Source of the DNA: Anaerohalosphaera lusitana
GTDB taxonomy: Bacteria; Planctomycetota; Phycisphaerae; Sedimentisphaerales; Anaerohalosphaeraceae
Reading direction: 5' to 3'
NCBI RefSeq assembly: GCF_002007645.1
Contig: NZ_CP019791.1
Span: 1,240,001 to 1,304,000, forward strand
DNA length: 64,000 nt
The notes beneath the pieces were generated by a model. It was not told the origin of the DNA, ran no database searches, and saw only the letters and a program-made list of their open reading frames with translations. Below, piece after piece: positions 1-64,000 of the stretch. The position numbers and the translations under genes were made by a program. Each line of letters starts with the position of its first letter. Position 1 is the first letter of the stretch.

Positions 1-1478
1 TTGGAGCTGATGACAGTACCAATATGAAAGTGGCCGCGATGTTCGATCTCAAGACCGACGAGAAAGAGCAAGAGATCCAGGCACAGGCAAAGGGGGCAGA
101 AGAGCCTGCGAAGGCTGAACCAATCGACCAGACCGAGATCGCAGCTAAAGCCATATCGCAGGAACGCACACGAGTCGCTGCGATCAGGAATCTATGCGGT
201 GGTGAGTATGACGACATCGAAGAGCAGGCGATCACGGCCGGTTGGTCGATCGAAAAAACATCAAAAGCTGTGCTCGAGGCCATCCGCGAGTCGCGTCCCA
301 AGGCCGATGTCGGGATCAGTGTTAAACGTCAACCCCAGGGAGATACTATGAAAAACACCCTTGAAGCAGCTCTTTGCCTGCGTGCAGGCCTGTCCGGCGA
401 TGAGCTGCTCAAAGACTATGGAGAGGCAACCGTCGAGGCGGCTGATAAAATCCGGGCCAAGGCACTGCCTGATGTGCTGCTGGAATGCATACGCATCGAA
501 GGGATGTCCGTGCCCGGTGACAGTGATACCGCCCTTATCCAGGCGGCATTCAGTACGGTCAGCCTGCCGGGCATTCTCTCCAACGTGGCGAACAAGCGAA
601 TGCTCAAGGCATTCCAGTCTCAGCCACTGATCGCACCGAGACTGTGCTCGGATGGTGACCTCAACGATTTTAAGGAAAACGAGCGTTTCAGGCTGACCGA
701 TGTTGGCGATCTTGAGCCGGTCGCAGCTGATGGTGAGATCAAGGACGGCAGTGTTCGAGAGGACAAGGCCACCAACCAGCTCGATACCTATGGTAAGAAG
801 TTTGTCCTGACCCGAAAGATGATCATCAACGATGACCTTGGGGCTTTCATGAAGTTTCCCACCTCTATGGGTAACAGGGCAGCTCGACTTATCGATCAGT
901 TATTCTTCAAGCGTCTGCTGGCCAATCCCAAGCAGGGTGACAACAAGGCTCTGTTCCATACAGGTCACAAGAACATCCTGACCGGCACCGACAGTGCACT
1001 CTCACACGAGGCATTGACTCAGGCCGTGCAGATGTATCTGGATCAGACCGATGCGGACGGCCAGCCCATTAGCGTGGAACCCAAGTTCATGCTGGTCCCG
1101 ACAAATCTCAAGTTCGATGCGATTCGGCTGACCAGGGGTGCTCAGTTGATCATGTCCGGCGGTGATGCTTCTGCCGGGACGGATCCGACGATTATGCCTG
1201 CGATGAACGCGATGGCCGATGAGAATCTTACCGTTCTCTCCAGTCCGTATTTGACCAACGCGAATTATCCGGGCAGTTCAGAGACTGGGTGGTATCTGTT
1301 CGGCAACCCTGCTCAGGTTGATACGTTCGAAATCGGCTATCTCAAGGGCAGACGCAGTCCGACGATCGAGCGAGGCAATACTGATTTCAACACGCTTGGT
1401 ATGTGGTTCAGGGTTTACTTTGATATCGGCATCCGCGAGCAGGACTGGCGTGGCATGCTCAAATCTGATGGTGTGTAA
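1..1478 (+). CDS. Prohead protease/major capsid protein fusion, 5' partial
   Basis: The reading frame is open to the left edge of the window (frame from base 3), so the N-terminal part, probably the prohead protease, lies outside. The first visible ~105 residues are charged and Ala/Glu/Lys-rich, like a scaffold or delta domain. The rest (from MKNTLEAALC) reads like an HK97-fold major capsid protein of the protease/capsid fusion type, with an arm-like segment and a C-terminus ending in DIGIREQDWRGM. It would form the phage head shell after self-cleavage. It opens a colinear phage late operon. An internal ATG at 348 with its own Shine-Dalgarno could give separate capsid protein. Capsid identity is fairly sure; the missing protease half is inferred. 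Confidence 0.75.
   Translation, partial: GADDSTNMKVAAMFDLKTDEKEQEIQAQAKGAEEPAKAEPIDQTEIAAKAISQERTRVAAIRNLCGGEYDDIEEQAITAGWSIEKTSKAVLEAIRESRPKADVGISVKRQPQGDTMKNTLEAALCLRAGLSGDELLKDYGEATVEAADKIRAKALPDVLLECIRIEGMSVPGDSDTALIQAAFSTVSLPGILSNVANKRMLKAFQSQPLIAPRLCSDGDLNDFKENERFRLTDVGDLEPVAADGEIKDGSVREDKATNQLDTYGKKFVLTRKMIINDDLGAFMKFPTSMGNRAARLIDQLFFKRLLANPKQGDNKALFHTGHKNILTGTDSALSHEALTQAVQMYLDQTDADGQPISVEPKFMLVPTNLKFDAIRLTRGAQLIMSGGDASAGTDPTIMPAMNAMADENLTVLSSPYLTNANYPGSSETGWYLFGNPAQVDTFEIGYLKGRRSPTIERGNTDFNTLGMWFRVYFDIGIREQDWRGMLKSDGV
336..350 (+). promoter_or_regulatory. Internal ribosome binding site and ATG in the capsid gene
   Basis: AGGGAG (336-341) lies 6 bases before an in-frame ATG at 348, exactly where the acidic linker ends and the capsid-like sequence begins. 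This could make capsid protein independently of the fusion, as seen for scaffold/capsid pairs in other phages. It is seen in the sequence; use is inferred. Confidence 0.35.
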
Positions 1479-1497
1479 CAGGAAAGGTTAGATAGAT

Positions 1498-1836
1498 ATG
1501 ACAGCAGTTTATAAGCAAAGAGGCGATGCGATCGATTATACGCCGGACGTCGATGTCACAGCAGGCGATGTGGTCGTCCAGGGCGATCTGGTAGGGATTG
1601 CGAAGCTCGACATCGCAGCAGGTGAGCTTGGTGCACTGGCTGTGGTAGGAGTATTCGATGTGCCCAAGGCGACCGGTGTTGGTGAGGCGATCGCGGCCGG
1701 GGCTAAGCTTTACTGGGACGAGGTTGACAGCCAGGCCACCACCAGTGACGGCAGCGGAGCGAACAAGTACATGGGCAAGTGCATCCTTGCTGCTGGTGAT
1801 GATGATACGGCCGTGCGTTTGAGACTGTCACCATGA
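1498..1836 (+). CDS. Phage capsid cement/decoration protein (DUF2190-like)
   Basis: 112 aa, starting 19 bases after the capsid stop with a GGAAAGG-type ribosome site. The small all-beta, Gly/Ala/Val-rich sequence contains AGDVVVQGDLVGIA and LGALAVVGVFDVPKA, typical of DUF2190 proteins that sit on the capsid surface and stabilise the shell. Position directly after the capsid gene is the classic one for this family. The last codons overlap the next start (ATGA). Likely a structural head protein; family assignment is by sequence pattern and synteny. Confidence 0.7.
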   Translation: MTAVYKQRGDAIDYTPDVDVTAGDVVVQGDLVGIAKLDIAAGELGALAVVGVFDVPKATGVGEAIAAGAKLYWDEVDSQATTSDGSGANKYMGKCILAAGDDDTAVRLRLSP

Positions 1837-2174
1837 CCGACATGCTGAACCAGGGTCTCGATTGGCTGGGGCAGATGCTTACAAAGCACTGCTCCAGCCA
1901 GATCATCTATCGGCAGGATCAGATAGAGGTGAGTATAAATGCCGTGTTTGCCAAGACAGACTTACAGCTGGAAGATGAACACGGCATCTCGATCAGAAGT
2001 TTCGTCTGGGATTTTCTGATTGCCTCGGCGGCTCTTGGATTTGAACCGCAGCCCGGTGATACGATTGTTGCCGAGGATAAGACCTTTGAGGTGATGAATC
2101 TGTCCGGTGATGGATGCTGGAGATGGACTGGGCCGGACAGGAATATGTATCGGATCCACACCAAGCAAATTTAG
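1833..2174 (+). CDS. Putative phage head-tail connector/head completion protein
   Basis: 113 aa, overlapping the previous stop as ATGA, so probably translationally coupled. I do not recognise a named domain with certainty. The C-terminal half is beta-rich (GDTIVAEDKTFEVMNLSGDGCWRW), resembling small head-completion or head-tail joining proteins that occupy this position in siphoviruses. No signal peptide or membrane segment is visible. Role rests mainly on place between the decoration protein and tail genes. Confidence 0.5.
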   Translation: MTDMLNQGLDWLGQMLTKHCSSQIIYRQDQIEVSINAVFAKTDLQLEDEHGISIRSFVWDFLIASAALGFEPQPGDTIVAEDKTFEVMNLSGDGCWRWTGPDRNMYRIHTKQI

Positions 2175-2189
2175 AAAGACTTTTAAATT

Positions 2190-2426
2190 ATGACCTGCAA
2201 CGACCATCAGTATGAAAATGTCTGCAAAGACGAGTTTGCCCAGCTGACCCGCAAGATCGACAAGCTCGATGATGCGATCAGGGGCAACGGTGAGCTGGGA
2301 CTCAAGGTTCGCATCGATCGCCTGGAGCGTGCCCAGGCGACAAGGAACAAGCTGGTGTGGCTGATTACAGCAGCTGTGATTACAAGTTCTGTCAGCTTGC
2401 TGGTTCAACTGGTACGAGGTGTGTGA
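2190..2426 (+). CDS. Small phage membrane protein with coiled coil (XhlA-like)
   Basis: 78 aa. Residues ~12-50 are a charged heptad-like segment (LTRKIDKLDDAI, KVRIDRLERAQATR), followed by one C-terminal membrane segment (about residues 53-74, LVWLITAAVITSSVSLLVQL). This layout matches XhlA/hemolysin-type holin accessory proteins of phages. The stop TGA shares one base with the next ATG at 2426. It is unusual to find a lysis-type membrane protein between head and tail genes, so another role, such as anchoring at the membrane, is possible. Confidence 0.55.
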   Translation: MTCNDHQYENVCKDEFAQLTRKIDKLDDAIRGNGELGLKVRIDRLERAQATRNKLVWLITAAVITSSVSLLVQLVRGV

Positions 2427-2854
2427 TGTCAGTTAGCATAAAACTAGCCGATGCGATCGTTGCCGAGCTCAATGGCCACCAGTTCTCAAAGGCCTTCACA
2501 GCCGAGAGAAAACTGCTGCCAGAATTCTCCCTGGCACAGTTAAAGGATCTTACGGTGACGGTCGTCCCCCGCTCGGTGGATACGACTAACGCAAGCAGGG
2601 CGATGCGGCAGTATGAGCACCAGGTGGATGTCGGTATTCAAAAAAAGCTCACCGGCAAAGTCGACGATGAGCTACCCGGTCTTATGACGCTCACTGAAGA
2701 GATTGCTGAGTTCTTCGCGTGTCTTGCATTACCCGATGTGCCCAACGCCGTGTGGGCAGGGTGTCATAACGAGCCCATCTATTCGCCTTCACATTTATCG
2801 GAGCACAGGACGTTTTTTAGTATTTTGACCCTTACTTACAAAGTGATGAAATGA
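2426..2854 (+). CDS. Putative phage tail terminator/tail completion protein
   Basis: 142 aa. The ATG at 2426 is chosen because it overlaps the preceding stop; an upstream TTG-type extension would run through the previous gene. The sequence starts with a helix (IKLADAIVAELN) and has a central beta region with LTVTVVPRS and a late FFSILTLTYKV strand. This is the pattern of tail terminator proteins that cap the tail tube and join it to the head. No catalytic motif is seen. Assignment is from fold-like pattern and synteny. Confidence 0.5.
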   Translation: MSVSIKLADAIVAELNGHQFSKAFTAERKLLPEFSLAQLKDLTVTVVPRSVDTTNASRAMRQYEHQVDVGIQKKLTGKVDDELPGLMTLTEEIAEFFACLALPDVPNAVWAGCHNEPIYSPSHLSEHRTFFSILTLTYKVMK

Positions 2855-3105
2855 ACAACATCATCGCCCGAAAAATTGATTTAACAGACCAGTTCCAGCA
2901 GCTGTCCGAAAGCAAGACAGTCGGAACCGTGACGGTTACCGCCCTGAGTGGCAACTCATCTGAGGTAATCCTGCTTGGTGATACAGGTGATCAGGTGCCG
3001 CTGGTTCCGGGTGAGTGGCACACCTTTATCCGCGTCGACCTGGCTCGGATAAACGTCAAGGGTTCAGCTGGTGACGGAGTCACTGTTGTTGGAGGTACGT
3101 GGTAA
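2851..3105 (+). CDS. Small phage structural protein, unknown
   Basis: 84 aa starting in an ATGA overlap with the previous gene. It is beta-rich with a Gly/Val pattern (GTVTVTALSGNSSEVILLGDTG, here given in part; ends KGSAGDGVTVVGGTW), as in small virion decoration or adaptor proteins. I recognise no family. It sits between a tail-completion candidate and a collar-domain protein and is probably a minor virion component. Confidence 0.45.
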   Translation: MNNIIARKIDLTDQFQQLSESKTVGTVTVTALSGNSSEVILLGDTGDQVPLVPGEWHTFIRVDLARINVKGSAGDGVTVVGGTW

Positions 3106-3458
3106 TGCCGCATCGAGGTGATGTATTTGCACCAGGCATGATAATCATGTGGTCTGGGCTTTTAAGCGATGTGCCAAGGGGATGGAGCGTCTGTGACGGT
3201 AGCAACGGCACTCCCGATCTTAGAAACCGTTTCGTCAGGGGCGCAAGTTCAGTCGGCGGAATCGGCGGCTCACAATCTCACGTTCACTGCCATGGCGGGT
3301 GCACCGCATTTGAAGGTGGGTGTCCGGTTTATGTAGAATTTGGCTGCACTTATCCTGTGCCGTTTTATGGACATTCACATGGTGCCAGCCCCATTACCGA
3401 GACGTTCGAGGACAACCTGCCGCCTTACTATGATCTGATATTCATAAGGAAAGACTGA
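3105..3458 (+). CDS. Phage tail collar-domain (tail fibre tip-like) protein
   Basis: 117 aa. Residues ~10-45 contain a tail-collar signature: a PRGWSVCDGSNGTPDLRNRF stretch followed by GA/GG and a His-rich loop. In phage fibres this domain forms part of the receptor-binding tip. Here it is a stand-alone short protein with many His and Cys (HVHCHGGC, YGHSHG), so metal binding is plausible. The start at 3105 is preferred over GTG 3099 because GGAGGT at 3091-3096 gives 8-base spacing; it overlaps the previous TAA. The stop overlaps the next ATG. Confidence 0.7.
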   Translation: MPHRGDVFAPGMIIMWSGLLSDVPRGWSVCDGSNGTPDLRNRFVRGASSVGGIGGSQSHVHCHGGCTAFEGGCPVYVEFGCTYPVPFYGHSHGASPITETFEDNLPPYYDLIFIRKD

Positions 3459-4033
3459 TGGATAATATTACGTTTGCCATTCCTACATACAACAACGCCG
3501 AAACCATAATGACGGTTTTGAAGCGGTGCCTGCAGCAGGATGTAAAACCCAAGATCCTGATAATGGATAACGGCAGTACCGATGGAACTGTCGAGATGCT
3601 TCGGGCCGCCATCAATAACGGCATCTTTGGTCCGGTTGACATAAAGCTCGAATCGGTCCAGCGGATGCTTGGCGGCAAGTCCAAGAACATTCCATATGTC
3701 CGCTATAAGCTCTGCCAGGCGGTCGATACCGAATATGTATTCCTGCTCGACGCCGATGTGTTGATACCGCAGCATGCCATCCTTGGCCTTCGCGAGATGC
3801 TCGAAGAAGATGGAGATCTGGTCGGTGCCGGGATCCGGGTGGATCCGATCGTCGAGCATATCCAGTTCGGGGCCATACTGCTTAAATCAGAAATTGCCAG
3901 GCAGATCAAGTGGAACAACGGCGAGGGCAAATGCGAGTGCCTGTGGGCGTTGCAGTCCATAAACCAGCTCGATGACAATTACAAAGTTAAAAGACACCCG
4001 GTCTACCAGGCCATGCATCTGAAAGGATTTTAA
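3458..4033 (+). CDS. Glycosyltransferase family 2 protein (prophage-encoded)
   Basis: 191 aa GT-A fold protein. It opens with a nucleotide-sugar binding start (ITFAIPTYNNAETI), then IMDNGSTDGT and the DxD-type metal site LLDADV. It is a short catalytic domain with no membrane helix, so it acts in the cytoplasm on a soluble acceptor. It overlaps the collar protein stop by one base and is embedded in head-tail genes, which points to sugar addition to a virion protein rather than cell envelope work. Related genes lie at 11.0-13.9 kb. Substrate is unknown. Confidence 0.8.
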   Translation: MDNITFAIPTYNNAETIMTVLKRCLQQDVKPKILIMDNGSTDGTVEMLRAAINNGIFGPVDIKLESVQRMLGGKSKNIPYVRYKLCQAVDTEYVFLLDADVLIPQHAILGLREMLEEDGDLVGAGIRVDPIVEHIQFGAILLKSEIARQIKWNNGEGKCECLWALQSINQLDDNYKVKRHPVYQAMHLKGF

Positions 4034-4034
4034 A

Positions 4035-4199
4035 GTGATAAAAGTAATATGTGATAAATGCGGGCAGGAAATAACAGATGCGACAGATGTCAGCACGGTT
4101 GTCGAAGACGGCCAGGCCAAGCACTACCACAAGTCCGGATGTTTTACTGATGCCAGGGCAACACTGACCCAGACCACCGATACCACGGTCCAGAAGTAG
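4035..4199 (+). CDS. 54-aa putative zinc-binding protein
   Basis: Short GTG-started frame immediately after the glycosyltransferase stop (TAAAGTG). It encodes a CDKCG knuckle near the N-terminus and an HYHKSGC element about 30 residues later, a C-x2-C...H-x4-C arrangement like half a LIM or zinc-ribbon domain. The C-terminus is Thr/Gln-rich. Its tight position between coding regions and preserved Cys/His pairs argue that it is real. Function is unknown; a small adaptor for its neighbours is one guess. Confidence 0.5.
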   Translation: MIKVICDKCGQEITDATDVSTVVEDGQAKHYHKSGCFTDARATLTQTTDTTVQK

Positions 4200-4214
4200 G
4201 GCAATGAAGCTAAC

Positions 4215-4631
4215 ATGAAATTAAAATATCTGTTCTTCAATGACAAAGCCGTGATTAAGTCGGTTGACAAAACCACGAGAAGAGTTCTAAGCCGGTTCGG
4301 TGCATATGTAAGACGTTCTGCTAGAAGCAGTATCCGAAAACGCAAGAAATCGGCACCGCCTGGCAAACCTCCAAGCAGCCACAGTGGTCTGCTGAAAAGG
4401 TTTATCTTCTTTGGCTATGAACCCAAGAACAGATCAGTGGTGATCGGCCCGGTGGACCTGCAGAGCAAACAGGGCGAGACTCCAAGCGTGCTGGAATATG
4501 GTGGTCGTACAACGGTCAAAAACAAGGATAAGAAAAAGCAAATCGAAGTCAAGGCCAGACCTTTCATGGGTCCGGCTTATGAAAAAGAACAACCCAAACT
4601 GCCTGGAATGTGGCAGGATGCGATTAAGTAA
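4215..4631 (+). CDS. HK97 gp10-like minor tail/tail completion protein
   Basis: 138 aa, very basic in the first third (VDKTTRRVLSRFGAYVRRSARSS, partly shown; SIRKRKKS), then APPGKPPSSHSGLLKR and a C-terminal VLEYGGRTT...RPFMGPAYEKE. The APPGxPPxxHxGxLK and RPFMxPA elements are characteristic of the HK97 gp10-like family, which joins head and tail or completes the tail in siphoviruses. It lies directly before the major tail protein, the expected place. Confidence 0.75.
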   Translation: MKLKYLFFNDKAVIKSVDKTTRRVLSRFGAYVRRSARSSIRKRKKSAPPGKPPSSHSGLLKRFIFFGYEPKNRSVVIGPVDLQSKQGETPSVLEYGGRTTVKNKDKKKQIEVKARPFMGPAYEKEQPKLPGMWQDAIK

Positions 4632-4643
4632 GGAGCCGGATAG

Positions 4644-5078
4644 ATGGCAGATTTTATTCTTGGTATGAACGCCAAGCTTTACCAGGGCGATGCTGGTGCG
4701 GATGTCGCCACGATGACCGAAAACAGTAACGTCAAGGATGTCACCTTGAGCCTGGAGGCTGGTGAGGCGGATATCTCCACTCGGGGAAACAGCGGGTGGC
4801 GAGCGACCGCACCAACGTTGCGTGAATGTAACTGTGAGTTTGAGATGGTATGGCGGCCGGGCGATGCGCAGTTTGATGCGATAAAGACAGCGTTCTTGAG
4901 TTCGGGAACTGTAGGCATGGCGGTGCTTACCGGCGACAGCACTGTGACTGGCTCGGAAGGGCCCGCCGGTGACTGGTCGATTACGAATTTTAGCCGTAAT
5001 GAACCCCTCGAAGAAGCTGTGACGGTAAGTGTTACCGCCAAGCTTGCCAAGTTTACAGAATGGTTTGTAGCAGCATAG
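4644..5078 (+). CDS. Phage major tail tube protein
   Basis: 144 aa preceded by AGGAG (4631-4635). The sequence contains NVKDVTLSLEAGEADISTRG, then WRATAPTLRECNCEFEMVW and a C-terminal sequence reading VTVSVTAKLAKFTEWFVA. This is the beta-sandwich pattern of major tail proteins that stack into the tail tube. It is followed by the tail assembly chaperone pair and tape measure, the canonical siphovirus order. Assignment is good, though the exact tail-tube family is not determined. Confidence 0.75.
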   Translation: MADFILGMNAKLYQGDAGADVATMTENSNVKDVTLSLEAGEADISTRGNSGWRATAPTLRECNCEFEMVWRPGDAQFDAIKTAFLSSGTVGMAVLTGDSTVTGSEGPAGDWSITNFSRNEPLEEAVTVSVTAKLAKFTEWFVAA

Positions 5079-5091
5079 GAGATAGCGAATA

Positions 5092-5529
5092 ATGAAAACT
5101 TTTACAGATAGCAGTGATCGGACGTGGAGCATAAATCTCAACATAGATTCGGCCAAGCGTGTGCGTGATCTTCTGGGCGTTAACCTTCTTGAACCCGAAA
5201 ACGGCGACCCGCCTCTTTTGACCAGGCTGGGGACCGATGAAATCCTGCTGTGCGATGTGATCTATTGCCTGTGCAAACCGCAAGCAGACCAGCTGAACGT
5301 CTCGGATCAGCAGTTCGGCCAGTCCATGGGTGGTGAAACGATCCTGGCTGCTCAAAAGGCCTTTTACGAGGAGCTGATTGATTTTTTCCAGAAACGCGGC
5401 CGTCGGGACAGGGCAAAGGCGGTCGCGGCACAGGCAAAAGTGATCGAGACAGCCATCAGAACGATCGAACAAAGGGTGGACGCGATCGACATAGACAAGC
5501 TGATCGATGGAACGATCTCTGGCAGATAG
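5092..5529 (+). CDS. Tail assembly chaperone, short (G-like) form
   Basis: 145 aa, ribosome site GGAGA before ATG 5092. It begins with a substrate-like fold (FTDSSDRTWSINLNIDSAKRVRDLLGVNLL) and ends in a helix-rich tail. Position between the major tail protein and tape measure, together with an overlapping second frame, fits a lambda gpG-type tail assembly chaperone, which coats the tape measure during tail assembly. A slippery T TTT TTC occurs at codons 97-99, giving a candidate longer G-T product. The stop TAG is at 5527-5529. Confidence 0.65.
   Translation: MKTFTDSSDRTWSINLNIDSAKRVRDLLGVNLLEPENGDPPLLTRLGTDEILLCDVIYCLCKPQADQLNVSDQQFGQSMGGETILAAQKAFYEELIDFFQKRGRRDRAKAVAAQAKVIETAIRTIEQRVDAIDIDKLIDGTISGR
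5382..5388 (+). promoter_or_regulatory. Candidate -1 ribosomal frameshift slippery site TTTTTTC
   Basis: In the frame of the short chaperone the heptamer reads T TTT TTC, a canonical X XXY YYZ slippery sequence. The -1 frame is closed by TGA at 5379-5381, immediately before the heptamer, and then stays open to 5813. So the open window of the downstream frame begins exactly at the slip site. Slipping here would fuse residues 1-99 to about 141 more. Confidence 0.55.
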
Positions 5530-5813
5530 CAGGCAAGATTGGCATCGATCCGGGCGGGCTGACTCTGCGTGAGGTTTTGCTTATGGCAGAGGGAAAGATG
5601 CAGAATGACTGGTCACATACATCTGCCGTCCTTGCGATGATGGCAAACGTCAACCGCGACCCCAAAAAGAGCAGAAGCTTTAAGCCCGCCGATTTCAATC
5701 CGCTCGAGAACGGCTCGGATAAATCCCAGGCGATAGTAATCGACGAGAGCAACATACATCTTCTAAAAGAGGCCTTCACCGGCCGGAAAGGTAATTTCAA
5801 TGGACATAAGTAA
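5382..5813 (+). CDS. Tail assembly chaperone, T-like extension in the -1 frame
   Basis: This -1 frame has no ATG near its conserved part and is best read as a frameshift extension of the gene starting at 5092. After a hydrophilic Gly/Arg-rich linker it encodes DLWQIAGKIGIDPGGLTLRE, then MAEGKMQNDWSHTSAVLAMM and FKPADFNPLE. This pattern (helix, W, N-R, P-x-DF-x-P) is common in phage chaperone T domains. The alternative, re-initiation at TTG 5577 with GAGG upstream, would drop the conserved IAGKIGIDP part. The stop overlaps the next gene's start region at 5800. Confidence 0.55.
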   Translation, partial: FFPETRPSGQGKGGRGTGKSDRDSHQNDRTKGGRDRHRQADRWNDLWQIAGKIGIDPGGLTLREVLLMAEGKMQNDWSHTSAVLAMMANVNRDPKKSRSFKPADFNPLENGSDKSQAIVIDESNIHLLKEAFTGRKGNFNGHK

Positions 5814-6165
5814 CGTAATGGAAATGATCTGGCGGTTCTGTAATTCCAGCTTCGGTTTTGCAGCCGTATGGGCCGCTACAGTCGGTTTTTTCCTGTGGCT
5901 GGGCAGCAGGTACAATCCCTTCGAGCTCAAGTGGAAAAAGTACGAAGGCTCGATCATAACCGCCATCCGGCTTGCTGAAAAACAGATCCCTGACGACACC
6001 GACAATGCCGGTATGCGGAAGCTCGACTGGGCACTTCGATTTGTACTGCAGGCTTATGCCAAAGCCAACGGCAGCCAGCCTTCGCAGACTACTATCGAGC
6101 AGCTCAAGGAAGGCATTCAGATCAAACACAACGAGCTGGCGGTTGCAGGAGCTCTTGACAAATGA
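5800..6165 (+). CDS. Holin-like protein (LL-H-type)
   Basis: 121 aa. One membrane segment lies at about residues 17-34 (FGFAAVWAATVGFFLWLG). A soluble helical domain follows with SIITAIRLAEKQIPD and DWALRFVLQAYAKA, resembling LL-H phage holins, which have one N-terminal helix and an A-x2-AE motif. It would oligomerise in the inner membrane to time lysis. It overlaps both neighbours, so it is translationally coupled. An alternative is a membrane-associated tail accessory protein. Confidence 0.5.
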   Translation: MDISNVMEMIWRFCNSSFGFAAVWAATVGFFLWLGSRYNPFELKWKKYEGSIITAIRLAEKQIPDDTDNAGMRKLDWALRFVLQAYAKANGSQPSQTTIEQLKEGIQIKHNELAVAGALDK

Positions 6166-6506
6166 GCTGGCTGACTGCGATGGTCACAGTGATCCTGAAT
6201 GTCCTGCTGAAGTGGGGCGAGAAGCGTTCAAAGCCGAGCTGCGAAGACGGCTCACCGGATAAGGATACCGCCAAGAAGCTGCGGAACAAAATTAAAGACC
6301 ACTGGTTCTGTTTTCTCATCCTTTTGGTGGTTCCGCTTGCAGGATGTTCTACGCGGACTGTTTATGTTCCTGCTGGTGCACCGGTGAGGCTGCGTGAGAC
6401 GATTAAAAATGCAAAGGTCTGGGTAAAGGACAAACAGGGCGAAACGGTAGCAGGCAAGATGGACCTGCCTGAAGGCTGGTACTGTTTGCCTCTATCAGAA
6501 GATTAG
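6162..6506 (+). CDS. Phage membrane/lipoprotein-like lysis accessory
   Basis: 114 aa starting in an ATGA overlap with the holin-like gene. It has a first hydrophobic segment (residues 1-18) and a second (48-61) ending in a lipobox-like LAGC with Cys62. The rest is a short beta-rich tail (VYVPAGAPVRLRETI, VWVKDKQGETV). A small lipoprotein after a holin suggests an outer-membrane spanin-like role in a Gram-negative host, but an internal lipobox after a first helix is odd. The true start could be later; no good alternative ATG is seen. Confidence 0.45.
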   Translation: MSWLTAMVTVILNVLLKWGEKRSKPSCEDGSPDKDTAKKLRNKIKDHWFCFLILLVVPLAGCSTRTVYVPAGAPVRLRETIKNAKVWVKDKQGETVAGKMDLPEGWYCLPLSED

Positions 6507-6522
6507 AAACAGGTAACTGAAA

Positions 6523-8511
6523 ATGGCCAACACAAAAGGAATCAGGGCGGGTAAGGCGTATGTCGAGCTGTTTGCTGATAACAGCAAACTCGTTCAAGGC
6601 CTGCGTCTTGCCCAGCGAAAGATTATGGCTTTCGGCAATACCATCCGGAACATGGGTCTAAAGCTCGCCGGGATCGGTGCAGCCCTGGCCGCTCCTTTTG
6701 TTATGGCATCAAAGTCGTTCAGCTCTATGGGTGATCAGGTCGCCAAGATGGCCAAACGCACAGGCCTGTCGGTTGAAACTCTAAGCGAACTTAAATTTGT
6801 GGCAAGCCAGACCGGCACGGAATTCGTCTCTCTTGAGAATGCGTTTCGTCGGATGCAGCGGAGTGTATATGATGCGGGGAGGGGGCTTAGCACCTCTGTC
6901 GATGCCCTGAGTGATCTTAACCTGCAGTTCCAGGATCTCGACGGGCTCTCACCCGAAGATCAGTTCAAGCTATTAGGCGATAGGATCAGCCAGATCACCG
7001 ATCCAACCCGGCAGGCGGCAATCGCAATGACCCTCTTTGGCAGGACCGGCACCAATCTTCTGCCAATGTTTGCGAATGGAGCCAAGGGGATCGAAGAGCT
7101 GCAGAAACAGGCACGCCAGCTTGGCTTGACTATGACCAGTGAAGATGCAGCGGCCGCAGAAGTATTTACTGACACCATGGACAAGCTCAACAAGGTCGTG
7201 AAGATGGCGGTCTTCCATATCGGTTCGGCTCTTGCCGGTGCGTTCAACGACAGCGTCGATCACATCGTGCACCTGGTCAAATCCATCTCCGACTGGATCA
7301 AGCAGAACAAGGGCCTGGTCGTTACCTTCGCAAAGATAATCGGCATGCTGACTTTGACCGGTGTTTCGCTGGCAGTCCTTGGGATGCTGATCTCGGCTAC
7401 CGGTGCGGCTTTTGGGGTCCTGGCCACCATTGCATCTGCAGTCTCAGCCGCGTTCGGTGTTGTTGCCGCCGCTATAAGTGCAATCATATCTCCCATTGGA
7501 CTTGCCATAACGGCTGTGGTTGCCCTGGGAGGTTATCTGCTGTTTACAAGCCAAACCGGTGCAAAAGCGCTGGCTTGGCTGGGCGATCGGTTCGGAGTGC
7601 TTGCCAAAACCGCAACCCAGACCTTCAGGGGAATAGGCGATGCACTTGCAGCTGGCGATGTCGTCCTTGCTGCAAGGATACTCTGGCTCTCGCTGAAGCT
7701 TACATGGCGGCAGGGGGTCAATGCACTCAAGAAAGTATGGTACAACCTGCAGACCTGGATGACAGAGACTTTTTACACGATCGTCGAAGCTGCCCAGCTG
7801 GCCTGGCATGGGCTCGAGGTCGCATGGATCGAGACGACTTCATTCTTTTCGCGAGCGTGGAATAAGTTTGTGTCATTCTTTGCAAAAAGCTGGGAGAGGA
7901 TCAAGGCTGGAGCTAAAAAGGCCTGGAACTGGATCAAGAGCCTGTTTGATGACACGCTGGATCTCGAGACCGAAAACAAGCTGGTTGACGAAGAACGCCA
8001 GAAGGCAATCGCCAAGATAGAGGATGATCAGCAAACGAAACTCGCCCAGCTCCAAGCCGAGCGTCAGAAAAAACGAGATGCAGCAGCTGCAAAGAATGCC
8101 GCCATTTTGGCGGGGATAGAGGATGAAGCTGCCGCAAAGCTGACCGAGATGGATGCGGACCATGCCGCTAAGATCGCGGCCAATGAGGCAGAGCTGGCAA
8201 GGGCAAAAAGCAAGTGGAAAGAAGCCATCAAGTCCGCCCGCGATAAACGCAATGGGCTGGATGATAAATCGCCCGAGCTTGATGCCACAGAAAGTGCCAA
8301 GGACCTAAAATCCGCTCTTGCGGGTGTATCCGACGTTATCGGCAGCCAGATGGCCTCTGTCAGTATAACCGGGACGTTCAGCGCCTTTGCAGCAGGTGGA
8401 CTTGGCAGCGGCAATGCCATGGACAGGACGGCCCAGGCGACCGAAGAAACTGCTCGTAATACCAAGCAGATTTTAAATATCAGCAAGTTCGCCGGAGGCC
8501 GGTTCAGTTGA
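6523..8511 (+). CDS. Phage tail tape measure protein
   Basis: 662 aa. The N-terminus has the usual helical start (SKLVQGLRLAQRKIMAFGNTIR) and a TMP-family core with MAKRTGLSVETLSELKFVASQ. Hydrophobic helices lie around residues 268-345, and a long coiled coil rich in K/E/A around 480-600 (KIEDDQQTKLAQLQAERQKK). Tape measure proteins set tail length and pass into the host membrane during DNA entry. At 662 aa, the tail would be fairly short for a siphovirus. The C-terminus has the Gly/Ser-rich GTFSAFAAGGLGSG motif common in these proteins. Confidence 0.9.
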   Translation: MANTKGIRAGKAYVELFADNSKLVQGLRLAQRKIMAFGNTIRNMGLKLAGIGAALAAPFVMASKSFSSMGDQVAKMAKRTGLSVETLSELKFVASQTGTEFVSLENAFRRMQRSVYDAGRGLSTSVDALSDLNLQFQDLDGLSPEDQFKLLGDRISQITDPTRQAAIAMTLFGRTGTNLLPMFANGAKGIEELQKQARQLGLTMTSEDAAAAEVFTDTMDKLNKVVKMAVFHIGSALAGAFNDSVDHIVHLVKSISDWIKQNKGLVVTFAKIIGMLTLTGVSLAVLGMLISATGAAFGVLATIASAVSAAFGVVAAAISAIISPIGLAITAVVALGGYLLFTSQTGAKALAWLGDRFGVLAKTATQTFRGIGDALAAGDVVLAARILWLSLKLTWRQGVNALKKVWYNLQTWMTETFYTIVEAAQLAWHGLEVAWIETTSFFSRAWNKFVSFFAKSWERIKAGAKKAWNWIKSLFDDTLDLETENKLVDEERQKAIAKIEDDQQTKLAQLQAERQKKRDAAAAKNAAILAGIEDEAAAKLTEMDADHAAKIAANEAELARAKSKWKEAIKSARDKRNGLDDKSPELDATESAKDLKSALAGVSDVIGSQMASVSITGTFSAFAAGGLGSGNAMDRTAQATEETARNTKQILNISKFAGGRFS

Positions 8512-9293
8512 GTATAACCGTAGCTGAAAAATTCGACAGTCCGCAGATCACCAAGGGCCAGAATCCATCTGCTACCTGCAGCTTTATTGTCCAGGGCACG
8601 GACGATGAGAGTGAAGCTCTTTCAGCTCTGCTGGCCCAAACGCCCGATGTGTACCAGGACATGCCGCGAAACAGCCACGGCATAGACCACCTGGCCCAGA
8701 ATCTGTGGGAAGGAGCAGTGCACTACGGCAGCGGGGCGTCTGATGTAAACAGCTTCGCCACCAGCTTTGATACCACTGGCGGCACACAGCACATCACCCA
8801 GTCCCTGTCGACCATCAGTGCCTATGCAAAATCAGGAAGCACGGCTCCTTTGTATGGCGGTGCGATCGGCGTCACCAAGAGCGATGTCACCGGTGTCGAT
8901 ATTACGGTCCCTGTCTTTAACTTCTCGGAGCGGCACTTTATCTTAGACGCTAACGCGAATGCACTTACATATCGCAACCTGACTGGTTGTGTCAATAACC
9001 TGCCGTTTAGAGGCTTTGCGGTTGGTGAAGTTCTGTTTTTAGGTGCAACCGGCAGCATCGGTCAGGATGGGTTATGGGAGGTCAATTTCAAGTTCGCCGC
9101 CAGCCAGAACAAGTCGAACATCACAGTCGGCAGCATTACAGGAATCGTAAAAGGCGGGTGGGACTACATGTGGGTTCGCTATGAGGACACGGAGGACATG
9201 TCGGCCGGTGCGATCGTCAAACGGCCGACTGCGGTCTACGTCGAGAGGGTCTATCCACTCGCTGATTTTAGCCTGCTGGGGATCGGTGCATAA
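8508..9293 (+). CDS. Phage distal tail/minor tail protein, unknown
   Basis: 261 aa with a TTG start overlapping the tape measure stop; GGAGG at 8494-8498 gives 9-base spacing and supports this start. The protein is beta-rich without recognisable catalytic motifs (GVDITVPVFNFSERHFIL, GFAVGEVLFLGATGSIG, WEVNFKFAASQNK). Its position right after the tape measure is where distal tail and baseplate proteins are encoded. The long KGGWDYMWVRYEDTED segment near the end may contact neighbouring subunits. No named family is recognised. Confidence 0.5.
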   Translation: MSITVAEKFDSPQITKGQNPSATCSFIVQGTDDESEALSALLAQTPDVYQDMPRNSHGIDHLAQNLWEGAVHYGSGASDVNSFATSFDTTGGTQHITQSLSTISAYAKSGSTAPLYGGAIGVTKSDVTGVDITVPVFNFSERHFILDANANALTYRNLTGCVNNLPFRGFAVGEVLFLGATGSIGQDGLWEVNFKFAASQNKSNITVGSITGIVKGGWDYMWVRYEDTEDMSAGAIVKRPTAVYVERVYPLADFSLLGIGA

Positions 9294-11017
9294 TGAGAAA
9301 AGTCAAATCGGGCGAGCCACTGAATATCCCCGCCCAGACATACAACACCTTCATCGATGCTGCCCAGGACTACAAGAGTCGCCAGCTCAACACCGAAGGT
9401 ACAGCCAGACTTACCCCTGAAAATCAGTTCATCCTGGTTAAAAACGAGACCAATCAGACCTGCCCGCGTTTCAGCGTTGTCGGGATAAATGGACCGGTAA
9501 TCGAGCCGGGAGCAGATATCGATGGCTTTGTAAACTCGATCGCTTTAAAGGGCGAGCTGCCATCCGAACAATCAAAAGGACGATTCGCAATCCTGCTCGA
9601 ACCTGCCGCACCGGGCCAGATCATCCGCGCTGCAATTAGCGGTATCTGCTGTGTTCGGATCGAGGTCTATGACGAGTCGCACAGCTTTGCCCAGCCGATA
9701 GCAGGGGACGCCAGCCGTCTTCAAAGCAGCGAAAACGGCTCGGCTACCATACTGTGGAAAGAGGCCGGTACGGGCCTTAAGTGGTCGCTGGTCCGTTTAG
9801 ACCGGGCTGATACCGGTATTCGGATGGGTGTCATTGTTGACAGTCTTGGCGGTGACAGTATGTTTGTCGGCCAGCTGTATGGCCCGGCCGGTGAAGTCGT
9901 CCAGGAAAAGCTGGATGTAATCTGCAACGTCACCGACATACCACATGTCGAAGTGGGCGCAGAATTCGCGGCAGTTAATCGCAGCGGCAAGTGGTGGTGC
10001 CTGGCAATCTATGGTGTCTACTACAGCAGTGATTATCTAAGCAGCGAAGTGTTGCTCAGTGAAATCCTCAGCAGCGAGGCCATCATCAGTGATGAATCGG
10101 ATATTGGTGGATTATCTTCAGGTGAAGGTTCGTTCAGTGAAGGTTCAATTAGCGAAGGACTGCTGTCCAGTATGTTGGGATCCAGCGAAGGAGACTTTTC
10201 GGAGTTTTTCAGCAGCGAGGGTGTCCTCTCTAGCGATCTTTCGAGTGATGATGTTTCGAGCGATGCAGCCTCAAGTGAGCAAGGACTTTCATCGGATTTC
10301 TTTTCCAGTGATGCCGATTCAAGTGAGCATCCAAGCAGTGATGATCAATCATCTGAATTGGCCTCGAGTGAGGCTTTATCAAGTGAGGGGCTAAGCAGTG
10401 ATGAGCAGCCCTCCAGTGACGAATTAACCCAAAGCAGCGGATTCCCGTCCAGTGACGGGCTTTCCAGTGACTTTATAAGTTCTGACTGGGGTAGCTCTGA
10501 TTTTGCAATGAGTTCTGGCGTCTCAAGTGAAGAGGCTCTTTCCAGCGATTTTCCAAGCTCTGATCTACCAAGCTCTGACGCGTTATCCAGCGACCTGTGG
10601 CCCAGTTCGGATGTGATCCCAAGCTCGGATGAAATCGGTGAATGCAGCCTGGTTCCAGGACCTTATCCACCGCATGTACTGCTTACCTGCTATGGCAGGA
10701 AGTACGTTGATGGTGAGGATGTTCCCGATTACAGCCAAACACGCAGCTTTATTTTGACCCGCGATGCACCATGCCACTGGCAATATTCAGATGGCAGTTA
10801 CACCTTTGAGTTTTGGATGAATTATCTTTCCGGCCAGGAAAGTTGTGAATTTCGAAATCACACGGATACTGCTCCATTTTGGGCTGATAACGGTTACCTG
10901 CCGCCAAGTGCAGTAACTGCAGTGTCAAACAGCTATGGCAAATACGGTGAGAGCATAGGTCAGTGGCACTATTACGAATTCGACATGGGCTTTGCCAGTG
11001 TGGACCCAATATGGTGA
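9293..11017 (+). CDS. Serine-rich SS(D/E)-repeat tail protein
   Basis: 574 aa. Residues 1-240 are a folded, beta-rich phage domain (GEPLNIPAQTYNTFIDAA near the start, then AAPGQIIRAAISGICCVRIE). Residues ~243-447 are almost only Ser, Asp, Glu and a few hydrophobics in about thirty SSD or SSE units spaced roughly 4-9 residues. Residues 450-574 are an aromatic/Cys C-terminal domain (LTCYGRKYVDGEDVPDY, FEFWMNYLSGQESCEF). The order head domain, stalk, tip fits a tail fibre or adhesin-like virion protein. Synonymous Ser codons vary widely, so the repeat is selected at protein level. Four glycosyltransferase-like genes follow, overlapping one after another. Confidence 0.7.
   Translation: MRKVKSGEPLNIPAQTYNTFIDAAQDYKSRQLNTEGTARLTPENQFILVKNETNQTCPRFSVVGINGPVIEPGADIDGFVNSIALKGELPSEQSKGRFAILLEPAAPGQIIRAAISGICCVRIEVYDESHSFAQPIAGDASRLQSSENGSATILWKEAGTGLKWSLVRLDRADTGIRMGVIVDSLGGDSMFVGQLYGPAGEVVQEKLDVICNVTDIPHVEVGAEFAAVNRSGKWWCLAIYGVYYSSDYLSSEVLLSEILSSEAIISDESDIGGLSSGEGSFSEGSISEGLLSSMLGSSEGDFSEFFSSEGVLSSDLSSDDVSSDAASSEQGLSSDFFSSDADSSEHPSSDDQSSELASSEALSSEGLSSDEQPSSDELTQSSGFPSSDGLSSDFISSDWGSSDFAMSSGVSSEEALSSDFPSSDLPSSDALSSDLWPSSDVIPSSDEIGECSLVPGPYPPHVLLTCYGRKYVDGEDVPDYSQTRSFILTRDAPCHWQYSDGSYTFEFWMNYLSGQESCEFRNHTDTAPFWADNGYLPPSAVTAVSNSYGKYGESIGQWHYYEFDMGFASVDPIW
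10021..10635 (+). repeat. SS(D/E) coding repeat tract
   Basis: About 205 codons of imperfect short repeats such as LSSD, PSSD and ASSE, coded with AGC, AGT, TCC, TCA, TCG and TCT serines mixed. The tract starts abruptly after CLAIYGVYY and stops at SSDEIGEC. It is acidic, likely extended and unstructured, and rich in potential O-glycosylation or phosphorylation sites. Confidence 0.85.
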
Positions 11018-12015
11018 TCAAATGCAAAAACTGGAAACCGTCACCAAAACCATTACATGGCATCTGCAAGGCAGGCAAGCTCGGCGGTGAGCCTGTCGTC
11101 AGTGCGTGCATCGATGTATGTGGCCAATGCCAAAACAGCTCGGAGGATTTTAGAAACTATCTAAGCAGCCGATTCGGCACAGGTAAAATGGCAGCAGATA
11201 ACAAAAAGGTAATAATCGAATCACAGCCCCAGCGTCACAGGGCATGGCATAAGGATGTGTTTTATCGAGGCGATGGAACTACTGTCGACCTGGTCGACCT
11301 TTTCCATGGCCAGAGCGTCTTTTTGATCTGTAATGGTCCAAGCATAAAAGACATCGATCTCGAAAAGCTTACCTCCACACCCGGTGTTATGACCATGAGC
11401 CTCAACAATGGCGGCCACAAAATACGAACGAACCTTTGGACTGGCCAGGATCCGCCATATCGCTTCATGCAAAGCATCTGGGAGGACCCGTCGATCATGA
11501 AGTTCACCCTGTACGATTACCGCAAGCGTCCTGTCTGGGATCGCAAGAAGGGCGGCTACAGCGACCTGAAACTATGGCAGTGTCCCAATACCTTCTTCCA
11601 CAAACGGCACTCAGATTTCGATGCAAAGAAATGGCTCGATGAGGACAAGGTGGTCTGGGGTGAGCCCAAAGACGCTGGCGGCAATCGCTCCGTAATGCTG
11701 GCGGCGTTGCACATACTCTATTTTTTGGGCTTTCGCAACGTGTTCCTGTTGGGTGCTGATTTCCATATGACCAGTGATGACAAGTATTTCTTCGAGGACC
11801 GGGCAGCCGTCAAGCACAACAACAGGCTCTTTAAAAATGTTGCCAAGTATTTAGAACAGCTCAAGCCTTATTTGAATGAGGTGGGCTTTCGGGTATTTAA
11901 CTGCAGCCCGGCGAGTCACCTGAAGGTGTTTGAGCACAAATCAATCCATGATGCTGTTGAGATGTGCCGGGTCAATATTTCTCAATCCACAGAAGGGATG
12001 TACGTCAAACGATGA
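11011..12015 (+). CDS. MptE-like/DUF115-type glycosyltransferase-related protein
   Basis: 334 aa. ATG 11011 overlaps the fibre gene stop (11015-11017), making it translationally coupled. The first ~42 residues carry five Cys (C5, C19, C33, C37, C40) and may bind metal. The main domain starts with SVFLICNGPSIKDIDL, the nucleotide-binding signature of the MptE-like/DUF115 group, several of which modify flagellin or surface glycans. Later come GGNRSVMLAALHILYFLGF and VFLLGADFHM. It is probably a sugar transferase acting with its neighbours; the reaction is not determined. Confidence 0.65.
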   Translation: MVIKCKNWKPSPKPLHGICKAGKLGGEPVVSACIDVCGQCQNSSEDFRNYLSSRFGTGKMAADNKKVIIESQPQRHRAWHKDVFYRGDGTTVDLVDLFHGQSVFLICNGPSIKDIDLEKLTSTPGVMTMSLNNGGHKIRTNLWTGQDPPYRFMQSIWEDPSIMKFTLYDYRKRPVWDRKKGGYSDLKLWQCPNTFFHKRHSDFDAKKWLDEDKVVWGEPKDAGGNRSVMLAALHILYFLGFRNVFLLGADFHMTSDDKYFFEDRAAVKHNNRLFKNVAKYLEQLKPYLNEVGFRVFNCSPASHLKVFEHKSIHDAVEMCRVNISQSTEGMYVKR

Positions 12016-12581
12016 TGATTGTAAGTTTCTATACTGCTGATACGCCATACGAACAGGAAGTTGGCAAGCTGCGAAAATCACTGGAAGCGTTCGACCTGCC
12101 TCACAAAATCTACGAAATACCGAGCAAGGGAAGCTGGCAAAAGAACACGCACCGTAAGCCGCATGTGATCCTGCGTGCCCTTGATGAACTGGACGAGGAC
12201 ATCCTCTATGTGGATGCGGATGCCACATTACATGGTAAACCGCAGATTGATCTTGCAGGCTTCGATTGGGCAGCTCACATAATGGACAAAGCGTACTGGG
12301 GCCAGGACACCTCAAAAAGGACCCATTCACTTATGAGCGGCACACTTTGCTTTGCCAACAATCGCCGATCCAGGATGATCCTTGAGCTGTGGATCCAGCT
12401 GAATCGCCAGTATCCATGGCGGTGGGACCAGAGAAACCTCGAGCTGATCTGGCGGAAAAACCAGGAGCGGTTTTTGAACCTGCCGGTTGAGTACTGCGCA
12501 ATCGATAAAACCATGACCGTTGAAAATGCCATCATCCGCCACCACCAGGCGAGCCGACGTTTGAAAGGCAGGATATGCTGA
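12012..12581 (+). CDS. Glycosyltransferase (GT-A-like, DxD)
   Basis: 189 aa; ATG 12012 overlaps the previous stop. The N-terminal strand MMIVSFYTADTPY, a helix, then DILYVDADATLHGKP with a DxD-type metal site fit a small nucleotide-diphospho-sugar transferase of the GT8/GT77-like kind. SGTLCFANNRRSRMIL and DQRNLE match acceptor-side motifs of such enzymes. No membrane segment. It is one of a run of four, so it probably extends or starts the same glycan. Start and end overlaps suggest equal expression with the neighbours. Confidence 0.65.
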   Translation: MMIVSFYTADTPYEQEVGKLRKSLEAFDLPHKIYEIPSKGSWQKNTHRKPHVILRALDELDEDILYVDADATLHGKPQIDLAGFDWAAHIMDKAYWGQDTSKRTHSLMSGTLCFANNRRSRMILELWIQLNRQYPWRWDQRNLELIWRKNQERFLNLPVEYCAIDKTMTVENAIIRHHQASRRLKGRIC

Positions 12582-13360
12582 CCAGTGTGATTTTGATCTG
12601 CAATAAAGAACGACATCTAAAACGCACGCTTGCCAATCTCCTCGAGACAGCAGCTGGTGAGATTGAAATACTCGTCTACTTTGACGGTCTGCGCCAGCGG
12701 GTGATACCTGACAAACGCATCCGCACCATCTTCCATCCGCAGAACCGAGGCAGGCGGGTGGTCATCAATGAGGCGGTTATCCATGCTCGCGGTGACTATA
12801 TCTTCCACATCGATGGGCACTGCCGGATGCTGACCGACGGCTGGGACCTTAAAATGATCCAGGCTGCCGGTTTGCGATCGACGGCAGTTGCATCGATCCT
12901 GAACCTTCGACCCGACAAGCGGCATCTGATCAGGCACGTCATGCATCACCCAAAGCACCTGGCCAATCACTTCTGGGATGAAAAAACGCCCCAGAATACA
13001 GTGGAAGACATGATGACTCTGACTGGCTGTGCATGGATGCATCACCGCAACCTCTGGCAAAACTTCAATGAGCGTTATGCAGGCTGGGGTTACATGGGCA
13101 TCGAATGGTCGCTCAAGAACTGGCTTTGCGGCAGTGGGCCCAATCCGATTCTGCTGTGTTCTGATATCGTCTGCGAGCACATCGGCCGACGTCATCGAGG
13201 CAATCCAGCCCGGACCGACTGGCTAAAGCACAATTTGTCCCCGGGAGCGACCCTGCGGCACATAAACAAGCTCTACAGAAACAACAAAGCTCCAGATCAG
13301 CAGCGTCCGCTGAGTTGGCTGATTGACAAATTCAAACCGGTTCCGGGCTGGCATGAGTAA
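12575..13360 (+). CDS. Glycosyltransferase family 2 protein
   Basis: 261 aa beginning LTSVILICNKERHLKRTL. The metal site is HIDGHC, and a late TGCAWMHHRNLWQNFNERY followed by GWGYMGIEWSLKNWL resembles the C-terminal lid of polypeptide GalNAc-transferase-like GT2/GT27 enzymes. That similarity is suggestive because such enzymes glycosylate Ser/Thr of proteins. No membrane helix, so it is cytoplasmic. It overlaps its neighbours at both ends. The donor sugar cannot be read from sequence. Confidence 0.75.
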   Translation: MLTSVILICNKERHLKRTLANLLETAAGEIEILVYFDGLRQRVIPDKRIRTIFHPQNRGRRVVINEAVIHARGDYIFHIDGHCRMLTDGWDLKMIQAAGLRSTAVASILNLRPDKRHLIRHVMHHPKHLANHFWDEKTPQNTVEDMMTLTGCAWMHHRNLWQNFNERYAGWGYMGIEWSLKNWLCGSGPNPILLCSDIVCEHIGRRHRGNPARTDWLKHNLSPGATLRHINKLYRNNKAPDQQRPLSWLIDKFKPVPGWHE

Positions 13361-13952
13361 GCGGATCATCTACTACACCGACAATTCGATCGATGATACC
13401 CGGCTTGCAAAGGTCGCCCGCAAATACATCAGACGCTCCAGCATCGCCGTGACCAGCGTCACCCACAAGCCTATGGAGTTCGGCGACAACTTTGTATTTT
13501 ACAATCCACCTTCAGCTCGGTCGATCCTGCGGCAAGTCCTGATGGGGCTCTACACCACCCCCGAAAAGACGGTCTACCTGTGCGAACACGACTGCCTCTA
13601 CCACCGATCGCACTTTGCCCTTGAAACCGATGGCGTAGCGTTCAACACAAACGTCTATCGTCTGACCAATCGAGGGTTTTACAAAAAGTCAGAATGGGTT
13701 CTGTCCCAGCTGATCGCTGATCGTGACTGCTTGATTCAGGCCATAGAACAAAAGCTCGCCCAGCCGGATCCGATCAAGCTGCTAGAACCCGGTCGCGGCG
13801 ATAACTGGCCGGTGGAACTGCTGCAGTCAAAGCTGCCAAACGTGGATGTCAGACACGGCAGGAACTTCTCCCACTGGCGGCCAAGGGGTAAACGTCGGTG
13901 CCGAATTCCGCATTGGGGCCATTATGCCGGACAAGTCGCAAATGTGCTGTAA
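13353..13952 (+). CDS. Putative glycosyltransferase, last of prophage GT cluster
   Basis: 199 aa from ATG 13353, which overlaps the preceding gene's last codons. It opens with RIIYYTDNSIDD and carries VYLCEHDCLYHRSHF, where the EHD could play the part of the DxD site. Similar short proteins appear beside GT2 genes in phage clusters. No membrane helix. The C-terminus is basic (HWRPRGKRRCR). The family is less clear than for the neighbours, and a methyltransferase or capping role cannot be excluded. Confidence 0.5.
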   Translation: MSKRIIYYTDNSIDDTRLAKVARKYIRRSSIAVTSVTHKPMEFGDNFVFYNPPSARSILRQVLMGLYTTPEKTVYLCEHDCLYHRSHFALETDGVAFNTNVYRLTNRGFYKKSEWVLSQLIADRDCLIQAIEQKLAQPDPIKLLEPGRGDNWPVELLQSKLPNVDVRHGRNFSHWRPRGKRRCRIPHWGHYAGQVANVL

Positions 13953-14055
13953 ATCATGGCAAATAAGGAGCTTATCTGCTTGATAAAGCTGCGGAATAAT
14001 GGCTTAATGTGGTTGTGCAGAACGAACGTAAACCATTGAGAAGAAAGGCTTTACC

Positions 14056-14298
14056 GTGAAAAACAAAGAGGCAATCCTGAGAGGTTTGGACGCCGTAATT
14101 GCCAAGCTCAAAGCAGAATCCAAAGGATCGCAGCAACAACAGAAGGACATTGCCGCATACCAGCTTATTCGGGACCAGTACGAAGCTGAAAACCTCGAAG
14201 CCGCCCGGCACACCTACAACTTCGTGATGGACACCTACCTTCGAGAAATGCTACCCGAAGAATGCGGCGAAACGCTGGGGTTCAAACGCATCAAGTAA
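14056..14298 (+). CDS. Small helical hypothetical protein
   Basis: 80 aa with GTG start and GAAAGG at 14043-14048. It is predicted almost entirely helical and highly charged (DAVIAKLKAESKGSQQQQ, YEAENLEAARHTYNF), with no membrane segment or known motif. It stands alone about 100 bases after the glycosyltransferase cluster, at the end of the structural region, and could be a late regulatory or assembly factor. Function unknown. Confidence 0.5.
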   Translation: MKNKEAILRGLDAVIAKLKAESKGSQQQQKDIAAYQLIRDQYEAENLEAARHTYNFVMDTYLREMLPEECGETLGFKRIK

Positions 14299-14377
14299 TC
14301 TTTGACAAAAAACCGTAGCCTTTACAACCAATTTCTGATATGGTATTTGATCATGTTAGGTTTTGAGGAGATGGGCT

Positions 14378-15262
14378 ATGGCTGGAAAAACGATAAAACT
14401 CTTTCTTACAGAAGGCAAGCCTAATGGTCTAACTGTTGCCGAATTACAGCAGTGGACTGGAATTGCCTTGGCATGTCCGCGTTCCGAGCTGCCAAAGCTC
14501 AATCAAAGGCCAGAGGCTGACAAGCCCGGTGTTTACATCCTTACAGGCCAGGACGAAGAATCGCAGTTGCCTGTTGCCTACATTGGTGAAGCTGAGAATA
14601 TTCGCAACCGATTACGAGAACACCATCGATCGCTTGATTTTTGGGACCGCATCTGCTTTTTCACGCAGAAAGACGATAACCTAACCAAGGGACACGTTCG
14701 ATATCTCGAGTCTCGCATGATTCAGGTTGCTAGTGATGCCAAGCGAACCCCTCTCAAGAATGGTTCCAGCCCCAGTCCTGCTAACATACCCTTGCCGGAA
14801 TCTGATTTGGCGGACATGGAATACTTTCTTGAGCAGATGCAGATGGTCTTGCCAGTTCTCGGCGTTGATTTGTTGCAGCCTCAACCGGTAGTAACTGCAG
14901 AAGATGCTGCCGAAAATACAGCGGAGTCTCCTTTATTCGAATTCAAAGCTCGCGATGCCGCCGCCTCGGCTAAGTTAATGAACGGTGAATTTGTTGTTCT
15001 CGAAGGCTCAATGGCCCGCAAAGAATCTACTGCTTCAATGCATGCCTATATGGAAAAGATGAGAAGGGAGCTTCTTGCGACTGGAGTGCTGGAGGAGGCT
15101 AACGGCGAGCAATACCGTTTTACTAAAAATTACGCCTTTGGAAGCCCCAGTACCGCATCTGGCGTAATCGCCGGGCGGGCTTCAAATGGTCGTAAAGAAT
15201 GGAAAGTTAAAGACACGAGACAGACTTATGGCGAGTGGGATGAGGCAAGGTTGGTGGATTAG
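14378..15262 (+). CDS. GIY-YIG nuclease-like protein with DUF4357 domain
   Basis: 294 aa; ATG 14378 is chosen because GAGGAG (14365-14370) lies 7 bases upstream. Residues ~50-125 carry a GIY-YIG-type core: GVYILTG, then AYIGEAENIRNRLREH and a late E (YLESRM). Residues ~190-285 fit DUF4357, including FVVLEGSMARKE and ATGVLEEANGEQYRFTKNYAFGSPSTAS (partly shown). Proteins of this two-domain type are common in accessory DNA and are thought to act on nucleic acids. It is probably a moron gene or defence-related. The nuclease activity is inferred. Confidence 0.75.
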   Translation: MAGKTIKLFLTEGKPNGLTVAELQQWTGIALACPRSELPKLNQRPEADKPGVYILTGQDEESQLPVAYIGEAENIRNRLREHHRSLDFWDRICFFTQKDDNLTKGHVRYLESRMIQVASDAKRTPLKNGSSPSPANIPLPESDLADMEYFLEQMQMVLPVLGVDLLQPQPVVTAEDAAENTAESPLFEFKARDAAASAKLMNGEFVVLEGSMARKESTASMHAYMEKMRRELLATGVLEEANGEQYRFTKNYAFGSPSTASGVIAGRASNGRKEWKVKDTRQTYGEWDEARLVD

Positions 15263-15404
15263 CTTCCTTTGTATGAACTGACAATTTCTGCAAAATATCC
15301 CCACAGCTTTCGTCCCACATTTGCCGCTGGGTATTCCAGTCCAATGCAATGGGCTGGAGTTTGTCGCAGGCGATCCTGTTGTTTTGGACATTGCAAAACT
15401 AACG

Positions 15405-16622
15405 TTATCCCAGTTGACTCACATTAATCGCTGTTGTGTTCTTCGAAAGTGGGATGACAGTATCGGTCAGGCAGACAACCGCACCATGTCCGACAGGCAT
15501 GTTGAATCTTTCAAGAGCTGCAAAGTGGCGGACATCATCCTTGCCTGGTGCAGCGGATTTCTTGAACTCAGCCGGAAAGAGCTTGCCGTTTTGAACGATT
15601 AAAAGGTCAATCTCCCGTTGGTCATTATCACGGTAAAAATAGACTGGAGCTGCCTTTCCATTGTGCCAGTAGCTCTTTATTATTTCAGTCATCGCCCATG
15701 TCTCGAAAAATGCTCCACTGGCAGCTCCTGCTTCAAGCGTTTCAGGAGTGGTCCACTGTGTTAAGTAAGCGGCCAGACCGGTGTCCATGAAATAGAGCTT
15801 GGGAGTTTTGACCAGCCTCTTGGTAAAGTTGCCATGATATGGTTGCAATAAAAAAACCAGGCCGGATGCTTCCAATACGCTCAACCATCTCTTTGCAGTA
15901 TTGTGTGTTATGCCAGCATCACGTCCAAGTTCGGCAACATTTAAAAGCTGGCCGGTACGTGCAGCGGCCCCCCGAAGGAATTTCATAAATGCCATCTCAT
16001 CACCGACATTAACCAGCGACTTGACATCCCGCTGGAGATAGGTCTGAACATAACTGGAATAGAATAGATCGCGATCCATCTGTTCATCGGTGACGATTGC
16101 CGGAAAACTCCCACGCCATATGTGTTCGTACAACTCCTTTAGTCCGATCGGTTTTTTGGTGGAATAAAAATCGCGGGTGTCAGGCATGAAGGGTTTGGAA
16201 GTTTGGCCCTGGTTGATAAGCTCAGTATAAGAGAACCCAAGCATCTGCAGAATGCCGACGCGCCCAGCAAGAGACTCCGAAACCCCCGCCATAAGATGGA
16301 ACTGCTGTGAACCCGTCAACCAGTAATCGCCTTTGTTTGCTCCAGAATCGACAGCCATCTTGATTAAGGGCAGAAGCTGTGGAGCGTACTGAATCTCATC
16401 GATCAACACCGGGGCAGTGAAACGCTGCAGAAAAAGTTTAGGATCATCAATTGCAAGCTCACGAGCTTGCGGGTCATCTAATGTTACATAGGAGCGGTTT
16501 TGGTCAGCAGAATGCCGCAGGCATGTCGTTTTTCCGATCTGCCGGGGGCCGGTGATTAAAATTACTGGAAAGTGCTTGCTGGCTCTTTGCAGAGCCCCGG
16601 TTATTGTTCTTTCGATGTACAT
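15405..16622 (-). CDS. AAA ATPase with DUF4143 domain
   Basis: 405 aa from ATG 16622 (GGAG 7 bases upstream). It has Walker A GPRQIGKTT at about residue 25, Walker B VLIDEIQYAP, and sensor-like YWLTGSQQFHLM, then a C-terminal DUF4143 domain (FFETWAMTEIIKSY and FYRDNDQREIDLLI, nuclease-fold like). Such proteins are widespread single-gene accessory ATPases whose cellular role is not settled. It is convergent with the GIY-YIG gene. Its promoter overlaps a strong dyad (16632-16664), so it is probably repressed. Confidence 0.8.
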   Translation of the reverse strand: MYIERTITGALQRASKHFPVILITGPRQIGKTTCLRHSADQNRSYVTLDDPQARELAIDDPKLFLQRFTAPVLIDEIQYAPQLLPLIKMAVDSGANKGDYWLTGSQQFHLMAGVSESLAGRVGILQMLGFSYTELINQGQTSKPFMPDTRDFYSTKKPIGLKELYEHIWRGSFPAIVTDEQMDRDLFYSSYVQTYLQRDVKSLVNVGDEMAFMKFLRGAAARTGQLLNVAELGRDAGITHNTAKRWLSVLEASGLVFLLQPYHGNFTKRLVKTPKLYFMDTGLAAYLTQWTTPETLEAGAASGAFFETWAMTEIIKSYWHNGKAAPVYFYRDNDQREIDLLIVQNGKLFPAEFKKSAAPGKDDVRHFAALERFNMPVGHGAVVCLTDTVIPLSKNTTAINVSQLG

Positions 16623-16631
16623 TGCAATCTC

Positions 16632-16664
16632 CGTATATATTCGACTTGGACTCGAATATATACG
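16632..16664. promoter_or_regulatory. Perfect 13-bp dyad, candidate operator O1
   Basis: CGTATATATTCGA and its exact reverse complement are separated by 7 bases. The dyad ends 10 bases before the ATPase start codon and covers the -10 of the candidate promoter, a classic repressor site. Which protein binds is not known; the HTH gene next door (16741-17142) is a candidate. Confidence 0.6.
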
Positions 16665-16682
16665 AAAAACGGGTCGTTGCAA
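16655..16682 (-). promoter_or_regulatory. Candidate sigma70-type promoter of the DUF4143 ATPase
   Basis: Read on the minus strand, TTGCAA (16682-16677) and TATATT (16660-16655) are 16 bases apart. The -10 lies within dyad O1 and the -35 between O1 and O2. Confidence 0.45.
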
Positions 16683-16690
16683 GCTAATTT

Positions 16691-16723
16691 CGTGTATATT
16701 CGAGTCGGACTCGAAAACGCACG
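16691..16723. promoter_or_regulatory. Imperfect dyad, candidate operator O2
   Basis: CGTGTATATTCGA then 7 bases then TCGAAAACGCACG. It has the same spacing and core (TTCGA-N7-TCGAA) as O1, 59 bases away. The arms match 10 of 13. A pair of sites suggests cooperative binding. Confidence 0.5.
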
Positions 16724-16740
16724 CTATGTTAAAGGCTATG

Positions 16741-17142
16741 TTACTCCATATTTCGCCCAAAACTTTCACCCCATTTCTCCCTTTGTTTGTGCCAGTCCGG
16801 CTCGCTCGCAAGCGAAACGGCTTCTTTGGTGGACACGGGGTCCAGTCCTTCGGTCGTTTCAGGAAGACACAGGATCTCCTCCTGTATATCCGGTGCCAGC
16901 AGAAGCAAATTCATGATTTGCGTCATGCGGGCACGGGTTACAAAACCTCTTCTTGCGATCTCGGCCATGCTCTTGATATGGCCGTCGTTAAGCATCTTAT
17001 CAAAATAGATCGCCAGGGCCATTAGCTTGCTGACCCTGGGTGTCCTTGCCTTTGGCCGTTTAGGCTTTTCGCCAACGGCTATCTTTTTCTTTGTTCTTCG
17101 GCCGCACTCAAAGTGCAGCTTCCGTGTGATCTTATAGCTCAT
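16741..17142 (-). CDS. HTH protein of the serine-recombinase module
   Basis: 133 aa starting in an ATGA overlap with the recombinase stop. The N-terminus is basic. Residues ~58-90 (MAEIARRGFVTRARMTQIMNL) form a helix-turn-helix resembling ParB/KorB-type or transcriptional HTH units. Genes of this sort follow serine recombinases plus DUF2924 in many mobile elements. It may be a recombination accessory factor or a regulator of the dyads just downstream, which would fit the gap between this gene and the ATPase. Confidence 0.6.
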   Translation of the reverse strand: MSYKITRKLHFECGRRTKKKIAVGEKPKRPKARTPRVSKLMALAIYFDKMLNDGHIKSMAEIARRGFVTRARMTQIMNLLLLAPDIQEEILCLPETTEGLDPVSTKEAVSLASEPDWHKQREKWGESFGRNME

Positions 17143-18674
17143 ACCAAAACCTCTTCATTTAGACGGTGAATTCCTGTGGGATAGAATATGATATCAATGC
17201 TGCTGGTGTCGGCATCGAACTCAACCCGGTTGATAAGCAGGCTCAGCATCCGCCACTGCTCGCGTGTGGTGAGCGTGTCCCATAGCGGATCAAACGCCCT
17301 GCAGGCCTGGCGAATATCCTCAGCCTCGATCTTCTTGTCGGTCAGTCTATCCAGATGGCTGCAGCATTCGCTAAGATCTCGCTGGGCCATGGTGATCCTG
17401 TCCTGCAAACCAGCTAGTCGGTTGGTGGCTTCCTCATAAGCTGCCGCAGATGCAAGACTCTGCAGCTCAGCATCATATCTTTGTATTTCCTTTTTAAGCA
17501 GTTTCTGGCGTTTGCGGTATTCGGCAATTTCGGCTTCGATACCTGCCTGCGACTCTTCTACAACCTGATCCACCAGCTTTTCATCCAGCCCGATCTGACG
17601 AATTTCATCGATCACAAACCTCTCGATCTCATCTGCAGGCAGAGATGGATGCGGACAATTTGCCCATCCTCTGCTCTGTGCGTTCTGGCAGACATAGTAG
17701 CGATACCGTTTGTTCCTCTTCTTGCTGAACGCATGGCTCATCCCAGCATCGCAGGCCTTGCACCGCAAGAGCCCCTTGAGAATGCCCCCAACTTTGCCGG
17801 ACTTGAACCTTATCATCTCCCGCCTGTTAGTTGAAAGCAACTGCTTAACTTCGGCAAACACATTGGGATCGACAATGGCATCATGCTCCCCATCATAAAG
17901 TACACCCTTATAATGCACCTTGCCAATGTATAGCGGATTTGTAAGCAGCGACCGCAACGAGCTCTTATTGAACGCATTACCTTCTTTCACGTGTCCCTTG
18001 CGGGTGACCCACGTCTTCGTTGTCCAGCCACGCATATCCAGCTGTTCGACCGTATCGAGTATGCTCTTGTGTTTTAGGAACAGATCGAATATCGCCCGGA
18101 CCTGCTGAGCCTCTGCCTCGTTGATGACCAGCTTGCCGCCGTCGGGGCAAATGTCGTATCCAAGCACCGGCCGTCCACCGCTCCATTTACCTCGCTTGCG
18201 TGCCATCGCGATCTTATCGCGTGTCCGTTCCGAGATAACCTCCCGCTCGAACTGGGCAAAGCTCAGCAGTACATTCAGCGTCAGCCTGCCCATGCTCGTG
18301 GTCGTATTAAACTGTTGCGTAACCGATACGAATGACACACCATGATCTTCAAACCTGGCCAGTATCTTCGCAAAATCCATCAAACTACGGCTGAGCCGGT
18401 CGACCTTGTAAACCACCACGCAGTTGATCTGGCCCTCTGCAATATCCTGCAGCAGTCTTTTCAAAGCAGGCCGTTCCATATTGCCGCCGGTAAAGCCGCC
18501 ATCATCATACTGATTGACAAGGCACACCCACCCCTGGCTTTTTTGGCTGGCAATGTATGCCTCCGCAGCTTCCCGCTGGGCGTGCAGCGAATTGAACTCC
18601 TGGTTCAATCCTTCCTCGGTGGACTTTCGGGTATATATAGCACAGCGGATTGTCTTACTTTTTTGCTTTTGCAT
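17139..18674 (-). CDS. Large serine recombinase (integrase/resolvase family)
   Basis: 511 aa. The N-terminal resolvase domain has catalytic Ser18 in IYTRKST, then CVVVYKVDRLSRSL with the conserved Arg pair and SFAQFEREVISERT. A Recombinase domain follows (GRPVLGYDICPDGG onwards), and a zinc ribbon (LLRCKACDAGMSH ... YYVCQNAQSRGW). A C-terminal coiled coil lies around residues 375-445. Enzymes of this size catalyse site-specific integration and excision by Ser-linked double-strand exchange. It is probably the integrase of the prophage or of a separate island. It overlaps both neighbours. Confidence 0.9.
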   Translation of the reverse strand: MQKQKSKTIRCAIYTRKSTEEGLNQEFNSLHAQREAAEAYIASQKSQGWVCLVNQYDDGGFTGGNMERPALKRLLQDIAEGQINCVVVYKVDRLSRSLMDFAKILARFEDHGVSFVSVTQQFNTTTSMGRLTLNVLLSFAQFEREVISERTRDKIAMARKRGKWSGGRPVLGYDICPDGGKLVINEAEAQQVRAIFDLFLKHKSILDTVEQLDMRGWTTKTWVTRKGHVKEGNAFNKSSLRSLLTNPLYIGKVHYKGVLYDGEHDAIVDPNVFAEVKQLLSTNRREMIRFKSGKVGGILKGLLRCKACDAGMSHAFSKKRNKRYRYYVCQNAQSRGWANCPHPSLPADEIERFVIDEIRQIGLDEKLVDQVVEESQAGIEAEIAEYRKRQKLLKKEIQRYDAELQSLASAAAYEEATNRLAGLQDRITMAQRDLSECCSHLDRLTDKKIEAEDIRQACRAFDPLWDTLTTREQWRMLSLLINRVEFDADTSSIDIIFYPTGIHRLNEEVLV

Positions 18675-19170
18675 TCTTTACCTTTTTCTTAGTGATGCCG
18701 AAGAACAGTTTTCCATTCCAATGGGTGCCCGTCACCTCTTTCGCAACCGCCGACAGCGACCGGTACAACTCGCCATTCCAGCGAACCCCGTTATCCATGA
18801 TGGTGACCAGAATCCGCTGACCCTTGTACATCCGTTCAAGCTGCGTGCCGGGAACCAGGTCGCTCTGGTTGGAAGTCACTCGCGCAGGCAGTGACCGGCT
18901 GACCTTTCTGCCATCCCTGGGCGGCGGTGGTGAAGATGGGGCGATCATCCGCAGTTCCGTCGGATCCGCCAGCTCACTGGCCCGCTTCAGCGCCTTGTAA
19001 GACAGACCACCATAGACGTTGGCCTGCATCTTCCACAGAATGCGTTTAATCAAAAATGTGCGATGTCTGGAGGTCGACACCTCTCCAAAGACCTTTTCAT
19101 ACCGCATGCGAAGCTGGTCAATGGAAAGCCCGTCCAGCTCATCCCGACAGCGTGCTACATCGATTTTCAT
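18655..19170 (-). CDS. DUF2924 family protein
   Basis: 171 aa. The DUF2924 pattern is clear: SIDQLRMRYEKVFGEVSTSR, RTFLIKRILWKMQANVYGGL, a Pro-rich linker (about residues 78-95), then LVPGTQLERMYKGQRILVTI and a C-terminal FGITKKK-type segment. The family is nearly always encoded just upstream of a serine recombinase, as here with a 20-base overlap. It may bind DNA or help the recombinase; its biochemical role is not known. Confidence 0.8.
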   Translation of the reverse strand: MKIDVARCRDELDGLSIDQLRMRYEKVFGEVSTSRHRTFLIKRILWKMQANVYGGLSYKALKRASELADPTELRMIAPSSPPPPRDGRKVSRSLPARVTSNQSDLVPGTQLERMYKGQRILVTIMDNGVRWNGELYRSLSAVAKEVTGTHWNGKLFFGITKKKVKNAKAKK

Positions 19171-19196
19171 GCTTTCTCTCCTGTATCTGAGGACCG

Positions 19197-19403
19197 TTAA
19201 CTCGCAGACACATCAATCCTCATCTGGCCGGAAACATCAAGACAAGTCTGGGAAGATTTAACGAGTTCTTGCCTCTTTTTCAGGGCGAGCTTAAGACCGC
19301 CTGATTTGCAGTGCAGACGGTTGGCAGCACGCGCCAGAATGCGGGCAACTTCTGCTCGTCTTTGGGGAGGATACATCTCGTGGGGTTTGTAGCTTTCTGT
19401 CAT
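19197..19403 (-). CDS. Small hypothetical protein of the recombinase module
   Basis: 68 aa. It is basic and helical (YPPQRRAEVARILARAANRLHC), a pattern seen in short proteins upstream of DUF2924 in related modules. It starts 26 bases before DUF2924 with the same orientation, so it is likely the first gene of that operon. No catalytic motif. Function unknown. Confidence 0.5.
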   Translation of the reverse strand: MTESYKPHEMYPPQRRAEVARILARAANRLHCKSGGLKLALKKRQELVKSSQTCLDVSGQMRIDVSAS

Positions 19404-19885
19404 GTTAATGGCTCCTGAGTTTCGGTTGAAACCTACGGAGCCATGCTCTTTGAGCCAGCTGCACCGTCCGGCAGTGAATGTTTTTAGGCCGACCGCCCAT
19501 ACCTATTACATACCCGGCAATTCCGAATAACGGCGAGATTCGGGTGCGAAAAATTGCCACTGTTAACCAAATCGGCCAAAAAACCGGTGCGATCATGTCC
19601 AGTGGGGCATTTTGGGCCCAGAGCGACAAAGATAGAAAAATATAGAGCGCCGAACAGAGAGCTTCAGAGAGTTTGGCGGGGCTTTTTGGGATGTCTCTGG
19701 GGATCCCGAAGCAGTCTCATTGCAGATTAGAAAATCTATAGAGCGCGGCTTAAAGCAGGGGTGGTCTGTAAGTCATTGCCCGACAACGGCTTGTAAACGC
19801 AAAAAGCCCGCCGGAGTCTTCCAGCGGGCTTTTGCTCTATCCGTTAACTGAACAGGCCAATTATTCCGAGCCTGATTGTTTTTGG
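19404..19885. other. Non-coding stretch upstream of the recombinase module
   Basis: About 480 bases with no supportable gene. It holds a terminator hairpin at 19802-19833. It is the likely promoter region of the recombinase operon, but I see no clear -35/-10 pair. A short frame at 19405-19629 lacks coding character. Confidence 0.5.
19802..19833 (-). terminator. Rho-independent terminator
   Basis: AAAAGCCCGC and GCGGGCTTTT form a 10-bp stem. On the minus strand it is followed by a T run. It lies downstream of the broken tRNA copy and may be the original terminator of the tRNA-Asn unit. It could also work on the plus strand. Confidence 0.6.
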
Positions 19886-19924
19886 CTCCTCGAGTAGGAC
19901 TCGAACCTACAACCTAGCGGTTAA
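19886..19924. repeat. 39-bp direct repeat, distal copy
   Basis: Identical over 39 bases to 20261-20299, the tRNA-Asn 3' half. The offset is 375 bases. It could be an attachment site left by integration at the tRNA. Confidence 0.75.
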
Positions 19925-19967
19925 TCCGCCTGCGGCGGACTCGCTCTACCGATCTGCTCATCGAGCC
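19886..19967 (-). pseudogene. Broken tRNA-Asn copy
   Basis: The 3' half (19886-19924) is identical to the 39 bases at the 3' end of the intact tRNA-Asn. The 5' part (D-arm sequence GATCGGTAGAGCGAG) is a diverged match, about 19 of 28 positions. In place of the anticodon stem and loop there is a palindrome, TCCGCC-GCA-GGCGGA, so no anticodon can form. The reading frame of the upstream GIY-YIG gene runs into it and stops inside. Confidence 0.65.
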
Positions 19968-20196
19968 ACTGGCGACCAGCTCCCGATTTGAGCCACTTTT
20001 CTCTTTGCATCGCTTCAGAACGGCTTTGATAGCTTTCGCAATGCACCAGCACCCACTTGCCGGGGAATTTGTTTGTATATCTCCTGGGATTCAGACTGCT
20101 GCCGTTGTGTTCGGCTAGTCGGCGGTGGAGGTCATTTGTCTGACCCACATATCTCTTACCTATGCTATCATTCTTGAGAACATAGACGTAAAACAT
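19921..20196 (-). CDS. Small GIY-YIG nuclease (UvrC N-domain-like)
   Basis: 91 aa from ATG 20196; GGAGG just upstream makes this a better start than ATG 20211. It is a complete GIY-YIG domain: YVYVLKN, then RYVGQTNDLHRRLAEHN with catalytic Tyr/Arg, and a late E in SEAMQREKWLKSG. The final ~13 residues (DEQIGRASPPQAD) are not family sequence but translation into the broken tRNA-Asn. These small nucleases are frequently found abutting tRNA genes. It lies between two tRNA-Asn copies and may be the driver of a tRNA-targeting mini-element. Confidence 0.8.
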   Translation of the reverse strand: MFYVYVLKNDSIGKRYVGQTNDLHRRLAEHNGSSLNPRRYTNKFPGKWVLVHCESYQSRSEAMQREKWLKSGAGRQWLDEQIGRASPPQAD

Positions 20197-20212
20197 ATAT
20201 CCTCCGCGCATG

Positions 20213-20254
20213 AAAAAAGCCGTAAGCCATTAATAAATAGCACCTTACGGCTTT
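20213..20254 (-). terminator. Terminator of tRNA-Asn
   Basis: Minus-strand stem AAAGCCGTAAG / CTTACGGCTTT with a 17-base loop followed by a T run, starting 7 bases after the tRNA 3' end. It overlaps the leader of the GIY-YIG gene, so that gene must use read-through or its own promoter. Confidence 0.7.
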
Positions 20255-20260
20255 CCTAAA

Positions 20261-20299
20261 CTCCTCGAGTAGGACTCGAACCTACAACCTAGCGGTTAA
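20261..20299. repeat. 39-bp direct repeat, tRNA-proximal copy
   Basis: Covers the anticodon 3' side, variable loop, T arm and acceptor of tRNA-Asn. It matches 19886-19924 without mismatch. Repeats of a tRNA 3' half are the usual trace of tRNA-targeted integration. Confidence 0.75.
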
Positions 20300-20333
20300 C
20301 AGCCGCTCGCTCTACCAATTGAGCTATCGAGGA
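20261..20333 (-). tRNA. tRNA-Asn (anticodon GTT)
   Basis: 73-base cloverleaf on the minus strand. The acceptor TCCTCGA pairs with TCGAGGA and the discriminator is G. The anticodon stem AGCGG/CCGCT carries loop CTGTTAA with GTT, and the T arm is GTAGG-TTCGAGT-CCTAC. CCA is not encoded. The 3' 39 bases recur at 19886-19924, so this gene has served as an integration or duplication site while staying intact. Confidence 0.95.
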
Positions 20334-20425
20334 ATCTGCTCGTATGAGAGTTAAGTATTTTCGTAATTTTACGTCGAATGTCAAGGCCTTACCGTCCAAA
20401 ATTGCCGATACTTTCAAAAAAAGTC

Positions 20426-20454
20426 TTGCTGGACATTCGCCCGCAGATTATGTA
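20426..20454 (+). promoter_or_regulatory. Candidate promoter of kinase-phosphatase operon
   Basis: TTGCTG and TATGTA with a 17-base spacer, about 90 bases before the kinase ATG. Four of six positions match the -10 consensus; weak evidence only. Confidence 0.3.
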
Positions 20455-20541
20455 ACATAAGCACCGGGTGGACGGACCAAATCGCATTTCCCTGTGCGGA
20501 AGGTACTGTTTTTTATTATTGCGATTTTTTAGAGTTAGTAA

Positions 20542-21405
20542 ATGCCAAGTTCTTCTGTTGAGATTGACGGCTTCACAATAATACGTAAGCTGGGTACTGG
20601 TGCCCGATCTGTCATATACCTTGCCAAGGACGATATGACAGGCAATACCATTGCGCTCAAGCGGGCATTCCTCGAAAAGCCCGAGGATACACGTATTTTC
20701 GAGCAGATCGAAAAAGAGTACAAAGTAGCCCGCCAGCTAGATCATCCTCACATTCGAAAATGCTATAAGCTTATTAAACGCCGCAAGTTACTGCGCGTAA
20801 ACGAGGTTCTGCTCTCGATGGAGATGTTCGAAGGCAAGCCGCTCGAGGACTCCCCCGGCCTGAGCCTGGGCGATGTGATCCTTATCTTCCGCATGGTTGC
20901 GACGGCACTGAATTACATGCACCAGCGGGGCTTCGTCCATTGCGATATAAAGCCCAATAATATCCTTATAGACGGTAAGGGCGGTCTCAAGGTAATCGAC
21001 CTTGGCCAGAGCTGCAAGCTTGGTGAGATCAAGCAGCGAATACAGGGTACACCGGACTACATAGCCCCCGAGCAGGTAAAGCGTCAGCATCTCAGCCATC
21101 GGACAGATATTTTCAACCTCGGTGCGACTATGTACTGGGCCCTTACCGGCAAAAATGTCCCCACGCTGATTCCCAAAAACATGGATTTTGCCACCCAGGT
21201 ATTGCAAAGACGTGAAGAATTCCGCGCTCCACACGAAATCTATAGAAAAATTCCCCGCAGCCTCTCACAGCTTGTGCTGGATTGTGTTGAAGAAAAGCCC
21301 GCAGACAGACCAGAAAGCATGTCCTCGATCGTCAGTCGACTTGATAAGCTGATTCGTGATATTTTTGGAAATAAACTGCAGAAAAATGGCACAGCGAGTA
21401 ATTGA
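20542..21405 (+). CDS. Hanks-type Ser/Thr protein kinase
   Basis: 287 aa with a nearly bare kinase domain. It has the Gly loop LGTGARSV, Lys40 (IALKRA), catalytic loop H133-C-D135-I-K137-x-N (Cys replaces the usual Arg), DLG in place of DFG (Asp153), then GTPDYIAPEQ. The HCD change makes it a non-RD kinase, so activation-loop phosphorylation may not be needed. No membrane helix or sensor domain, unlike PknB. Its last 20 bases overlap the phosphatase gene, and a glycosyltransferase follows. Substrates are unknown. Confidence 0.9.
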   Translation: MPSSSVEIDGFTIIRKLGTGARSVIYLAKDDMTGNTIALKRAFLEKPEDTRIFEQIEKEYKVARQLDHPHIRKCYKLIKRRKLLRVNEVLLSMEMFEGKPLEDSPGLSLGDVILIFRMVATALNYMHQRGFVHCDIKPNNILIDGKGGLKVIDLGQSCKLGEIKQRIQGTPDYIAPEQVKRQHLSHRTDIFNLGATMYWALTGKNVPTLIPKNMDFATQVLQRREEFRAPHEIYRKIPRSLSQLVLDCVEEKPADRPESMSSIVSRLDKLIRDIFGNKLQKNGTASN

Positions 21406-22234
21406 CCTCTGCAAACGCGGAGCCGAGCAGAATAATAAGGCCAAATACCGCCAGGGCAACGTTATTTTACTCCCTGAAGCCGCCGAAGTCGTGGTCACAG
21501 GCGACCTGCACGGTCACAGACGCAATTTCGAACGGATCACCCAATACGCTGACCTGGAAACCAATCACAACCGGCATATCATCTTCCAGGAGATTCTGCA
21601 CGGCGGCCCTGAAGACGAGTGCGGCGGATGCCTCTCATTCAGGGTTTTTGCCGACATTATCGAATACCAGCTCCGATATCCGGACCGCGTCCATCTGATC
21701 ATGGGCAACCACGATACCGCGATCATCAACGACCGTGATGTCCTCAAGAACGGTAAAGAGATGAACCGAGCTCTTACCGGCGCGATGCAGCGATGTTTTG
21801 GCGATCAATACGAAGAAGTCAGCACAGCACTCGATGAGTATCTCTTCTCTCAGCCTCTTGCAGTAAAATCTCCAAACGGTGTCTGGATATCGCACAGCCT
21901 GCCTAAAGACCGATTCGTGGATGATTTCGACCCCTCGATCTTCGAGCGTCCACTCACCTCTGAGGACCTGCACAGGCCAAACTCTGTCTACCTGCTCACA
22001 TGGGGCAGGCGTCACAGCGAAAGCACACTGCAAACGCTCGCAGAAATGCTCGGAGTTGACATTTTCATCCTCGGCCATCAGGCTCAGGATTCCGGCTGGT
22101 GCAAAGCTGGAAAAAACCTTATAATCCTTGCGTCCGACCACGACCGGGGCTGCATGCTCAAGTTCGAAACGGACAAGACGTACACAGCGAACGAACTGGC
22201 AGAGGCGATAATCCCTCTGGCTTCGCTCGATTAG
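21386..22234 (+). CDS. PPP-type metallophosphatase
   Basis: 282 aa. It has calcineurin-like motifs GD40LH42GH44 and G107NH109D110, then WISHS and late FILGHQAQDSG, together the two-metal site of PPP-family protein phosphatases. The usual middle GDxxDRG motif is altered (ILHGGPEDECGG). ATG 21386 lies inside the kinase 3' end. Pairing with a kinase in one operon suggests it reverses that kinase's marks, perhaps on a shared target. No signal peptide, so it is cytoplasmic. Confidence 0.85.
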   Translation: MAQRVIDLCKRGAEQNNKAKYRQGNVILLPEAAEVVVTGDLHGHRRNFERITQYADLETNHNRHIIFQEILHGGPEDECGGCLSFRVFADIIEYQLRYPDRVHLIMGNHDTAIINDRDVLKNGKEMNRALTGAMQRCFGDQYEEVSTALDEYLFSQPLAVKSPNGVWISHSLPKDRFVDDFDPSIFERPLTSEDLHRPNSVYLLTWGRRHSESTLQTLAEMLGVDIFILGHQAQDSGWCKAGKNLIILASDHDRGCMLKFETDKTYTANELAEAIIPLASLD

Positions 22235-22259
22235 ATTCCATTGTTCTACAGGGTTTGGC

Positions 22260-23471
22260 TTGTTCTGGCATATATACAACATCCTGGCTCCGGTCGTAAT
22301 TCTAGCTCAATTGCTGTTCCTCGCGATGATGTTCAGCAACTACCGCTATGTCCTCAAAAAGGCTCCCAGGGAGCGAACCTCGTACACACCTGCAGCTTTA
22401 TTAACGGTCCCTTGCAAAGGCATTGACAACGCGTTCGACAGGAATGTCGCTTCGTTTTACGCACTTGATTATCCCGCATACGTTCTGCACTTCGTAGTTG
22501 AGTCCGAAGATGACCCTGCTTTCGAGCACCTGAACGCTCTCAGGAAAAAACATCTTGCCGGTTCCGACGTTAAGTATGTCCGTATCCTGGTGGCAGGGCG
22601 GGCCCAAAGCTGCAGCCAGAAGATACACAACCTGCTTTACTCCTGCGAAAATGCTCCAGATGATGTCGAAGTGTTCGCTTTCGCCGACAGCGATGCATGC
22701 CTTTCAAGCGATTGGCTGCGTCAGATAGTTTACCCGCTGCGCAAAGACAAAAACGGGGCCTCCACAGGCTATCGGTGGTTCGTCCCCCAAAAGAACAACC
22801 TGGCAACACTGGCCCTGTCTGCTATCAATGCAAAGGTCGCGCAAATGCTCGGCAACAGCCACTTCAACCAGGCATGGGGCGGTTCGATGGCCATCAAACG
22901 CGACACATTTTATGATATGAAGCTGGACGAGATATGGTCCAACGCACTCAGCGACGATCTTTGCCTTTCATGGGCCGTCAAGCAGGCCAAGAAAAAGGTC
23001 GTATTCGTTCCCGCGTGTCTGGTGGCCTCTTACGAACAAATGGACTGGCTCCAGCTCTTCGAATTCGCCCGCAGGCAATTCATGATCACTCGCGTAATTA
23101 TGCCCAAAACCTGGCTCTTCGGCCTTGCCAGCTCTTTATTCGCAACGCTCGGCGTATGGGCGGGTCTGGCGATCTCAATAGCGGCCTCAATTGCCGGAAA
23201 GGGCCATCTATGGCTGTATTGGACCGTACCGCTGGTGTTTGTTGCCTGCCAGATGATCCGCGCAATTACCCGGCAAAACATGATAAAGCGATTGCTCCCT
23301 GAAGACGCCCACACCCTCAAAGCAGCCCGATTTGCAGACATCCTTGGGACCCCCATCTGGTCCGTGCTTACGCTGATAACGATCCTCAGCTCCGCGGCAG
23401 GGCGTACCATCACCTGGCGCGACACACGCTATAAAATGATAAGTCCTACGCGCACTCACATCTCCAGGTGA
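22260..23471 (+). CDS. Membrane glycosyltransferase (GT21/ceramide glucosyltransferase-like)
   Basis: 403 aa with TTG start (AGGG 7 bases upstream). It has one N-terminal membrane helix (residues 8-25), a GT-A domain with VVESEDDP and FADSDACLSSDWL, NQAWGGSMAIKRDTF as acceptor motif, and an RRQFMITR element like the (Q/R)xxRW of processive enzymes. Two to three C-terminal helices lie around residues 285-390. This layout matches GT21-type enzymes that glycosylate membrane lipids. It is third in the kinase-phosphatase operon, 25 bases downstream, and might be regulated by them. Confidence 0.8.
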   Translation: MFWHIYNILAPVVILAQLLFLAMMFSNYRYVLKKAPRERTSYTPAALLTVPCKGIDNAFDRNVASFYALDYPAYVLHFVVESEDDPAFEHLNALRKKHLAGSDVKYVRILVAGRAQSCSQKIHNLLYSCENAPDDVEVFAFADSDACLSSDWLRQIVYPLRKDKNGASTGYRWFVPQKNNLATLALSAINAKVAQMLGNSHFNQAWGGSMAIKRDTFYDMKLDEIWSNALSDDLCLSWAVKQAKKKVVFVPACLVASYEQMDWLQLFEFARRQFMITRVIMPKTWLFGLASSLFATLGVWAGLAISIAASIAGKGHLWLYWTVPLVFVACQMIRAITRQNMIKRLLPEDAHTLKAARFADILGTPIWSVLTLITILSSAAGRTITWRDTRYKMISPTRTHISR

Positions 23472-23485
23472 TCTGTTTATTACCG

Positions 23486-24547
23486 CTATGCCTCGGGATT
23501 GTATTTGCCCTCGGGACCCACCAGGTAAACCCGATTCTTCCCGCTCCGTTTCGCTTCCAGCATCGCCATATCCGCCTGCTCGAACAGTTGTTCGACCGTT
23601 TGCCCGTCCCGGGGATATGAAGCGAGCCCGCCGCTGATAGTCAGCACACCCTTACCCTCGGGCCCCAGAAATTCATGCTTGGTCGCACTTATCTGCCTGC
23701 GGAATCTCTCAGCTATCTGGTATGCGTTGTCAGGATGTTCGCCCTTGCTGGGCCTCCTTCGCTCACCGCTCGCATCGACAGTCTCTTCGCCCAGCCTGTC
23801 ACCGGGTCGGTCCCAGAAAACAACAGCAAACTCATCTCCGCCTATCCTCGCGATCACATCATGCTCTCGACAGCAGTTCTTGATGACCTCGCCCGCTTCG
23901 ATCAGCACCTTGTCACCGACCGAATGGCCGTAGGCATCGTTGTAATGCTTGAAATTGTCAATATCGAAGACAAGCAGCGTAACCCATAGATCGAGTTCCT
24001 GCGCCTTTTTGAGTATCTGCCCGAGAAATTCCCGTACATACCGCCGGTTCTTCAAGTTGGTCAGATCATCCTGGATCGCCAGCTTCTCCAGCTCCCGAAT
24101 ACGAGCATCCTTCTGCCGGTCCACATCTGCATCTTTCGCAGACGTTCGTTCATAGCTTTCCGCCGTCTTCTCGCCGAATACCTCATCAACCTTCACAGGG
24201 CAGATCATATAATCATCTGCCACCCCGCCGCGGTTGACAGGTGTAGCGACCAACTGTCTCGCCTGAAATTCCTCATGCATCCTCGCAAGCAGAACGATCC
24301 TGGCTGAACCGTTCACTCGTCTGAGAGTTCTGATCGCAGATTCCAGTTTATTGGTAAAACATGACATGACTACGTAAATCGTTTCGTAAGGCTGATGCGC
24401 TGCCGCATTGATAGCGTCTAGCATGTTTTCACATCTCTTGAAGTCATGCTCCAGCGTTTGCTCCACATTCTCAAATGCCGCCAGAGGGTTGCCCACAAAG
24501 AGCACCTTCGAGGATCTGGCCGTACTATTGTCTTCTACAGTTTTCAT
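23486..24547 (-). CDS. Diguanylate cyclase with REC-like N-terminal domain
   Basis: 353 aa. Residues 1-125 resemble a receiver fold but lack a clear phospho-Asp pocket. A linker helix (RIRELEKLAIQDDLTNLKNRR) leads into a GGDEF domain with intact GGDEF at 236-240 and an inhibitory I-site RxxD at 227-230. It makes cyclic di-GMP from two GTP and should be product-inhibited. A Gly/Pro-rich insertion (about residues 245-273) follows the active site. The gene begins directly after the stop of the REC/FliM-like gene (TAGATG), so the two are coupled. Confidence 0.9.
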   Translation of the reverse strand: MKTVEDNSTARSSKVLFVGNPLAAFENVEQTLEHDFKRCENMLDAINAAAHQPYETIYVVMSCFTNKLESAIRTLRRVNGSARIVLLARMHEEFQARQLVATPVNRGGVADDYMICPVKVDEVFGEKTAESYERTSAKDADVDRQKDARIRELEKLAIQDDLTNLKNRRYVREFLGQILKKAQELDLWVTLLVFDIDNFKHYNDAYGHSVGDKVLIEAGEVIKNCCREHDVIARIGGDEFAVVFWDRPGDRLGEETVDASGERRRPSKGEHPDNAYQIAERFRRQISATKHEFLGPEGKGVLTISGGLASYPRDGQTVEQLFEQADMAMLEAKRSGKNRVYLVGPEGKYNPEA

Positions 24548-25060
24548 CTATACCGTCCCAAGTAAAGCATCAAGTTCGTCCTGGCTGATCACGATCTCCC
24601 GTTTCGTCCCAGCCTTTTTACCAGCAGTGTTTCCTTTTTGACACCTGGTCTTTTCTGCATCCATTTCCGGTTTGGCCTTACCATCACATGCCGTCAAGAT
24701 ATACTCCCGGAGGCTGGCTGTATTCTGGAATACCGGTACTCCATGAGAGATGACCTTACTTATCAAGCTCATCGATTTGGCAGCCCCCAATGTTCCGACA
24801 CATGCGATCCTGATGTTGTTGGCCAGGCAGAAATCGACCAGGGACATATTCCCCTCGCTAAGCTTCTCAGTATCCAACAGAACCATTGCTCTCCGTCGCT
24901 CGGTATCTACGACCTCGCCGGCCACCTCATACATGTCGCTGCAATAGGCACACCGTACCCCCAACTGATCGAGCATTCTGCCAAGCTCCCAGCGAATGTC
25001 CCCCCGCTGATTAGTCATAACAACCACGGTCATGCCGTAGCTGTTCATTTGCTGTTCCAT
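24548..25060 (-). CDS. REC-like protein with FliM-type C-terminal peptide
   Basis: 170 aa; ATG 25060 is preferred for its GGGAGA 5 bases upstream. Residues ~8-125 look like a degenerate receiver or NarL-type regulatory domain (MTVVVMTNQRGD, AMVLLDTEKLSE, ACVGTLGAAKS). A basic linker ends in ISQDELDALLG (158-168), close to the N-terminal motif of FliM that binds phosphorylated CheY. It is co-transcribed with a diguanylate cyclase, so it may dock to a receiver or motor component. Interaction is inferred only. Confidence 0.6.
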   Translation of the reverse strand: MEQQMNSYGMTVVVMTNQRGDIRWELGRMLDQLGVRCAYCSDMYEVAGEVVDTERRRAMVLLDTEKLSEGNMSLVDFCLANNIRIACVGTLGAAKSMSLISKVISHGVPVFQNTASLREYILTACDGKAKPEMDAEKTRCQKGNTAGKKAGTKREIVISQDELDALLGTV

Positions 25061-25221
25061 GTTTTCTCCCAAACTCAACACTACAGCATATTAAAAATCG
25101 GCCCAAAAGTCAAGATGCGGCATGTCCAAAAGCCTTCGCTCTAACGCATATCAACCATTTTACACATGCTGTACGTATAGTTATTGACATATCAGCTATG
25201 CCGTGATTGAATAATTTTAAA

Positions 25222-25384
25222 GGGTAGCTCTAATAATTGCTTTTGAGCGGCAAGTAGGAGATTTTTGCGTTTTGGCAAGGAAGACAAATCAGCTATAGTT
25301 GCAGCTAAAGCGGTTTTTGTCTGACGCCGCTCGGAATCAAAAAGATTCGCTTGACCGCCAAAATGAATTGTTAGAGGTGCCCTA
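25222..25384. mobile_element. MITE-like element, copy A
   Basis: 163 bases with imperfect terminal inverted repeats; 18 of about 23 positions match. The left end begins GGGTAGCTCTAATAATTGC and the right ends AATTGTTAGAGGTGCCC. It has no coding capacity. 120 of the first 131 bases match copy B at the end of the window. The interior, with GGCAAGG and GCGGTTTTTGTC, is related to copy C. It sits in the gap before the permease gene. Confidence 0.75.
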
Positions 25385-25418
25385 AAGATGCAGGTTCAAA
25401 ATAAGGGAGTCTCGATAA

Positions 25419-27272
25419 GTGCTTAAAAAAGAACTCGGTCTCATGCATGTCTTCTGTATCGCCTCAGGGGCTATGATCAGCTCCGGGCTTTTCGTGCTTC
25501 CAGGCATAGCTTTCGAAAAAGCCGGCCCCGCGGTAGTCTTCTCATACGCCTTCGCAGGCATTCTCGTCATACCTGTCATACTCGCCCAATCCGAGCTCGC
25601 TACCGCTATGCCTCGCTCCGGAGCCAGCTATTTCTTTGTAGAACGCAGCCTCGGCCCGCTGGCAGGCACCATCGCGGGCCTTTGCGTATGGATGGCAATA
25701 GCCCTAAAAGCCGCCTTCGCAATGATCGGCATCGGTGCACTGGCCAGCTTCTACACTGGTAACGAAAGTCAGGCACTCGTTAAGATCGTAGCTGTCGCCG
25801 CCTGCCTGTTCTTCATGGGCTTCAATCTCCTTTCCGCCAAGGGTTCCGGATCGATACAGGTATTTCTCGTGTTCGGCCTTTTGCTGATCTTGACCGCTTA
25901 TTGTTTCAGAAGTGTCCCCCGTATGGACGGCAGCAGCTATATGCCTTTCGCCCCTCAGGGTTGGAACGCGGTGCTCGCTGTTACCGGAATGGTTTTCGTC
26001 TCCTACGGCGGTCTCACCGGCGCCGTCGACATCGCCGAAGAGGTCCAGCAGGGGGGCAGGAATCTCCCCCTGGGCATGTTCCTGGCCTTCGCCATTGTCA
26101 ATATTTTCTACGTCGTAGTCGTTTTTGTAACCGTTGGAGTTACCAAGCCGGATCAATTGGCCGGTTCACTAGCACCAATCGGTCTCGGCGGCGAAGCAGT
26201 TTTTGGCCGCATAGGGCGGGACATCATAAACATCGCAGCATTTCTCGCCTTCGCCACCACCGCAAACGCAGGAGTCTTGAGCTCCTCGCGAACACCCATG
26301 GCCATGAGTCGTGACGGCCTTCTGCCCGGACTGCTTGCCAGGACCAGCCGCAGGTTCAAAACACCTTATATTGCGATCCTTTTGACCGGCAGTCTGATGA
26401 TCACCCTAATCGTTGTTTTTTCAGTTGAGGACCTCATCAAAACGGCTTCAACCATCCTCATACTCACATTCGTGCTCACCAATGCATCCGTCGTCATAAT
26501 GCGATTCTCCGGCATGCAGGCCTATCGCCCAAAATTCAAGATCCCGCTCAATCCCTATCTGCCCATAGTCTGCATTATCATCTACATCTTCCTCATCGTC
26601 GAAATGGGTATCGTGCCGTTGATCACGGCCGGTGTCTTTGCAGTCGCCGCAACGCTGTGGTATGTTTTTTACGTGCAGAAGAGGATCGACCGACAAAGTG
26701 CGATCGTCTATCTAGTCAAAAACATCGTATCGCGTCACATCGGCCGATCCGGCCTCGAAGAAGAACTTCAGCACATCGCTCTCGAACGCGACGAGATTAC
26801 CCCTGATCGATTTGACCGCCTTGTGAGAAAATGTCCCATAATCGATATCAAATCGAAGATCACCGCAAAACAGCTTTTCCACACCGCTTCAACTGAGATG
26901 GCAAAACGTCTTGACGTCGATGAAAAACACCTTTACCGCTTGTTCCTCGAAAGAGAACGCGAATCCGCAACCGTCGTACGTCCCGGCCTCGCGATCCCGC
27001 ACATCGTTGTGGAAGGGGACGGCGTATTCGACGTTCTGCTGGTACGCTGCAAAAAGGGTATCGTCTTTTCAGAGCTGCACGAACCTGTCCGCACCGCATT
27101 CGTTCTGGTGGGCTCGCCTGATGAACGCAACTATCACCTTCGTGCATTGATGATCATCGCCCACATCGTAAGCGAACCTGACTTCGAGCAGAGATGGTTC
27201 GCCGCCAAGAATATTGAACAGCTCCGCGACATAGTCCTTCTGTCCGGCCGGCAACGCGAACACAAAAAGTAA
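25419..27272 (+). CDS. APC-family amino-acid permease fused to a PTS EIIA-like domain
   Basis: 617 aa with GTG start and GGGAG upstream. Residues 1-420 form about twelve membrane helices of an APC transporter, with GAMISSGLFVLPG in helix 1 and RSGASYFFVERSLGP. Residues ~470-610 are a soluble EIIA type-2 (PtsN/fructose-like) fold with RPGLAIPHI, where His is the expected phosphorylation site, and ALMIIAHIVSEPDF. Fusion suggests transport regulated by phospho-relay or by EIIA interaction. It likely imports an amino acid or similar solute. No PTS phosphotransfer genes are visible nearby. Confidence 0.85.
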   Translation: MLKKELGLMHVFCIASGAMISSGLFVLPGIAFEKAGPAVVFSYAFAGILVIPVILAQSELATAMPRSGASYFFVERSLGPLAGTIAGLCVWMAIALKAAFAMIGIGALASFYTGNESQALVKIVAVAACLFFMGFNLLSAKGSGSIQVFLVFGLLLILTAYCFRSVPRMDGSSYMPFAPQGWNAVLAVTGMVFVSYGGLTGAVDIAEEVQQGGRNLPLGMFLAFAIVNIFYVVVVFVTVGVTKPDQLAGSLAPIGLGGEAVFGRIGRDIINIAAFLAFATTANAGVLSSSRTPMAMSRDGLLPGLLARTSRRFKTPYIAILLTGSLMITLIVVFSVEDLIKTASTILILTFVLTNASVVIMRFSGMQAYRPKFKIPLNPYLPIVCIIIYIFLIVEMGIVPLITAGVFAVAATLWYVFYVQKRIDRQSAIVYLVKNIVSRHIGRSGLEEELQHIALERDEITPDRFDRLVRKCPIIDIKSKITAKQLFHTASTEMAKRLDVDEKHLYRLFLERERESATVVRPGLAIPHIVVEGDGVFDVLLVRCKKGIVFSELHEPVRTAFVLVGSPDERNYHLRALMIIAHIVSEPDFEQRWFAAKNIEQLRDIVLLSGRQREHKK

Positions 27273-27284
27273 ACGCAATAAAAA

Positions 27285-27306
27285 TGCCCCGCCTTGTAAC
27301 GGGGCA
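27285..27306 (+). terminator. Hairpin after permease gene
   Basis: TGCCCCG / CGGGGCA with an 8-base loop, 13 bases after the stop. It is followed by no strong T run, so termination efficiency is uncertain. Confidence 0.5.
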
Positions 27307-27412
27307 CTGAAAGGTATTTAGCCTTCTAATCAATTATATGCTGCGACCGTTTGAGTACACGCAGATAACCAAAATTGATGAAAACCCTGCGTACACAGAA
27401 ATCGTGATACTT

Positions 27413-27580
27413 TCTAGAAGCCGTTTCAAAAATGCTTTTGGCTTCTCGGCGAGCAATTTTTTGTGCTGGCAAGGCGAGTAAAATTGGTAATAGTCGTAAC
27501 TATGACCGATTTTGCTCAACGCAGCCAGGCCAAAAAAGGGCCGCCGAAAGACAAATCTGAGTTTTGAAATAGCTTCTAAA
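27413..27580. mobile_element. MITE-like element, copy C
   Basis: About 168 bases with inverted ends: AGAAGCCGTTTCAAAA at the left and the complement of AGAAGCTATTTCAAAA at the right (14/16). It has no open frame of its own. The right end overlaps the end of the minus-strand phosphoribosyltransferase gene and provides its TAG. The interior is related to copies A and B. Confidence 0.7.
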
Positions 27581-28223
27581 CAGTGGCATGCACCAACTGA
27601 CTGCGCCACTTTTCCATTATGTCCAGTCCTTCCTGGTCGCCTACCTCACGCCATTGACGATAAACCTGCGGTATGGCCTTGAAGTATTTCGGCGTAGTCA
27701 GTACCACCGAATCCTCACCTACGTCTGCCATATCGTTCGCCATCTCGGCATTAGCCACCGGTGTGCCGATCACAAGCTTCTGTGCTCCCTTTTTCCTGCA
27801 CAGCATTGTCGCGGCCCTAATCGTACCGCCCTTAGCGATACCGTCGTCCACCAGGATCACCGTCTTCTGCCTTATGTCAGGCAGCGGTTCACCGTCTCTC
27901 AGTAGGTCTACCCTGCGCTGTACTTCTTCGCGTTCCATTTCGACGATCTTATCGATCGTTCTGTAATGCAGTGTCCGCCCCACATAAGGGAATATGAAAA
28001 TGCTGCCGTCTTCCGCTATCGCTCCAAAACCCGACTCGGGGTTCTTGGGATATGACAGCTTGCGTACCATCAGCGGACTGAAATCAGCATCGAGATATCG
28101 TGCTACCTGGTACCCTATCTCCATGCCGCCCATTGCAATTCCGAGAACGACACAGTCCTCATCTTTATATCTGTTTAGTGAAAGTGCAAGTCTTCGCCCT
28201 GCGTCTTCCCGATTCTGATACAT
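27576..28223 (-). CDS. Phosphoribosyltransferase family protein (1)
   Basis: 215 aa with a PRPP-binding loop VILVDDGIAKGGT at about residues 121-133, plus VLGIAMGGMEIGYQVA near the N-terminus. This matches the COG1926 group, whose substrate is unsettled. Soluble, no signal peptide. Its stop codon lies inside MITE copy C, so the C-terminus may have been altered by insertion. It is the last gene of a minus-strand stress cluster, which also holds a second paralogue at 28681-29367. Confidence 0.75.
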   Translation of the reverse strand: MYQNREDAGRRLALSLNRYKDEDCVVLGIAMGGMEIGYQVARYLDADFSPLMVRKLSYPKNPESGFGAIAEDGSIFIFPYVGRTLHYRTIDKIVEMEREEVQRRVDLLRDGEPLPDIRQKTVILVDDGIAKGGTIRAATMLCRKKGAQKLVIGTPVANAEMANDMADVGEDSVVLTTPKYFKAIPQVYRQWREVGDQEGLDIMEKWRSQLVHATV

Positions 28224-28289
28224 CGTTAGTCCTCCAATTCAATTTTAAATCTGTTGTTGTGTTCTTTGCTCATCCGTTGCTCAACTGGT

Positions 28290-28688
28290 CTATGCACCGG
28301 AAGATGATTTCTGCTTAAGTTCTGAAACCTTATCCACGTGAACAGTCAGCCGCTGTTCGCCCTTATAATATGCCTGCTCAGCGTCGAACATTTCCTGAGT
28401 TTCACCGTGCTCGCTGATCTCTTCGATCTTGCTGCACTGACCGATCAGTTGATATCCGTCCTGGCTCTGCTCGTTCCAGATCAGAACGGCAATGTGATCG
28501 TTCTGCTTAAGATCCATCAGCGTCTGAGGCCCGAAGCATCGTGTCAGATAGACATTGTCCTCAGCTCCAAGATCGATCTGCCCCGCAGCATCGACATGAG
28601 GCATACCCTGGTTGTCAACAGTCGCTATGCACACCGGCCCTACATTCGCTGCAAAGTGGACAGCCTGCTCAATTTTTTGTTTATCCAT
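28290..28688 (-). CDS. Pyridoxamine 5'-phosphate oxidase-like flavin protein
   Basis: 132 aa split-barrel flavin-binding protein. It has GPVCIATVDNQGMPHVDAAG near the start, then NVYLTRCFGPQTLMDLKQ and HIAVLIWNEQSQDGYQLIG. Stand-alone members of this size bind FMN or F420 and are general stress reductases rather than true vitamin B6 enzymes. It overlaps the paralogue phosphoribosyltransferase by 8 bases, so they share an mRNA. The C-terminus is Ser-rich. Confidence 0.8.
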   Translation of the reverse strand: MDKQKIEQAVHFAANVGPVCIATVDNQGMPHVDAAGQIDLGAEDNVYLTRCFGPQTLMDLKQNDHIAVLIWNEQSQDGYQLIGQCSKIEEISEHGETQEMFDAEQAYYKGEQRLTVHVDKVSELKQKSSSGA

Positions 28689-29367
28689 GATCTCTTCTCC
28701 GCTTGGCTTGTTCCGTAATGATTTTTAAAACCTGGTCATCGCTGACCTGGTCGAAAATCTGATAAAACCTTCCTATAGAACCGAAATAGGCAGGAGACCT
28801 TACGCAGATGATCTTATCAGCATCTTCCGCTATCCGTTCCAGCGAATCAGCAGGCCCTACAGGTACCGCAACTACTACCTCTGCAGCACCCTCTGCTTTC
28901 ACCGCCCAGACAGCCGCCTGCATTGTCGCTCCCGTTGCTATCCCGTCATCTGTAAGGATCACCGTCCTGCCGCCAACGTCCGACTTAGCAAGTATTTCGC
29001 GATACTGCTTTACTCGCGAGTTGATAACTTCCAACTGTTTTGCTTTTTCTTCTTCTATGTATCTTCGGCTTGCTCCTGTGATAGCTGCGAGCTGATCGTC
29101 CAGGATCAAATGTCCGTCTTCAGAAACCGCTCCGATCGCAAGCTCCGGGTTAGCCGGTGCTCCCAGTTTATGGGTCAGCACCACGTCCATCTGCACATCC
29201 AGCGAATTCGCAAGACAGTCAGCGATCACCACTCCGCCTCGCGGAATGCCCAGCACAAGCGAGTCGGAGCCGGAATATTCCTCCAGGTGCTCGACCAATG
29301 TTTGCGCTGCTTGCCTGCGATCGGTAAACGCTTCACTTGACGTCGAATATATTTCAGTCAAAGCCAT
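28681..29367 (-). CDS. Phosphoribosyltransferase family protein (2)
   Basis: 228 aa with PRPP loop VILTDDGIATGAT (about residues 128-140) and an N-terminal SLVLGIPRGGVVIAD typical of COG1926. The N-terminus also has AAQTLVEHLEEY. It shares the layout of the 27576-28223 protein but is only distantly similar. It may salvage or modify a base or nucleotide under stress. It overlaps the flavin protein and follows superoxide reductase by 67 bases. Confidence 0.75.
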   Translation of the reverse strand: MALTEIYSTSSEAFTDRRQAAQTLVEHLEEYSGSDSLVLGIPRGGVVIADCLANSLDVQMDVVLTHKLGAPANPELAIGAVSEDGHLILDDQLAAITGASRRYIEEEKAKQLEVINSRVKQYREILAKSDVGGRTVILTDDGIATGATMQAAVWAVKAEGAAEVVVAVPVGPADSLERIAEDADKIICVRSPAYFGSIGRFYQIFDQVSDDQVLKIITEQAKRRRDHG

Positions 29368-29434
29368 TCTTTCAGCTCTCTGTTAAACAGCCGCCGAATA
29401 TGCCCGCATGCAAAAGCTCTAGCAGCTAGAAGAC

Positions 29435-29839
29435 CTATTCGGTTATCTCGATAGGCGCCTTGCCCATCCATACTCCATGCAGATTGCAGTAAGCGAACGC
29501 CCGCAGATCACCATGAATATGATCCAGCGTCACATGCATCTTCATGACAGGCTCGGTTATCTGCGCCATAAAATCTATCCTGCCCAGGTATGTGTGCCCG
29601 GCATACAGTTCCATGAATTCAAAATGGTGCTTGGGTTCGTTCGGATGTTCTTTATACTTGCCGACCTCAACAGTCACTTCAAAGGTCTCACCCTTCTTGA
29701 CAGACTCCGGCGCTGTTATTACCGGCAGATGCTTCTTCTCCAGATCTGTCATGCTCTCTACATCTTGAGTGTTCTCAGGGACATTGATGCCGCAGAAAAT
29801 ATCATTCTCACATTTGCTTTCGCTCTTAACCAGCGTCAT
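29435..29839 (-). CDS. Superoxide reductase (neelaredoxin/desulfoferrodoxin type)
   Basis: 134 aa with the non-heme iron centre of SOR: Glu-Lys-Lys-His in LEKKHLPVI, two His in EHPNEPKHHFEF, and Cys-His in FAYCNLHGVW. The N-terminal desulforedoxin Cys domain is absent, so it is a class II type. It reduces superoxide to peroxide without making oxygen, usual in anaerobes. It overlaps the transglutaminase gene by 14 bases. Its presence supports an oxygen-sensitive host. Confidence 0.9.
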   Translation of the reverse strand: MTLVKSESKCENDIFCGINVPENTQDVESMTDLEKKHLPVITAPESVKKGETFEVTVEVGKYKEHPNEPKHHFEFMELYAGHTYLGRIDFMAQITEPVMKMHVTLDHIHGDLRAFAYCNLHGVWMGKAPIEITE

Positions 29840-30890
29840 TATTTCGTTCTCCTTCTAACATTATCTGAACATAACTCATTGTCGTTTCTTCAAATTCGAA
29901 CGCGGCCTCTACATCTTTGTGCTCGCGCCCGTCAATTTCTACATAAGGATAAATTGCGAAATTCAAAGGCTCGGCTTTTGACTCGGGCAGCCTGATATCT
30001 CGCCCTATGGTAAATGCCACTCTGTTCCGATCGAGTCGGCCAAAATATGCATCTCGTTTTCCGGGATTCTTGCTGGCTTCAGATGCATCTACTGGCAGCC
30101 ATCCCTTCTCATCTGTATAAAACTCCGCCCAGCAATGATAGCCCTCTATTACGCCCGCATCTTTGTCGGCAGGTAGCGGCAGGCCCATGATAAACCGTGC
30201 CGGAATGCCAAGTGCCCGCGCCTCCGCTATAAACAGAGAGTGAAAGTCAGTACAATTGCCTTTGCGAACATTACAGGCATACATCGCATCTCCTCGACCC
30301 CAACCTTCACCGCTTTTGTCATACTCCACCGTGTCAACAATGTGATTGTAGAGTATACGCGCCTTGGTCAGATCAGTGTAGCTGTTACCGGCCACCGAAC
30401 TGGCTTCTTCTGCTATCTTGCCGGTAGTGGGCAGCATTCTTGTTCCTGTAAGATATTTCCGTTCTTTCTCAGTCGTCAGCGGCCATCTGGATCCTTCCGC
30501 AGTCACCGGCGAAACATCATATCTTGTAACAAAATATCTCACTTGCACAGGCTCATCATTCGCGCGATATTCCTCAGTAGTTGTATTGATCAATATGAAC
30601 CTGTTTTCATACTCGGCCTCACTGACTATTTCGTAATCCCAGTCACCGGCTACCTCAAAACCATGAAGCGTCTGTCCTTCATCATCCATAGCAACCGGTA
30701 TGAAAATCTTCATAGGATTATTCGAAGCGGGCACACCGCTGATCTCTGCGGTGTACTCCAGTATCAACGTGCGCCCGCTGCCTGCTTCAGCAGTCGAAGG
30801 TCTGACTCGATATTGGATTATCACAATCACTGCGATTAATGCCAATATAGCAACCATCGCAAACGTAATGTAACGCCTTTTCTTTTTCAC
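29826..30890 (-). CDS. Transglutaminase-like membrane-anchored protein
   Basis: 354 aa. One N-terminal membrane helix (residues 7-26) is followed by a periplasmic beta-rich domain and a transglutaminase fold near residues 200-290. Catalytic Cys lies in RKGNCTDFHSLFIAEARALG, His in GYHCWAEFY, and Asp in WLPVDASEA. Bacterial members often cleave or cross-link proteins or are inactive scaffolds; here the triad is intact. It is co-transcribed with superoxide reductase. Substrate unknown. Confidence 0.75.
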   Translation of the reverse strand: MKKKRRYITFAMVAILALIAVIVIIQYRVRPSTAEAGSGRTLILEYTAEISGVPASNNPMKIFIPVAMDDEGQTLHGFEVAGDWDYEIVSEAEYENRFILINTTTEEYRANDEPVQVRYFVTRYDVSPVTAEGSRWPLTTEKERKYLTGTRMLPTTGKIAEEASSVAGNSYTDLTKARILYNHIVDTVEYDKSGEGWGRGDAMYACNVRKGNCTDFHSLFIAEARALGIPARFIMGLPLPADKDAGVIEGYHCWAEFYTDEKGWLPVDASEASKNPGKRDAYFGRLDRNRVAFTIGRDIRLPESKAEPLNFAIYPYVEIDGREHKDVEAAFEFEETTMSYVQIMLEGERNNDAG

Positions 30891-30953
30891 AAATTACCTT
30901 GTTATGTCAACTTTTTGTTAAAAGCAGTTTTATCACTGCCAACCGCTTCCCGA

Positions 30954-31673
30954 TCAACCGCCCGGATGTTCATGGCTCGCGCCGCTGTCACCCGATCCGG
31001 GATGCTCATGTTTCTCAGACTGTCCTTCCTTCTGCTGCAGCATCTGCTGTTCCTGTTGCTGCTCCTGGAGCTGCTGAATCTTCTGCTGTGCTTCCTGGGG
31101 TACAGGCGTATCTCCAACTGGCGCCATCTGCCACATACCTTGCTCTTCTTCCCAGGTATACCTTTCCTGGCCTGCTTCTTTATGGATCGTCACAGTTGCG
31201 AATTCCAGGTCATCAGGACTTTGACCAGTCATGAAGATGTCCAGGTCGTACATCTTTCCGTCCGGCGTCTCAAAATCGGCACATGTGAAATAAGTGTTCT
31301 CGTTAAGCTGAGCGATCCTGTCCCGATGTACCGAATCCAGCTTTAGCTTAAGCTGTTCGCCGGTCACCTCATCGGTAACCATCATATAACCGTCTTGATC
31401 CTGTGACTGCTCCCGAACATAACTCTCGATGGCATTGGCAAGATCACTTCTTGTGATCTGCGTCTGCTCCTCGCCCATGCCGCCGGGCATTCCTTCCCGT
31501 TCCATCTGCTCCTGCTCACGCTGTTGCTGCTGTTGCTCTTCCTGCTGCATCTGCTCTTCTTGCTGATAAGTCTCCGCTCCTGCTTCCTCTGGCTCTTCCC
31601 CTTGACAACCTTGAACCGCCAGACCAACTGCAATGCACATCGCTGCCATTAGATAGATTTTTAGCAGTTTCAT
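30954..31673 (-). CDS. Glutamine-rich lipoprotein
   Basis: 239 aa. The signal peptide ends in lipobox VQGC at Cys23, so it is a predicted lipoprotein. Residues ~36-70 are Gln/Glu-rich (EEQQQQQREQEQMEREG). The middle domain (DLANAIESYVREQSQDQ onwards) is folded; a second Q-rich segment and His-rich end (EKHEHPGSG, SHEHPGG) may bind metal. It is probably anchored in the periplasm or outer membrane. No family is recognised. It precedes the transglutaminase gene by 63 bases. Confidence 0.6.
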   Translation of the reverse strand: MKLLKIYLMAAMCIAVGLAVQGCQGEEPEEAGAETYQQEEQMQQEEQQQQQREQEQMEREGMPGGMGEEQTQITRSDLANAIESYVREQSQDQDGYMMVTDEVTGEQLKLKLDSVHRDRIAQLNENTYFTCADFETPDGKMYDLDIFMTGQSPDDLEFATVTIHKEAGQERYTWEEEQGMWQMAPVGDTPVPQEAQQKIQQLQEQQQEQQMLQQKEGQSEKHEHPGSGDSGASHEHPGG

Positions 31674-31841
31674 TTTTGTTCCCCTTAATTAGTGAGGTCC
31701 TCAATACAGTTTTCTCAACGTTTGCTTTTCCTCACCAACCTGCCGACTAAGTTAATAATAGCCGGCAATGATCCGGGCACTGTTTTTAAGCAGTTCTCCG
31801 AATCTGCCGGCCCAACCCAGCAGCCCTTCTCACTCCTGCTG

Positions 31842-32285
31842 CTATTCTTCAGATCTCCTGTAAGGACTTGCTGGTTCGGATATTCTTTCGAGCACTTCCC
31901 AGGCAAGGTGCTCGTCTTTACTTTTTACTGCCACATCACTCAGCGAAAGTACACCGACTGGATTGTTGCTGCTGTCAAGCACCAGCAGCCTGTGGATATG
32001 CTTGTCCTCCATCAGTTTTGCGGCTTCTTCGATACGTTCATCCTGCGATATGCAGGTCAATTCGCTTGTCATGAACTCGTTTACCGGGCTCTCTCTCGGA
32101 TCCCGGTCCTCGGCGACGCAACGGAAAATCACATCCTGACCGGATATTATTCCAATGATCTTGTTGTCCTGAACCACCGGGATCGATCCAATGCCCAGCG
32201 ACTTCATCTTCTTGGCTGCTTCCGCAACCGTCGCATCAGAGCCTATCGTCTCCACTCCCATGGTCATGATCTCTCTTACATACAT
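31842..32285 (-). CDS. Two-CBS-domain protein
   Basis: 147 aa made of a pair of CBS domains: VREIMTMGVETIGSDATVAE with GIGSIPVVQDNKIIGIIS, then VNEFMTSELTCISQDERI with HRLLVLDSSNNPVGVLS. A Bateman module of this sort binds adenine nucleotides and senses energy state. No other domain is attached, so it must act with a partner. It lies upstream in the same strand as the lipoprotein and stress genes; the 168-base gap may hold a separate promoter. Confidence 0.85.
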   Translation of the reverse strand: MYVREIMTMGVETIGSDATVAEAAKKMKSLGIGSIPVVQDNKIIGIISGQDVIFRCVAEDRDPRESPVNEFMTSELTCISQDERIEEAAKLMEDKHIHRLLVLDSSNNPVGVLSLSDVAVKSKDEHLAWEVLERISEPASPYRRSEE

Positions 32286-32313
32286 AAGTCTCCCCTTTCA
32301 TAGCTCCCGTTCA

Positions 32314-32598
32314 CTATCGTGGTGTGAAACTCAAACAATCAGCTTCGTTGCCCTGAAAGCCAACTGTGATCTCAGGTGCTGTGCATTCGAAGCCCTTGTT
32401 TGCTTTGCAACTGGTGGTCTTGCACGCACCTACCCCAGCCGTTGAATTGGTGTCATCCGTCTTGCCCGACGCCATGCAAAGAGTATCGCATTTGGGCGTC
32501 CCCGAATTGCCGATAGTAATTGCATAAGCGTGGCACTGGTTATCAGTGTTGTAAGCACAACCGGTAACATCACATTTTGAAACTTTTGACATTTGCAT
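32314..32598 (-). CDS. DUF1540 Cys-rich protein
   Basis: 94 aa with regularly spaced Cys pairs: SKCDVTGCAYN, NQCHAYAITIG, TPKCDTLCMAS and late KTTSCKANKGFECTAPEIT. This is a doubled DUF1540 pattern, common in anaerobes. It probably binds metal; the function is unknown. It is first in the minus-strand cluster, 28 bases before the CBS gene. Confidence 0.75.
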   Translation of the reverse strand: MQMSKVSKCDVTGCAYNTDNQCHAYAITIGNSGTPKCDTLCMASGKTDDTNSTAGVGACKTTSCKANKGFECTAPEITVGFQGNEADCLSFTPR

Positions 32599-32821
32599 AA
32601 TTGATTCTCCCGACTAAAGTTGAAAGATCCATTTAGATAACGATGTCCCGTCCTCCATTCTCTACGTACATCATGACCGCGAGGCTGTCTTTCGTCAATC
32701 GGGGTACATCCCCTAAACCATATCAGGAATTCGCTTAGAAGAGCGCATCCTCACCTAAGGATTACACTAAAAACCGCTCCTGCGCCCTCAAAAACAAGGC
32801 TTCACCTGCCGTATGCGCACT

Positions 32822-32851
32822 AAAAAAGGCCCCGCCTCAGACAGGACCTTT
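32822..32851 (-). terminator. Terminator of the gene at 32877-33614
   Basis: On the minus strand AAAGGTCC / GGCCCTTT-type stem with one mismatch, then six T. It begins 26 bases after the stop codon. Confidence 0.6.
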
Positions 32852-32876
32852 AATTACTGAATCCTCAATTTGGCTA

Positions 32877-33614
32877 TTACATGGCCGCATCCTCACTGCT
32901 GCCGAACGGATTCCGCCTCATCGCCAGACTGAACAGATATGGATATTCGGATTTGAGATGCTCCATATAATGTATCCATTCAACAGCCGCCTGGCTGTAT
33001 GCCCGCTCCATATCGCCTGTCAGATGGGCCAGGTCTTTGTCACTCAACGTTGAAAAGTCCCGCCTGCTGGCCAGCTCTTCCGTCAAATGAAAAACGGCCC
33101 ACAAAGTGTCCGTAAACCTGTCATGCTCCAGCAGCAGGGGGTTCTCGAGCAAAGTAACCATAAAACCCCGCTTGCCGACCAGCATCTCGGCGATCTCACT
33201 TAGCTCATTCCTCTCGACAGACAGTTTGAAGTCATGGCCTTGCAGATCGTTCCTGGCGGATCCGAACTCTGCCTTCGTCCAGTTTCCCTCCACATCCAGC
33301 ACCTCGCCGAGCATGTCGCTGTTACTGTCATGGCTTGCCAAAAACCGCAGCAGCTCCGTGCCGACCTCGCTGAAAAACGTACCTATCACCATATTCAGCT
33401 TGTTCATCTTGTTCCGCCTGTCCCTGCTCGCCAGCAGCTCATGCAGGATCAGCGTCACCATCAGAACCTCGATCGGCACGAACGCAATGTCCCCCATCAG
33501 ATATATGAATATATGATGCGCATCATGGAACATCAAATAATGCACAAAATAAAGCACCGCCGACATTCCTACCAGCCCGACACCAAGAAATATCTGCCAC
33601 TTAAAACGCTTCAT
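32877..33614 (-). CDS. Membrane protein with cytoplasmic helical domain, unknown
   Basis: 245 aa. Two membrane helices lie at about residues 8-28 and 35-61 (IFLGVGLVGMSAVLYFVHYL; FIYLMGDIAFVPIEVLMVTL). The rest is a soluble helical domain of about 180 residues with EVGTELLRFLASHDSN and AVFHLTEELASRRDFSTLS, and a late EWIHYMEHLKSEYPY. This layout occurs in uncharacterised bacterial proteins; a sensor or scaffold role is possible. It stands alone between the stress cluster and the esterase. Confidence 0.6.
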   Translation of the reverse strand: MKRFKWQIFLGVGLVGMSAVLYFVHYLMFHDAHHIFIYLMGDIAFVPIEVLMVTLILHELLASRDRRNKMNKLNMVIGTFFSEVGTELLRFLASHDSNSDMLGEVLDVEGNWTKAEFGSARNDLQGHDFKLSVERNELSEIAEMLVGKRGFMVTLLENPLLLEHDRFTDTLWAVFHLTEELASRRDFSTLSDKDLAHLTGDMERAYSQAAVEWIHYMEHLKSEYPYLFSLAMRRNPFGSSEDAAM

Positions 33615-33733
33615 ATGTTCTCACCTCAGCTAAGATTGTCTTTGAAATGTCATTACGCTTGTTATAGAATTCATCAGGCTATGATAATCTCAAGATCAAG
33701 CCCTGTCATTTACTTTTTCGAAAGGTCTCACCG

Positions 33734-35233
33734 ATGCGCAAAATACTATGGCTCGCACTATTGTTATCTTTAATCGTCATCCCCTTTACCAATGCCGCCG
33801 ACCAGCAGCCCGCAAAACCCCGCGTACTGATCATAGGCGACTCCATCTCGATAGGCTACACCCCTCACGTCAAAGAGATGCTCAAAGACAAAGCCATCGT
33901 CACCCGCCCCCGCACCGCCAAAGGGCATATCATAAACTGCGGCAACACCCAGCGAGGCCTCGATAATCTCACTGACTGGCTAGGCGATACCAAATACGAC
34001 GTTATCCACTTCAACTGGGGCCTGTGGGACATCTGCTACCGCCACCCCGAATCCAAGGAACAGGGCCGTCGGGACAAAAAACGAGGAACCATAACAGCCG
34101 CTCCCGAAGTCTACGAGCAGAACCTCCGCGAGCTCGTCGATATGCTAAAGGCCACCGGCGCCCGCCTCATCTGGGCCTCGACAACCCCCGTCCCCGAAAA
34201 AGAAGCGGGGCGGTTCGTCGGCGATGAAGTCAAGTACAACAAAATCGCAGCCCGTATCATGGCCGAAAACGACATCCCCACCGATGATCTCTATTCATAC
34301 ATGCTCTCCGTCGCTGACAAATACTACCGAGCACCCGGCGACGTCCACTACACCGACGAAGGTTACCGCCACCTCGCCAAAAAGGTTGTTTCCTCGATAG
34401 AAAAAGCCCTCGACCCCGAAAAGATCGATCTCTGGCCCGATACTCCGCCCGCCCAGGGCGCCAATTCCAAAAAGGTCATGCCCACCATCACCGTCTATCG
34501 CACAACTCGCGAAATATCTAAAAATGCAGCCGTCCTGATCTGCCCCGGCGGCGGTTACGGCCATCTCGCAATGACCCACGAAGGCTCGACCATTGCTGAA
34601 TGGCTCAACTCCGTCGGCATCACCGGCGTCGTCCTCCGCTACCGCCACGCACGCGACGGCGACCACTTCCCCGCTCCTCTCGAAGATGCACTCCGTGCCA
34701 TGCGCATAGTACGCTCAAACGCCCCGGACTGGAACATCGACCCCGACAAAATAGGCGTCATGGGTTTCTCCGCAGGTGGACACCTCGCCAGCATGGTCGG
34801 CACGAAATTCAACGAACCCTACGGCAAGGCCGGTGACCCTGCCGACAAACTTTCTGCCCGCCCCGACTTCATGATGCTCGTCTACCCCGTCATCACCATG
34901 ACCCAGCCGTTCATGCACAAAGGTTCCAAACGCAACCTCCTCGGCCCCCGCGCCAATAACGACGACCTCGCCCGTGCAGTCTCCACCGAACTGCAGGTCA
35001 AAACCGACACCCCGCCCACCTTCCTGCTTCACTGCAACGGCGACAAAGGCGTCCTCCCCGAAAACAGCGTCGCCTTCTACCAGGCCCTTCGTAAGCAAAA
35101 CCTCGACGCCGAAATGCACATCTTCCGCAAGGGCTCACACGGCTTCGGCATCCGCAACCTCGACAACCCCATCTTCGACTGGCCCGCCCGCGCAGCGGAC
35201 TGGCTCGATCAGATACTGAACGCTGAGAAATGA
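33734..35233 (+). CDS. Secreted SGNH hydrolase fused to alpha/beta-hydrolase esterase
   Basis: 499 aa with an N-terminal signal peptide (residues 1-21, ending TNAAD). Residues ~28-227 form an SGNH/GDSL esterase with RVLIIGDSISIG, NWGLWD and the catalytic Asp-His in APGDVHYTDEG. Residues ~250-495 form an alpha/beta hydrolase with ILICPGGGYGHLAMTHE-like oxyanion loop, nucleophile GFSAGGHLA and a late GSHGFGIRN His. Both active sites look intact. The second half resembles acetyl-xylan esterases, so the protein probably removes two kinds of acyl group from polysaccharide. AAAGG precedes the ATG. Confidence 0.85.
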   Translation: MRKILWLALLLSLIVIPFTNAADQQPAKPRVLIIGDSISIGYTPHVKEMLKDKAIVTRPRTAKGHIINCGNTQRGLDNLTDWLGDTKYDVIHFNWGLWDICYRHPESKEQGRRDKKRGTITAAPEVYEQNLRELVDMLKATGARLIWASTTPVPEKEAGRFVGDEVKYNKIAARIMAENDIPTDDLYSYMLSVADKYYRAPGDVHYTDEGYRHLAKKVVSSIEKALDPEKIDLWPDTPPAQGANSKKVMPTITVYRTTREISKNAAVLICPGGGYGHLAMTHEGSTIAEWLNSVGITGVVLRYRHARDGDHFPAPLEDALRAMRIVRSNAPDWNIDPDKIGVMGFSAGGHLASMVGTKFNEPYGKAGDPADKLSARPDFMMLVYPVITMTQPFMHKGSKRNLLGPRANNDDLARAVSTELQVKTDTPPTFLLHCNGDKGVLPENSVAFYQALRKQNLDAEMHIFRKGSHGFGIRNLDNPIFDWPARAADWLDQILNAEK

Positions 35234-35285
35234 CGCACAATTGAAGAACTGACGAACCTCCCTGTCCGCTCATCGGCAGGGCGGT

Positions 35286-38048
35286 TCACTTCTCCGTCAG
35301 CCATGAAGGTCCGATCGCAGGCTCTACCTTCAACGGCACATCAAGCTCGATCGCCGTCTCCATCTCGCGCCTGATCCACTCCGCATTCTCCTCCGCCCCC
35401 TCGCCAGGCATCTCAAACACCAGCTCATCATGCACCTGTATCAGCATCATGATCGGTAACCCCTCCCGCTCGATCCGCTCCTGTATCCGTATCATCGCCA
35501 GCTTTATCAGGTCCGCCGCCGACCCCTGTATCACCGTATTGATCGCCATCCGCTCCGCCTGCGACCGCACATTGTGGTTCCGCGACGAAAGCCCCTCTAT
35601 CGCCCGCCGCCTGTGCAGTATCGTCTCGGCATACCCGCACTTTTTCGCCTTCGCTATCTCCCCATCCATGAACTCGCGAATCGAAGCGTACCGCGAATAA
35701 TAATCATCGATAAACTTCTTCGCCTCGCCCACGGATATCTCCAGCGACTTCGCCAGTGCAAAAGGCCCCTGACCGTAAATGATCCCGAAATTCACACCCT
35801 TCGCCTTCGCCCGCATATCGCTCGTCACTTCCTCAGGCTCCACCCCGTACACCTGCCCCGCTACGAACCTGTGTATATCCTGATCCGTCTCGAACGCCCG
35901 CCGCAGTTCCGCATCGCCAGAAAAATGCGCCAGCAGCCGCAGCTCCACCTGCGAATAGTCCGCCGACATGATCACATCGCCTTCCTTCTCCGGCACAAAC
36001 GCATTGCGTATCTTTCGCCCCAGCTCCGTCCGTATCGGAATGTTCTGCAAATTCGGGTCCGACGAGCTCAGCCTCCCCGTAGCCGTCACCGTCTGATTGA
36101 ACGATGCGTGCAGCCGATTCGTCCGCGGATGCACCAGGTCCCCCAGCTTCGCAACGTACGTATTCTTCAGCTTCACCAATTGTCGATACTCCAGTATCAA
36201 CGGCACAATCGGATGCTCCTCCGCCAACTGCTCCAGCACCGAAGCATCCGTCGACCGCCCAGCCTTGCCCGACTTCACCGACTCCAGCCCAAGCCTGTCG
36301 AACAGCACCTCCCCAAGCTGCTTCGGCGAATCGATATTGAACACCTCGCCAGCCCGCTCATGTATCTTCTCGGTCAGCTCCCCCAGCGTCCTGCTCATCT
36401 CATCGTCCATCTCCTTGAGCATCGTCGTATCCAGCGTTACCCCGTTCATCTCCATCCGCGCCAGCACCGCCACCAGCGGCATCTCCACCTTCTCGAACAG
36501 CTCCTTCAGCGTCGGCTCGCTCTCTAGCTGCGGCCCAAAGCACTTATAAAGCTGCCACGTAACATCCGCATCCTCCGCCGCATAATAACACGCCCGCTCC
36601 ACATCCACCTTATCAAAGGTTATCTGGCTCTTTCCCTTGCCGATCAGCTCAGATATCGGCTGCGTCTTATACCCCAGGCACTCCTCCGCCAGCGAATCCA
36701 TCCCGTGCCGCCTCGCCGAGTTCAGACAGTACGACGCGATCATCGTATCGAAATACAGCCCCCGGACCTCGAACCCCGCGTTCTCCAGCACGATCAGGTC
36801 ATACTTGAAATTCTGCCCCACCTTACGCACCTTCTCATCCGCGATGATCCCCCCGATCGCCTCACGCACATCCGCCGCATCCAGCACCTTCGAACCCTTC
36901 GGCCCCTTCACCGGCAGATAATACCCCTCGTCCGCCTTCCACGAAAAGCTCAGCCCCACCAGCTCCGCCTCCATCGGCGCAAGTGCGGTCGTCTCAGTAT
37001 CCACCGCGAACACCTTCTGCCTCCCCAGCTCCTTCGCAAAATCCTTCAGCTTCGCTGTCGTATCCACCAGCGTATAGTCCTTCTCCACCGTCGCAGCCGC
37101 CTCTTCCGCCTTCTCCTCGCCCATCTCGAACAGCATCCCCTGGGCCGCCCGCTTCACCTTCGGCTTGGCCGCGACCTCCTTCGCCTCCATATCGAGCTGC
37201 TTGAGCAATCGCGAAAACCCCAGCTCGCTGAACAGCTCCCGCAGCCTCTCCCTGTCGAACTCCGTCACCCTGAACGCTTCCAGATCCAGCTCCACCGGCG
37301 CATCGCAGTCTATCGTTACCAGCCGCTTGCTCAGCTTCACCGCATCCCGCGACTTCCGCAGACTCTCCCCTCGCTTGCCCTTTATCTCCTCCGCCTTCGC
37401 GGTCAGCTCATCCAGCGACCCGTACTTTTGTATCCACCCCAGCGCCGTCTTAGGCCCCACGTCCGGCACACCCGGCACATTGTCCGCCGTATCCCCCTGA
37501 AGCGCCAGCACATCCAGAAACTGCGCAGGCGTCAGCCCCGTATCTTCCATCAGCCCCTCAACCGTCGTCGCCTTGTCCTTCTTCACGTCATACGTATTGA
37601 CATGCTCATCAAGCAACTGCAGAAAGTCCTTGTCCTTCGAGCAGATATAGCTCTCGATCCCCTCCGCAGCCGCCTTCTTCGCAAGCGTCCCGATCAGGTC
37701 ATCCGCCTCATAGCTGTCCACCCGCAGCATCGGCACATGCATCGCCTCCAGTATCTCCTCGATCCTCTCTATCTGCGCAGGCATATCCTCCGGCATCGGA
37801 GGCCGATGCGCCTTGTACTCCGGATAAATATCCGTTCGAAAACTCGGCACCTTCGAATCCATCGCCACCACCACCATGTCCGGCTTCTTCCGGTCGATCA
37901 GTCCCAGCAGCATCTGCGTAAACACATACGTAGCCTTAGTCGGCTCACCCGCCGGACTCGTCAAAGGAGCCATCGGCGCATAATAAGCCGCATAAATATG
38001 CGCATGCCCGTCAATTATGTATATATTCCTGGCTTTTTCATTTCCCAT
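35286..38048 (-). CDS. polA: DNA polymerase I
   Basis: 920 aa from ATG 38048; an upstream extension to 38084 lacks support. The N-terminal 5'-3' exonuclease (1-300) has KAHRPPMPEDM and YEADDLIGTLA. The 3'-5' proofreading domain (~330-510) keeps FAVDTETTALAP and YYAAEDADVTW, so it is probably active. The polymerase domain (~560-920) carries motif A DYSQVELRLLAHFSGD, motif B KGVNFGIIYGQG and motif C QVHDELVFE. It does replication repair and Okazaki maturation in the cytoplasm. The length is normal for the family. Confidence 0.97.
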   Translation of the reverse strand: MGNEKARNIYIIDGHAHIYAAYYAPMAPLTSPAGEPTKATYVFTQMLLGLIDRKKPDMVVVAMDSKVPSFRTDIYPEYKAHRPPMPEDMPAQIERIEEILEAMHVPMLRVDSYEADDLIGTLAKKAAAEGIESYICSKDKDFLQLLDEHVNTYDVKKDKATTVEGLMEDTGLTPAQFLDVLALQGDTADNVPGVPDVGPKTALGWIQKYGSLDELTAKAEEIKGKRGESLRKSRDAVKLSKRLVTIDCDAPVELDLEAFRVTEFDRERLRELFSELGFSRLLKQLDMEAKEVAAKPKVKRAAQGMLFEMGEEKAEEAAATVEKDYTLVDTTAKLKDFAKELGRQKVFAVDTETTALAPMEAELVGLSFSWKADEGYYLPVKGPKGSKVLDAADVREAIGGIIADEKVRKVGQNFKYDLIVLENAGFEVRGLYFDTMIASYCLNSARRHGMDSLAEECLGYKTQPISELIGKGKSQITFDKVDVERACYYAAEDADVTWQLYKCFGPQLESEPTLKELFEKVEMPLVAVLARMEMNGVTLDTTMLKEMDDEMSRTLGELTEKIHERAGEVFNIDSPKQLGEVLFDRLGLESVKSGKAGRSTDASVLEQLAEEHPIVPLILEYRQLVKLKNTYVAKLGDLVHPRTNRLHASFNQTVTATGRLSSSDPNLQNIPIRTELGRKIRNAFVPEKEGDVIMSADYSQVELRLLAHFSGDAELRRAFETDQDIHRFVAGQVYGVEPEEVTSDMRAKAKGVNFGIIYGQGPFALAKSLEISVGEAKKFIDDYYSRYASIREFMDGEIAKAKKCGYAETILHRRRAIEGLSSRNHNVRSQAERMAINTVIQGSAADLIKLAMIRIQERIEREGLPIMMLIQVHDELVFEMPGEGAEENAEWIRREMETAIELDVPLKVEPAIGPSWLTEK

Positions 38049-38148
38049 GCCCCCAAATATAAACCCACCACCCAAAAACTGCAAACCATATTCAAAATCC
38101 TAACTCAAGAGCCATCACCGCACCCCACTTAGAAGATTGGCGACTACT

Positions 38149-38178
38149 GTCATCCCAAACTTGATTTGGGATCCAGAG
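38149..38178. repeat. REP-like palindrome
   Basis: ATCCCAAA and TTTGGGAT enclose 5 bases, inside a TGTCATCCC...GGGATCCAGAG context. This sequence class recurs as interspersed palindromes in many bacterial genomes, where its translation reads VIPNLIWDPE. It is the only recognisable feature in the 330-base gap between polA and the PEP-CTERM gene. Confidence 0.55.
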
Positions 38179-38378
38179 AACTCAGCGAGAACACATGCAC
38201 GTCCGAAAACAGCATCCGCCAGACGCGCCCAAAACAATAATCATGGCCCAAAGTGCGAGTCCCCAGGCCCTAAAACTCGATCCCCATACGTGCCCATCAC
38301 ACCGCCCACCCCACCAGCGCACAAAAAGAGCCCCCAGCAAAACCGAGAGCTCGAAGAAAATCATCCCCAACAAATCAA

Positions 38379-39242
38379 CTACCCCCGCCTCCGCCTCGCC
38401 AGCAAAAGCCCGCCAAGTCCGACCAGCCCAAACGTCGCTGGCTCAGGTATGGTGTAAATAAACCCATGCTTTATGCCATTATCGTAGTAACTTCCAACGA
38501 TTGTATCACCTTCGATATCATTTGCCCATTCTAACCCGGGGTCCGCTCCAGGCACTTGAAGCTCTAGCCAGTCTTTGCCATCAAAGAAAAAACCGGCATA
38601 TCCTAAGCTTCCTACAATCCGGTCGCCGTCAATGCCGCGGGCATTTAGTCCATAAGGAGAATCTGGCCCATCTAAAACGCTCCATTGATTTCCATCATAT
38701 ACATATGTATCGTGCTCAGAGTTGCCAATGATATTGTCCCCGCTGATGTCGTATAAGTGCGTGTAAGTCGAACCGGCCATGTCCAGAGTAGTCCAGTTTG
38801 TTCCATCAAAGATGAAACCATGTGCGCCTTCACTGTCCCAATATGTTCCTACTATGTTTTCTCCATCAATGCCCCTAGCTTCGGTGGATGTAGCACCCGG
38901 TGCATCCAATGTTGTCCATCCAGATTCATCGTAAATAAACCCGTGGCCGGAGCCGGCCCCGTCCTGGAAATTTCCAACTATTCTTCCGTTATCGATACCA
39001 CGTGCTATTGTGCTTGTAGCACCCGGTGCTGCAAAAGTCGTATAGCTGTCTCCATCAAAAAGAAAGTTGTTCCAGTCGCCCGTTGAGTCGAGATAATGCC
39101 CAAGAATGGTTTCGCCGTCTATGCCTGCCAACCTTGTGCCCTCTGCCCCCGGGACATCGAATGTGTCCCATACGCCAGCGTGTGCGCAAGATGTTAGAAT
39201 TGTAATCGTTATAATCCCTGTTAAAAATTTCTCGAAAGTCAT
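38379..39242 (-). CDS. PEP-CTERM protein with HAF-type repeats
   Basis: 287 aa. The signal peptide (1-23) ends near AHAG. About six ~42-residue repeats follow with the core RGIDGENIVGTY..GAHGFIF DG..W.TLD, as in extracellular HAF-repeat proteins. The C-terminus IPEPATFGLVGLGG then LLLARRRRG is a complete PEP-CTERM sorting signal: PEP motif, hydrophobic helix, Arg cluster. It should be handled by an exosortase and placed at the cell surface. GAGGA precedes the ATG. Base composition is lower in GC than in neighbouring genes, which may mean transfer. Confidence 0.85.
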   Translation of the reverse strand: MTFEKFLTGIITITILTSCAHAGVWDTFDVPGAEGTRLAGIDGETILGHYLDSTGDWNNFLFDGDSYTTFAAPGATSTIARGIDNGRIVGNFQDGAGSGHGFIYDESGWTTLDAPGATSTEARGIDGENIVGTYWDSEGAHGFIFDGTNWTTLDMAGSTYTHLYDISGDNIIGNSEHDTYVYDGNQWSVLDGPDSPYGLNARGIDGDRIVGSLGYAGFFFDGKDWLELQVPGADPGLEWANDIEGDTIVGSYYDNGIKHGFIYTIPEPATFGLVGLGGLLLARRRRG

Positions 39243-39397
39243 GAAAAAGTCCTCAAATAGCTGGTTTGCATTTTTAGATATGTGATTATACTAAAAACAC
39301 AATTGATAGTCAATAGAAAAGATGCCTAATGCCAGTATATACTTTTTAATTGCTTCCATTTGCCCAAACGCCGCTTATCCGCTAAAATATTCTCACA

Positions 39398-39664
39398 ATG
39401 ATCTCAAAGCTCATATCACTACTGATCGCCGCAGTCTACATCACCATCGCGGTCCTGCGCGGCGACCCAGACGACCCCTTCACCCGCATGGTCATCTTCG
39501 GCATAATGTTCGGCCTGCCCTGCATCTGGTTCCCCGACACCCTCGGCAGCATAGTAGGCCTCGTCAGGCTTCAGCTCATCGACCAGGAAACCCCCGCCTG
39601 CATAATGCGTTTCTTCGGCTGGCTCATCCTGATCTTCCTGCCCCTGCTGATGTTCGCAATTTAA
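39398..39664 (+). CDS. Small integral membrane protein
   Basis: 88 aa with three hydrophobic helices (about 2-19, 30-52 and 68-87) and little else. The middle segment contains VIFGIMFGLPCIWFPDTLG. It lies 27 bases before the sulfatase on the same strand, so it may be co-transcribed, but the sulfatase has its own strong ribosome site. Function unknown. Confidence 0.55.
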   Translation: MISKLISLLIAAVYITIAVLRGDPDDPFTRMVIFGIMFGLPCIWFPDTLGSIVGLVRLQLIDQETPACIMRFFGWLILIFLPLLMFAI

Positions 39665-39691
39665 TATTACGTTTTTCAAAGGAGATACCGA

Positions 39692-41521
39692 ATGAAACGA
39701 AGAGACTTTCTAAAATTTACTACTCTATCTGTTCTCGGTCTGTCCGCAACCTCAAATGCTGAAGCTGCCCAACCAAAACGCCCCAACATACTCTGGCTCA
39801 CCAGCGAAGACAACACCGCCGACTGGCTCGGCTGCTACAACAACCCCGACGCGACAACCCCAAACCTCGACCAGCTAGCCCGCGAAGGCTTTCGATACAC
39901 CAACTGCTTCGCCAACGCTCCCGTTTGCGCCCCTCAGCGATCGACCTGGATCACTGGCGTCCACGCCATCTCCATGGGCACACACCCCATGCGAAGCCGC
40001 TATCAGATCCCCCACGAGAAAATCAAATACTACCCCGACCACCTCAAGCAGGCCGGCTATTTCGTCTCCAACCACACCAAAACCGACTACAACATCGGCG
40101 GCCGACCCGACAAAGCATGCTGGGACTCGACCGCCGACTGGCGCAACCGCAAGCCCGGCCAGCCATTCTTCAGCGTTATCAACTTCGCCCAAAGCCACGA
40201 AAGCCGCGCCTTCGGCAACGTCGAAAACACCCGCCACGACCCGCTCAACATGGACCTTCCCGCCTACCACCCTGACATCCCCACCATCCGCAAAAACTAC
40301 GCCAAGTACCAGGACGCAGTCCAAATAATGGACGAAAAAGTCGGCGCCGCCATCAGTAAACTCAAAGCAGACGGCCTGTACGAGGACACCATCATCGTCT
40401 ACTGTTCCGACCACGGCGGAGTCCTGCCGCGCAGCAAGCGTTTCCTTTTCGACAACGGTATCCACTGCCCGCTGATAGTCCGCATCCCCGAAAAATACAA
40501 ACACCTCTACCCCGCACCAGCCCCCGGCACAACCGTCGACGACATTGTCAGCTTCATCGACATGCCCAGGACCTGGCTGAGCCTCACCGCTGCCCCCGTC
40601 CCAGACCACATGCAGGGCCGCGTCTTCCTCGGCAAAACCGAACCGCCCCGCAAATACCATTTCGCCTGGCGCGGCCGAATGGACGAACGTTACGACAACC
40701 AGCGAGCCGTCCGCGACAAGCGCTATCTCTACATCAAAAACTATATGCCGTGGTTCCCCTGGGGCCAGCGTCTGCAGTACCTCTGGAAAATGCAGGCCAC
40801 CCAGACCTGGCAGCAGCACCACCAGGCCGGCAAAACCACAGCCATCACCGCACGCTGGTTCACCCCCAAACCGGTCGAGGAACTCTACGACACCCTCAAG
40901 GACCCCGACTGCATCAACAACCTCGCGGACCACACGGACCAGACCCAGCGCCTCACACAAATGCGAAAGGCCCTACGCGACTGGCAGCTAAAGATTCACG
41001 ACAGCGGCCTTCTCCCCGAGACCGAGCGTTCCGCCCGGGCCGAAGAACACGACGTCACGATATATGAAATGGTTCGAAACCCCAAACTCTACGATCTGCC
41101 CGCCTACCTCGACGCGGCCGATCTGGCTCTGCAAAAGGACCCAGCCAATCTCCCCGCACTGACCCAAGACCTCGACCACCCCGACAGCGGCATCCGCTGG
41201 TGGGCCGTCGTCGGACTTTTCTACCTGGGCCAGAACGCCGCACCGGCCAAAGCTAAACTCACTGCAGCGCTTACAGACCCCTCCCACGAGGTCCGCGCCT
41301 ATACCGCCTGGTCACTTACAACACTTGGCGAAACCGAACGCGCCCTGCAAACCTTCGACCAGCTAATCCGCGACCATTCCCCAGCCACCCTCACGGTGCT
41401 CAACATCCTCGACCAGCTCGGCGATTCCGCAAAACCCCTGCTGCAAACCGTCAAACAAACCGAACTCAAGGACTACAACAAACGCATGAAAGACTACCTG
41501 CTGTCAAAATGGTCATCATAG
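39692..41521 (+). CDS. Tat-exported sulfatase with C-terminal HEAT-like repeats
   Basis: 609 aa. The N-terminal Tat signal has RRDFLKFTT. The sulfatase core has NILWLTSEDN metal ligands, and C79-A-P-Q-R83 fits the CxPxR formylglycine site, with a late YCSDHGGVLPRSKR. Cys79 must be matured by an anaerobic sulfatase-maturating enzyme, probably before folding. Residues ~500-605 have alternating helices rich in Ala/Leu (AAPAKAKLTAALTD, VRAYTAWSLTTLGE), a HEAT-like tail. It likely removes sulfate from marine polysaccharide. AAAGGAG gives a strong ribosome site. Confidence 0.9.
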   Translation: MKRRDFLKFTTLSVLGLSATSNAEAAQPKRPNILWLTSEDNTADWLGCYNNPDATTPNLDQLAREGFRYTNCFANAPVCAPQRSTWITGVHAISMGTHPMRSRYQIPHEKIKYYPDHLKQAGYFVSNHTKTDYNIGGRPDKACWDSTADWRNRKPGQPFFSVINFAQSHESRAFGNVENTRHDPLNMDLPAYHPDIPTIRKNYAKYQDAVQIMDEKVGAAISKLKADGLYEDTIIVYCSDHGGVLPRSKRFLFDNGIHCPLIVRIPEKYKHLYPAPAPGTTVDDIVSFIDMPRTWLSLTAAPVPDHMQGRVFLGKTEPPRKYHFAWRGRMDERYDNQRAVRDKRYLYIKNYMPWFPWGQRLQYLWKMQATQTWQQHHQAGKTTAITARWFTPKPVEELYDTLKDPDCINNLADHTDQTQRLTQMRKALRDWQLKIHDSGLLPETERSARAEEHDVTIYEMVRNPKLYDLPAYLDAADLALQKDPANLPALTQDLDHPDSGIRWWAVVGLFYLGQNAAPAKAKLTAALTDPSHEVRAYTAWSLTTLGETERALQTFDQLIRDHSPATLTVLNILDQLGDSAKPLLQTVKQTELKDYNKRMKDYLLSKWSS

Positions 41522-41699
41522 CGGACTTTGATCACTGCGAAATCTTACTCCTTGCCCAAACCGCCCCGATCCGCTAAAATAACCCCAGCGTAGCGGTAAA
41601 AATCATCCGCAGGGCACGACCAACCTCACCGCAAACCTCAACCCCGCCCCGCGCAACACCGCCAAAAACAACCGATCCTCACCAAAACAGGAGCACCAA

Positions 41700-43067
41700 A
41701 TGGCCAACTCAAACAATATCAACCGTCGCGACTTCTTCCGCAAATCCTCCGCTCTCGGCCTCACCGCTGCCCTCGGCGGCTCCATCCTCGCCGGCAAATC
41801 CCGCGCGGCCCTGCCCTCCATACCGCCCGCCGGCTTCAACTCCAAACCAATCGACCTCGTCCGCATCGGCTTCATCGGCGCAGGCGGCATGGGCTCCAAC
41901 CACATTCGCAACCTCATGAACATCGAAGGCTGCGAGATCCGCGCCATCTGCGACATCGTCCCCGAAAAAGTCGCCCGCGTCCAGAAATGGCACCGCGACG
42001 CAAACAAGCCCGTCCCCGCCGGCTACTCCAAAGGCGAACACGACTACAAACGCATGTGCGCCCGCGAGGATCTCGACCTCGTCTACATCGCCACCCCCTG
42101 GCGCTGGCACGTCCCAATGTGCGTCGAAGCAATGAACGCAGGCAAACACGCCGCCGTCGAAGTGCCCGCCGCCGTCACCCTCGACGAATGCTGGCAGCTC
42201 GTCGAAACCTCCGAAAAAACAAAACGCCACTGCTCCATGATGGAAAACTGCAACTACGACCGCGTCGAAATGATGGTCCTCAACATGGTCAAGCAGAACC
42301 TCTTCGGCGAACTCCTCCACGCAAAGTGCGGCTACCTCCACGACCTCCGCGACCAGGCGTTCAGCAAAGGCGGCGAAGGCCTCTGGCGTCCCGCCCATAA
42401 CCTCACCCGCAACGGCGACCTCTACCCGACCCACGGCCTGGCCCCCGTCGCACAGTGCATGGACATAAACCGCGGCAACAACTTCGACTACATCGTCTCC
42501 GTCGCCTCCAAGAGCAGGGCGGTAAACGACCTCGCCGCCCGCCGCTTCGGCCCGGACAGCCCCCACACCCGCACCAACTGGAAACTCGGCGACGTCGTCA
42601 CATCCACCATCCGCACCAAGAACGGCGAAACCATCGTCGTCACCCACGACGTCACCACACCCCGCCCATACAGCCGCGACTACTTCGTCCAGGGCACCCG
42701 AGGCCTCGTCCGCAAATACCCCGAGGCCCGCGTCCACATTGAAGGCACCTCACCCGCCCACGGCTGGGAACCGCTCAGCAAATACTTCGACAAATACGAC
42801 CACCCCGTCTGGAAAGCCATGCAGCAAAAGGCCAGCGGCGCAGCCGGCCACGGCAGCATGGACTACATCGAAGACTACCGCCTCGTACAGGCCTACCGCA
42901 AGGGCATAACCCCCGACATGGACGTCTACGACGCAGCGGCCCTCTCCGCCGTCTCACAACTGAGCGAACGCTCTATAGAAAACAAAGGCGAATCAGTAAA
43001 CTTCCCAGACTTCACTAGAGGAATGTGGCGTAAACCAAGAGAACTGCAAGTCCAAAAAGACGCATAA
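41700..43067 (+). CDS. Tat-exported Gfo/Idh protein, GH109-like
   Basis: 455 aa. A Tat signal (INRRDFFRKSSA) precedes a Rossmann fold with IGFIGAGGMGSNHIRN. The middle has VYIATPWRWHVPM and EVPAAVTLDECWQLV, then the GH109-type HCSMMENCNYDRVEMMVL. GH109 enzymes hydrolyse alpha-N-acetylgalactosamine using bound NAD as a redox cofactor. Located after the sulfatase, it fits sulfated GalNAc-polysaccharide breakdown, perhaps with the GH20 gene at 49.7 kb. AGGAG precedes the ATG. Function is probable but the substrate is inferred. Confidence 0.8.
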   Translation: MANSNNINRRDFFRKSSALGLTAALGGSILAGKSRAALPSIPPAGFNSKPIDLVRIGFIGAGGMGSNHIRNLMNIEGCEIRAICDIVPEKVARVQKWHRDANKPVPAGYSKGEHDYKRMCAREDLDLVYIATPWRWHVPMCVEAMNAGKHAAVEVPAAVTLDECWQLVETSEKTKRHCSMMENCNYDRVEMMVLNMVKQNLFGELLHAKCGYLHDLRDQAFSKGGEGLWRPAHNLTRNGDLYPTHGLAPVAQCMDINRGNNFDYIVSVASKSRAVNDLAARRFGPDSPHTRTNWKLGDVVTSTIRTKNGETIVVTHDVTTPRPYSRDYFVQGTRGLVRKYPEARVHIEGTSPAHGWEPLSKYFDKYDHPVWKAMQQKASGAAGHGSMDYIEDYRLVQAYRKGITPDMDVYDAAALSAVSQLSERSIENKGESVNFPDFTRGMWRKPRELQVQKDA

Positions 43068-43095
43068 AATCTGACTACTTAACTTAGGCTGAAGT

Positions 43096-43779
43096 CTACT
43101 CATCTGCAAAAAGTTTTTTTTGTTGCGGCGCCTGATGGCGACACATCAATGCCGTATAATGGTTTATGTCTTTTAAGCATTCGTTGAGGTTTCCGCAAAC
43201 CCATAAAGACTTGAAAAGCGCACAAGATCTTGCTTGGCAGTTGAATGATTTTTTGGGATTGAATTCAATATCTGTAAATGCATCGAATTTAAGCAGTTGG
43301 TAACTCAGATCCGGGTTTTGTTTCAGAGCCTGTAAATAAAGCCAGTCATAGAAAAGTGTTTTGGGTTCAAGTGGCCAGTCTTTATCATTAAAACTGAATT
43401 TAATCAGTTTGCCCGAGTCCCTGAGCCTTGGGTCACGTTTAGCTTTATTTCCTTCAACACCGAAAATATCGCGGTAGGGGCCGCCAGATTCAAAAACTTT
43501 GCTGCCTTGAAAAGCAGCTTCAACTGTAATAAATCTATCTGTTGAACCGATCTTTATTTTCAGATTAAATGCACTGAGATCTCTCCCAAGCTTGTTTTTA
43601 GATTTTCGTGAAACCTCAAGAACATCGGCATACCCTTGGCTTGTAGCTTGGTCATGAAGAGATTTGATAGATTTTTGCTTCTGGGTAACAGCAAATCCAG
43701 GGTGCCATTTGAATTGTAAATTTTCAGTAATGACAGTTTTCTCTTTAGGCCAGGGAATGAATAAAGGTCTTATTGCCAT
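43096..43779 (-). CDS. NADAR-family antitoxin (DarT-associated)
   Basis: 227 aa from ATG 43779, which shares one base with the toxin stop; TTG 43782 is possible. The sequence carries the NADAR-type antitoxin pattern: GFAVTQKQKSIKSLHDQA, LGRDLSAFNLKI, VEAAFQGSKVFESGGPY, and TDIEFNPKKSFNCQARS. NADAR hydrolases remove ADP-ribose from nucleic-acid bases and are known antitoxins of DarT relatives. Coupled downstream translation is the reverse of the usual antitoxin-first order. Codon use is AT-richer than that of the flanking genes, which suggests transfer. Confidence 0.85.
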   Translation of the reverse strand: MAIRPLFIPWPKEKTVITENLQFKWHPGFAVTQKQKSIKSLHDQATSQGYADVLEVSRKSKNKLGRDLSAFNLKIKIGSTDRFITVEAAFQGSKVFESGGPYRDIFGVEGNKAKRDPRLRDSGKLIKFSFNDKDWPLEPKTLFYDWLYLQALKQNPDLSYQLLKFDAFTDIEFNPKKSFNCQARSCALFKSLWVCGNLNECLKDINHYTALMCRHQAPQQKKLFADE

Positions 43780-44633
43780 CAACCCATCCTCGCAATCATT
43801 TCAAGATAGTCTAAATTTAAAAAGTATTTGCACGGGATTTGTTCCTTAACCATTACTTCGGCTTGAATGCTGTATTTTTCACGTTCAGTAGCCCAGCTTC
43901 CCCTCTTTATCACTTCGAAGTTTACCAGTTGCAAATGAGCTAAGTTTGGCCCGACTTTTGCGTAGTTAGCGGTTGCATTAGTGTTGCTAAAAAGAGTCTC
44001 CTCCCAATAAATTACTTCAGGCGCAATCTCTATGAGTACTAACTCATCTATTCGCCCGTCATTTTGACAGACGTACTGCATAGGATGGTTATTAGTAAAA
44101 GACAATCGCACATAGTTCTGTAGCCCTCTTCGCGTGTCGAGTTCTCGAGATTTTTCATTTCCCCCGGCTTTATGGAAAAGCTGTCTTTCTGTCAGCTCAT
44201 GCCAACTTAGAAGACTACCATGCTCGAAAATGCTAAGTAGGTTTGCTTTGTCTGTAAAGTGGTATAGGCATTTGATTCTATTGTTTTGGACAAATTCCCG
44301 AAATGCGTCGATGCCTGGCTTGTATGTTGGTACAAAAGTGTTTTCTGAAATATGTATTTGACTTGCTGGCAGTTCTGCACAACAATCGCAATCATCCCAA
44401 TCATCGTAGGAGCGAAATACTGGGCGGGTTTTACTACTGCTAAGCCCAGGATAAAAATCGTCCTCTTCATCGAATGGCGATTTCCAATGCTCGTTGGCTG
44501 AGAAGTTCGTGTTTTGTTCTCCTGGGCCGTCATCCTCCCTTATGCAAACCCAAAAGATTAAGGCTATTAACGCTAATACTCCTAGCGGTGGCCAAATCGC
44601 AAATAGAAAAATAATCACAAAAAATGGGGCCAT
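43779..44633 (-). CDS. darT: DarT-family DNA ADP-ribosyltransferase toxin with N-terminal membrane helix
   Basis: 284 aa; ATG 44633 is chosen for AAAGGAG upstream. Residues 2-31 are a strongly hydrophobic segment (VIIFLFAIW, LGVLALIALIFWVCI), followed by an acidic, disordered linker (~32-100). The toxin domain (~115-284) has KCLYHFTDKANLLSIFEHGS with the NAD-binding His, R176 in YVRLSFTNNHPMQY, and catalytic Glu259 in IQAEVMV. It should transfer ADP-ribose from NAD to DNA bases and block replication. Membrane tethering is unusual for the family. The partner NADAR gene is directly downstream. Confidence 0.85.
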   Translation of the reverse strand: MAPFFVIIFLFAIWPPLGVLALIALIFWVCIREDDGPGEQNTNFSANEHWKSPFDEEDDFYPGLSSSKTRPVFRSYDDWDDCDCCAELPASQIHISENTFVPTYKPGIDAFREFVQNNRIKCLYHFTDKANLLSIFEHGSLLSWHELTERQLFHKAGGNEKSRELDTRRGLQNYVRLSFTNNHPMQYVCQNDGRIDELVLIEIAPEVIYWEETLFSNTNATANYAKVGPNLAHLQLVNFEVIKRGSWATEREKYSIQAEVMVKEQIPCKYFLNLDYLEMIARMG

Positions 44634-44958
44634 AAAAAGGTTTTCTCCTTTGGCTATTTGGACTATTAGAGTAATGGATAGTTTACTTTTTATGAAGACC
44701 AGGTCAAGTAAAAAGAGTTTTGCATCCTGTATTATTGAGTAGAACGAACGCAGAAACCTGTTACTCTGAATTTGCCATCTCTGTAACCCCAAACCGAACC
44801 ACTCCCGCCCCATCTACGTATAGCACAACTCAAAACCCGCCCGACACCACCCACCCGAATCGCACCACAGCCGCTCCGGGCATTTATCGTTGTGCGATTC
44901 CGTCTCATCAGTAAAAATACAGTAACACAAAATGTCTATACGCATGGGGGCACAAAAC
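44634..44958. other. Divergent gap between darT and phosphatase
   Basis: 325 bases without a supportable gene. It holds a candidate minus-strand promoter (44680-44707). I see nothing else; the plus-strand frame starting at 44720 is not coding-like. Confidence 0.45.
44680..44707 (-). promoter_or_regulatory. Candidate darT promoter
   Basis: On the minus strand TTGACC (44707-44702) and TAAACT (44685-44680) with 16-base spacing, about 47 bases before the start codon. A moderate match to sigma70. Confidence 0.35.
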
Positions 44959-46191
44959 ATGAAAATGGCCATAACACGCAATTTCCGCACCACACTTACC
45001 GCAATGCTCATCCTCGCATCCGCGATCACCCTCACCAGCACCACCACCGCCGCACCAGCCGCAAACGCCATTGAACGTGAAAAAATCTTCACCAAGGTCC
45101 CGTACCTCCAGTCACCCGGCCCCGACCGCATGACCATCTGCTGGGAAACCGACCGCAACACCCCCGGCACGCTCTTCCTCGGCAAAAACGGCAAATACGA
45201 ACGCTCCATAGGCCCCATCACCCCCGAAAGGATCGACGTATTCCTCGGCTCCGACCGCTACCTCTACACCGCCCGCCTAACCGACCTCACCCCCGGCACC
45301 CAATACCAGTACCGCGTCCAGATCGGCACCTCCCCCAGCCCGCTCTACACCTTCAAAACCTTCGACCCCGCCAACCCCTCCGTCAGCTTCATCATGTACG
45401 GCGACTCCCGCACCGGCCACGAAAACCACACCCGCCTCGCCTCCCGGTTCCTCGCCCACGACCCCGCCTTCATCCTCCACTCAGGCGACCTCGTCTCCTC
45501 CGACAGCTTCCGCAACTGGGGCAAACAGTACTTCAACCCCATGGCCCCCGTCATCCCCCGCGTACCCGTCCTGCCCAGCATAGGCAACCACGAAGGCAGC
45601 GCCTCCAACTACCTCAAATACTTCCACCTCCCCCAACCCGAACGCTACTACCACATCGAGTCCGGCCCGGTATTCGTCCTCACCCTCGACGCAGACAAAA
45701 CCAGCAAACATGACGACCAGTACGCCTACGCATCCCGCGCCCTCGCCAACTCCGACGCACCCTGGAAGATCGTCCTCCTCCACGAACCGATGTTCAACGT
45801 AGGCGGCCACCGCCACACCTGGGACGGCAAAGAAGCATACCTGCCCCTCTTCCGCAAACACAAAGTCGACATCGTCGTCGCCGGCCACTCCCACATCTAC
45901 GAACGCTTCCACCCCCTCGTCTCACGCGACGACCCTTCCTCATGGGCCATCCAGCACATAACCTCAGGCGGCGGCGGAGCACCCCTCCACGACCCAGCCG
46001 AAAACCACCCAATGCTCGCAAAAACCGCTAAGGAATATCACTTCATCACCGCCGCCGCAACCCCGAACACCCTGACCGCCCGCACAATAAACATCGACGG
46101 CCAAACAATAGACACCTTCACCCTCCGAAAACAAAACGGCCAGCAAAACATCCCCCTGGCCAAAACCCGCTACGAAGAAGAAACCGGCTAA
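44959..46191 (+). CDS. Purple acid phosphatase-like metallophosphoesterase
   Basis: 410 aa; ATG 44959 gives a proper signal peptide (TLTAMLILASAITL). An N-terminal fibronectin-like domain (~38-125, with RMTICWETD and YQYRVQIG) precedes a calcineurin-like domain with MYGDSRTGHE, LHSGDLV, SIGNHEG and VVAGHSHIYER. This is the two-domain layout of purple acid phosphatases; it should release phosphate from esters outside the cytoplasm. Its last four bases overlap the convergent transporter gene. Confidence 0.85.
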   Translation: MKMAITRNFRTTLTAMLILASAITLTSTTTAAPAANAIEREKIFTKVPYLQSPGPDRMTICWETDRNTPGTLFLGKNGKYERSIGPITPERIDVFLGSDRYLYTARLTDLTPGTQYQYRVQIGTSPSPLYTFKTFDPANPSVSFIMYGDSRTGHENHTRLASRFLAHDPAFILHSGDLVSSDSFRNWGKQYFNPMAPVIPRVPVLPSIGNHEGSASNYLKYFHLPQPERYYHIESGPVFVLTLDADKTSKHDDQYAYASRALANSDAPWKIVLLHEPMFNVGGHRHTWDGKEAYLPLFRKHKVDIVVAGHSHIYERFHPLVSRDDPSSWAIQHITSGGGGAPLHDPAENHPMLAKTAKEYHFITAAATPNTLTARTINIDGQTIDTFTLRKQNGQQNIPLAKTRYEEETG

Positions 46192-47498
46192 CGGCGATAC
46201 GCCCTCGCCACCGGCACAAACACCACCGCCGCCACCGCCATCACCGCCGCGAAGAACCAGTAATACTCCGCCCCAGCCAGCTTGCTCGTCCCGTCCGCGT
46301 TCTGAATAAACGTATTCACCCCTGCCGTAAAAACGTTGCCCAGCGAGATCGACAGAAAATATATGCTCATCATAAACGACTTCATCTCCCGCGGCGCCTG
46401 CGTATACGAAAACTCCATCGCCGTGATCGAAACCATGATCTCGCCCGCCGTCAGCACCACATACGCCAGCACCTGCCACCCGATCGAAACCTCCGCCCCC
46501 GCACCGATCGCCCGCTCGATCATCGCCGATATCGCAAACGCCCCAGCCGTCACGAAAAACCCCACCCCCATCTTCCGAAGCGCCGTCAGCTTGAAGATCT
46601 TCCCCATCGCCGGATACACCACATAATTGAACAGCGGTATCCCCGCCATCACCAGCCCCGCGTTCACCGCCGGCATCTGGCTCGGCAGAAACTCCACCCC
46701 AAGCCACCGCCGATCCATCTTCTCCGCCTGCAGTATCCACGCCGAAGAAGTCTGATCGAACAGCGCCCAGAACACCGCCACAAACAGAAATATCACAAAC
46801 ACGTGCCCCACACCCCGCACCGTATCCCAACGCAATATCTGCCGCACAAAATCCATCCCCGCACCCTCACCGCGCTTCATCTTCCCCCGCCCGACCCATA
46901 TCGCCGCCATCGCCACTATCATACACGCCGCCGGCACACCGAACGCCAACCCCGGCCCGAACCGCTCCAGCAGCCAGGGCGTCAGCGCCATCGAACCGAT
47001 CGCCCCCACATTGATCGCAAAATAGAACCACCCGTACACCCGCGACATCAGATGCTCATTGCTCTTATCGAACTGCTCGCCCACATTAGCGCTCAGACAG
47101 GGCTTGATCACCCCCGACCCCACCGCAAGCAGCACCATCGCCGCATAAAGCCCCGTCCGCGTCCCATCCACCGCCAGCAGCAGCGCCCCCGCAGAGTAAA
47201 ACAGCGAAAACACCACGATCGTCCGAAACATCCCCAAAAGCGCATCCGAAAGCACCGCCCCGACCACCGGCAGAAAATACGCCGCCGCCGTGAAATAATG
47301 AAACACGCTTTTCGCCTGCTCCTCACCCATCGGCGCAGCTTCGCCCGACGCATCAAGCAAATACCTCGTCATATACACAACCAGTATCGTCCGGATCCCG
47401 TAAAACGCGAACCGCTCGCCCGTCTTGTTCATCAGTATATGCGGAACCGCACCCGGCATCCGCCCGGCACCCGCATTTTCCACCGCACTGTCACCCAT
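46188..47498 (-). CDS. POT/PTR-family proton-coupled peptide transporter
   Basis: 436 aa with about twelve membrane helices. An N-terminal NKTGERFAFYGIRTILVVY matches the ExxERFxYYG proton-coupling motif in part (first Glu absent). Then come AYFLPVVGAVLSDALLG, and GVIKPCLSANVGEQFD with YGWFYFAINVGA, typical of PTR2. It imports di- and tripeptides using the proton gradient. It is shorter than E. coli family members. It is convergent with the phosphatase; a 227-base gap separates it from the next plus-strand gene. Confidence 0.85.
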   Translation of the reverse strand: MGDSAVENAGAGRMPGAVPHILMNKTGERFAFYGIRTILVVYMTRYLLDASGEAAPMGEEQAKSVFHYFTAAAYFLPVVGAVLSDALLGMFRTIVVFSLFYSAGALLLAVDGTRTGLYAAMVLLAVGSGVIKPCLSANVGEQFDKSNEHLMSRVYGWFYFAINVGAIGSMALTPWLLERFGPGLAFGVPAACMIVAMAAIWVGRGKMKRGEGAGMDFVRQILRWDTVRGVGHVFVIFLFVAVFWALFDQTSSAWILQAEKMDRRWLGVEFLPSQMPAVNAGLVMAGIPLFNYVVYPAMGKIFKLTALRKMGVGFFVTAGAFAISAMIERAIGAGAEVSIGWQVLAYVVLTAGEIMVSITAMEFSYTQAPREMKSFMMSIYFLSISLGNVFTAGVNTFIQNADGTSKLAGAEYYWFFAAVMAVAAVVFVPVARAYRR

Positions 47499-47725
47499 CA
47501 GTTATACCCCTGACTGCCGTAAATTCGGCAAAACCGGAACAAAAAACACACCGCCTTTCGCGATTTCGGCCCGCATAATAACCAAAAACACGTCAAGGTC
47601 AACCGCCCGCATGCCGAATCTTCACCTGCCGGCGGATTTTTGCTCCGGCCGCAACTATTTGCTTGACTCGAACACCGCTTTTTCGTATTCTTGACATTGA
47701 AAGCAATCAAACGGTGAATCACTAT

Positions 47726-47902
47726 ATGAAAATCGATCAGAGCAAAATCCTGACCCACTCGACCAGCCATCACATGGCCGCATCCGCACTGCGCACATCT
47801 AAGACCGACCACAAGACCCTCCGCGGCTCTGCATTCATGAACATGTCTCTCGGCATGGGTATGGGATCCACAGGCACGAAAGGTGCGCGTATGCTGCTCT
47901 GA
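47726..47902 (+). CDS. Small Ser/Met-rich hypothetical protein
   Basis: 58 aa from ATG 47726. It ends in FMNMSLGMGMGSTGTKGARM, with His and Ser before. No ribosome site is clear and no family is recognised. A strong terminator 27 bases downstream supports transcription here. It may be coding or a leader-type RNA. Confidence 0.35.
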   Translation: MKIDQSKILTHSTSHHMAASALRTSKTDHKTLRGSAFMNMSLGMGMGSTGTKGARMLL

Positions 47903-47928
47903 ATATGAGGAAAATTTCCGATTTCCCA

Positions 47929-47966
47929 GGCCTTTCAGAGCGGCAAGCTCCGAAAGGCCTTTTTTA
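47929..47966 (+). terminator. Rho-independent terminator
   Basis: GGCCTTT / AAAGGCC with inner GAGC pairing, then seven T. It closes the short transcript at about 47.7-47.9 kb. Confidence 0.75.
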
Positions 47967-47993
47967 TTGGCCTAACAACAGGAGAGAGAAAAA

Positions 47994-48740
47994 ATGGTTC
48001 ACAAAGAATGGCACGAAGACGACAGTTTCTGGGAAACCTTCCAACCCGTACTGTTCGGCGAAAAGGTAATGTCCCGCTCCGCCTCCGAGATCGACAAGAT
48101 CACATCACTGCTCGATCTCAACGGATCCGGACAGATCCTCGACCTCTGCTGCGGCGTGGGCCGTCACAGCCTCGAACTCGCCCGCCGCGGCTTCTCCGTC
48201 ACAGGCGTCGACCGCACCGAAAAATATCTCGACGAAGCACGCGCCTGCGCCGAAGACGAAAACCTCGCCGTCGACTTCCTCAACCACGACGCCCGCACCT
48301 TCGCCAAACCCGAAACTTACGACATCGCCATGATCATGGACCGCTCCTTCGGCTACTTCGACAACGCCGAAGACGACCGCCAGGTCATCGAAAACGTCCA
48401 CGCCTCCCTCCGTCCTGACGGCAAATTCATCATCGAACTCACCGGCAAGGAATCCTTCGCCTGCTTCTTCCAGCAGCGCGACTGGTACGAAGAAGACGGC
48501 GCCATCCTCCTCTCCGAACGCCAGGCCGTCGACGACTGGTCCGCCATGAACTGCCGCTGGATACTCCTCCGCAACGGCTACCGCTGCGAAAAAAACTTCC
48601 AGATCCGCCTGTACTCCGCCTACGAACTGACCGAACTGCTTAAATCCTCCGGCTTCAAAAACGTCCGCACCTACGCCGACCTCGACGGCAAAACCTACCA
48701 CCCAACCGCAAAACGCCTCATAGCCGTCGCAACAAAATAA
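47994..48740 (+). CDS. SAM-dependent class I methyltransferase
   Basis: 248 aa with GGAGAG before ATG. Motif I ILDLCCGVGRHSLELARRG and the acidic VTGVDRTEKYLDEA bind S-adenosylmethionine. Later DIAMIMDRSFGYFDN and LRPDGKFIIEL follow the family order. It is a small-molecule-type methyltransferase without an attached targeting domain. It lies before an AraC regulator but 78 bases away. The substrate cannot be told from sequence. Confidence 0.85.
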   Translation: MVHKEWHEDDSFWETFQPVLFGEKVMSRSASEIDKITSLLDLNGSGQILDLCCGVGRHSLELARRGFSVTGVDRTEKYLDEARACAEDENLAVDFLNHDARTFAKPETYDIAMIMDRSFGYFDNAEDDRQVIENVHASLRPDGKFIIELTGKESFACFFQQRDWYEEDGAILLSERQAVDDWSAMNCRWILLRNGYRCEKNFQIRLYSAYELTELLKSSGFKNVRTYADLDGKTYHPTAKRLIAVATK

Positions 48741-48818
48741 AGCATTAATAAACAGATGTTTACCTGAGCTCAAAAAATTATACAATGATCTGTCATAGTT
48801 AATCTAAGAGGAATCGGA

Positions 48819-49688
48819 ATGACAGATCCCGGTGGAAATGTTAGAAAAAAATTCGAGGAAGAACAGTGCCACTCCGACCGTATGCAGCAGTTGGGCTGGG
48901 CGAGATTCGCTCGTCCCGTATGTGACCGCGAAAATCTGCCCAGGCACGTTCATTCCGATGCATTTGAGATATGCTGCATCGCATCAGGAAATGTTGAATG
49001 GTGGGTTGAAGGCCAAATATACAACGTAAAAGCTGGCGACCTGTTCATCACGTTCCCAGGAGAGTCTCACGGCGGCCTCAACGACATCATGAATCCCTGC
49101 GAACTTTACTGGGCACAGATACAACTGAATGATAATGCCGGCATTGGCGGCCTGACCGCAGAAGATCTAAAGGCTTTAAAACGAGAGCTCATTGATGCAC
49201 AGTGCCGCGTCTTCACCGGCAGCGACAAGATCGAACAAGCATTCGCTTCCCTGATCGCAGAACACGAAAAACCCGACCAATTTGCCCGGGCCAAAGTCGA
49301 AACTAATCTTGCCCAACTCCTTATCGAAGTTGCAAGAGCATGCCAGGCAGGGCAGAGAAACCAGATATCACCGACAATCCAAAAGGCATGCAACACGATC
49401 AATGCCGCCTTCGACCAACCTATTCGTATGGAAGACATCGCACTCGAACTAGACATTAGCCTCACCGCTTTCTACAGACAGTTCGCAGAGCAATTGCACG
49501 AAAAACCCACTGAATACCTTAACCGACTGCGGATCGAACATGCAAAGGACTTGCTTAAACAGACTGACCATACCATCACACAGATAGCGCACGCCTCCGG
49601 ATACTCATCCAGCCAGTACTTCGCGACCATATTCAAACGCTCAACAGGTTTGTCCCCGCGGGATTACCGAAAAAGTCTCAAAGACTAA
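48819..49688 (+). CDS. AraC-family regulator
   Basis: 289 aa. The N-terminal cupin (about 25-95) includes LPRHVHSDAFEICCIASG and VKAGDLFITFPGESHGG and would bind a sugar-like effector. The C-terminal double HTH (~190-285) has IRMEDIALELDISLTAFYRQ and ITQIAHASGYSSSQYFATIF, ending GLSPRDYRK. It is convergent with the GH20 gene and probably controls the minus-strand glycosidase cluster (49.7-57.5 kb). No operator was identified. Confidence 0.85.
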   Translation: MTDPGGNVRKKFEEEQCHSDRMQQLGWARFARPVCDRENLPRHVHSDAFEICCIASGNVEWWVEGQIYNVKAGDLFITFPGESHGGLNDIMNPCELYWAQIQLNDNAGIGGLTAEDLKALKRELIDAQCRVFTGSDKIEQAFASLIAEHEKPDQFARAKVETNLAQLLIEVARACQAGQRNQISPTIQKACNTINAAFDQPIRMEDIALELDISLTAFYRQFAEQLHEKPTEYLNRLRIEHAKDLLKQTDHTITQIAHASGYSSSQYFATIFKRSTGLSPRDYRKSLKD

Positions 49689-49719
49689 CGGCAATCAGGC
49701 TTTGAAATAGCTTTCAACA

Positions 49720-51612
49720 TCAATTTGCAAACAGATAAACATTCCCATACGACTCCCCGCCGCCTTCACTTCGTGCAGTGATCCTCAGCTCATAATCTGC
49801 CTCAGAATCATATTCGTCAAGCTCCAGTTCGTAAGTGTTGTCAATGTGCCGTGCCCCCGCTTCACCCCGATGGTCATCCCGTGCAGCAACTTTGCTATTG
49901 CATAGCAGCTCGACCGACCTCATACCCAGCCGACACGCACCCCGCGTGTACTGTAGCTGCACTTTATAAATGCCCGCGCTGTCTATATGTTTGGAAATGT
50001 CGAAGGTCAGCGGACCGTATTCCTGCGAAACTGTCTCCGGCCTCCACTTGCCGATCGTCACCATCGGCACCCTGTAATTAATACCGAACTTTTCAAGCAT
50101 TGGCAGATTCAGTTTCACACGTCCTAGAAAATCTTCCGTGTCCCGGATCGATTCATCCGACCAGCCTCGCTCCGCAATCGCCAGCAGACGCGGAAATAGC
50201 TGTCTGTCAACCTTCTCCGGTTCACGGTCAATATGCGACCAGAAATTCGCCTGCAGCCCCATGATCATATCCTTCTGCTCTGACGCAAGCGAGGCAGGTA
50301 CCGGTTCGAACGAATACGCCTCTGCCGTGTCGGTCGCCGCATACGAATAATCGAAATAGCAGTGACTTGTTGGCGACATGACAACCTTATTGCCAGCTTT
50401 TGCAGCCGCAATCCCTCCCTTAATACCCCGCCAGCTCATTACCGCCGCATTGGGCGCCAGCCCGCCTTCGAGTATCTCATCCCAACCGATGATCTTCCTG
50501 CCCTTGCTGTTGACATATTCCTCGATCCGCTCGATGAAATAGCTCTGCAGTTCGTGTTCGTTCTGCAAACCTTCTTCAGCAATGCGTTCCTGACACTTCG
50601 GACATTCTTCCCACCGCGCCTTCGGCGCCTCGTCTCCGCCGATGTGAATATACTCCGAGGGGAATATCGCGATTACTTCGTCCAGTACGTCCTTAAGAAA
50701 CGCGAACGTCTCTTCATTTCCCGCGCAATAAATATCCCGTGTGATATTCGGACCCTTGAAAAACGGAAATATCTCGAAAGACCCGCCTGTGCATGACAGT
50801 TCCGGATAGCACGCCAACGCTGCCAGCGAATGCCCCGGCATCTCGATCTCCGGCACGATAGTGACGTTCCGCTCAGCCGCATAAGAGACCAGCCCCTTCA
50901 TCTCCTCCTGCGTATAAAACCCATCATGCGATGCCGGCTCATCATACTTATCCGGAAACCTCGCACCTTTCTGCGTCAGCTCAGGATACTTCTCGATCTC
51001 CAGCCGCCAGCCCTGATCATCCGTCAGGTGCAAATGAAGCACATTCATCTTATAGAACGCCATCCGGTCTATAGTCTTGCGTAAATAGTCAAGCGACTGA
51101 AATGTTCGGCTGCAGTCCAGCATCAGTCCCCGCCACTCAAAACGCGGCCAATCCCGTATCCGCACTGCAGGCACCGAGATAGTTCCATCTTCCTGCGAAC
51201 CCGCCGACACCATTTGACCCAGAGTCACGGCCCCGTAAAAAAGCCCTCCGCAATCTCGCGCACGGACTGTGACCCCCTCCGGAGCGACTTCGAGCACGTA
51301 ACCGGACTCATCAAGCTCCAGGGACTCATCAACTGCAAGATTGATAAATGACGGACCCGTCTTCGCATCAGCAATACTCATCGTCAGATCGCATTCCTCT
51401 GCTATCATCGATTGCAAGTGCCGCGCTGCTTCCCGAGCTTTTCCTCCCGCTATGATCGTTGTCTCCTTCGAAAGCACAAATTCACACTCTGCCCGTTCGA
51501 TCTGTCGAGGAACCGGTATAAGCTCGAACTCGCCGGCGCCGGCAAAACTCAACATGGATACCAAAATGACAAATGCGATTATCGTCCGGGTTACTGATTT
51601 TGCCTTGAACAT
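49720..51612 (-). CDS. Beta-N-acetylhexosaminidase (GH20)
   Basis: 630 aa from ATG 51612, giving a good signal peptide (TIIAFVILVSMLSFAGA). The GH20b N-terminal domain (~27-150) is followed by a TIM barrel with DCSRTFQSLDYLRKTIDRMA and MNVLHLHLTDDQGW. The catalytic pair is in HIGGDEAPKARW. A C-terminal domain (~535-630) may bind carbohydrate. It removes terminal beta-GlcNAc or GalNAc outside the cytoplasm. It is the last gene of a minus-strand cluster with Gfo/Idh, URO-D-like and GH2 genes. A terminator hairpin separates it from Gfo/Idh. Confidence 0.92.
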   Translation of the reverse strand: MFKAKSVTRTIIAFVILVSMLSFAGAGEFELIPVPRQIERAECEFVLSKETTIIAGGKAREAARHLQSMIAEECDLTMSIADAKTGPSFINLAVDESLELDESGYVLEVAPEGVTVRARDCGGLFYGAVTLGQMVSAGSQEDGTISVPAVRIRDWPRFEWRGLMLDCSRTFQSLDYLRKTIDRMAFYKMNVLHLHLTDDQGWRLEIEKYPELTQKGARFPDKYDEPASHDGFYTQEEMKGLVSYAAERNVTIVPEIEMPGHSLAALACYPELSCTGGSFEIFPFFKGPNITRDIYCAGNEETFAFLKDVLDEVIAIFPSEYIHIGGDEAPKARWEECPKCQERIAEEGLQNEHELQSYFIERIEEYVNSKGRKIIGWDEILEGGLAPNAAVMSWRGIKGGIAAAKAGNKVVMSPTSHCYFDYSYAATDTAEAYSFEPVPASLASEQKDMIMGLQANFWSHIDREPEKVDRQLFPRLLAIAERGWSDESIRDTEDFLGRVKLNLPMLEKFGINYRVPMVTIGKWRPETVSQEYGPLTFDISKHIDSAGIYKVQLQYTRGACRLGMRSVELLCNSKVAARDDHRGEAGARHIDNTYELELDEYDSEADYELRITARSEGGGESYGNVYLFAN

Positions 51613-51661
51613 CTCTATTCCTCGATCTATCGATTTAATTCTATAACAGCTTCTGCAATCT

Positions 51662-51693
51662 AAAAAAGCGGAGGAGAATATTGTCCCCTCCGC
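51662..51693 (-). terminator. Terminator after Gfo/Idh gene
   Basis: On the minus strand GCGGAGG / CCTCCGC with a 12-base loop and six T. It lies just after the Gfo/Idh stop, so GH20 may need its own promoter. Confidence 0.65.
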
Positions 51694-51710
51694 CTTGCAA
51701 TTCTGTTTTA

Positions 51711-53012
51711 TTACATTGCAAAATATGGTTTTCGCGTCTTCCACTTGCCCCGCGTAAAATCGGGGACTTCGATCGGCTGATTGTTCTTCTCTATCGACAT
51801 CTCAGACAATGGCCCGATCGCCGCCATCAGAACACCGTCATACAAATGCAGCGGCATCGGTTTCTTCTCGCGCAGCGACTTTATAAACTGCGTCAGCATG
51901 ATGCCGTCCGCACCGCCGTGTCCGCCGAATGCGTTCTTCGCCCATTCATGCTTGTATTTCTCGTGGTAAGGCGGAAATGGCTCCCAACTGTGATACCGCG
52001 GACTCTTGCCCGTTATATACAGTGCATTTCGCTGCTCGTTGTAAATACCCCGCGTTCCCTGCACCATCCACCTGTTATCGTATGGCCGCGGCGACTGCAT
52101 GTCGAAATTGATCACGATCGACTTGCCTTTTTTCGTCTTCACCACAGTCGTCACGATGTCGCCCTGTTTATACTTTCGCTTAGCATTCGGATGGTCCGGG
52201 AAGTTCCGCTTGAAATAATCATGTATCGCGAACTGATCAGTAGCCGTCGACGTGATCGTATCGTACCAGTCGCCGCATCCAATGTCCATCCAGCTCAGAA
52301 CAGGTCCCTGCTGGTGCGTCGGATACTGCGCCCGGTTGTGTTCGACAAGAAACTTCGCACCCCATCTGCTGTCACCGGTCCCCCGCTCAAAGTACCAGTG
52401 ATCGATGCAGTCATGCGAATACGCACAGTGAGCGTGCGTGATCGTCCCGAACACCCCCTCACGGATCATGTTCAGCACAGCAAGGTTGTCACTTCTAAAG
52501 CTCCAATTTTCGAGCTGCATGCAAGGCGTACCCGTCTTCTCCCACGTCTCGATCAGCTCCCAGCATTCCTCCATCGTATATGCGATTGGCACCTCACAGC
52601 CAACCGCCTTGCCGGCCTTCATAGCGTACACCGACATCGGCGTGTGCAGATCCCACGGCGAACCTATTATCACCGCATCCAGATCGTCACGATCCATCAG
52701 CTTTTTGTAATCTTCCGGCTCCGTATACCCATCCGGCTCAGGCTGACCCGCATTGGTCACGATCTTTTTCGCAGCCGCCAGCGCCTTCGGATCGATGTCG
52801 CACACAGCCGGTATCTCCACACCGCCCAGACCAAGAACCACGCTCATCAAATATCGACAACGGTTGCCCGTACCCACAGCACCGATACGCAAGGGCTTGT
52901 CATTATCTTCTGCCGCACCAAATGCCGAACCCGCCAAGCCGGGTATACTCAAGCCCGCAACCAGCCCCGCATTCGCCTTGATAAAACTGCGTCTGTCCAT
53001 CTTTCCATTCAT
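51711..53012 (-). CDS. Tat-exported Gfo/Idh/MocA oxidoreductase
   Basis: 433 aa; ATG 53012 with AAGGA 7 bases upstream is preferred to ATG 53027. A Tat signal (MDRRSFIKANAG) precedes a Rossmann fold with LRIGAVGTGNRCRYL and an extended C-terminal domain. Motifs VIIGSPWDLHTPM and CEVPIAYTMEECW match the protein at 41700-43067, so the two are paralogues. It likely uses bound NAD(P) to oxidise or rearrange a sugar released by the neighbouring glycosidases. Substrate unknown. Confidence 0.8.
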   Translation of the reverse strand: MNGKMDRRSFIKANAGLVAGLSIPGLAGSAFGAAEDNDKPLRIGAVGTGNRCRYLMSVVLGLGGVEIPAVCDIDPKALAAAKKIVTNAGQPEPDGYTEPEDYKKLMDRDDLDAVIIGSPWDLHTPMSVYAMKAGKAVGCEVPIAYTMEECWELIETWEKTGTPCMQLENWSFRSDNLAVLNMIREGVFGTITHAHCAYSHDCIDHWYFERGTGDSRWGAKFLVEHNRAQYPTHQQGPVLSWMDIGCGDWYDTITSTATDQFAIHDYFKRNFPDHPNAKRKYKQGDIVTTVVKTKKGKSIVINFDMQSPRPYDNRWMVQGTRGIYNEQRNALYITGKSPRYHSWEPFPPYHEKYKHEWAKNAFGGHGGADGIMLTQFIKSLREKKPMPLHLYDGVLMAAIGPLSEMSIEKNNQPIEVPDFTRGKWKTRKPYFAM

Positions 53013-53065
53013 TGCACTATCCTTCATTAAACCCTAAACATTTCCATGTTCTATTCGTGAAGGTT

Positions 53066-54136
53066 TCAGCCGGAGAAATGAAACGCATACTTCTCCATCG
53101 CATCCGCCAACGCCCGCACATTCTCTCGCGGCACACCCGGATACAGCCCATATATCAACATCAGCCCTCCCTGCGGCGACCCGAGTTTAGTCACTTCCTC
53201 ACGTATCAGCTTCTCGATATCCCCCGGCGATCCGTGCACAGTCACCTCCTGTCGATCTATATCCAGGTCCACGCAAACACGCCCCCCAAGATTGTCCCGT
53301 ATCCAGTCGATCCCGTTCACCAAATCCTGAATGTTCACCGCCTCCACCCCATCGCGAACGAGCTCATCAACCAGCTCACGAACACAGCCGTCCGAATGCA
53401 TATGGATAATACATCCAGCTTCCCGCGCAGGCTCCATAAGTCGCTCATAAACAGGCCCGATATATTTTTTGAACATCTCCGGCGAGACCATCGGCCCGCT
53501 CTGCATGCCTAGATCTTCCGCATAACACATCATATCCACACCAAGATCGACATACCGCTGCACTATCTCGGCATTGAACCGCTCGACCATTTCGATCAGC
53601 CTCTGCAGATCCGCATGACCGTCAAACATATCAAAAAGCAGATCTTCATAACCCCGCAGATCGACCATCCGCTGGAACGTGTGCCCATGAATAAGACCGC
53701 CTACCGTGAACTCACCTGCAGCCTTCGCTTTCTCGATCGAGCTGCTGATCTCACCCCAGTCGACCCCAACCTTACCGTCCGTCACCGCCGGATCAGGCAT
53801 AATAAAGCTCTCAAACGCTCCCCAGTCCGCCAGCGGATGCTCCGTCACAGTTCCCACGATCCCGTCCATCGCCGTCTCCCACTTACAGCCCCACGGATCA
53901 ACATGCGGCCTACCCACACGCTCCGGCACCTGCTGCTCCAGTTCCGGCCGAGCCTGCTTTCTCTTTGCCGCAGGGAACAGAAAAGAATGCTCCGCCATAA
54001 GCTCTTCCAGAAATTCCGCCGGATAGTGGCCCCAGCACGCCTCATTGATATGGAACGTCATCGGTATATACTCGGGCCGATCAAAGCGGATCGCCCGCAC
54101 AATGTTATCGCGTTTTGAAAGCGCATTACTATCCAT
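53066..54136 (-). CDS. Uroporphyrinogen decarboxylase-like (URO-D superfamily) protein
   Basis: 356 aa from ATG 54136; a longer start at 54175 adds a poorly supported end. It has the URO-D TIM-barrel pattern: ALSKRDNIVRAIRFDRPEYI, HSDGCVRELVDELV, and late GGLMLIYGLYPGVPREN. True HemE Arg/Asp substrate motifs are not obvious, and members in Planctomycetota glycan loci are usually of the corrinoid methyltransferase-like type. It lies in the glycosidase cluster, so methyl transfer from a methylated sugar is one possibility. Not firmly assignable. Confidence 0.7.
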   Translation of the reverse strand: MDSNALSKRDNIVRAIRFDRPEYIPMTFHINEACWGHYPAEFLEELMAEHSFLFPAAKRKQARPELEQQVPERVGRPHVDPWGCKWETAMDGIVGTVTEHPLADWGAFESFIMPDPAVTDGKVGVDWGEISSSIEKAKAAGEFTVGGLIHGHTFQRMVDLRGYEDLLFDMFDGHADLQRLIEMVERFNAEIVQRYVDLGVDMMCYAEDLGMQSGPMVSPEMFKKYIGPVYERLMEPAREAGCIIHMHSDGCVRELVDELVRDGVEAVNIQDLVNGIDWIRDNLGGRVCVDLDIDRQEVTVHGSPGDIEKLIREEVTKLGSPQGGLMLIYGLYPGVPRENVRALADAMEKYAFHFSG

Positions 54137-54233
54137 GCCCGTAATATAACGCTTCAAAAAACACCTGTCGTTCACTATCCTGTGAAAATATTTCTAACAT
54201 TCCCCGCACCGGACAACTGAAGCATAACTAAAA

Positions 54234-57514
<3,281 letters not shown>

Positions 57515-57694
57515 TTAAAAAACGTTCATTGAACGAAGTGTTTATACCCCATTGCATTCTCAGAAGCAAGAGAGGCGACTGTTTTTCTCAAATGCTTACT
57601 TAACCGGCTGGCTCCCCCTATTGACATCTGCCCGCAAGCCCCTTATTATTAACCATTTATATTTGCAAAATTAGACAATAAGGGTAATTAAAAG

Positions 57695-60544
57695 ATGTCT
57701 GAAAAGAAGAAAAAGGGATACCGCGACACGCTAAATCTGCCCAAAACCAGTTTCTCAATGAAAGCCAACCTCACCCAGCGTGAGCCCCAGCAGCACAAGG
57801 CCTGGAAAAAGCAGAAGATATACGACACTATCCTCGCTGCCCGCGAAGATGCGCCCACATACACTCTCCACGACGGCCCACCATACGCAAACGGCGACAT
57901 CCACATGGGCCACGTCATCAACAAGGTCCTCAAGGACATTGTCGTAAAATACAAAACCATGGCTGGCTTCAAGGTCCCCTACATCCCCGGCTGGGACTGT
58001 CATGGCCTGCCCATCGAAGTAAAAGTAATGCAGGAGCTCGGCGAAAAGATCCGCGAAATGCCAAAGCTCGAGATCCGCAAACGCTGCAAGAAATACGCAA
58101 GCAAATTCGTCAAGGTCCAGACCAAACAGTTCAAGTCCCTCGGTATCTTCGGCGATTTCGACAACCCATATCTCACCCTCAAACCTCAGTACGAGCAGGG
58201 CATCCTCGAGATATTCGCCGAACTCATAGGCAACGGCCTCGTCTACAAACAGCTCAAACCGATCCACTGGTCCGTTGGCTGCGAAACCGCTCTAGCCGAC
58301 GCCGAGCTCGAATACAAGGACATCCCTTCGCTCAGCGTCTACGTCAACTTCCCCGTAACTGATGAGACACGCAAAAAACTCGCAGACCTCAACCTCGTAA
58401 CCGATGACGACGCGACCGCCTCCTTCATGATCTGGACCACCACACCCTGGACCCTCACCGCAAACCTCGCCGTCGCGGTCAATCCCAAACTCGACTACGT
58501 CTCCATGACCTACACAAAAGAAGGCCGCAAGTTCTCTTCCATCATCGCAGCCGAACGTGTCGAAGCAGTCGCACAGGCAGCAGGCCTCGAGCAGGGCGAT
58601 TACACCATCAGCGACCCCGTCAAGGGCTGCGAATTCGAGGGCCTTCGCTACGAACATCCGTTCGTCGAAACCAACCCGACCGACAAAGACGCATACTTCG
58701 CCATCTGCGCAGACTACGTCACCACCGAGGACGGCACAGGCGTCGTCCACATCGCACCAGGCCACGGTGTCGAGGACTACGTCGCCGCACAAAACTACGG
58801 CCTTGCCGTCTACTCACCAGTCATGGACAACGGCCGCTACGACAACACAGTCCCGGCGTTCATCAAGGGTAAAAGCGTCCTCAAGGTCGACCCCATCGTC
58901 GCCGACCACCTCAGCGAAAAAGACCTCCTCGTCGCAGCAAAAGAAATAACCCACAGCTACCCTCACTGCTGGCGTAGCAAAACCCCGGTCATCTTCCGAG
59001 CCACCGAACAGTGGTTCGTATCCGTCGATAACCAGGTCCCCAAGGCCGGCAAGAGTCTCCGCAACCTCGCCCTCGAACAGATCGGCGACGTACAGTGGGT
59101 CCCTCAGTGGGGCGAAAAGCGTATCCGAGGCATGCTCGAATCCCGCCCCGACTGGTGCATCTCGCGCCAGCGTGCATGGGGCCTGCCCATCCCCGCGTTC
59201 CTCAACAGCGATGGTGACACACTTATGACCAAAGAATCCTGCCTCCGCGTCGCCGAACACATCGGCAAAAAAGGCTCGGACTCGTGGTTCATCGACTCGC
59301 CCAAAGAGATCCTCGGCGAAGACTTCGAACTCCCCGAAGGCTTCACATGGGACGACCTGCACAAAGAAGAAAACATCTTCGACGTATGGTTCGAGTCCGG
59401 CTGCTCCTGGCACAGCGTCATGCGTAAACGCGGCTACGACGTCCCCGTCGACCTCTACCTCGAAGGCTCCGATCAGCATCGCGGCTGGTTCCAGCTCTCA
59501 CTGCTGCCCGCCCTCGGTGCGATCCAGCAGGCCCCGTTCAAGACCGTACTCACCCACGGCTTCACCGTCGACGAAAAGGGCATGAAGCAATCCAAGTCGC
59601 TCGGCAACTACGTCAGCGCTCTCGAAGAAATTCAGAAGTATGGCGCCGACATACTCCGCCTCTGGGTCTCTAGCGTAAACTACCAGGAAGACATGCGATG
59701 CAGCGACGAACTCATCGGCCGCCTCAGCGACGCATACCGCAAGATCCGTAACACGCTCCGCTACCTCCTCGGCAACGTCAAGGACTACGACCGCTCCATG
59801 GCCGTCCCATACGAAAAAATGCTCCCCGTCGACAAGTGGGCCATGCAGCAGCTCCAGAAGCTCATCAGCAAGGTCCGCCTCGCATACGAGGACTTCGCCT
59901 TCCACCGCGTCTTCGGCCTTGTCTACAACTTCTGCACCGTCCAGATGAGCTCCATCTATATGGACGTCCTCAAGGACCGCCTCTACTGCGACAAGCCCGA
60001 CTCGATCAGCCGCCGCAGTGCACAGACAGTAATGGTAGAGATCCTCGAAGCTATGATAAAACTCATCTCCCCGGTTCTCGTTCATACCGGCGAAGAAGCC
60101 TGGGCCGCCTTCGAGCAGAAGTCCGAAACCGACCTGCCAACCGTCCACGCGGCAACCCTGCCAGACGTGAACGAGTCGATCAACTGGCAGGCCGAAGAAG
60201 CCCGATGGGACAAGATCATGACCCTCCGTGACGACGTCCTCCGCGTACTCGAAGGCCTCCGTCAGGAACAGGCCATCGCAAGCAACCAGGAAGCCTCCGT
60301 CACTATCACCATCGACGATGAAGAACTCTACAGCACCATTGAAGAACTCGGCGTCGATACCTTCACCTCCCTCTGCATCGTCAGTGAAGTGAAGCTCGAA
60401 AAGGGCGACAAGCTCGACATATCAGCAGCCAAAAGCGACCATCCAAAATGCGAACGCTGCTGGAACTACCTGCCCTCCGTCGGCCACGATACGGATCAGC
60501 CCGACCTGTGCATCCGCTGTGCCGAAGTCGTAAATCACGCATAG
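57695..60544 (+). CDS. ileS: Isoleucine-tRNA ligase
   Basis: 949 aa class I synthetase. The HIGH signature is in PPYANGDIHMGHVINK; the KMSKS equivalent is KGMKQSKSLGNYV. An editing domain (~190-390) is present (MIWTTTPWTLTANLAVAV). The C-terminal zinc site has CERCWNYLP and CIRCAEVV. It charges tRNA-Ile and clears misactivated valine. AAGGGT lies before the ATG. The length and zinc finger fit the bacterial IleS1-type. The plus-strand third-position C bias is strong. Confidence 0.97.
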   Translation: MSEKKKKGYRDTLNLPKTSFSMKANLTQREPQQHKAWKKQKIYDTILAAREDAPTYTLHDGPPYANGDIHMGHVINKVLKDIVVKYKTMAGFKVPYIPGWDCHGLPIEVKVMQELGEKIREMPKLEIRKRCKKYASKFVKVQTKQFKSLGIFGDFDNPYLTLKPQYEQGILEIFAELIGNGLVYKQLKPIHWSVGCETALADAELEYKDIPSLSVYVNFPVTDETRKKLADLNLVTDDDATASFMIWTTTPWTLTANLAVAVNPKLDYVSMTYTKEGRKFSSIIAAERVEAVAQAAGLEQGDYTISDPVKGCEFEGLRYEHPFVETNPTDKDAYFAICADYVTTEDGTGVVHIAPGHGVEDYVAAQNYGLAVYSPVMDNGRYDNTVPAFIKGKSVLKVDPIVADHLSEKDLLVAAKEITHSYPHCWRSKTPVIFRATEQWFVSVDNQVPKAGKSLRNLALEQIGDVQWVPQWGEKRIRGMLESRPDWCISRQRAWGLPIPAFLNSDGDTLMTKESCLRVAEHIGKKGSDSWFIDSPKEILGEDFELPEGFTWDDLHKEENIFDVWFESGCSWHSVMRKRGYDVPVDLYLEGSDQHRGWFQLSLLPALGAIQQAPFKTVLTHGFTVDEKGMKQSKSLGNYVSALEEIQKYGADILRLWVSSVNYQEDMRCSDELIGRLSDAYRKIRNTLRYLLGNVKDYDRSMAVPYEKMLPVDKWAMQQLQKLISKVRLAYEDFAFHRVFGLVYNFCTVQMSSIYMDVLKDRLYCDKPDSISRRSAQTVMVEILEAMIKLISPVLVHTGEEAWAAFEQKSETDLPTVHAATLPDVNESINWQAEEARWDKIMTLRDDVLRVLEGLRQEQAIASNQEASVTITIDDEELYSTIEELGVDTFTSLCIVSEVKLEKGDKLDISAAKSDHPKCERCWNYLPSVGHDTDQPDLCIRCAEVVNHA

Positions 60545-60570
60545 CCGTCTGACCGATTAGACAATTACAT

Positions 60571-60603
60571 AAGGCCCTCAAGGTTTCGCACCTGGGGGCC
60601 TTT
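60571..60603 (+). terminator. Terminator of ileS
   Basis: AAGGCCC / GGGCCTT stem with inner CAAGG/CCTGG pairing and a short T run, 26 bases after the stop. Confidence 0.6.
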
Positions 60604-60643
60604 CTAATGTCTTGCAAATACAGCGTGTCTCTGCTTTCACCTC

Positions 60644-61183
60644 TTAATCCAATCCCCGAAACCGCCTGTGCGGATGATTCCGCCTGTAAACAAGTACCGC
60701 CTTGCGCACCCCAAAATAGGCAGCCGCCCCGCAAACGCCTCCTAACACAAAACCGCCCACCGTAAGTTCCATCGCGATCCCAAGAAACGCTCTGCCCGTC
60801 TCCCTCCAGAATTCCGACCGCCACATATTTCCGACATCCGCAAATCTTGTGAGTATCACCGCTACCCGCTCCGGACCGACTGTCGACTCGCCTGCCAGCG
60901 CAGTAATCCCGCTGCCCACGAAATAACACGAAAGGTACAACGGCACACAAGTCACCGGATTATTCAACCAAGCCCCCATCAGCGTCACCGCCTTGTTCGC
61001 CCGAAACATTATCGCCAAAACGATCGCAAGCAACGTATGAAATCCCAATGGCGGCAAGAACGCCACAAATATCCCCATCGCCGCACCCAGCGCGATCATA
61101 TGCGAAGAATCCTGCACAGACACAATGCGGTACTTCACAAAACGCATCAGCCTTTCCACTCGGCTTCGCTTTTCCTTAACCAT
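60644..61183 (-). CDS. DUF2062 membrane protein
   Basis: 179 aa. The N-terminus is basic (VKEKRSRVERLMRF). Three or four hydrophobic segments start at about residues 32, 45, 70 and 140. The DUF2062 signature is FVAFLPPLGFHTLLAIVLAI followed by ANKAVTLMGAWLNNPVTCVP. The family is often found next to glycosyltransferase genes. Here it follows a heptosyltransferase by 17 bases on the same strand. It may help move a lipid-linked glycan; unproven. Confidence 0.8.
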   Translation of the reverse strand: MVKEKRSRVERLMRFVKYRIVSVQDSSHMIALGAAMGIFVAFLPPLGFHTLLAIVLAIMFRANKAVTLMGAWLNNPVTCVPLYLSCYFVGSGITALAGESTVGPERVAVILTRFADVGNMWRSEFWRETGRAFLGIAMELTVGGFVLGGVCGAAAYFGVRKAVLVYRRNHPHRRFRGLD

Positions 61184-61200
61184 CCCTCTTATTCCCCCGC

Positions 61201-62280
61201 CTAGTCGCTGCTGCTCACGCTGCCGTGCTCGATAAGCTCCCTCAATCTCTCAAAGACCTTCTCGACCCCAACACACTCAATCCGATGCCCCGGATAACTG
61301 CTCCTTATCGCCTCCCCCCGATCGAACGCATCGATTGCCGCAACACTCTCCTCCCGCTTATACGGCCCGATCCTGCTCGGATTCGAGGGCCCGCATACCA
61401 TCACCAGCGGCACGTCAAACGTACTCGCGATCTGCCCCGGCCCCGTATCATTCGTCACCACCGCCTTTGCGTTACCGAGCACCGCAAGCAGCTCCGGCAG
61501 ATTCGTCTTCCCCGCCAGGTTTACAAAAAACGAATCCGTCATCCCCGCGATCTCATCTATATACTCACGCTCACCTGCCGTACCGACCGCCACCACAGGC
61601 GTCTTGAGCTCATCATGCACCAGATCCGCAAGCTCAGCGAATTTCTCCCTCGGCCAGCACTTCCACTGATGCGCCGACTGACATATAAAAACAACATACC
61701 GCCCATAATCGATCGCATAATGACTCAGCAGCCTGCCCGCACTGCCCACCGCTTCCTCCGGTATCTGAATTCCATAATCAACCTTGTCCGTCCGCGCTCC
61801 GCATTCATCGGTCATCTTCAAATAATAGTCCGTGACATGCAGCGAATCTTTCGGCCTCTCCACGTGATGATTATAAAACAGCCACGCAAACTCCCTCGCC
61901 CCTTTCATTCCGTACCGTCTCCTGCACCCGCTGATCCACCCCAGCAAAGCCGTCCGCAAGAGCCCCTGAAAATCCAGCACCAGGTCGAACTTCGCCCCCC
62001 GCAGCTTCCTTATCAGCCCCGCAAGCTCCCGCCTCGCCTCTTTCTTATAAAACTTCCCCAGCAGCTTCCTGTCGAACAGAATTATCTCATCAACCGCGGG
62101 CACACACTCCAGCAGCGGCGCGAACTCGGGCCTTACCAGCCAGCTAATCCTCGCATCAGGCCACCTCTTTCTCACCGCCTGCAGCGCCGGCAGCGCAGTA
62201 GCAACATCCCCCAACGCCGATGGCTTCATGATCAGTATTCGCTTATGTTCTTTGTCTTTCTGCATCTGCCCGATCTTCAC
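61201..62280 (-). CDS. Glycosyltransferase family 9 (heptosyltransferase-like)
   Basis: 359 aa; GTG 62280 abuts the kinase stop, and ATG 62265 is an alternative. The GT9 pattern is clear: RILIMKPSALGDVATALPAL, AKFDLVLDFQGLLRTALLGW, and FINLAGKT-like (NLAGKTNLPELLAVLGNA) then VTNDTGPGQIASTFDVPLV with the nucleotide-sugar Asp. It adds heptose or a similar sugar to LPS inner core. It is linked to a Kdo-kinase-like gene upstream and DUF2062 downstream, so it acts in outer-membrane glycolipid assembly. Confidence 0.85.
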   Translation of the reverse strand: MKIGQMQKDKEHKRILIMKPSALGDVATALPALQAVRKRWPDARISWLVRPEFAPLLECVPAVDEIILFDRKLLGKFYKKEARRELAGLIRKLRGAKFDLVLDFQGLLRTALLGWISGCRRRYGMKGAREFAWLFYNHHVERPKDSLHVTDYYLKMTDECGARTDKVDYGIQIPEEAVGSAGRLLSHYAIDYGRYVVFICQSAHQWKCWPREKFAELADLVHDELKTPVVAVGTAGEREYIDEIAGMTDSFFVNLAGKTNLPELLAVLGNAKAVVTNDTGPGQIASTFDVPLVMVCGPSNPSRIGPYKREESVAAIDAFDRGEAIRSSYPGHRIECVGVEKVFERLRELIEHGSVSSSD

Positions 62281-63198
62281 TCATTTATCTTCACGCGCCT
62301 GCTTCATCGCTGCCTTCGCCGCCGTCAAAAGCCGCACCCCCGTCGCCTCTCTGCTTATCCTTCTGAATCTCCGCTGCATTTCATCCCGCCCCACACCGGT
62401 GAGATTACAGTAAATCCGAAAACTCCGCAAGTAATCGCTCACGTATATCGCCGGGCTCGCCATCAACGTAGCCCCCAGTTTCACGAAAGGCCGCCACCTG
62501 CACTCACCCCTCCTCGGCCCATACCGCTTGATTCCGTCCATATCCACCAGCAGCACCCTCGGCCTGGACCTGCCTTTCCCCTCCACCAGGAAATTACCCC
62601 CCTTGGCATCCCTGTGCCACAACCCACCCTTATGCATCTGAGCAAGTATCTGCCCCACCTGCTTGCCAATATTCGCTTTCAACCCCGCATCCTGCGAAAC
62701 CCGCCCACACTCATCATGAAAATAATTATACAGGTTTGTCGACTCTGGGATGTACTCAGCAATGAAGATATTCTCCCTGCTCGATCCCGCAACCCGTCTT
62801 TCGATCCCCGCCAGCGGATAAGCCGTCGGTATCCCATACCTCACCAGTCTCATAGCTGTCCTGAAGTTGCGAACCGCCTTACCCCTCAGCAGCGACCTGC
62901 AAAATCCCCTCAAACCGTTCTCCGGCAGCATCCTCTTGATAACTACCTTCCGTTTGATCCCTCCGATCTCCAGCTCACCGCAAACAACATCAACAAGCGA
63001 GCCTTTTTTGAGAACCTTAGCTCCCCCATCGACCAGCCCGTCGACATCCTCGAGCACCCGTCTCCATTCCTCCATGCTCAAGGACTCTCCATCGCGATAC
63101 CTCGTAGCGACAAACCCTCTCCATCCGCCGCCAACCGCGATCTTCCCAGCGTGGCTCTCAATGCTGCCGATACCTGATTTTCCCGGTTCCATCATCAT
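62281..63198 (-). CDS. Lipopolysaccharide core kinase-like protein (WaaP/KdkA type)
   Basis: 305 aa with a kinase fold of the LPS core group. VVIKRMLPENG holds the ATP-site Lys, FIAEYIPESTNLYNYF the hinge, LWHRDAKGGNFLVEG the catalytic loop and VLLVDMDGIKRYG the metal Asp. The start may be any of three adjacent Met. Such enzymes phosphorylate heptose or Kdo of the core and stabilise the outer membrane. Directly coupled to the GT9 gene. It is divergent from the NUDIX gene across a 162-base gap. Confidence 0.8.
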   Translation of the reverse strand: MMMEPGKSGIGSIESHAGKIAVGGGWRGFVATRYRDGESLSMEEWRRVLEDVDGLVDGGAKVLKKGSLVDVVCGELEIGGIKRKVVIKRMLPENGLRGFCRSLLRGKAVRNFRTAMRLVRYGIPTAYPLAGIERRVAGSSRENIFIAEYIPESTNLYNYFHDECGRVSQDAGLKANIGKQVGQILAQMHKGGLWHRDAKGGNFLVEGKGRSRPRVLLVDMDGIKRYGPRRGECRWRPFVKLGATLMASPAIYVSDYLRSFRIYCNLTGVGRDEMQRRFRRISREATGVRLLTAAKAAMKQAREDK

Positions 63199-63360
63199 AA
63201 TAGCCGCAAATTCTATGCTATCTGTTCCCCTATAGCAATTAGTTTCGGTTCTTTAACCCTCATGACGCTAATAAAACTGGACAAACCCGCCCGCCTCACC
63301 TTAACATATAGGTGCCCTATAGGCTGAACACTCGAGAATACAACCGCCCCGGAGAAGAAT

Positions 63361-63816
63361 ATGGCCCAAAAAGGAAAATATACCTATTCCTGGCCCCGAC
63401 CGGCCGTCACCTGCGATGCACTCGTTTTCCGCACCGACACACCCACTCCCCAGCTCCTGCTCATCCAGCGGGGCACCGAGCCCTTTAAGGGTAATTGGGC
63501 CTTCCCGGGCGGCTATGTCGACATAGACGAAGAACTCCACCACGCCGCCGCCCGCGAGCTCGCCGAAGAAACCGGCCTGCAGAATATGGACCTGAAACAA
63601 TATAAAACAGTCGGCACCATCGGCCGTGACCCCCGAGGCAGACAGATTACCGTTGTTTACTGGGGCATTGCGGACCCCTCAAATACGGATGTCAAAGGCG
63701 CAGACGATGCCGACCTCGCCCAATGGTTCCCAGTTGACGACTTGCCGCCGATGGCCTTCGATCATGCCGAAATAGCCGCATCGGCCCTCAAGGAACTTAG
63801 TATTTTAAAGACGTAA
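63361..63816 (+). CDS. NUDIX hydrolase
   Basis: 151 aa. The NUDIX box fits G-x5-E-x7-REx2EExG, with conserved Glu in REL AEETG, after WAFPGGYVD. The N-terminus YSWPRPAVTCDALVFRT and ADDADLAQWFPVDDLPPMAFDHAEIA match the ADP-ribose/NADH pyrophosphatase-like branch. It cleaves a nucleoside diphosphate linked to another moiety, possibly ADP-ribose. It is alone on the plus strand with GGAGAAG before ATG and is followed by a MITE copy. Confidence 0.85.
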   Translation: MAQKGKYTYSWPRPAVTCDALVFRTDTPTPQLLLIQRGTEPFKGNWAFPGGYVDIDEELHHAAARELAEETGLQNMDLKQYKTVGTIGRDPRGRQITVVYWGIADPSNTDVKGADDADLAQWFPVDDLPPMAFDHAEIAASALKELSILKT

Positions 63817-63867
63817 TTTTCACGATCATAATGTGGCCCTGTTAGGTGGAATGACCGATATACAACG

Positions 63868-64000
63868 GAAGGGGAGCTCTAATAATTGCTTTTGATCGGC
63901 AAGTAGAAGATTTTTGCATCCCGGCAAGGAAGACAAATCAGCTTTAGTTGTTGCTGAAGCGGTTTTTGTCTGACGCCGCTCGGAATCAAAAAGATTCGCT
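63868..64000. mobile_element. MITE-like element, copy B (runs off the window)
   Basis: At least 131 bases matching copy A (11 mismatches). The left end AGCTCTAATAATTGC is conserved and the right end lies beyond the window. No coding frame. It includes the inner GAATC-AAAAA-GATTC hairpin of copy A. Confidence 0.7.

Follow-up and report, generated by a model that had tools for sequence, protein, structure and literature searches.

We analysed a window of 64,000 nt from Anaerohalosphaera lusitana (NZ_CP019791.1, assembly GCF_002007645.1, positions 1,240,001–1,304,000, forward strand); coordinates below are positions in this whole stretch, and the genes of the locus lie on its + strand. PHROG matches to a major head protein/protease, a tape measure and a collar indicate a prophage setting. 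Adjoining the tape-measure and tail genes is a gene (9293–11017) for a 574-aa virion fibre/decoration-like protein, the putative glycan acceptor, with homologues across Planctomycetota. It is preceded by a conserved virion-module gene of no assigned function (8508–9293, 261 aa), a homologue of which was found within 1.5 kb on the 5' side in 31 of 31 loci with a tract gene, as well as in 87 of 89 loci where the protein with the same N-terminal domain has no tract.

An earlier sequence-only reading had described a tail-protein gene joined by overlapping start and stop codons to an MptE-like gene and three glycosyltransferase (GT) genes, and these junctions are indeed present. The ATG at 9293 overlaps the TAA that ends the upstream gene. 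The MptE-like gene starts with an ATG at 11011, across the TGA at 11015–11017 (this start was preferred to the GTG at 10963 given in the ORF list). The ATG at 12012 overlaps the TGA at 12013–12015, that at 12575 overlaps the TGA at 12579–12581, and that at 13353 lies shortly ahead of the TAA at 13358–13360. In this way, translation of the 9293–11017 gene is coupled to that of four genes for soluble glycosyltransferase-like proteins. With a late virion gene as partner, this arrangement suggests that the GTs are expressed late rather than in the lysogen.

Residues 246–452 of the 574-aa protein (10028–10648) form a Ser-rich tract by composition. Its 207 residues include 74 Ser and 46 Asp/Glu, with no Lys or Arg. 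We counted 32 SS and 28 SS[DE] in the tract, in good agreement with the about thirty SS(D/E) units in ~205 residues reported before; residue shuffles gave 5.8 ± 1.9 SS[DE] (maximum 13, n=2000). The SS[DE] units are mostly spaced by 5–6 residues, and the residue ahead of an SS unit is mostly Leu, Phe, Ala, Ile or Pro. The Ser codons are a mixture of AGY (41) and TCN (33), which indicates that the tract is maintained at the protein level and rules out a DNA microsatellite as its origin. The C-terminal region 3' of the tract (residues 453–574; 10649–11014) had no significant match in family-profile searches and belongs to no known family.

The conserved N-terminal domain (about residues 1–178; 9293–9826) was modelled by AlphaFold2 as a helix (14–34) and a beta domain (44–170), with pLDDT of about 94–98 over residues 51–170. 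In VIA-align, 17 phage/virus entries matched model residues of about 40–172 with Z from 11.4 to 6.6, and the rows that followed were <5. The highest score was with an HFTV1 portal-capsid-interface chain (Z 11.4), followed by FCWL1 (9.7), T1 (9.5) and Pa193 (9.1); the phi29 gp12 C-terminal fragment (8.7) and the phi29 head fibre gp8.5 (7.5) were also matched. According to the model, the domain has a capsid-decoration/head-fibre fold. The likeness to phi29 gp8.5, T1/FCWL1 and the HFTV1 capsid-associated chains is in this N-terminal fold; the identity is about 10%, and the 9293 gene has tape-measure and tail genes as neighbours. Because the fold is of this type, 'virion fibre/decoration protein' is a safer name than 'tail fibre'. 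The earlier label of a phage tail protein holds as far as a virion protein is meant, on the basis of the fold and the phage context, while 'tail' was guessed from the position of the gene close to that for the tape measure.

The first enzyme gene (11011–12015) encodes a 334-aa protein with a Cys-rich N-terminus, a candidate priming O-glycosyltransferase. It resembles PF01973 (MptE-like) at 9e-4 but, with 19.5 bits, falls below the Pfam gathering cut-off of 34.6. The protein also matched PHROG 4603, an alpha-2,3-sialyltransferase family, at 2.6e-6, and a relative, L145, matched CST-I at 0.016 as well. A PDB profile search gave the sialyltransferase 9c08 at 0.075, and the best Foldseek matches of a low-confidence model (pLDDT 48.8) were to CstII (E 0.16). 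Homologues, about 40% identical, occupy the equivalent place in related prophages. Each single test is weak, and together these sequence and model matches are better read as pointing to a Maf/CstII-like (sialyltransferase-fold) transferase, a label that we now prefer to MptE-like. The PF01973 domain of Maf is structurally akin to CstII, and Maf O-glycosylates Ser/Thr (PMC11339370). Like the Maf flagellin GTs, the present protein has a weak family match, a CstII-like motif and CstII-like fold matches, and a Ser acceptor is expected. Unlike them, it scores below the Pfam cut-off, is encoded in a phage and not beside flagellin genes, and has the Cys-rich N-terminus in place of the Maf N-terminal domain.

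The second gene (12012–12581) encodes a GT-A-like glycosyltransferase of 189 aa with a DAD motif, a weak PF03407 match (0.006) and a relative in an uncultured phage (33%, 5e-19). The third (12575–13360, 261 aa) is a GT2 glycosyltransferase that passes Pfam clearly (PF00535, 5.9e-12, 46.3 bits versus a cut-off of 23.3). Over almost its full length it matches the N-half of a GT2-ORF4 fusion protein, L246 (25%, 3e-21), and it also matches L248 (3e-20). The fourth, ORF4 (13353–13952, 199 aa, CEHDCLYH motif), had no Pfam match; it shares homology with the C-half of L246 (residues 324–536; 32%, 2e-27) and has further viral relatives. As both halves are fused in other phages, GT2 and ORF4 probably act jointly. 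These results bear out the assignment of GT genes 3' of the tract gene. A proposed resemblance of the 12575 GT2 to polypeptide GalNAc-transferases was traced to a weak local match (42 residues, GALNT9, E 0.013), and GT27 features were not found. We rejected a GT27 enzyme, since 261 aa are too short to hold a ricin-type lectin domain and Pfam detected none. Donors and acceptors of the GTs are not readable from sequence.

The 19-residue hydropathy maximum is at most 1.73 in all four enzyme proteins, so that none has a likely transmembrane segment. This is expected for enzymes that modify a virion assembled in the cytosol, unlike gtr O-antigen systems. A gtr O-antigen conversion cluster was also rejected because matches to the GtrA flippase or to membrane GtrB/GtrC were absent.

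We compared 94 non-redundant loci having the N-terminal domain, nearly all from Planctomycetota; the no-tract control loci are members of the same phage group. GTs lie alongside in all 18 loci with a Ser/Thr (S/T) tract versus 10 of the 76 no-tract loci (p 1.5e-12), the other 66 being without GTs. When only tracts within the protein itself were counted, the figures were 15/15 versus 13/79 (p 4e-10), and with the window omitted, S/T-tract loci with GTs numbered 17/17. The sequence-only reading had proposed to search for this gene order in other Planctomycetota prophages and had named repeat homologues consistently lacking GTs as its refutation; we found the opposite, as every S/T-tract homologue with enough flank has GTs.

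An HMM built from the GT2s of the window missed GT2s that Pfam detected in no-tract loci. Because home-made HMMs alone would be an unfair control, Pfam and identification by hand were used. For 58 no-tract loci, Pfam gave 6 GT2 and 1 TOD1 among the 148 genes that follow, and all 7 trace to loci with a Tyr/Gly-rich insert. Among 46 genes at 17 tract loci, it gave 7 GT2, 7 GT25, 6 GT4, 2 GT32, 3 MptE-like and 6 sulfotransferase matches. GTs with no clear tract were seen in L097, L182 and L108 (by eye) and in L161 and L174, whose contigs end early.

The GT families that accompany the tracts vary (GT25, GT4, GT2, GT32, Maf-like). Tract presence changes about 12 times on the tree, with at least 5 changes on well-supported branches. 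Judging from these sequences, S/T tracts were gained several times independently, with different GT families. An independent-pairs test gave 2.8 pairs in the same direction and 0 in the opposite one, too few well-supported pairs for significance. Outside this group, relatives of the GT2+ORF4 pair have an S/T-rich protein nearby in 15 of 20 distinct viral loci, compared with 0 of 91 controls. By this comparison, the link between the pair and S/T-rich proteins extends to unrelated phages.

Phage GTs frequently alter host surface glycans. The four genes could accordingly be lysogenic-conversion morons for receptor masking or superinfection exclusion, placed at a variable position behind a fibre gene whose Ser tract would be a flexible linker with no connection to them. 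The variable content of this operon spot fits this, as does a GT2 earlier in the window (3458–4033) with a weak GtrB-like PHROG match. We consider it unlikely, as the GTs follow the S/T (and Tyr) tracts from locus to locus, also in unrelated phages, the four genes lack transmembrane segments or a flippase-type protein, and the coupling argues for late, not lysogenic, expression. The co-location may also stem from insertions into a common hot spot where the tail operon ends.

In relatives the tracts are of SSG, SSS, SPS or TTG type and do not show the acidic pattern, yet GTs are kept beside them. This bears on whether the window tract, with its many Asp/Glu, its kinase-like SS(D/E) sites and its lack of Lys/Arg, is instead unglycosylated (phosphorylated, cation-binding or an entropic linker) and the GT linkage incidental. 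Retention of GTs by the non-acidic tracts makes such a tract very improbable.

Some phage GTs modify DNA, and the enzymes may act on another phage target than the Ser tract, for example the major head protein, a different fibre or modified bases in DNA. In mycobacteriophages whose virions are glycosylated (Che8, Rita and others), glycans are reported on the C-termini of the capsid and tail-tube subunits (Freeman et al. 2023, as cited in PMC12619734; PMC11256854), and such GTs (PMC12619734) are a precedent for a target of this kind. However, where the same tail module has no tract the GTs are absent, a pattern that enzymes aimed at capsid or DNA would not be expected to show; another target is quite unlikely on this ground. 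The acceptor indicated by the locus is the separate fibre/decoration protein, a head protein being a possible one. As in mycobacteriophages, a tailed phage encodes GTs together with virion genes. The GTs of the F1 phage Maravista are located close to the 3' end of its genome (PMC11256854). Unlike in mycobacteriophages, the part likely to be glycosylated here is a long tract of low complexity, which belongs to a separate fibre/decoration protein whose gene is coupled to the GT genes.

The serine-rich repeat protein (SRRP) adhesin loci of Gram-positives, with GtfA/GtfB and an accessory Sec system (PMC6973325), are similar in having a Ser-rich acceptor beside several GTs of its own. The proposed intracellular glycosylation, with priming and then variable extension, is also parallel. 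No SecA2/SecY2/Asp genes were seen among the genes of the locus (phage virion genes and GTs), and no signal peptide or LPXTG was found by inspection of the 9293–11017 protein. Pfam and NCBIfam searches of the four genes detected no GT4-type GtfA/GtfB priming pair; Pfam gave GT2, PF03407 and PF01973 only. As the GTs are of other families and the protein belongs to a virion instead of being exported as an adhesin, membership was rejected and the locus is an analogue of these loci.

The explanation that we favour, with a probability of about 0.76, is that the locus is a self-contained virion-glycosylation unit for phage-encoded cytosolic O-glycosylation of a mucin-like tract. We infer that the Ser tract itself is glycosylated, and also the priming enzyme, sugar, particle position and benefit proposed here. 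The N-terminal decoration/head-fibre-type domain would dock the protein on the particle, and the flexible acidic tract, followed by the C-terminal domain, would be the acceptor. Soluble enzymes from the four coupled genes would modify it before or during assembly with host nucleotide sugars as donors. Ser would be primed by the Maf/CstII-like enzyme or by one GT-A enzyme, and the PF03407-like enzyme and GT2 with its partner ORF4 would extend or branch the glycan. Priming by the Maf/CstII-like enzyme would fit the preference of A. caviae Maf for Ser/Thr flanked by apolar residues, e.g. Leu/Ile (PMC11339370), as are most SS units of the tract on their N-terminal side. The glycan may be of benefit in adhesion, or as a shield from proteases or defences.

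Searches by tblastn of 50,697 phage records with the N-terminal domain, upstream gene, GT2, MptE-like protein and ORF4 gave no matches. By both module genes, this Planctomycetota phage group is without a relative in those records. When the tract protein and GT2 were used as single queries in viral scans, just this prophage in IMG/VR and one weak GT2 match were returned. Our literature search found no paper that pairs S/T-rich phage virion proteins with GTs, though one may exist.

To our knowledge, covalent glycans on the particle are known for very few phages. The recurrence of this pairing, with differing enzymes, in many unrelated phages suggests that sugar coats on phage proteins are commoner than known. 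It is about an even bet that tailed phages repeatedly build a 'mucin module', that is, a low-complexity tract of Ser/Thr (or Tyr/Gly) carried by a virion fibre, together with an exchangeable cassette of dedicated glycan enzymes (GTs, sulfo-, methyl- and pyruvyltransferases, a 2OG oxygenase), and that virion glycocalyces are common, convergent and modular beyond the few known cases. If the sequence rule that a virion tract rich in S/T or Tyr has soluble GTs next to it holds across many uncultivated phages, virion glycosylation would become predictable and testable. Self-contained sets of acceptors and cytosolic O-glycosyltransferases would become available for glycoengineering, and fibre-mediated adsorption and particle protection in Planctomycetota phages would be seen differently.

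The source genome is complete (4.25 Mb), and the left end of the window is a tailed prophage with PHROG matches to a head protein/protease (24-1478), a collar-type fibre (3099-3458) and a tape measure (6523-8511); this prophage is also present in IMG/VR as a contig. One gene separates the tape measure from the downstream gene 9293-11017 (+), which encodes a Ser-rich virion protein composed of an N-terminal domain, a tract (residues 246-452) and, after it, 122 C-terminal residues. Four enzyme genes follow on the same strand: an MptE-like protein (11011-12015), a PF03407-like gene with a DAD motif (12012-12581), a GT2 glycosyltransferase (GT; 12575-13360) and ORF4 (13353-13952). Each of them begins within, or shortly ahead of the end of, the preceding gene, which confirmed at 11011, 12012, 12575 and 13353 the overlapping start/stop coupling claimed in the sequence-only reading. 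The MptE-like start was taken at 11011, inside the end of the preceding gene; the GTG at 10963 in the ORF list lies upstream and is less likely. A second possible pair occurs at 3099-4033, where the small collar-type fibre, which has no S/T tract, overlaps a short soluble GT2 (3458-4033; PF00535, 6.8e-15; weak GtrB-like PHROG match).

The tract comprises 207 residues, with 74 Ser, 46 Asp/Glu and neither Lys nor Arg. We counted 28 SS[DE] motifs against 5.8 ± 1.9 after shuffling, in agreement with the earlier estimate of about thirty units in ~205 residues. As both Ser codon families are intermixed, the tract appears to be under selection at the protein level.

AlphaFold2 (47 sequences) gave a confident beta domain at residues 51-170 (pLDDT about 94-98). 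Its best structural matches were capsid-decoration and head-fibre type chains (Z of 11.4 for HFTV1, 9.7 for FCWL1, 9.5 for T1, 9.1 for Pa193, 8.7 for the phi29 gp12 C-terminal fragment and 7.5 for phi29 head fibre gp8.5), whereas unrelated folds scored Z <5; the BFVD matches were uncharacterised or fibre-type phage proteins. From this fold, the putative acceptor is read as a virion surface protein of the fibre/decoration type. The sequence-only reading had called it a phage tail protein; the virion assignment stood, and the protein may sit on either head or tail.

The N-terminal domain is present in 25 of 294 planctomycete genomes. With flanks, we obtained 160 loci (L-numbers). Almost all of them come from Planctomycetota MAGs or uncultivated viruses; other taxon labels are few and belong to MAG bins in which foreign contigs may be present. 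The gene just upstream of the putative acceptor gene is conserved at 31/31 tract and 87/89 no-tract loci; for the tape measure the counts are 26/26 and 72/75, so the two kinds of loci belong to one phage module. The C-terminal parts vary freely. Long S-rich tracts (SSS, SSG, SSSE or SSD) occur in the protein itself at 18 of the 160 loci, including some duplicate pairs and the window prophage; L051 has a TTGTG tract, and in one clade the neighbouring gene encodes the S/G-rich protein instead. In L050 (8149-9516), L145 (7968-9203), L134, L138, L140 and L142, a Hint (intein-like) domain with SSG tracts on either side interrupts such a neighbouring protein, whose gene lies downstream of a methyltransferase and the MptE-like gene.

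By eye, GT genes lay directly behind every tract gene with flanking sequence. We then counted 94 loci non-redundant at 90% identity, the window being one row, with S/T-tract thresholds fixed beforehand and no-tract loci of the same phage group as controls. GTs were present at 18/18 loci with an S/T tract in the protein or the following genes versus 10/76 without (Fisher p 1.5e-12), at 17/17 when the window was left out, and at 15/15 versus 13/79 (p 4e-10) when only tracts in the protein itself were considered. This is the opposite of what the sequence-only reading had named as its refuter, namely repeat homologues consistently lacking nearby GTs.

Because the GT-detecting HMMs were seeded from tract loci, a Pfam control was made. 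The 148 genes examined behind 58 no-tract loci (about three genes each) gave six GT2 and one TOD1/MUCI70 matches, all tracing to L124, L133, L211 and L225, whose virion protein carries a Tyr/Gly-rich insert, GYGGYGYGYGYYG; 46 genes at 17 tract loci gave 7 GT2, 7 GT25, 6 GT4, 2 GT32, 3 MptE-like and 6 sulfotransferase matches. When Tyr/Gly loci were counted as tract loci, a post hoc class, GTs were present at 23/23 versus 5/71. The remaining exceptions were L097 and L182, with GTs and no tract, L108, GT-like by eye with no Pfam match, and L161 and L174, on truncated contigs.

GT2-type enzymes are encoded behind the fibre-protein homologues with the Tyr/Gly-rich insert (GYGYGYYG) in L124, L133, L211, L218, L219 and L225, and Tyr modification is possible at these loci; L124 and L133 also have a 2OG-Fe(II) oxygenase-like gene downstream. 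The control set further contained four Pfam matches to the TubC_N docking domain, confirmed in L124. At no-tract loci, among them L085, L094, L096, L102, L103, L109 and L111, the first gene past the fibre gene frequently codes for a protein whose N-terminus is rich in Cys (CCCCKEG..C..C); the MptE-like protein of the window likewise starts Cys-rich, as if the enzyme had been joined onto that position.

On a maximum-likelihood tree of the N-terminal domain, 12 changes of the tract label are required, of which at least 5 fall on well-supported branches. The GT families differ among lineages: GT25 with fused sulfotransferase, GT4-like plus GT2, GT32, Maf-like plus methyltransferase, and GT2 plus TOD1. 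That tracts and unrelated GTs were repeatedly gained together argues most strongly for a functional link; a stricter independent-pairs test pointed in the same direction, with too few pairs for significance. L039 has pyruvyltransferase and GT32-type genes upstream of an S-rich fibre gene, and directly behind such a gene lies a GT25-sulfotransferase fusion (L039:3752-5178, L039:7034-8356, L201:9057-10385); this set possibly makes an acidic or sulfated glycan.

As an out-of-sample test, viral relatives of ORF4 were gathered regardless of tracts. L246 and L248, which are phages of other types, carry the ORF4 homologue fused to a GT2: the window GT2 matches the first half (25%, E 3e-21 for L246; E 3e-20 for L248) and ORF4 the second (32%, E 2e-27). 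GT2 and ORF4 thus likely belong to a single enzyme system as its two components. A scan with the L248 fusion returned 24 viral loci, which fell into 20 clusters; an S/T-rich protein was present at 18/24 loci (15/20 clusters), several of the remaining loci being short or ending soon past the GT, versus 0/91 no-tract control loci in the same scan, so that the association was observed in two data sets. These proteins typically carry SPSxSPSxS repeats in tracts that range from about 80 to more than 600 residues, and most often begin within about 1 kb past the GT frame. Very long ones, up to 1852 aa, occur in uncultivated phages (L246:7084-12639, L248:8401-12315, L258, L260, L264, L271), adjoining cassettes of GT2, methyltransferase-like and, in L248, sulfotransferase-like genes.

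The MptE-like protein scored 19.5 bits against PF01973, under the Pfam cut-off of 34.6. It matches a PHROG 'alpha-2,3-sialyltransferase' (2.6e-6) and a PDB sialyltransferase (0.075), its L145 relative matches CST-I (0.016), and the Foldseek top match of its poor-quality model is CstII. These weak, independent signals concur in hinting at a sialyltransferase/CstII-like nature of this putative transferase. The PF01973 domain of Maf enzymes resembles CstII; these enzymes attach nonulosonic acids or Kdo directly to flagellin Ser/Thr, in one instance where apolar residues flank the sites (PMC11339370). In the host, a CMP-sugar synthetase-type match is strong (PF02348, 1.2e-55) and a NeuB-type match weak, which makes a CMP-activated donor plausible. 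The PF03407 match of 12012-12581 is weak, and no likely transmembrane segments were found in the four enzyme proteins.

Like SRRP adhesin loci, in which a Ser-rich acceptor is clustered with 2-10 GTs (PMC6973325), the window locus joins a Ser-rich acceptor to GTs; however, it has no accessory Sec, no anchor and other GT families, and membership was therefore rejected. A rule linking tracts and GTs in phages was not described in the searchable literature, most subscription papers lying outside the search. The window locus would also work similarly to mycobacteriophage virion glycosylation (as cited in PMC12619734 and PMC11256854), but its genes are laid out differently and its putative acceptor is of another kind. 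The four enzymes would O-glycosylate the Ser tract in the cytosol, the Maf-like or another enzyme priming and the remaining ones extending the glycan, and the glycosylated tract would be displayed on the particle, where it might, speculatively, act as an adhesive or shield against proteases or defences.
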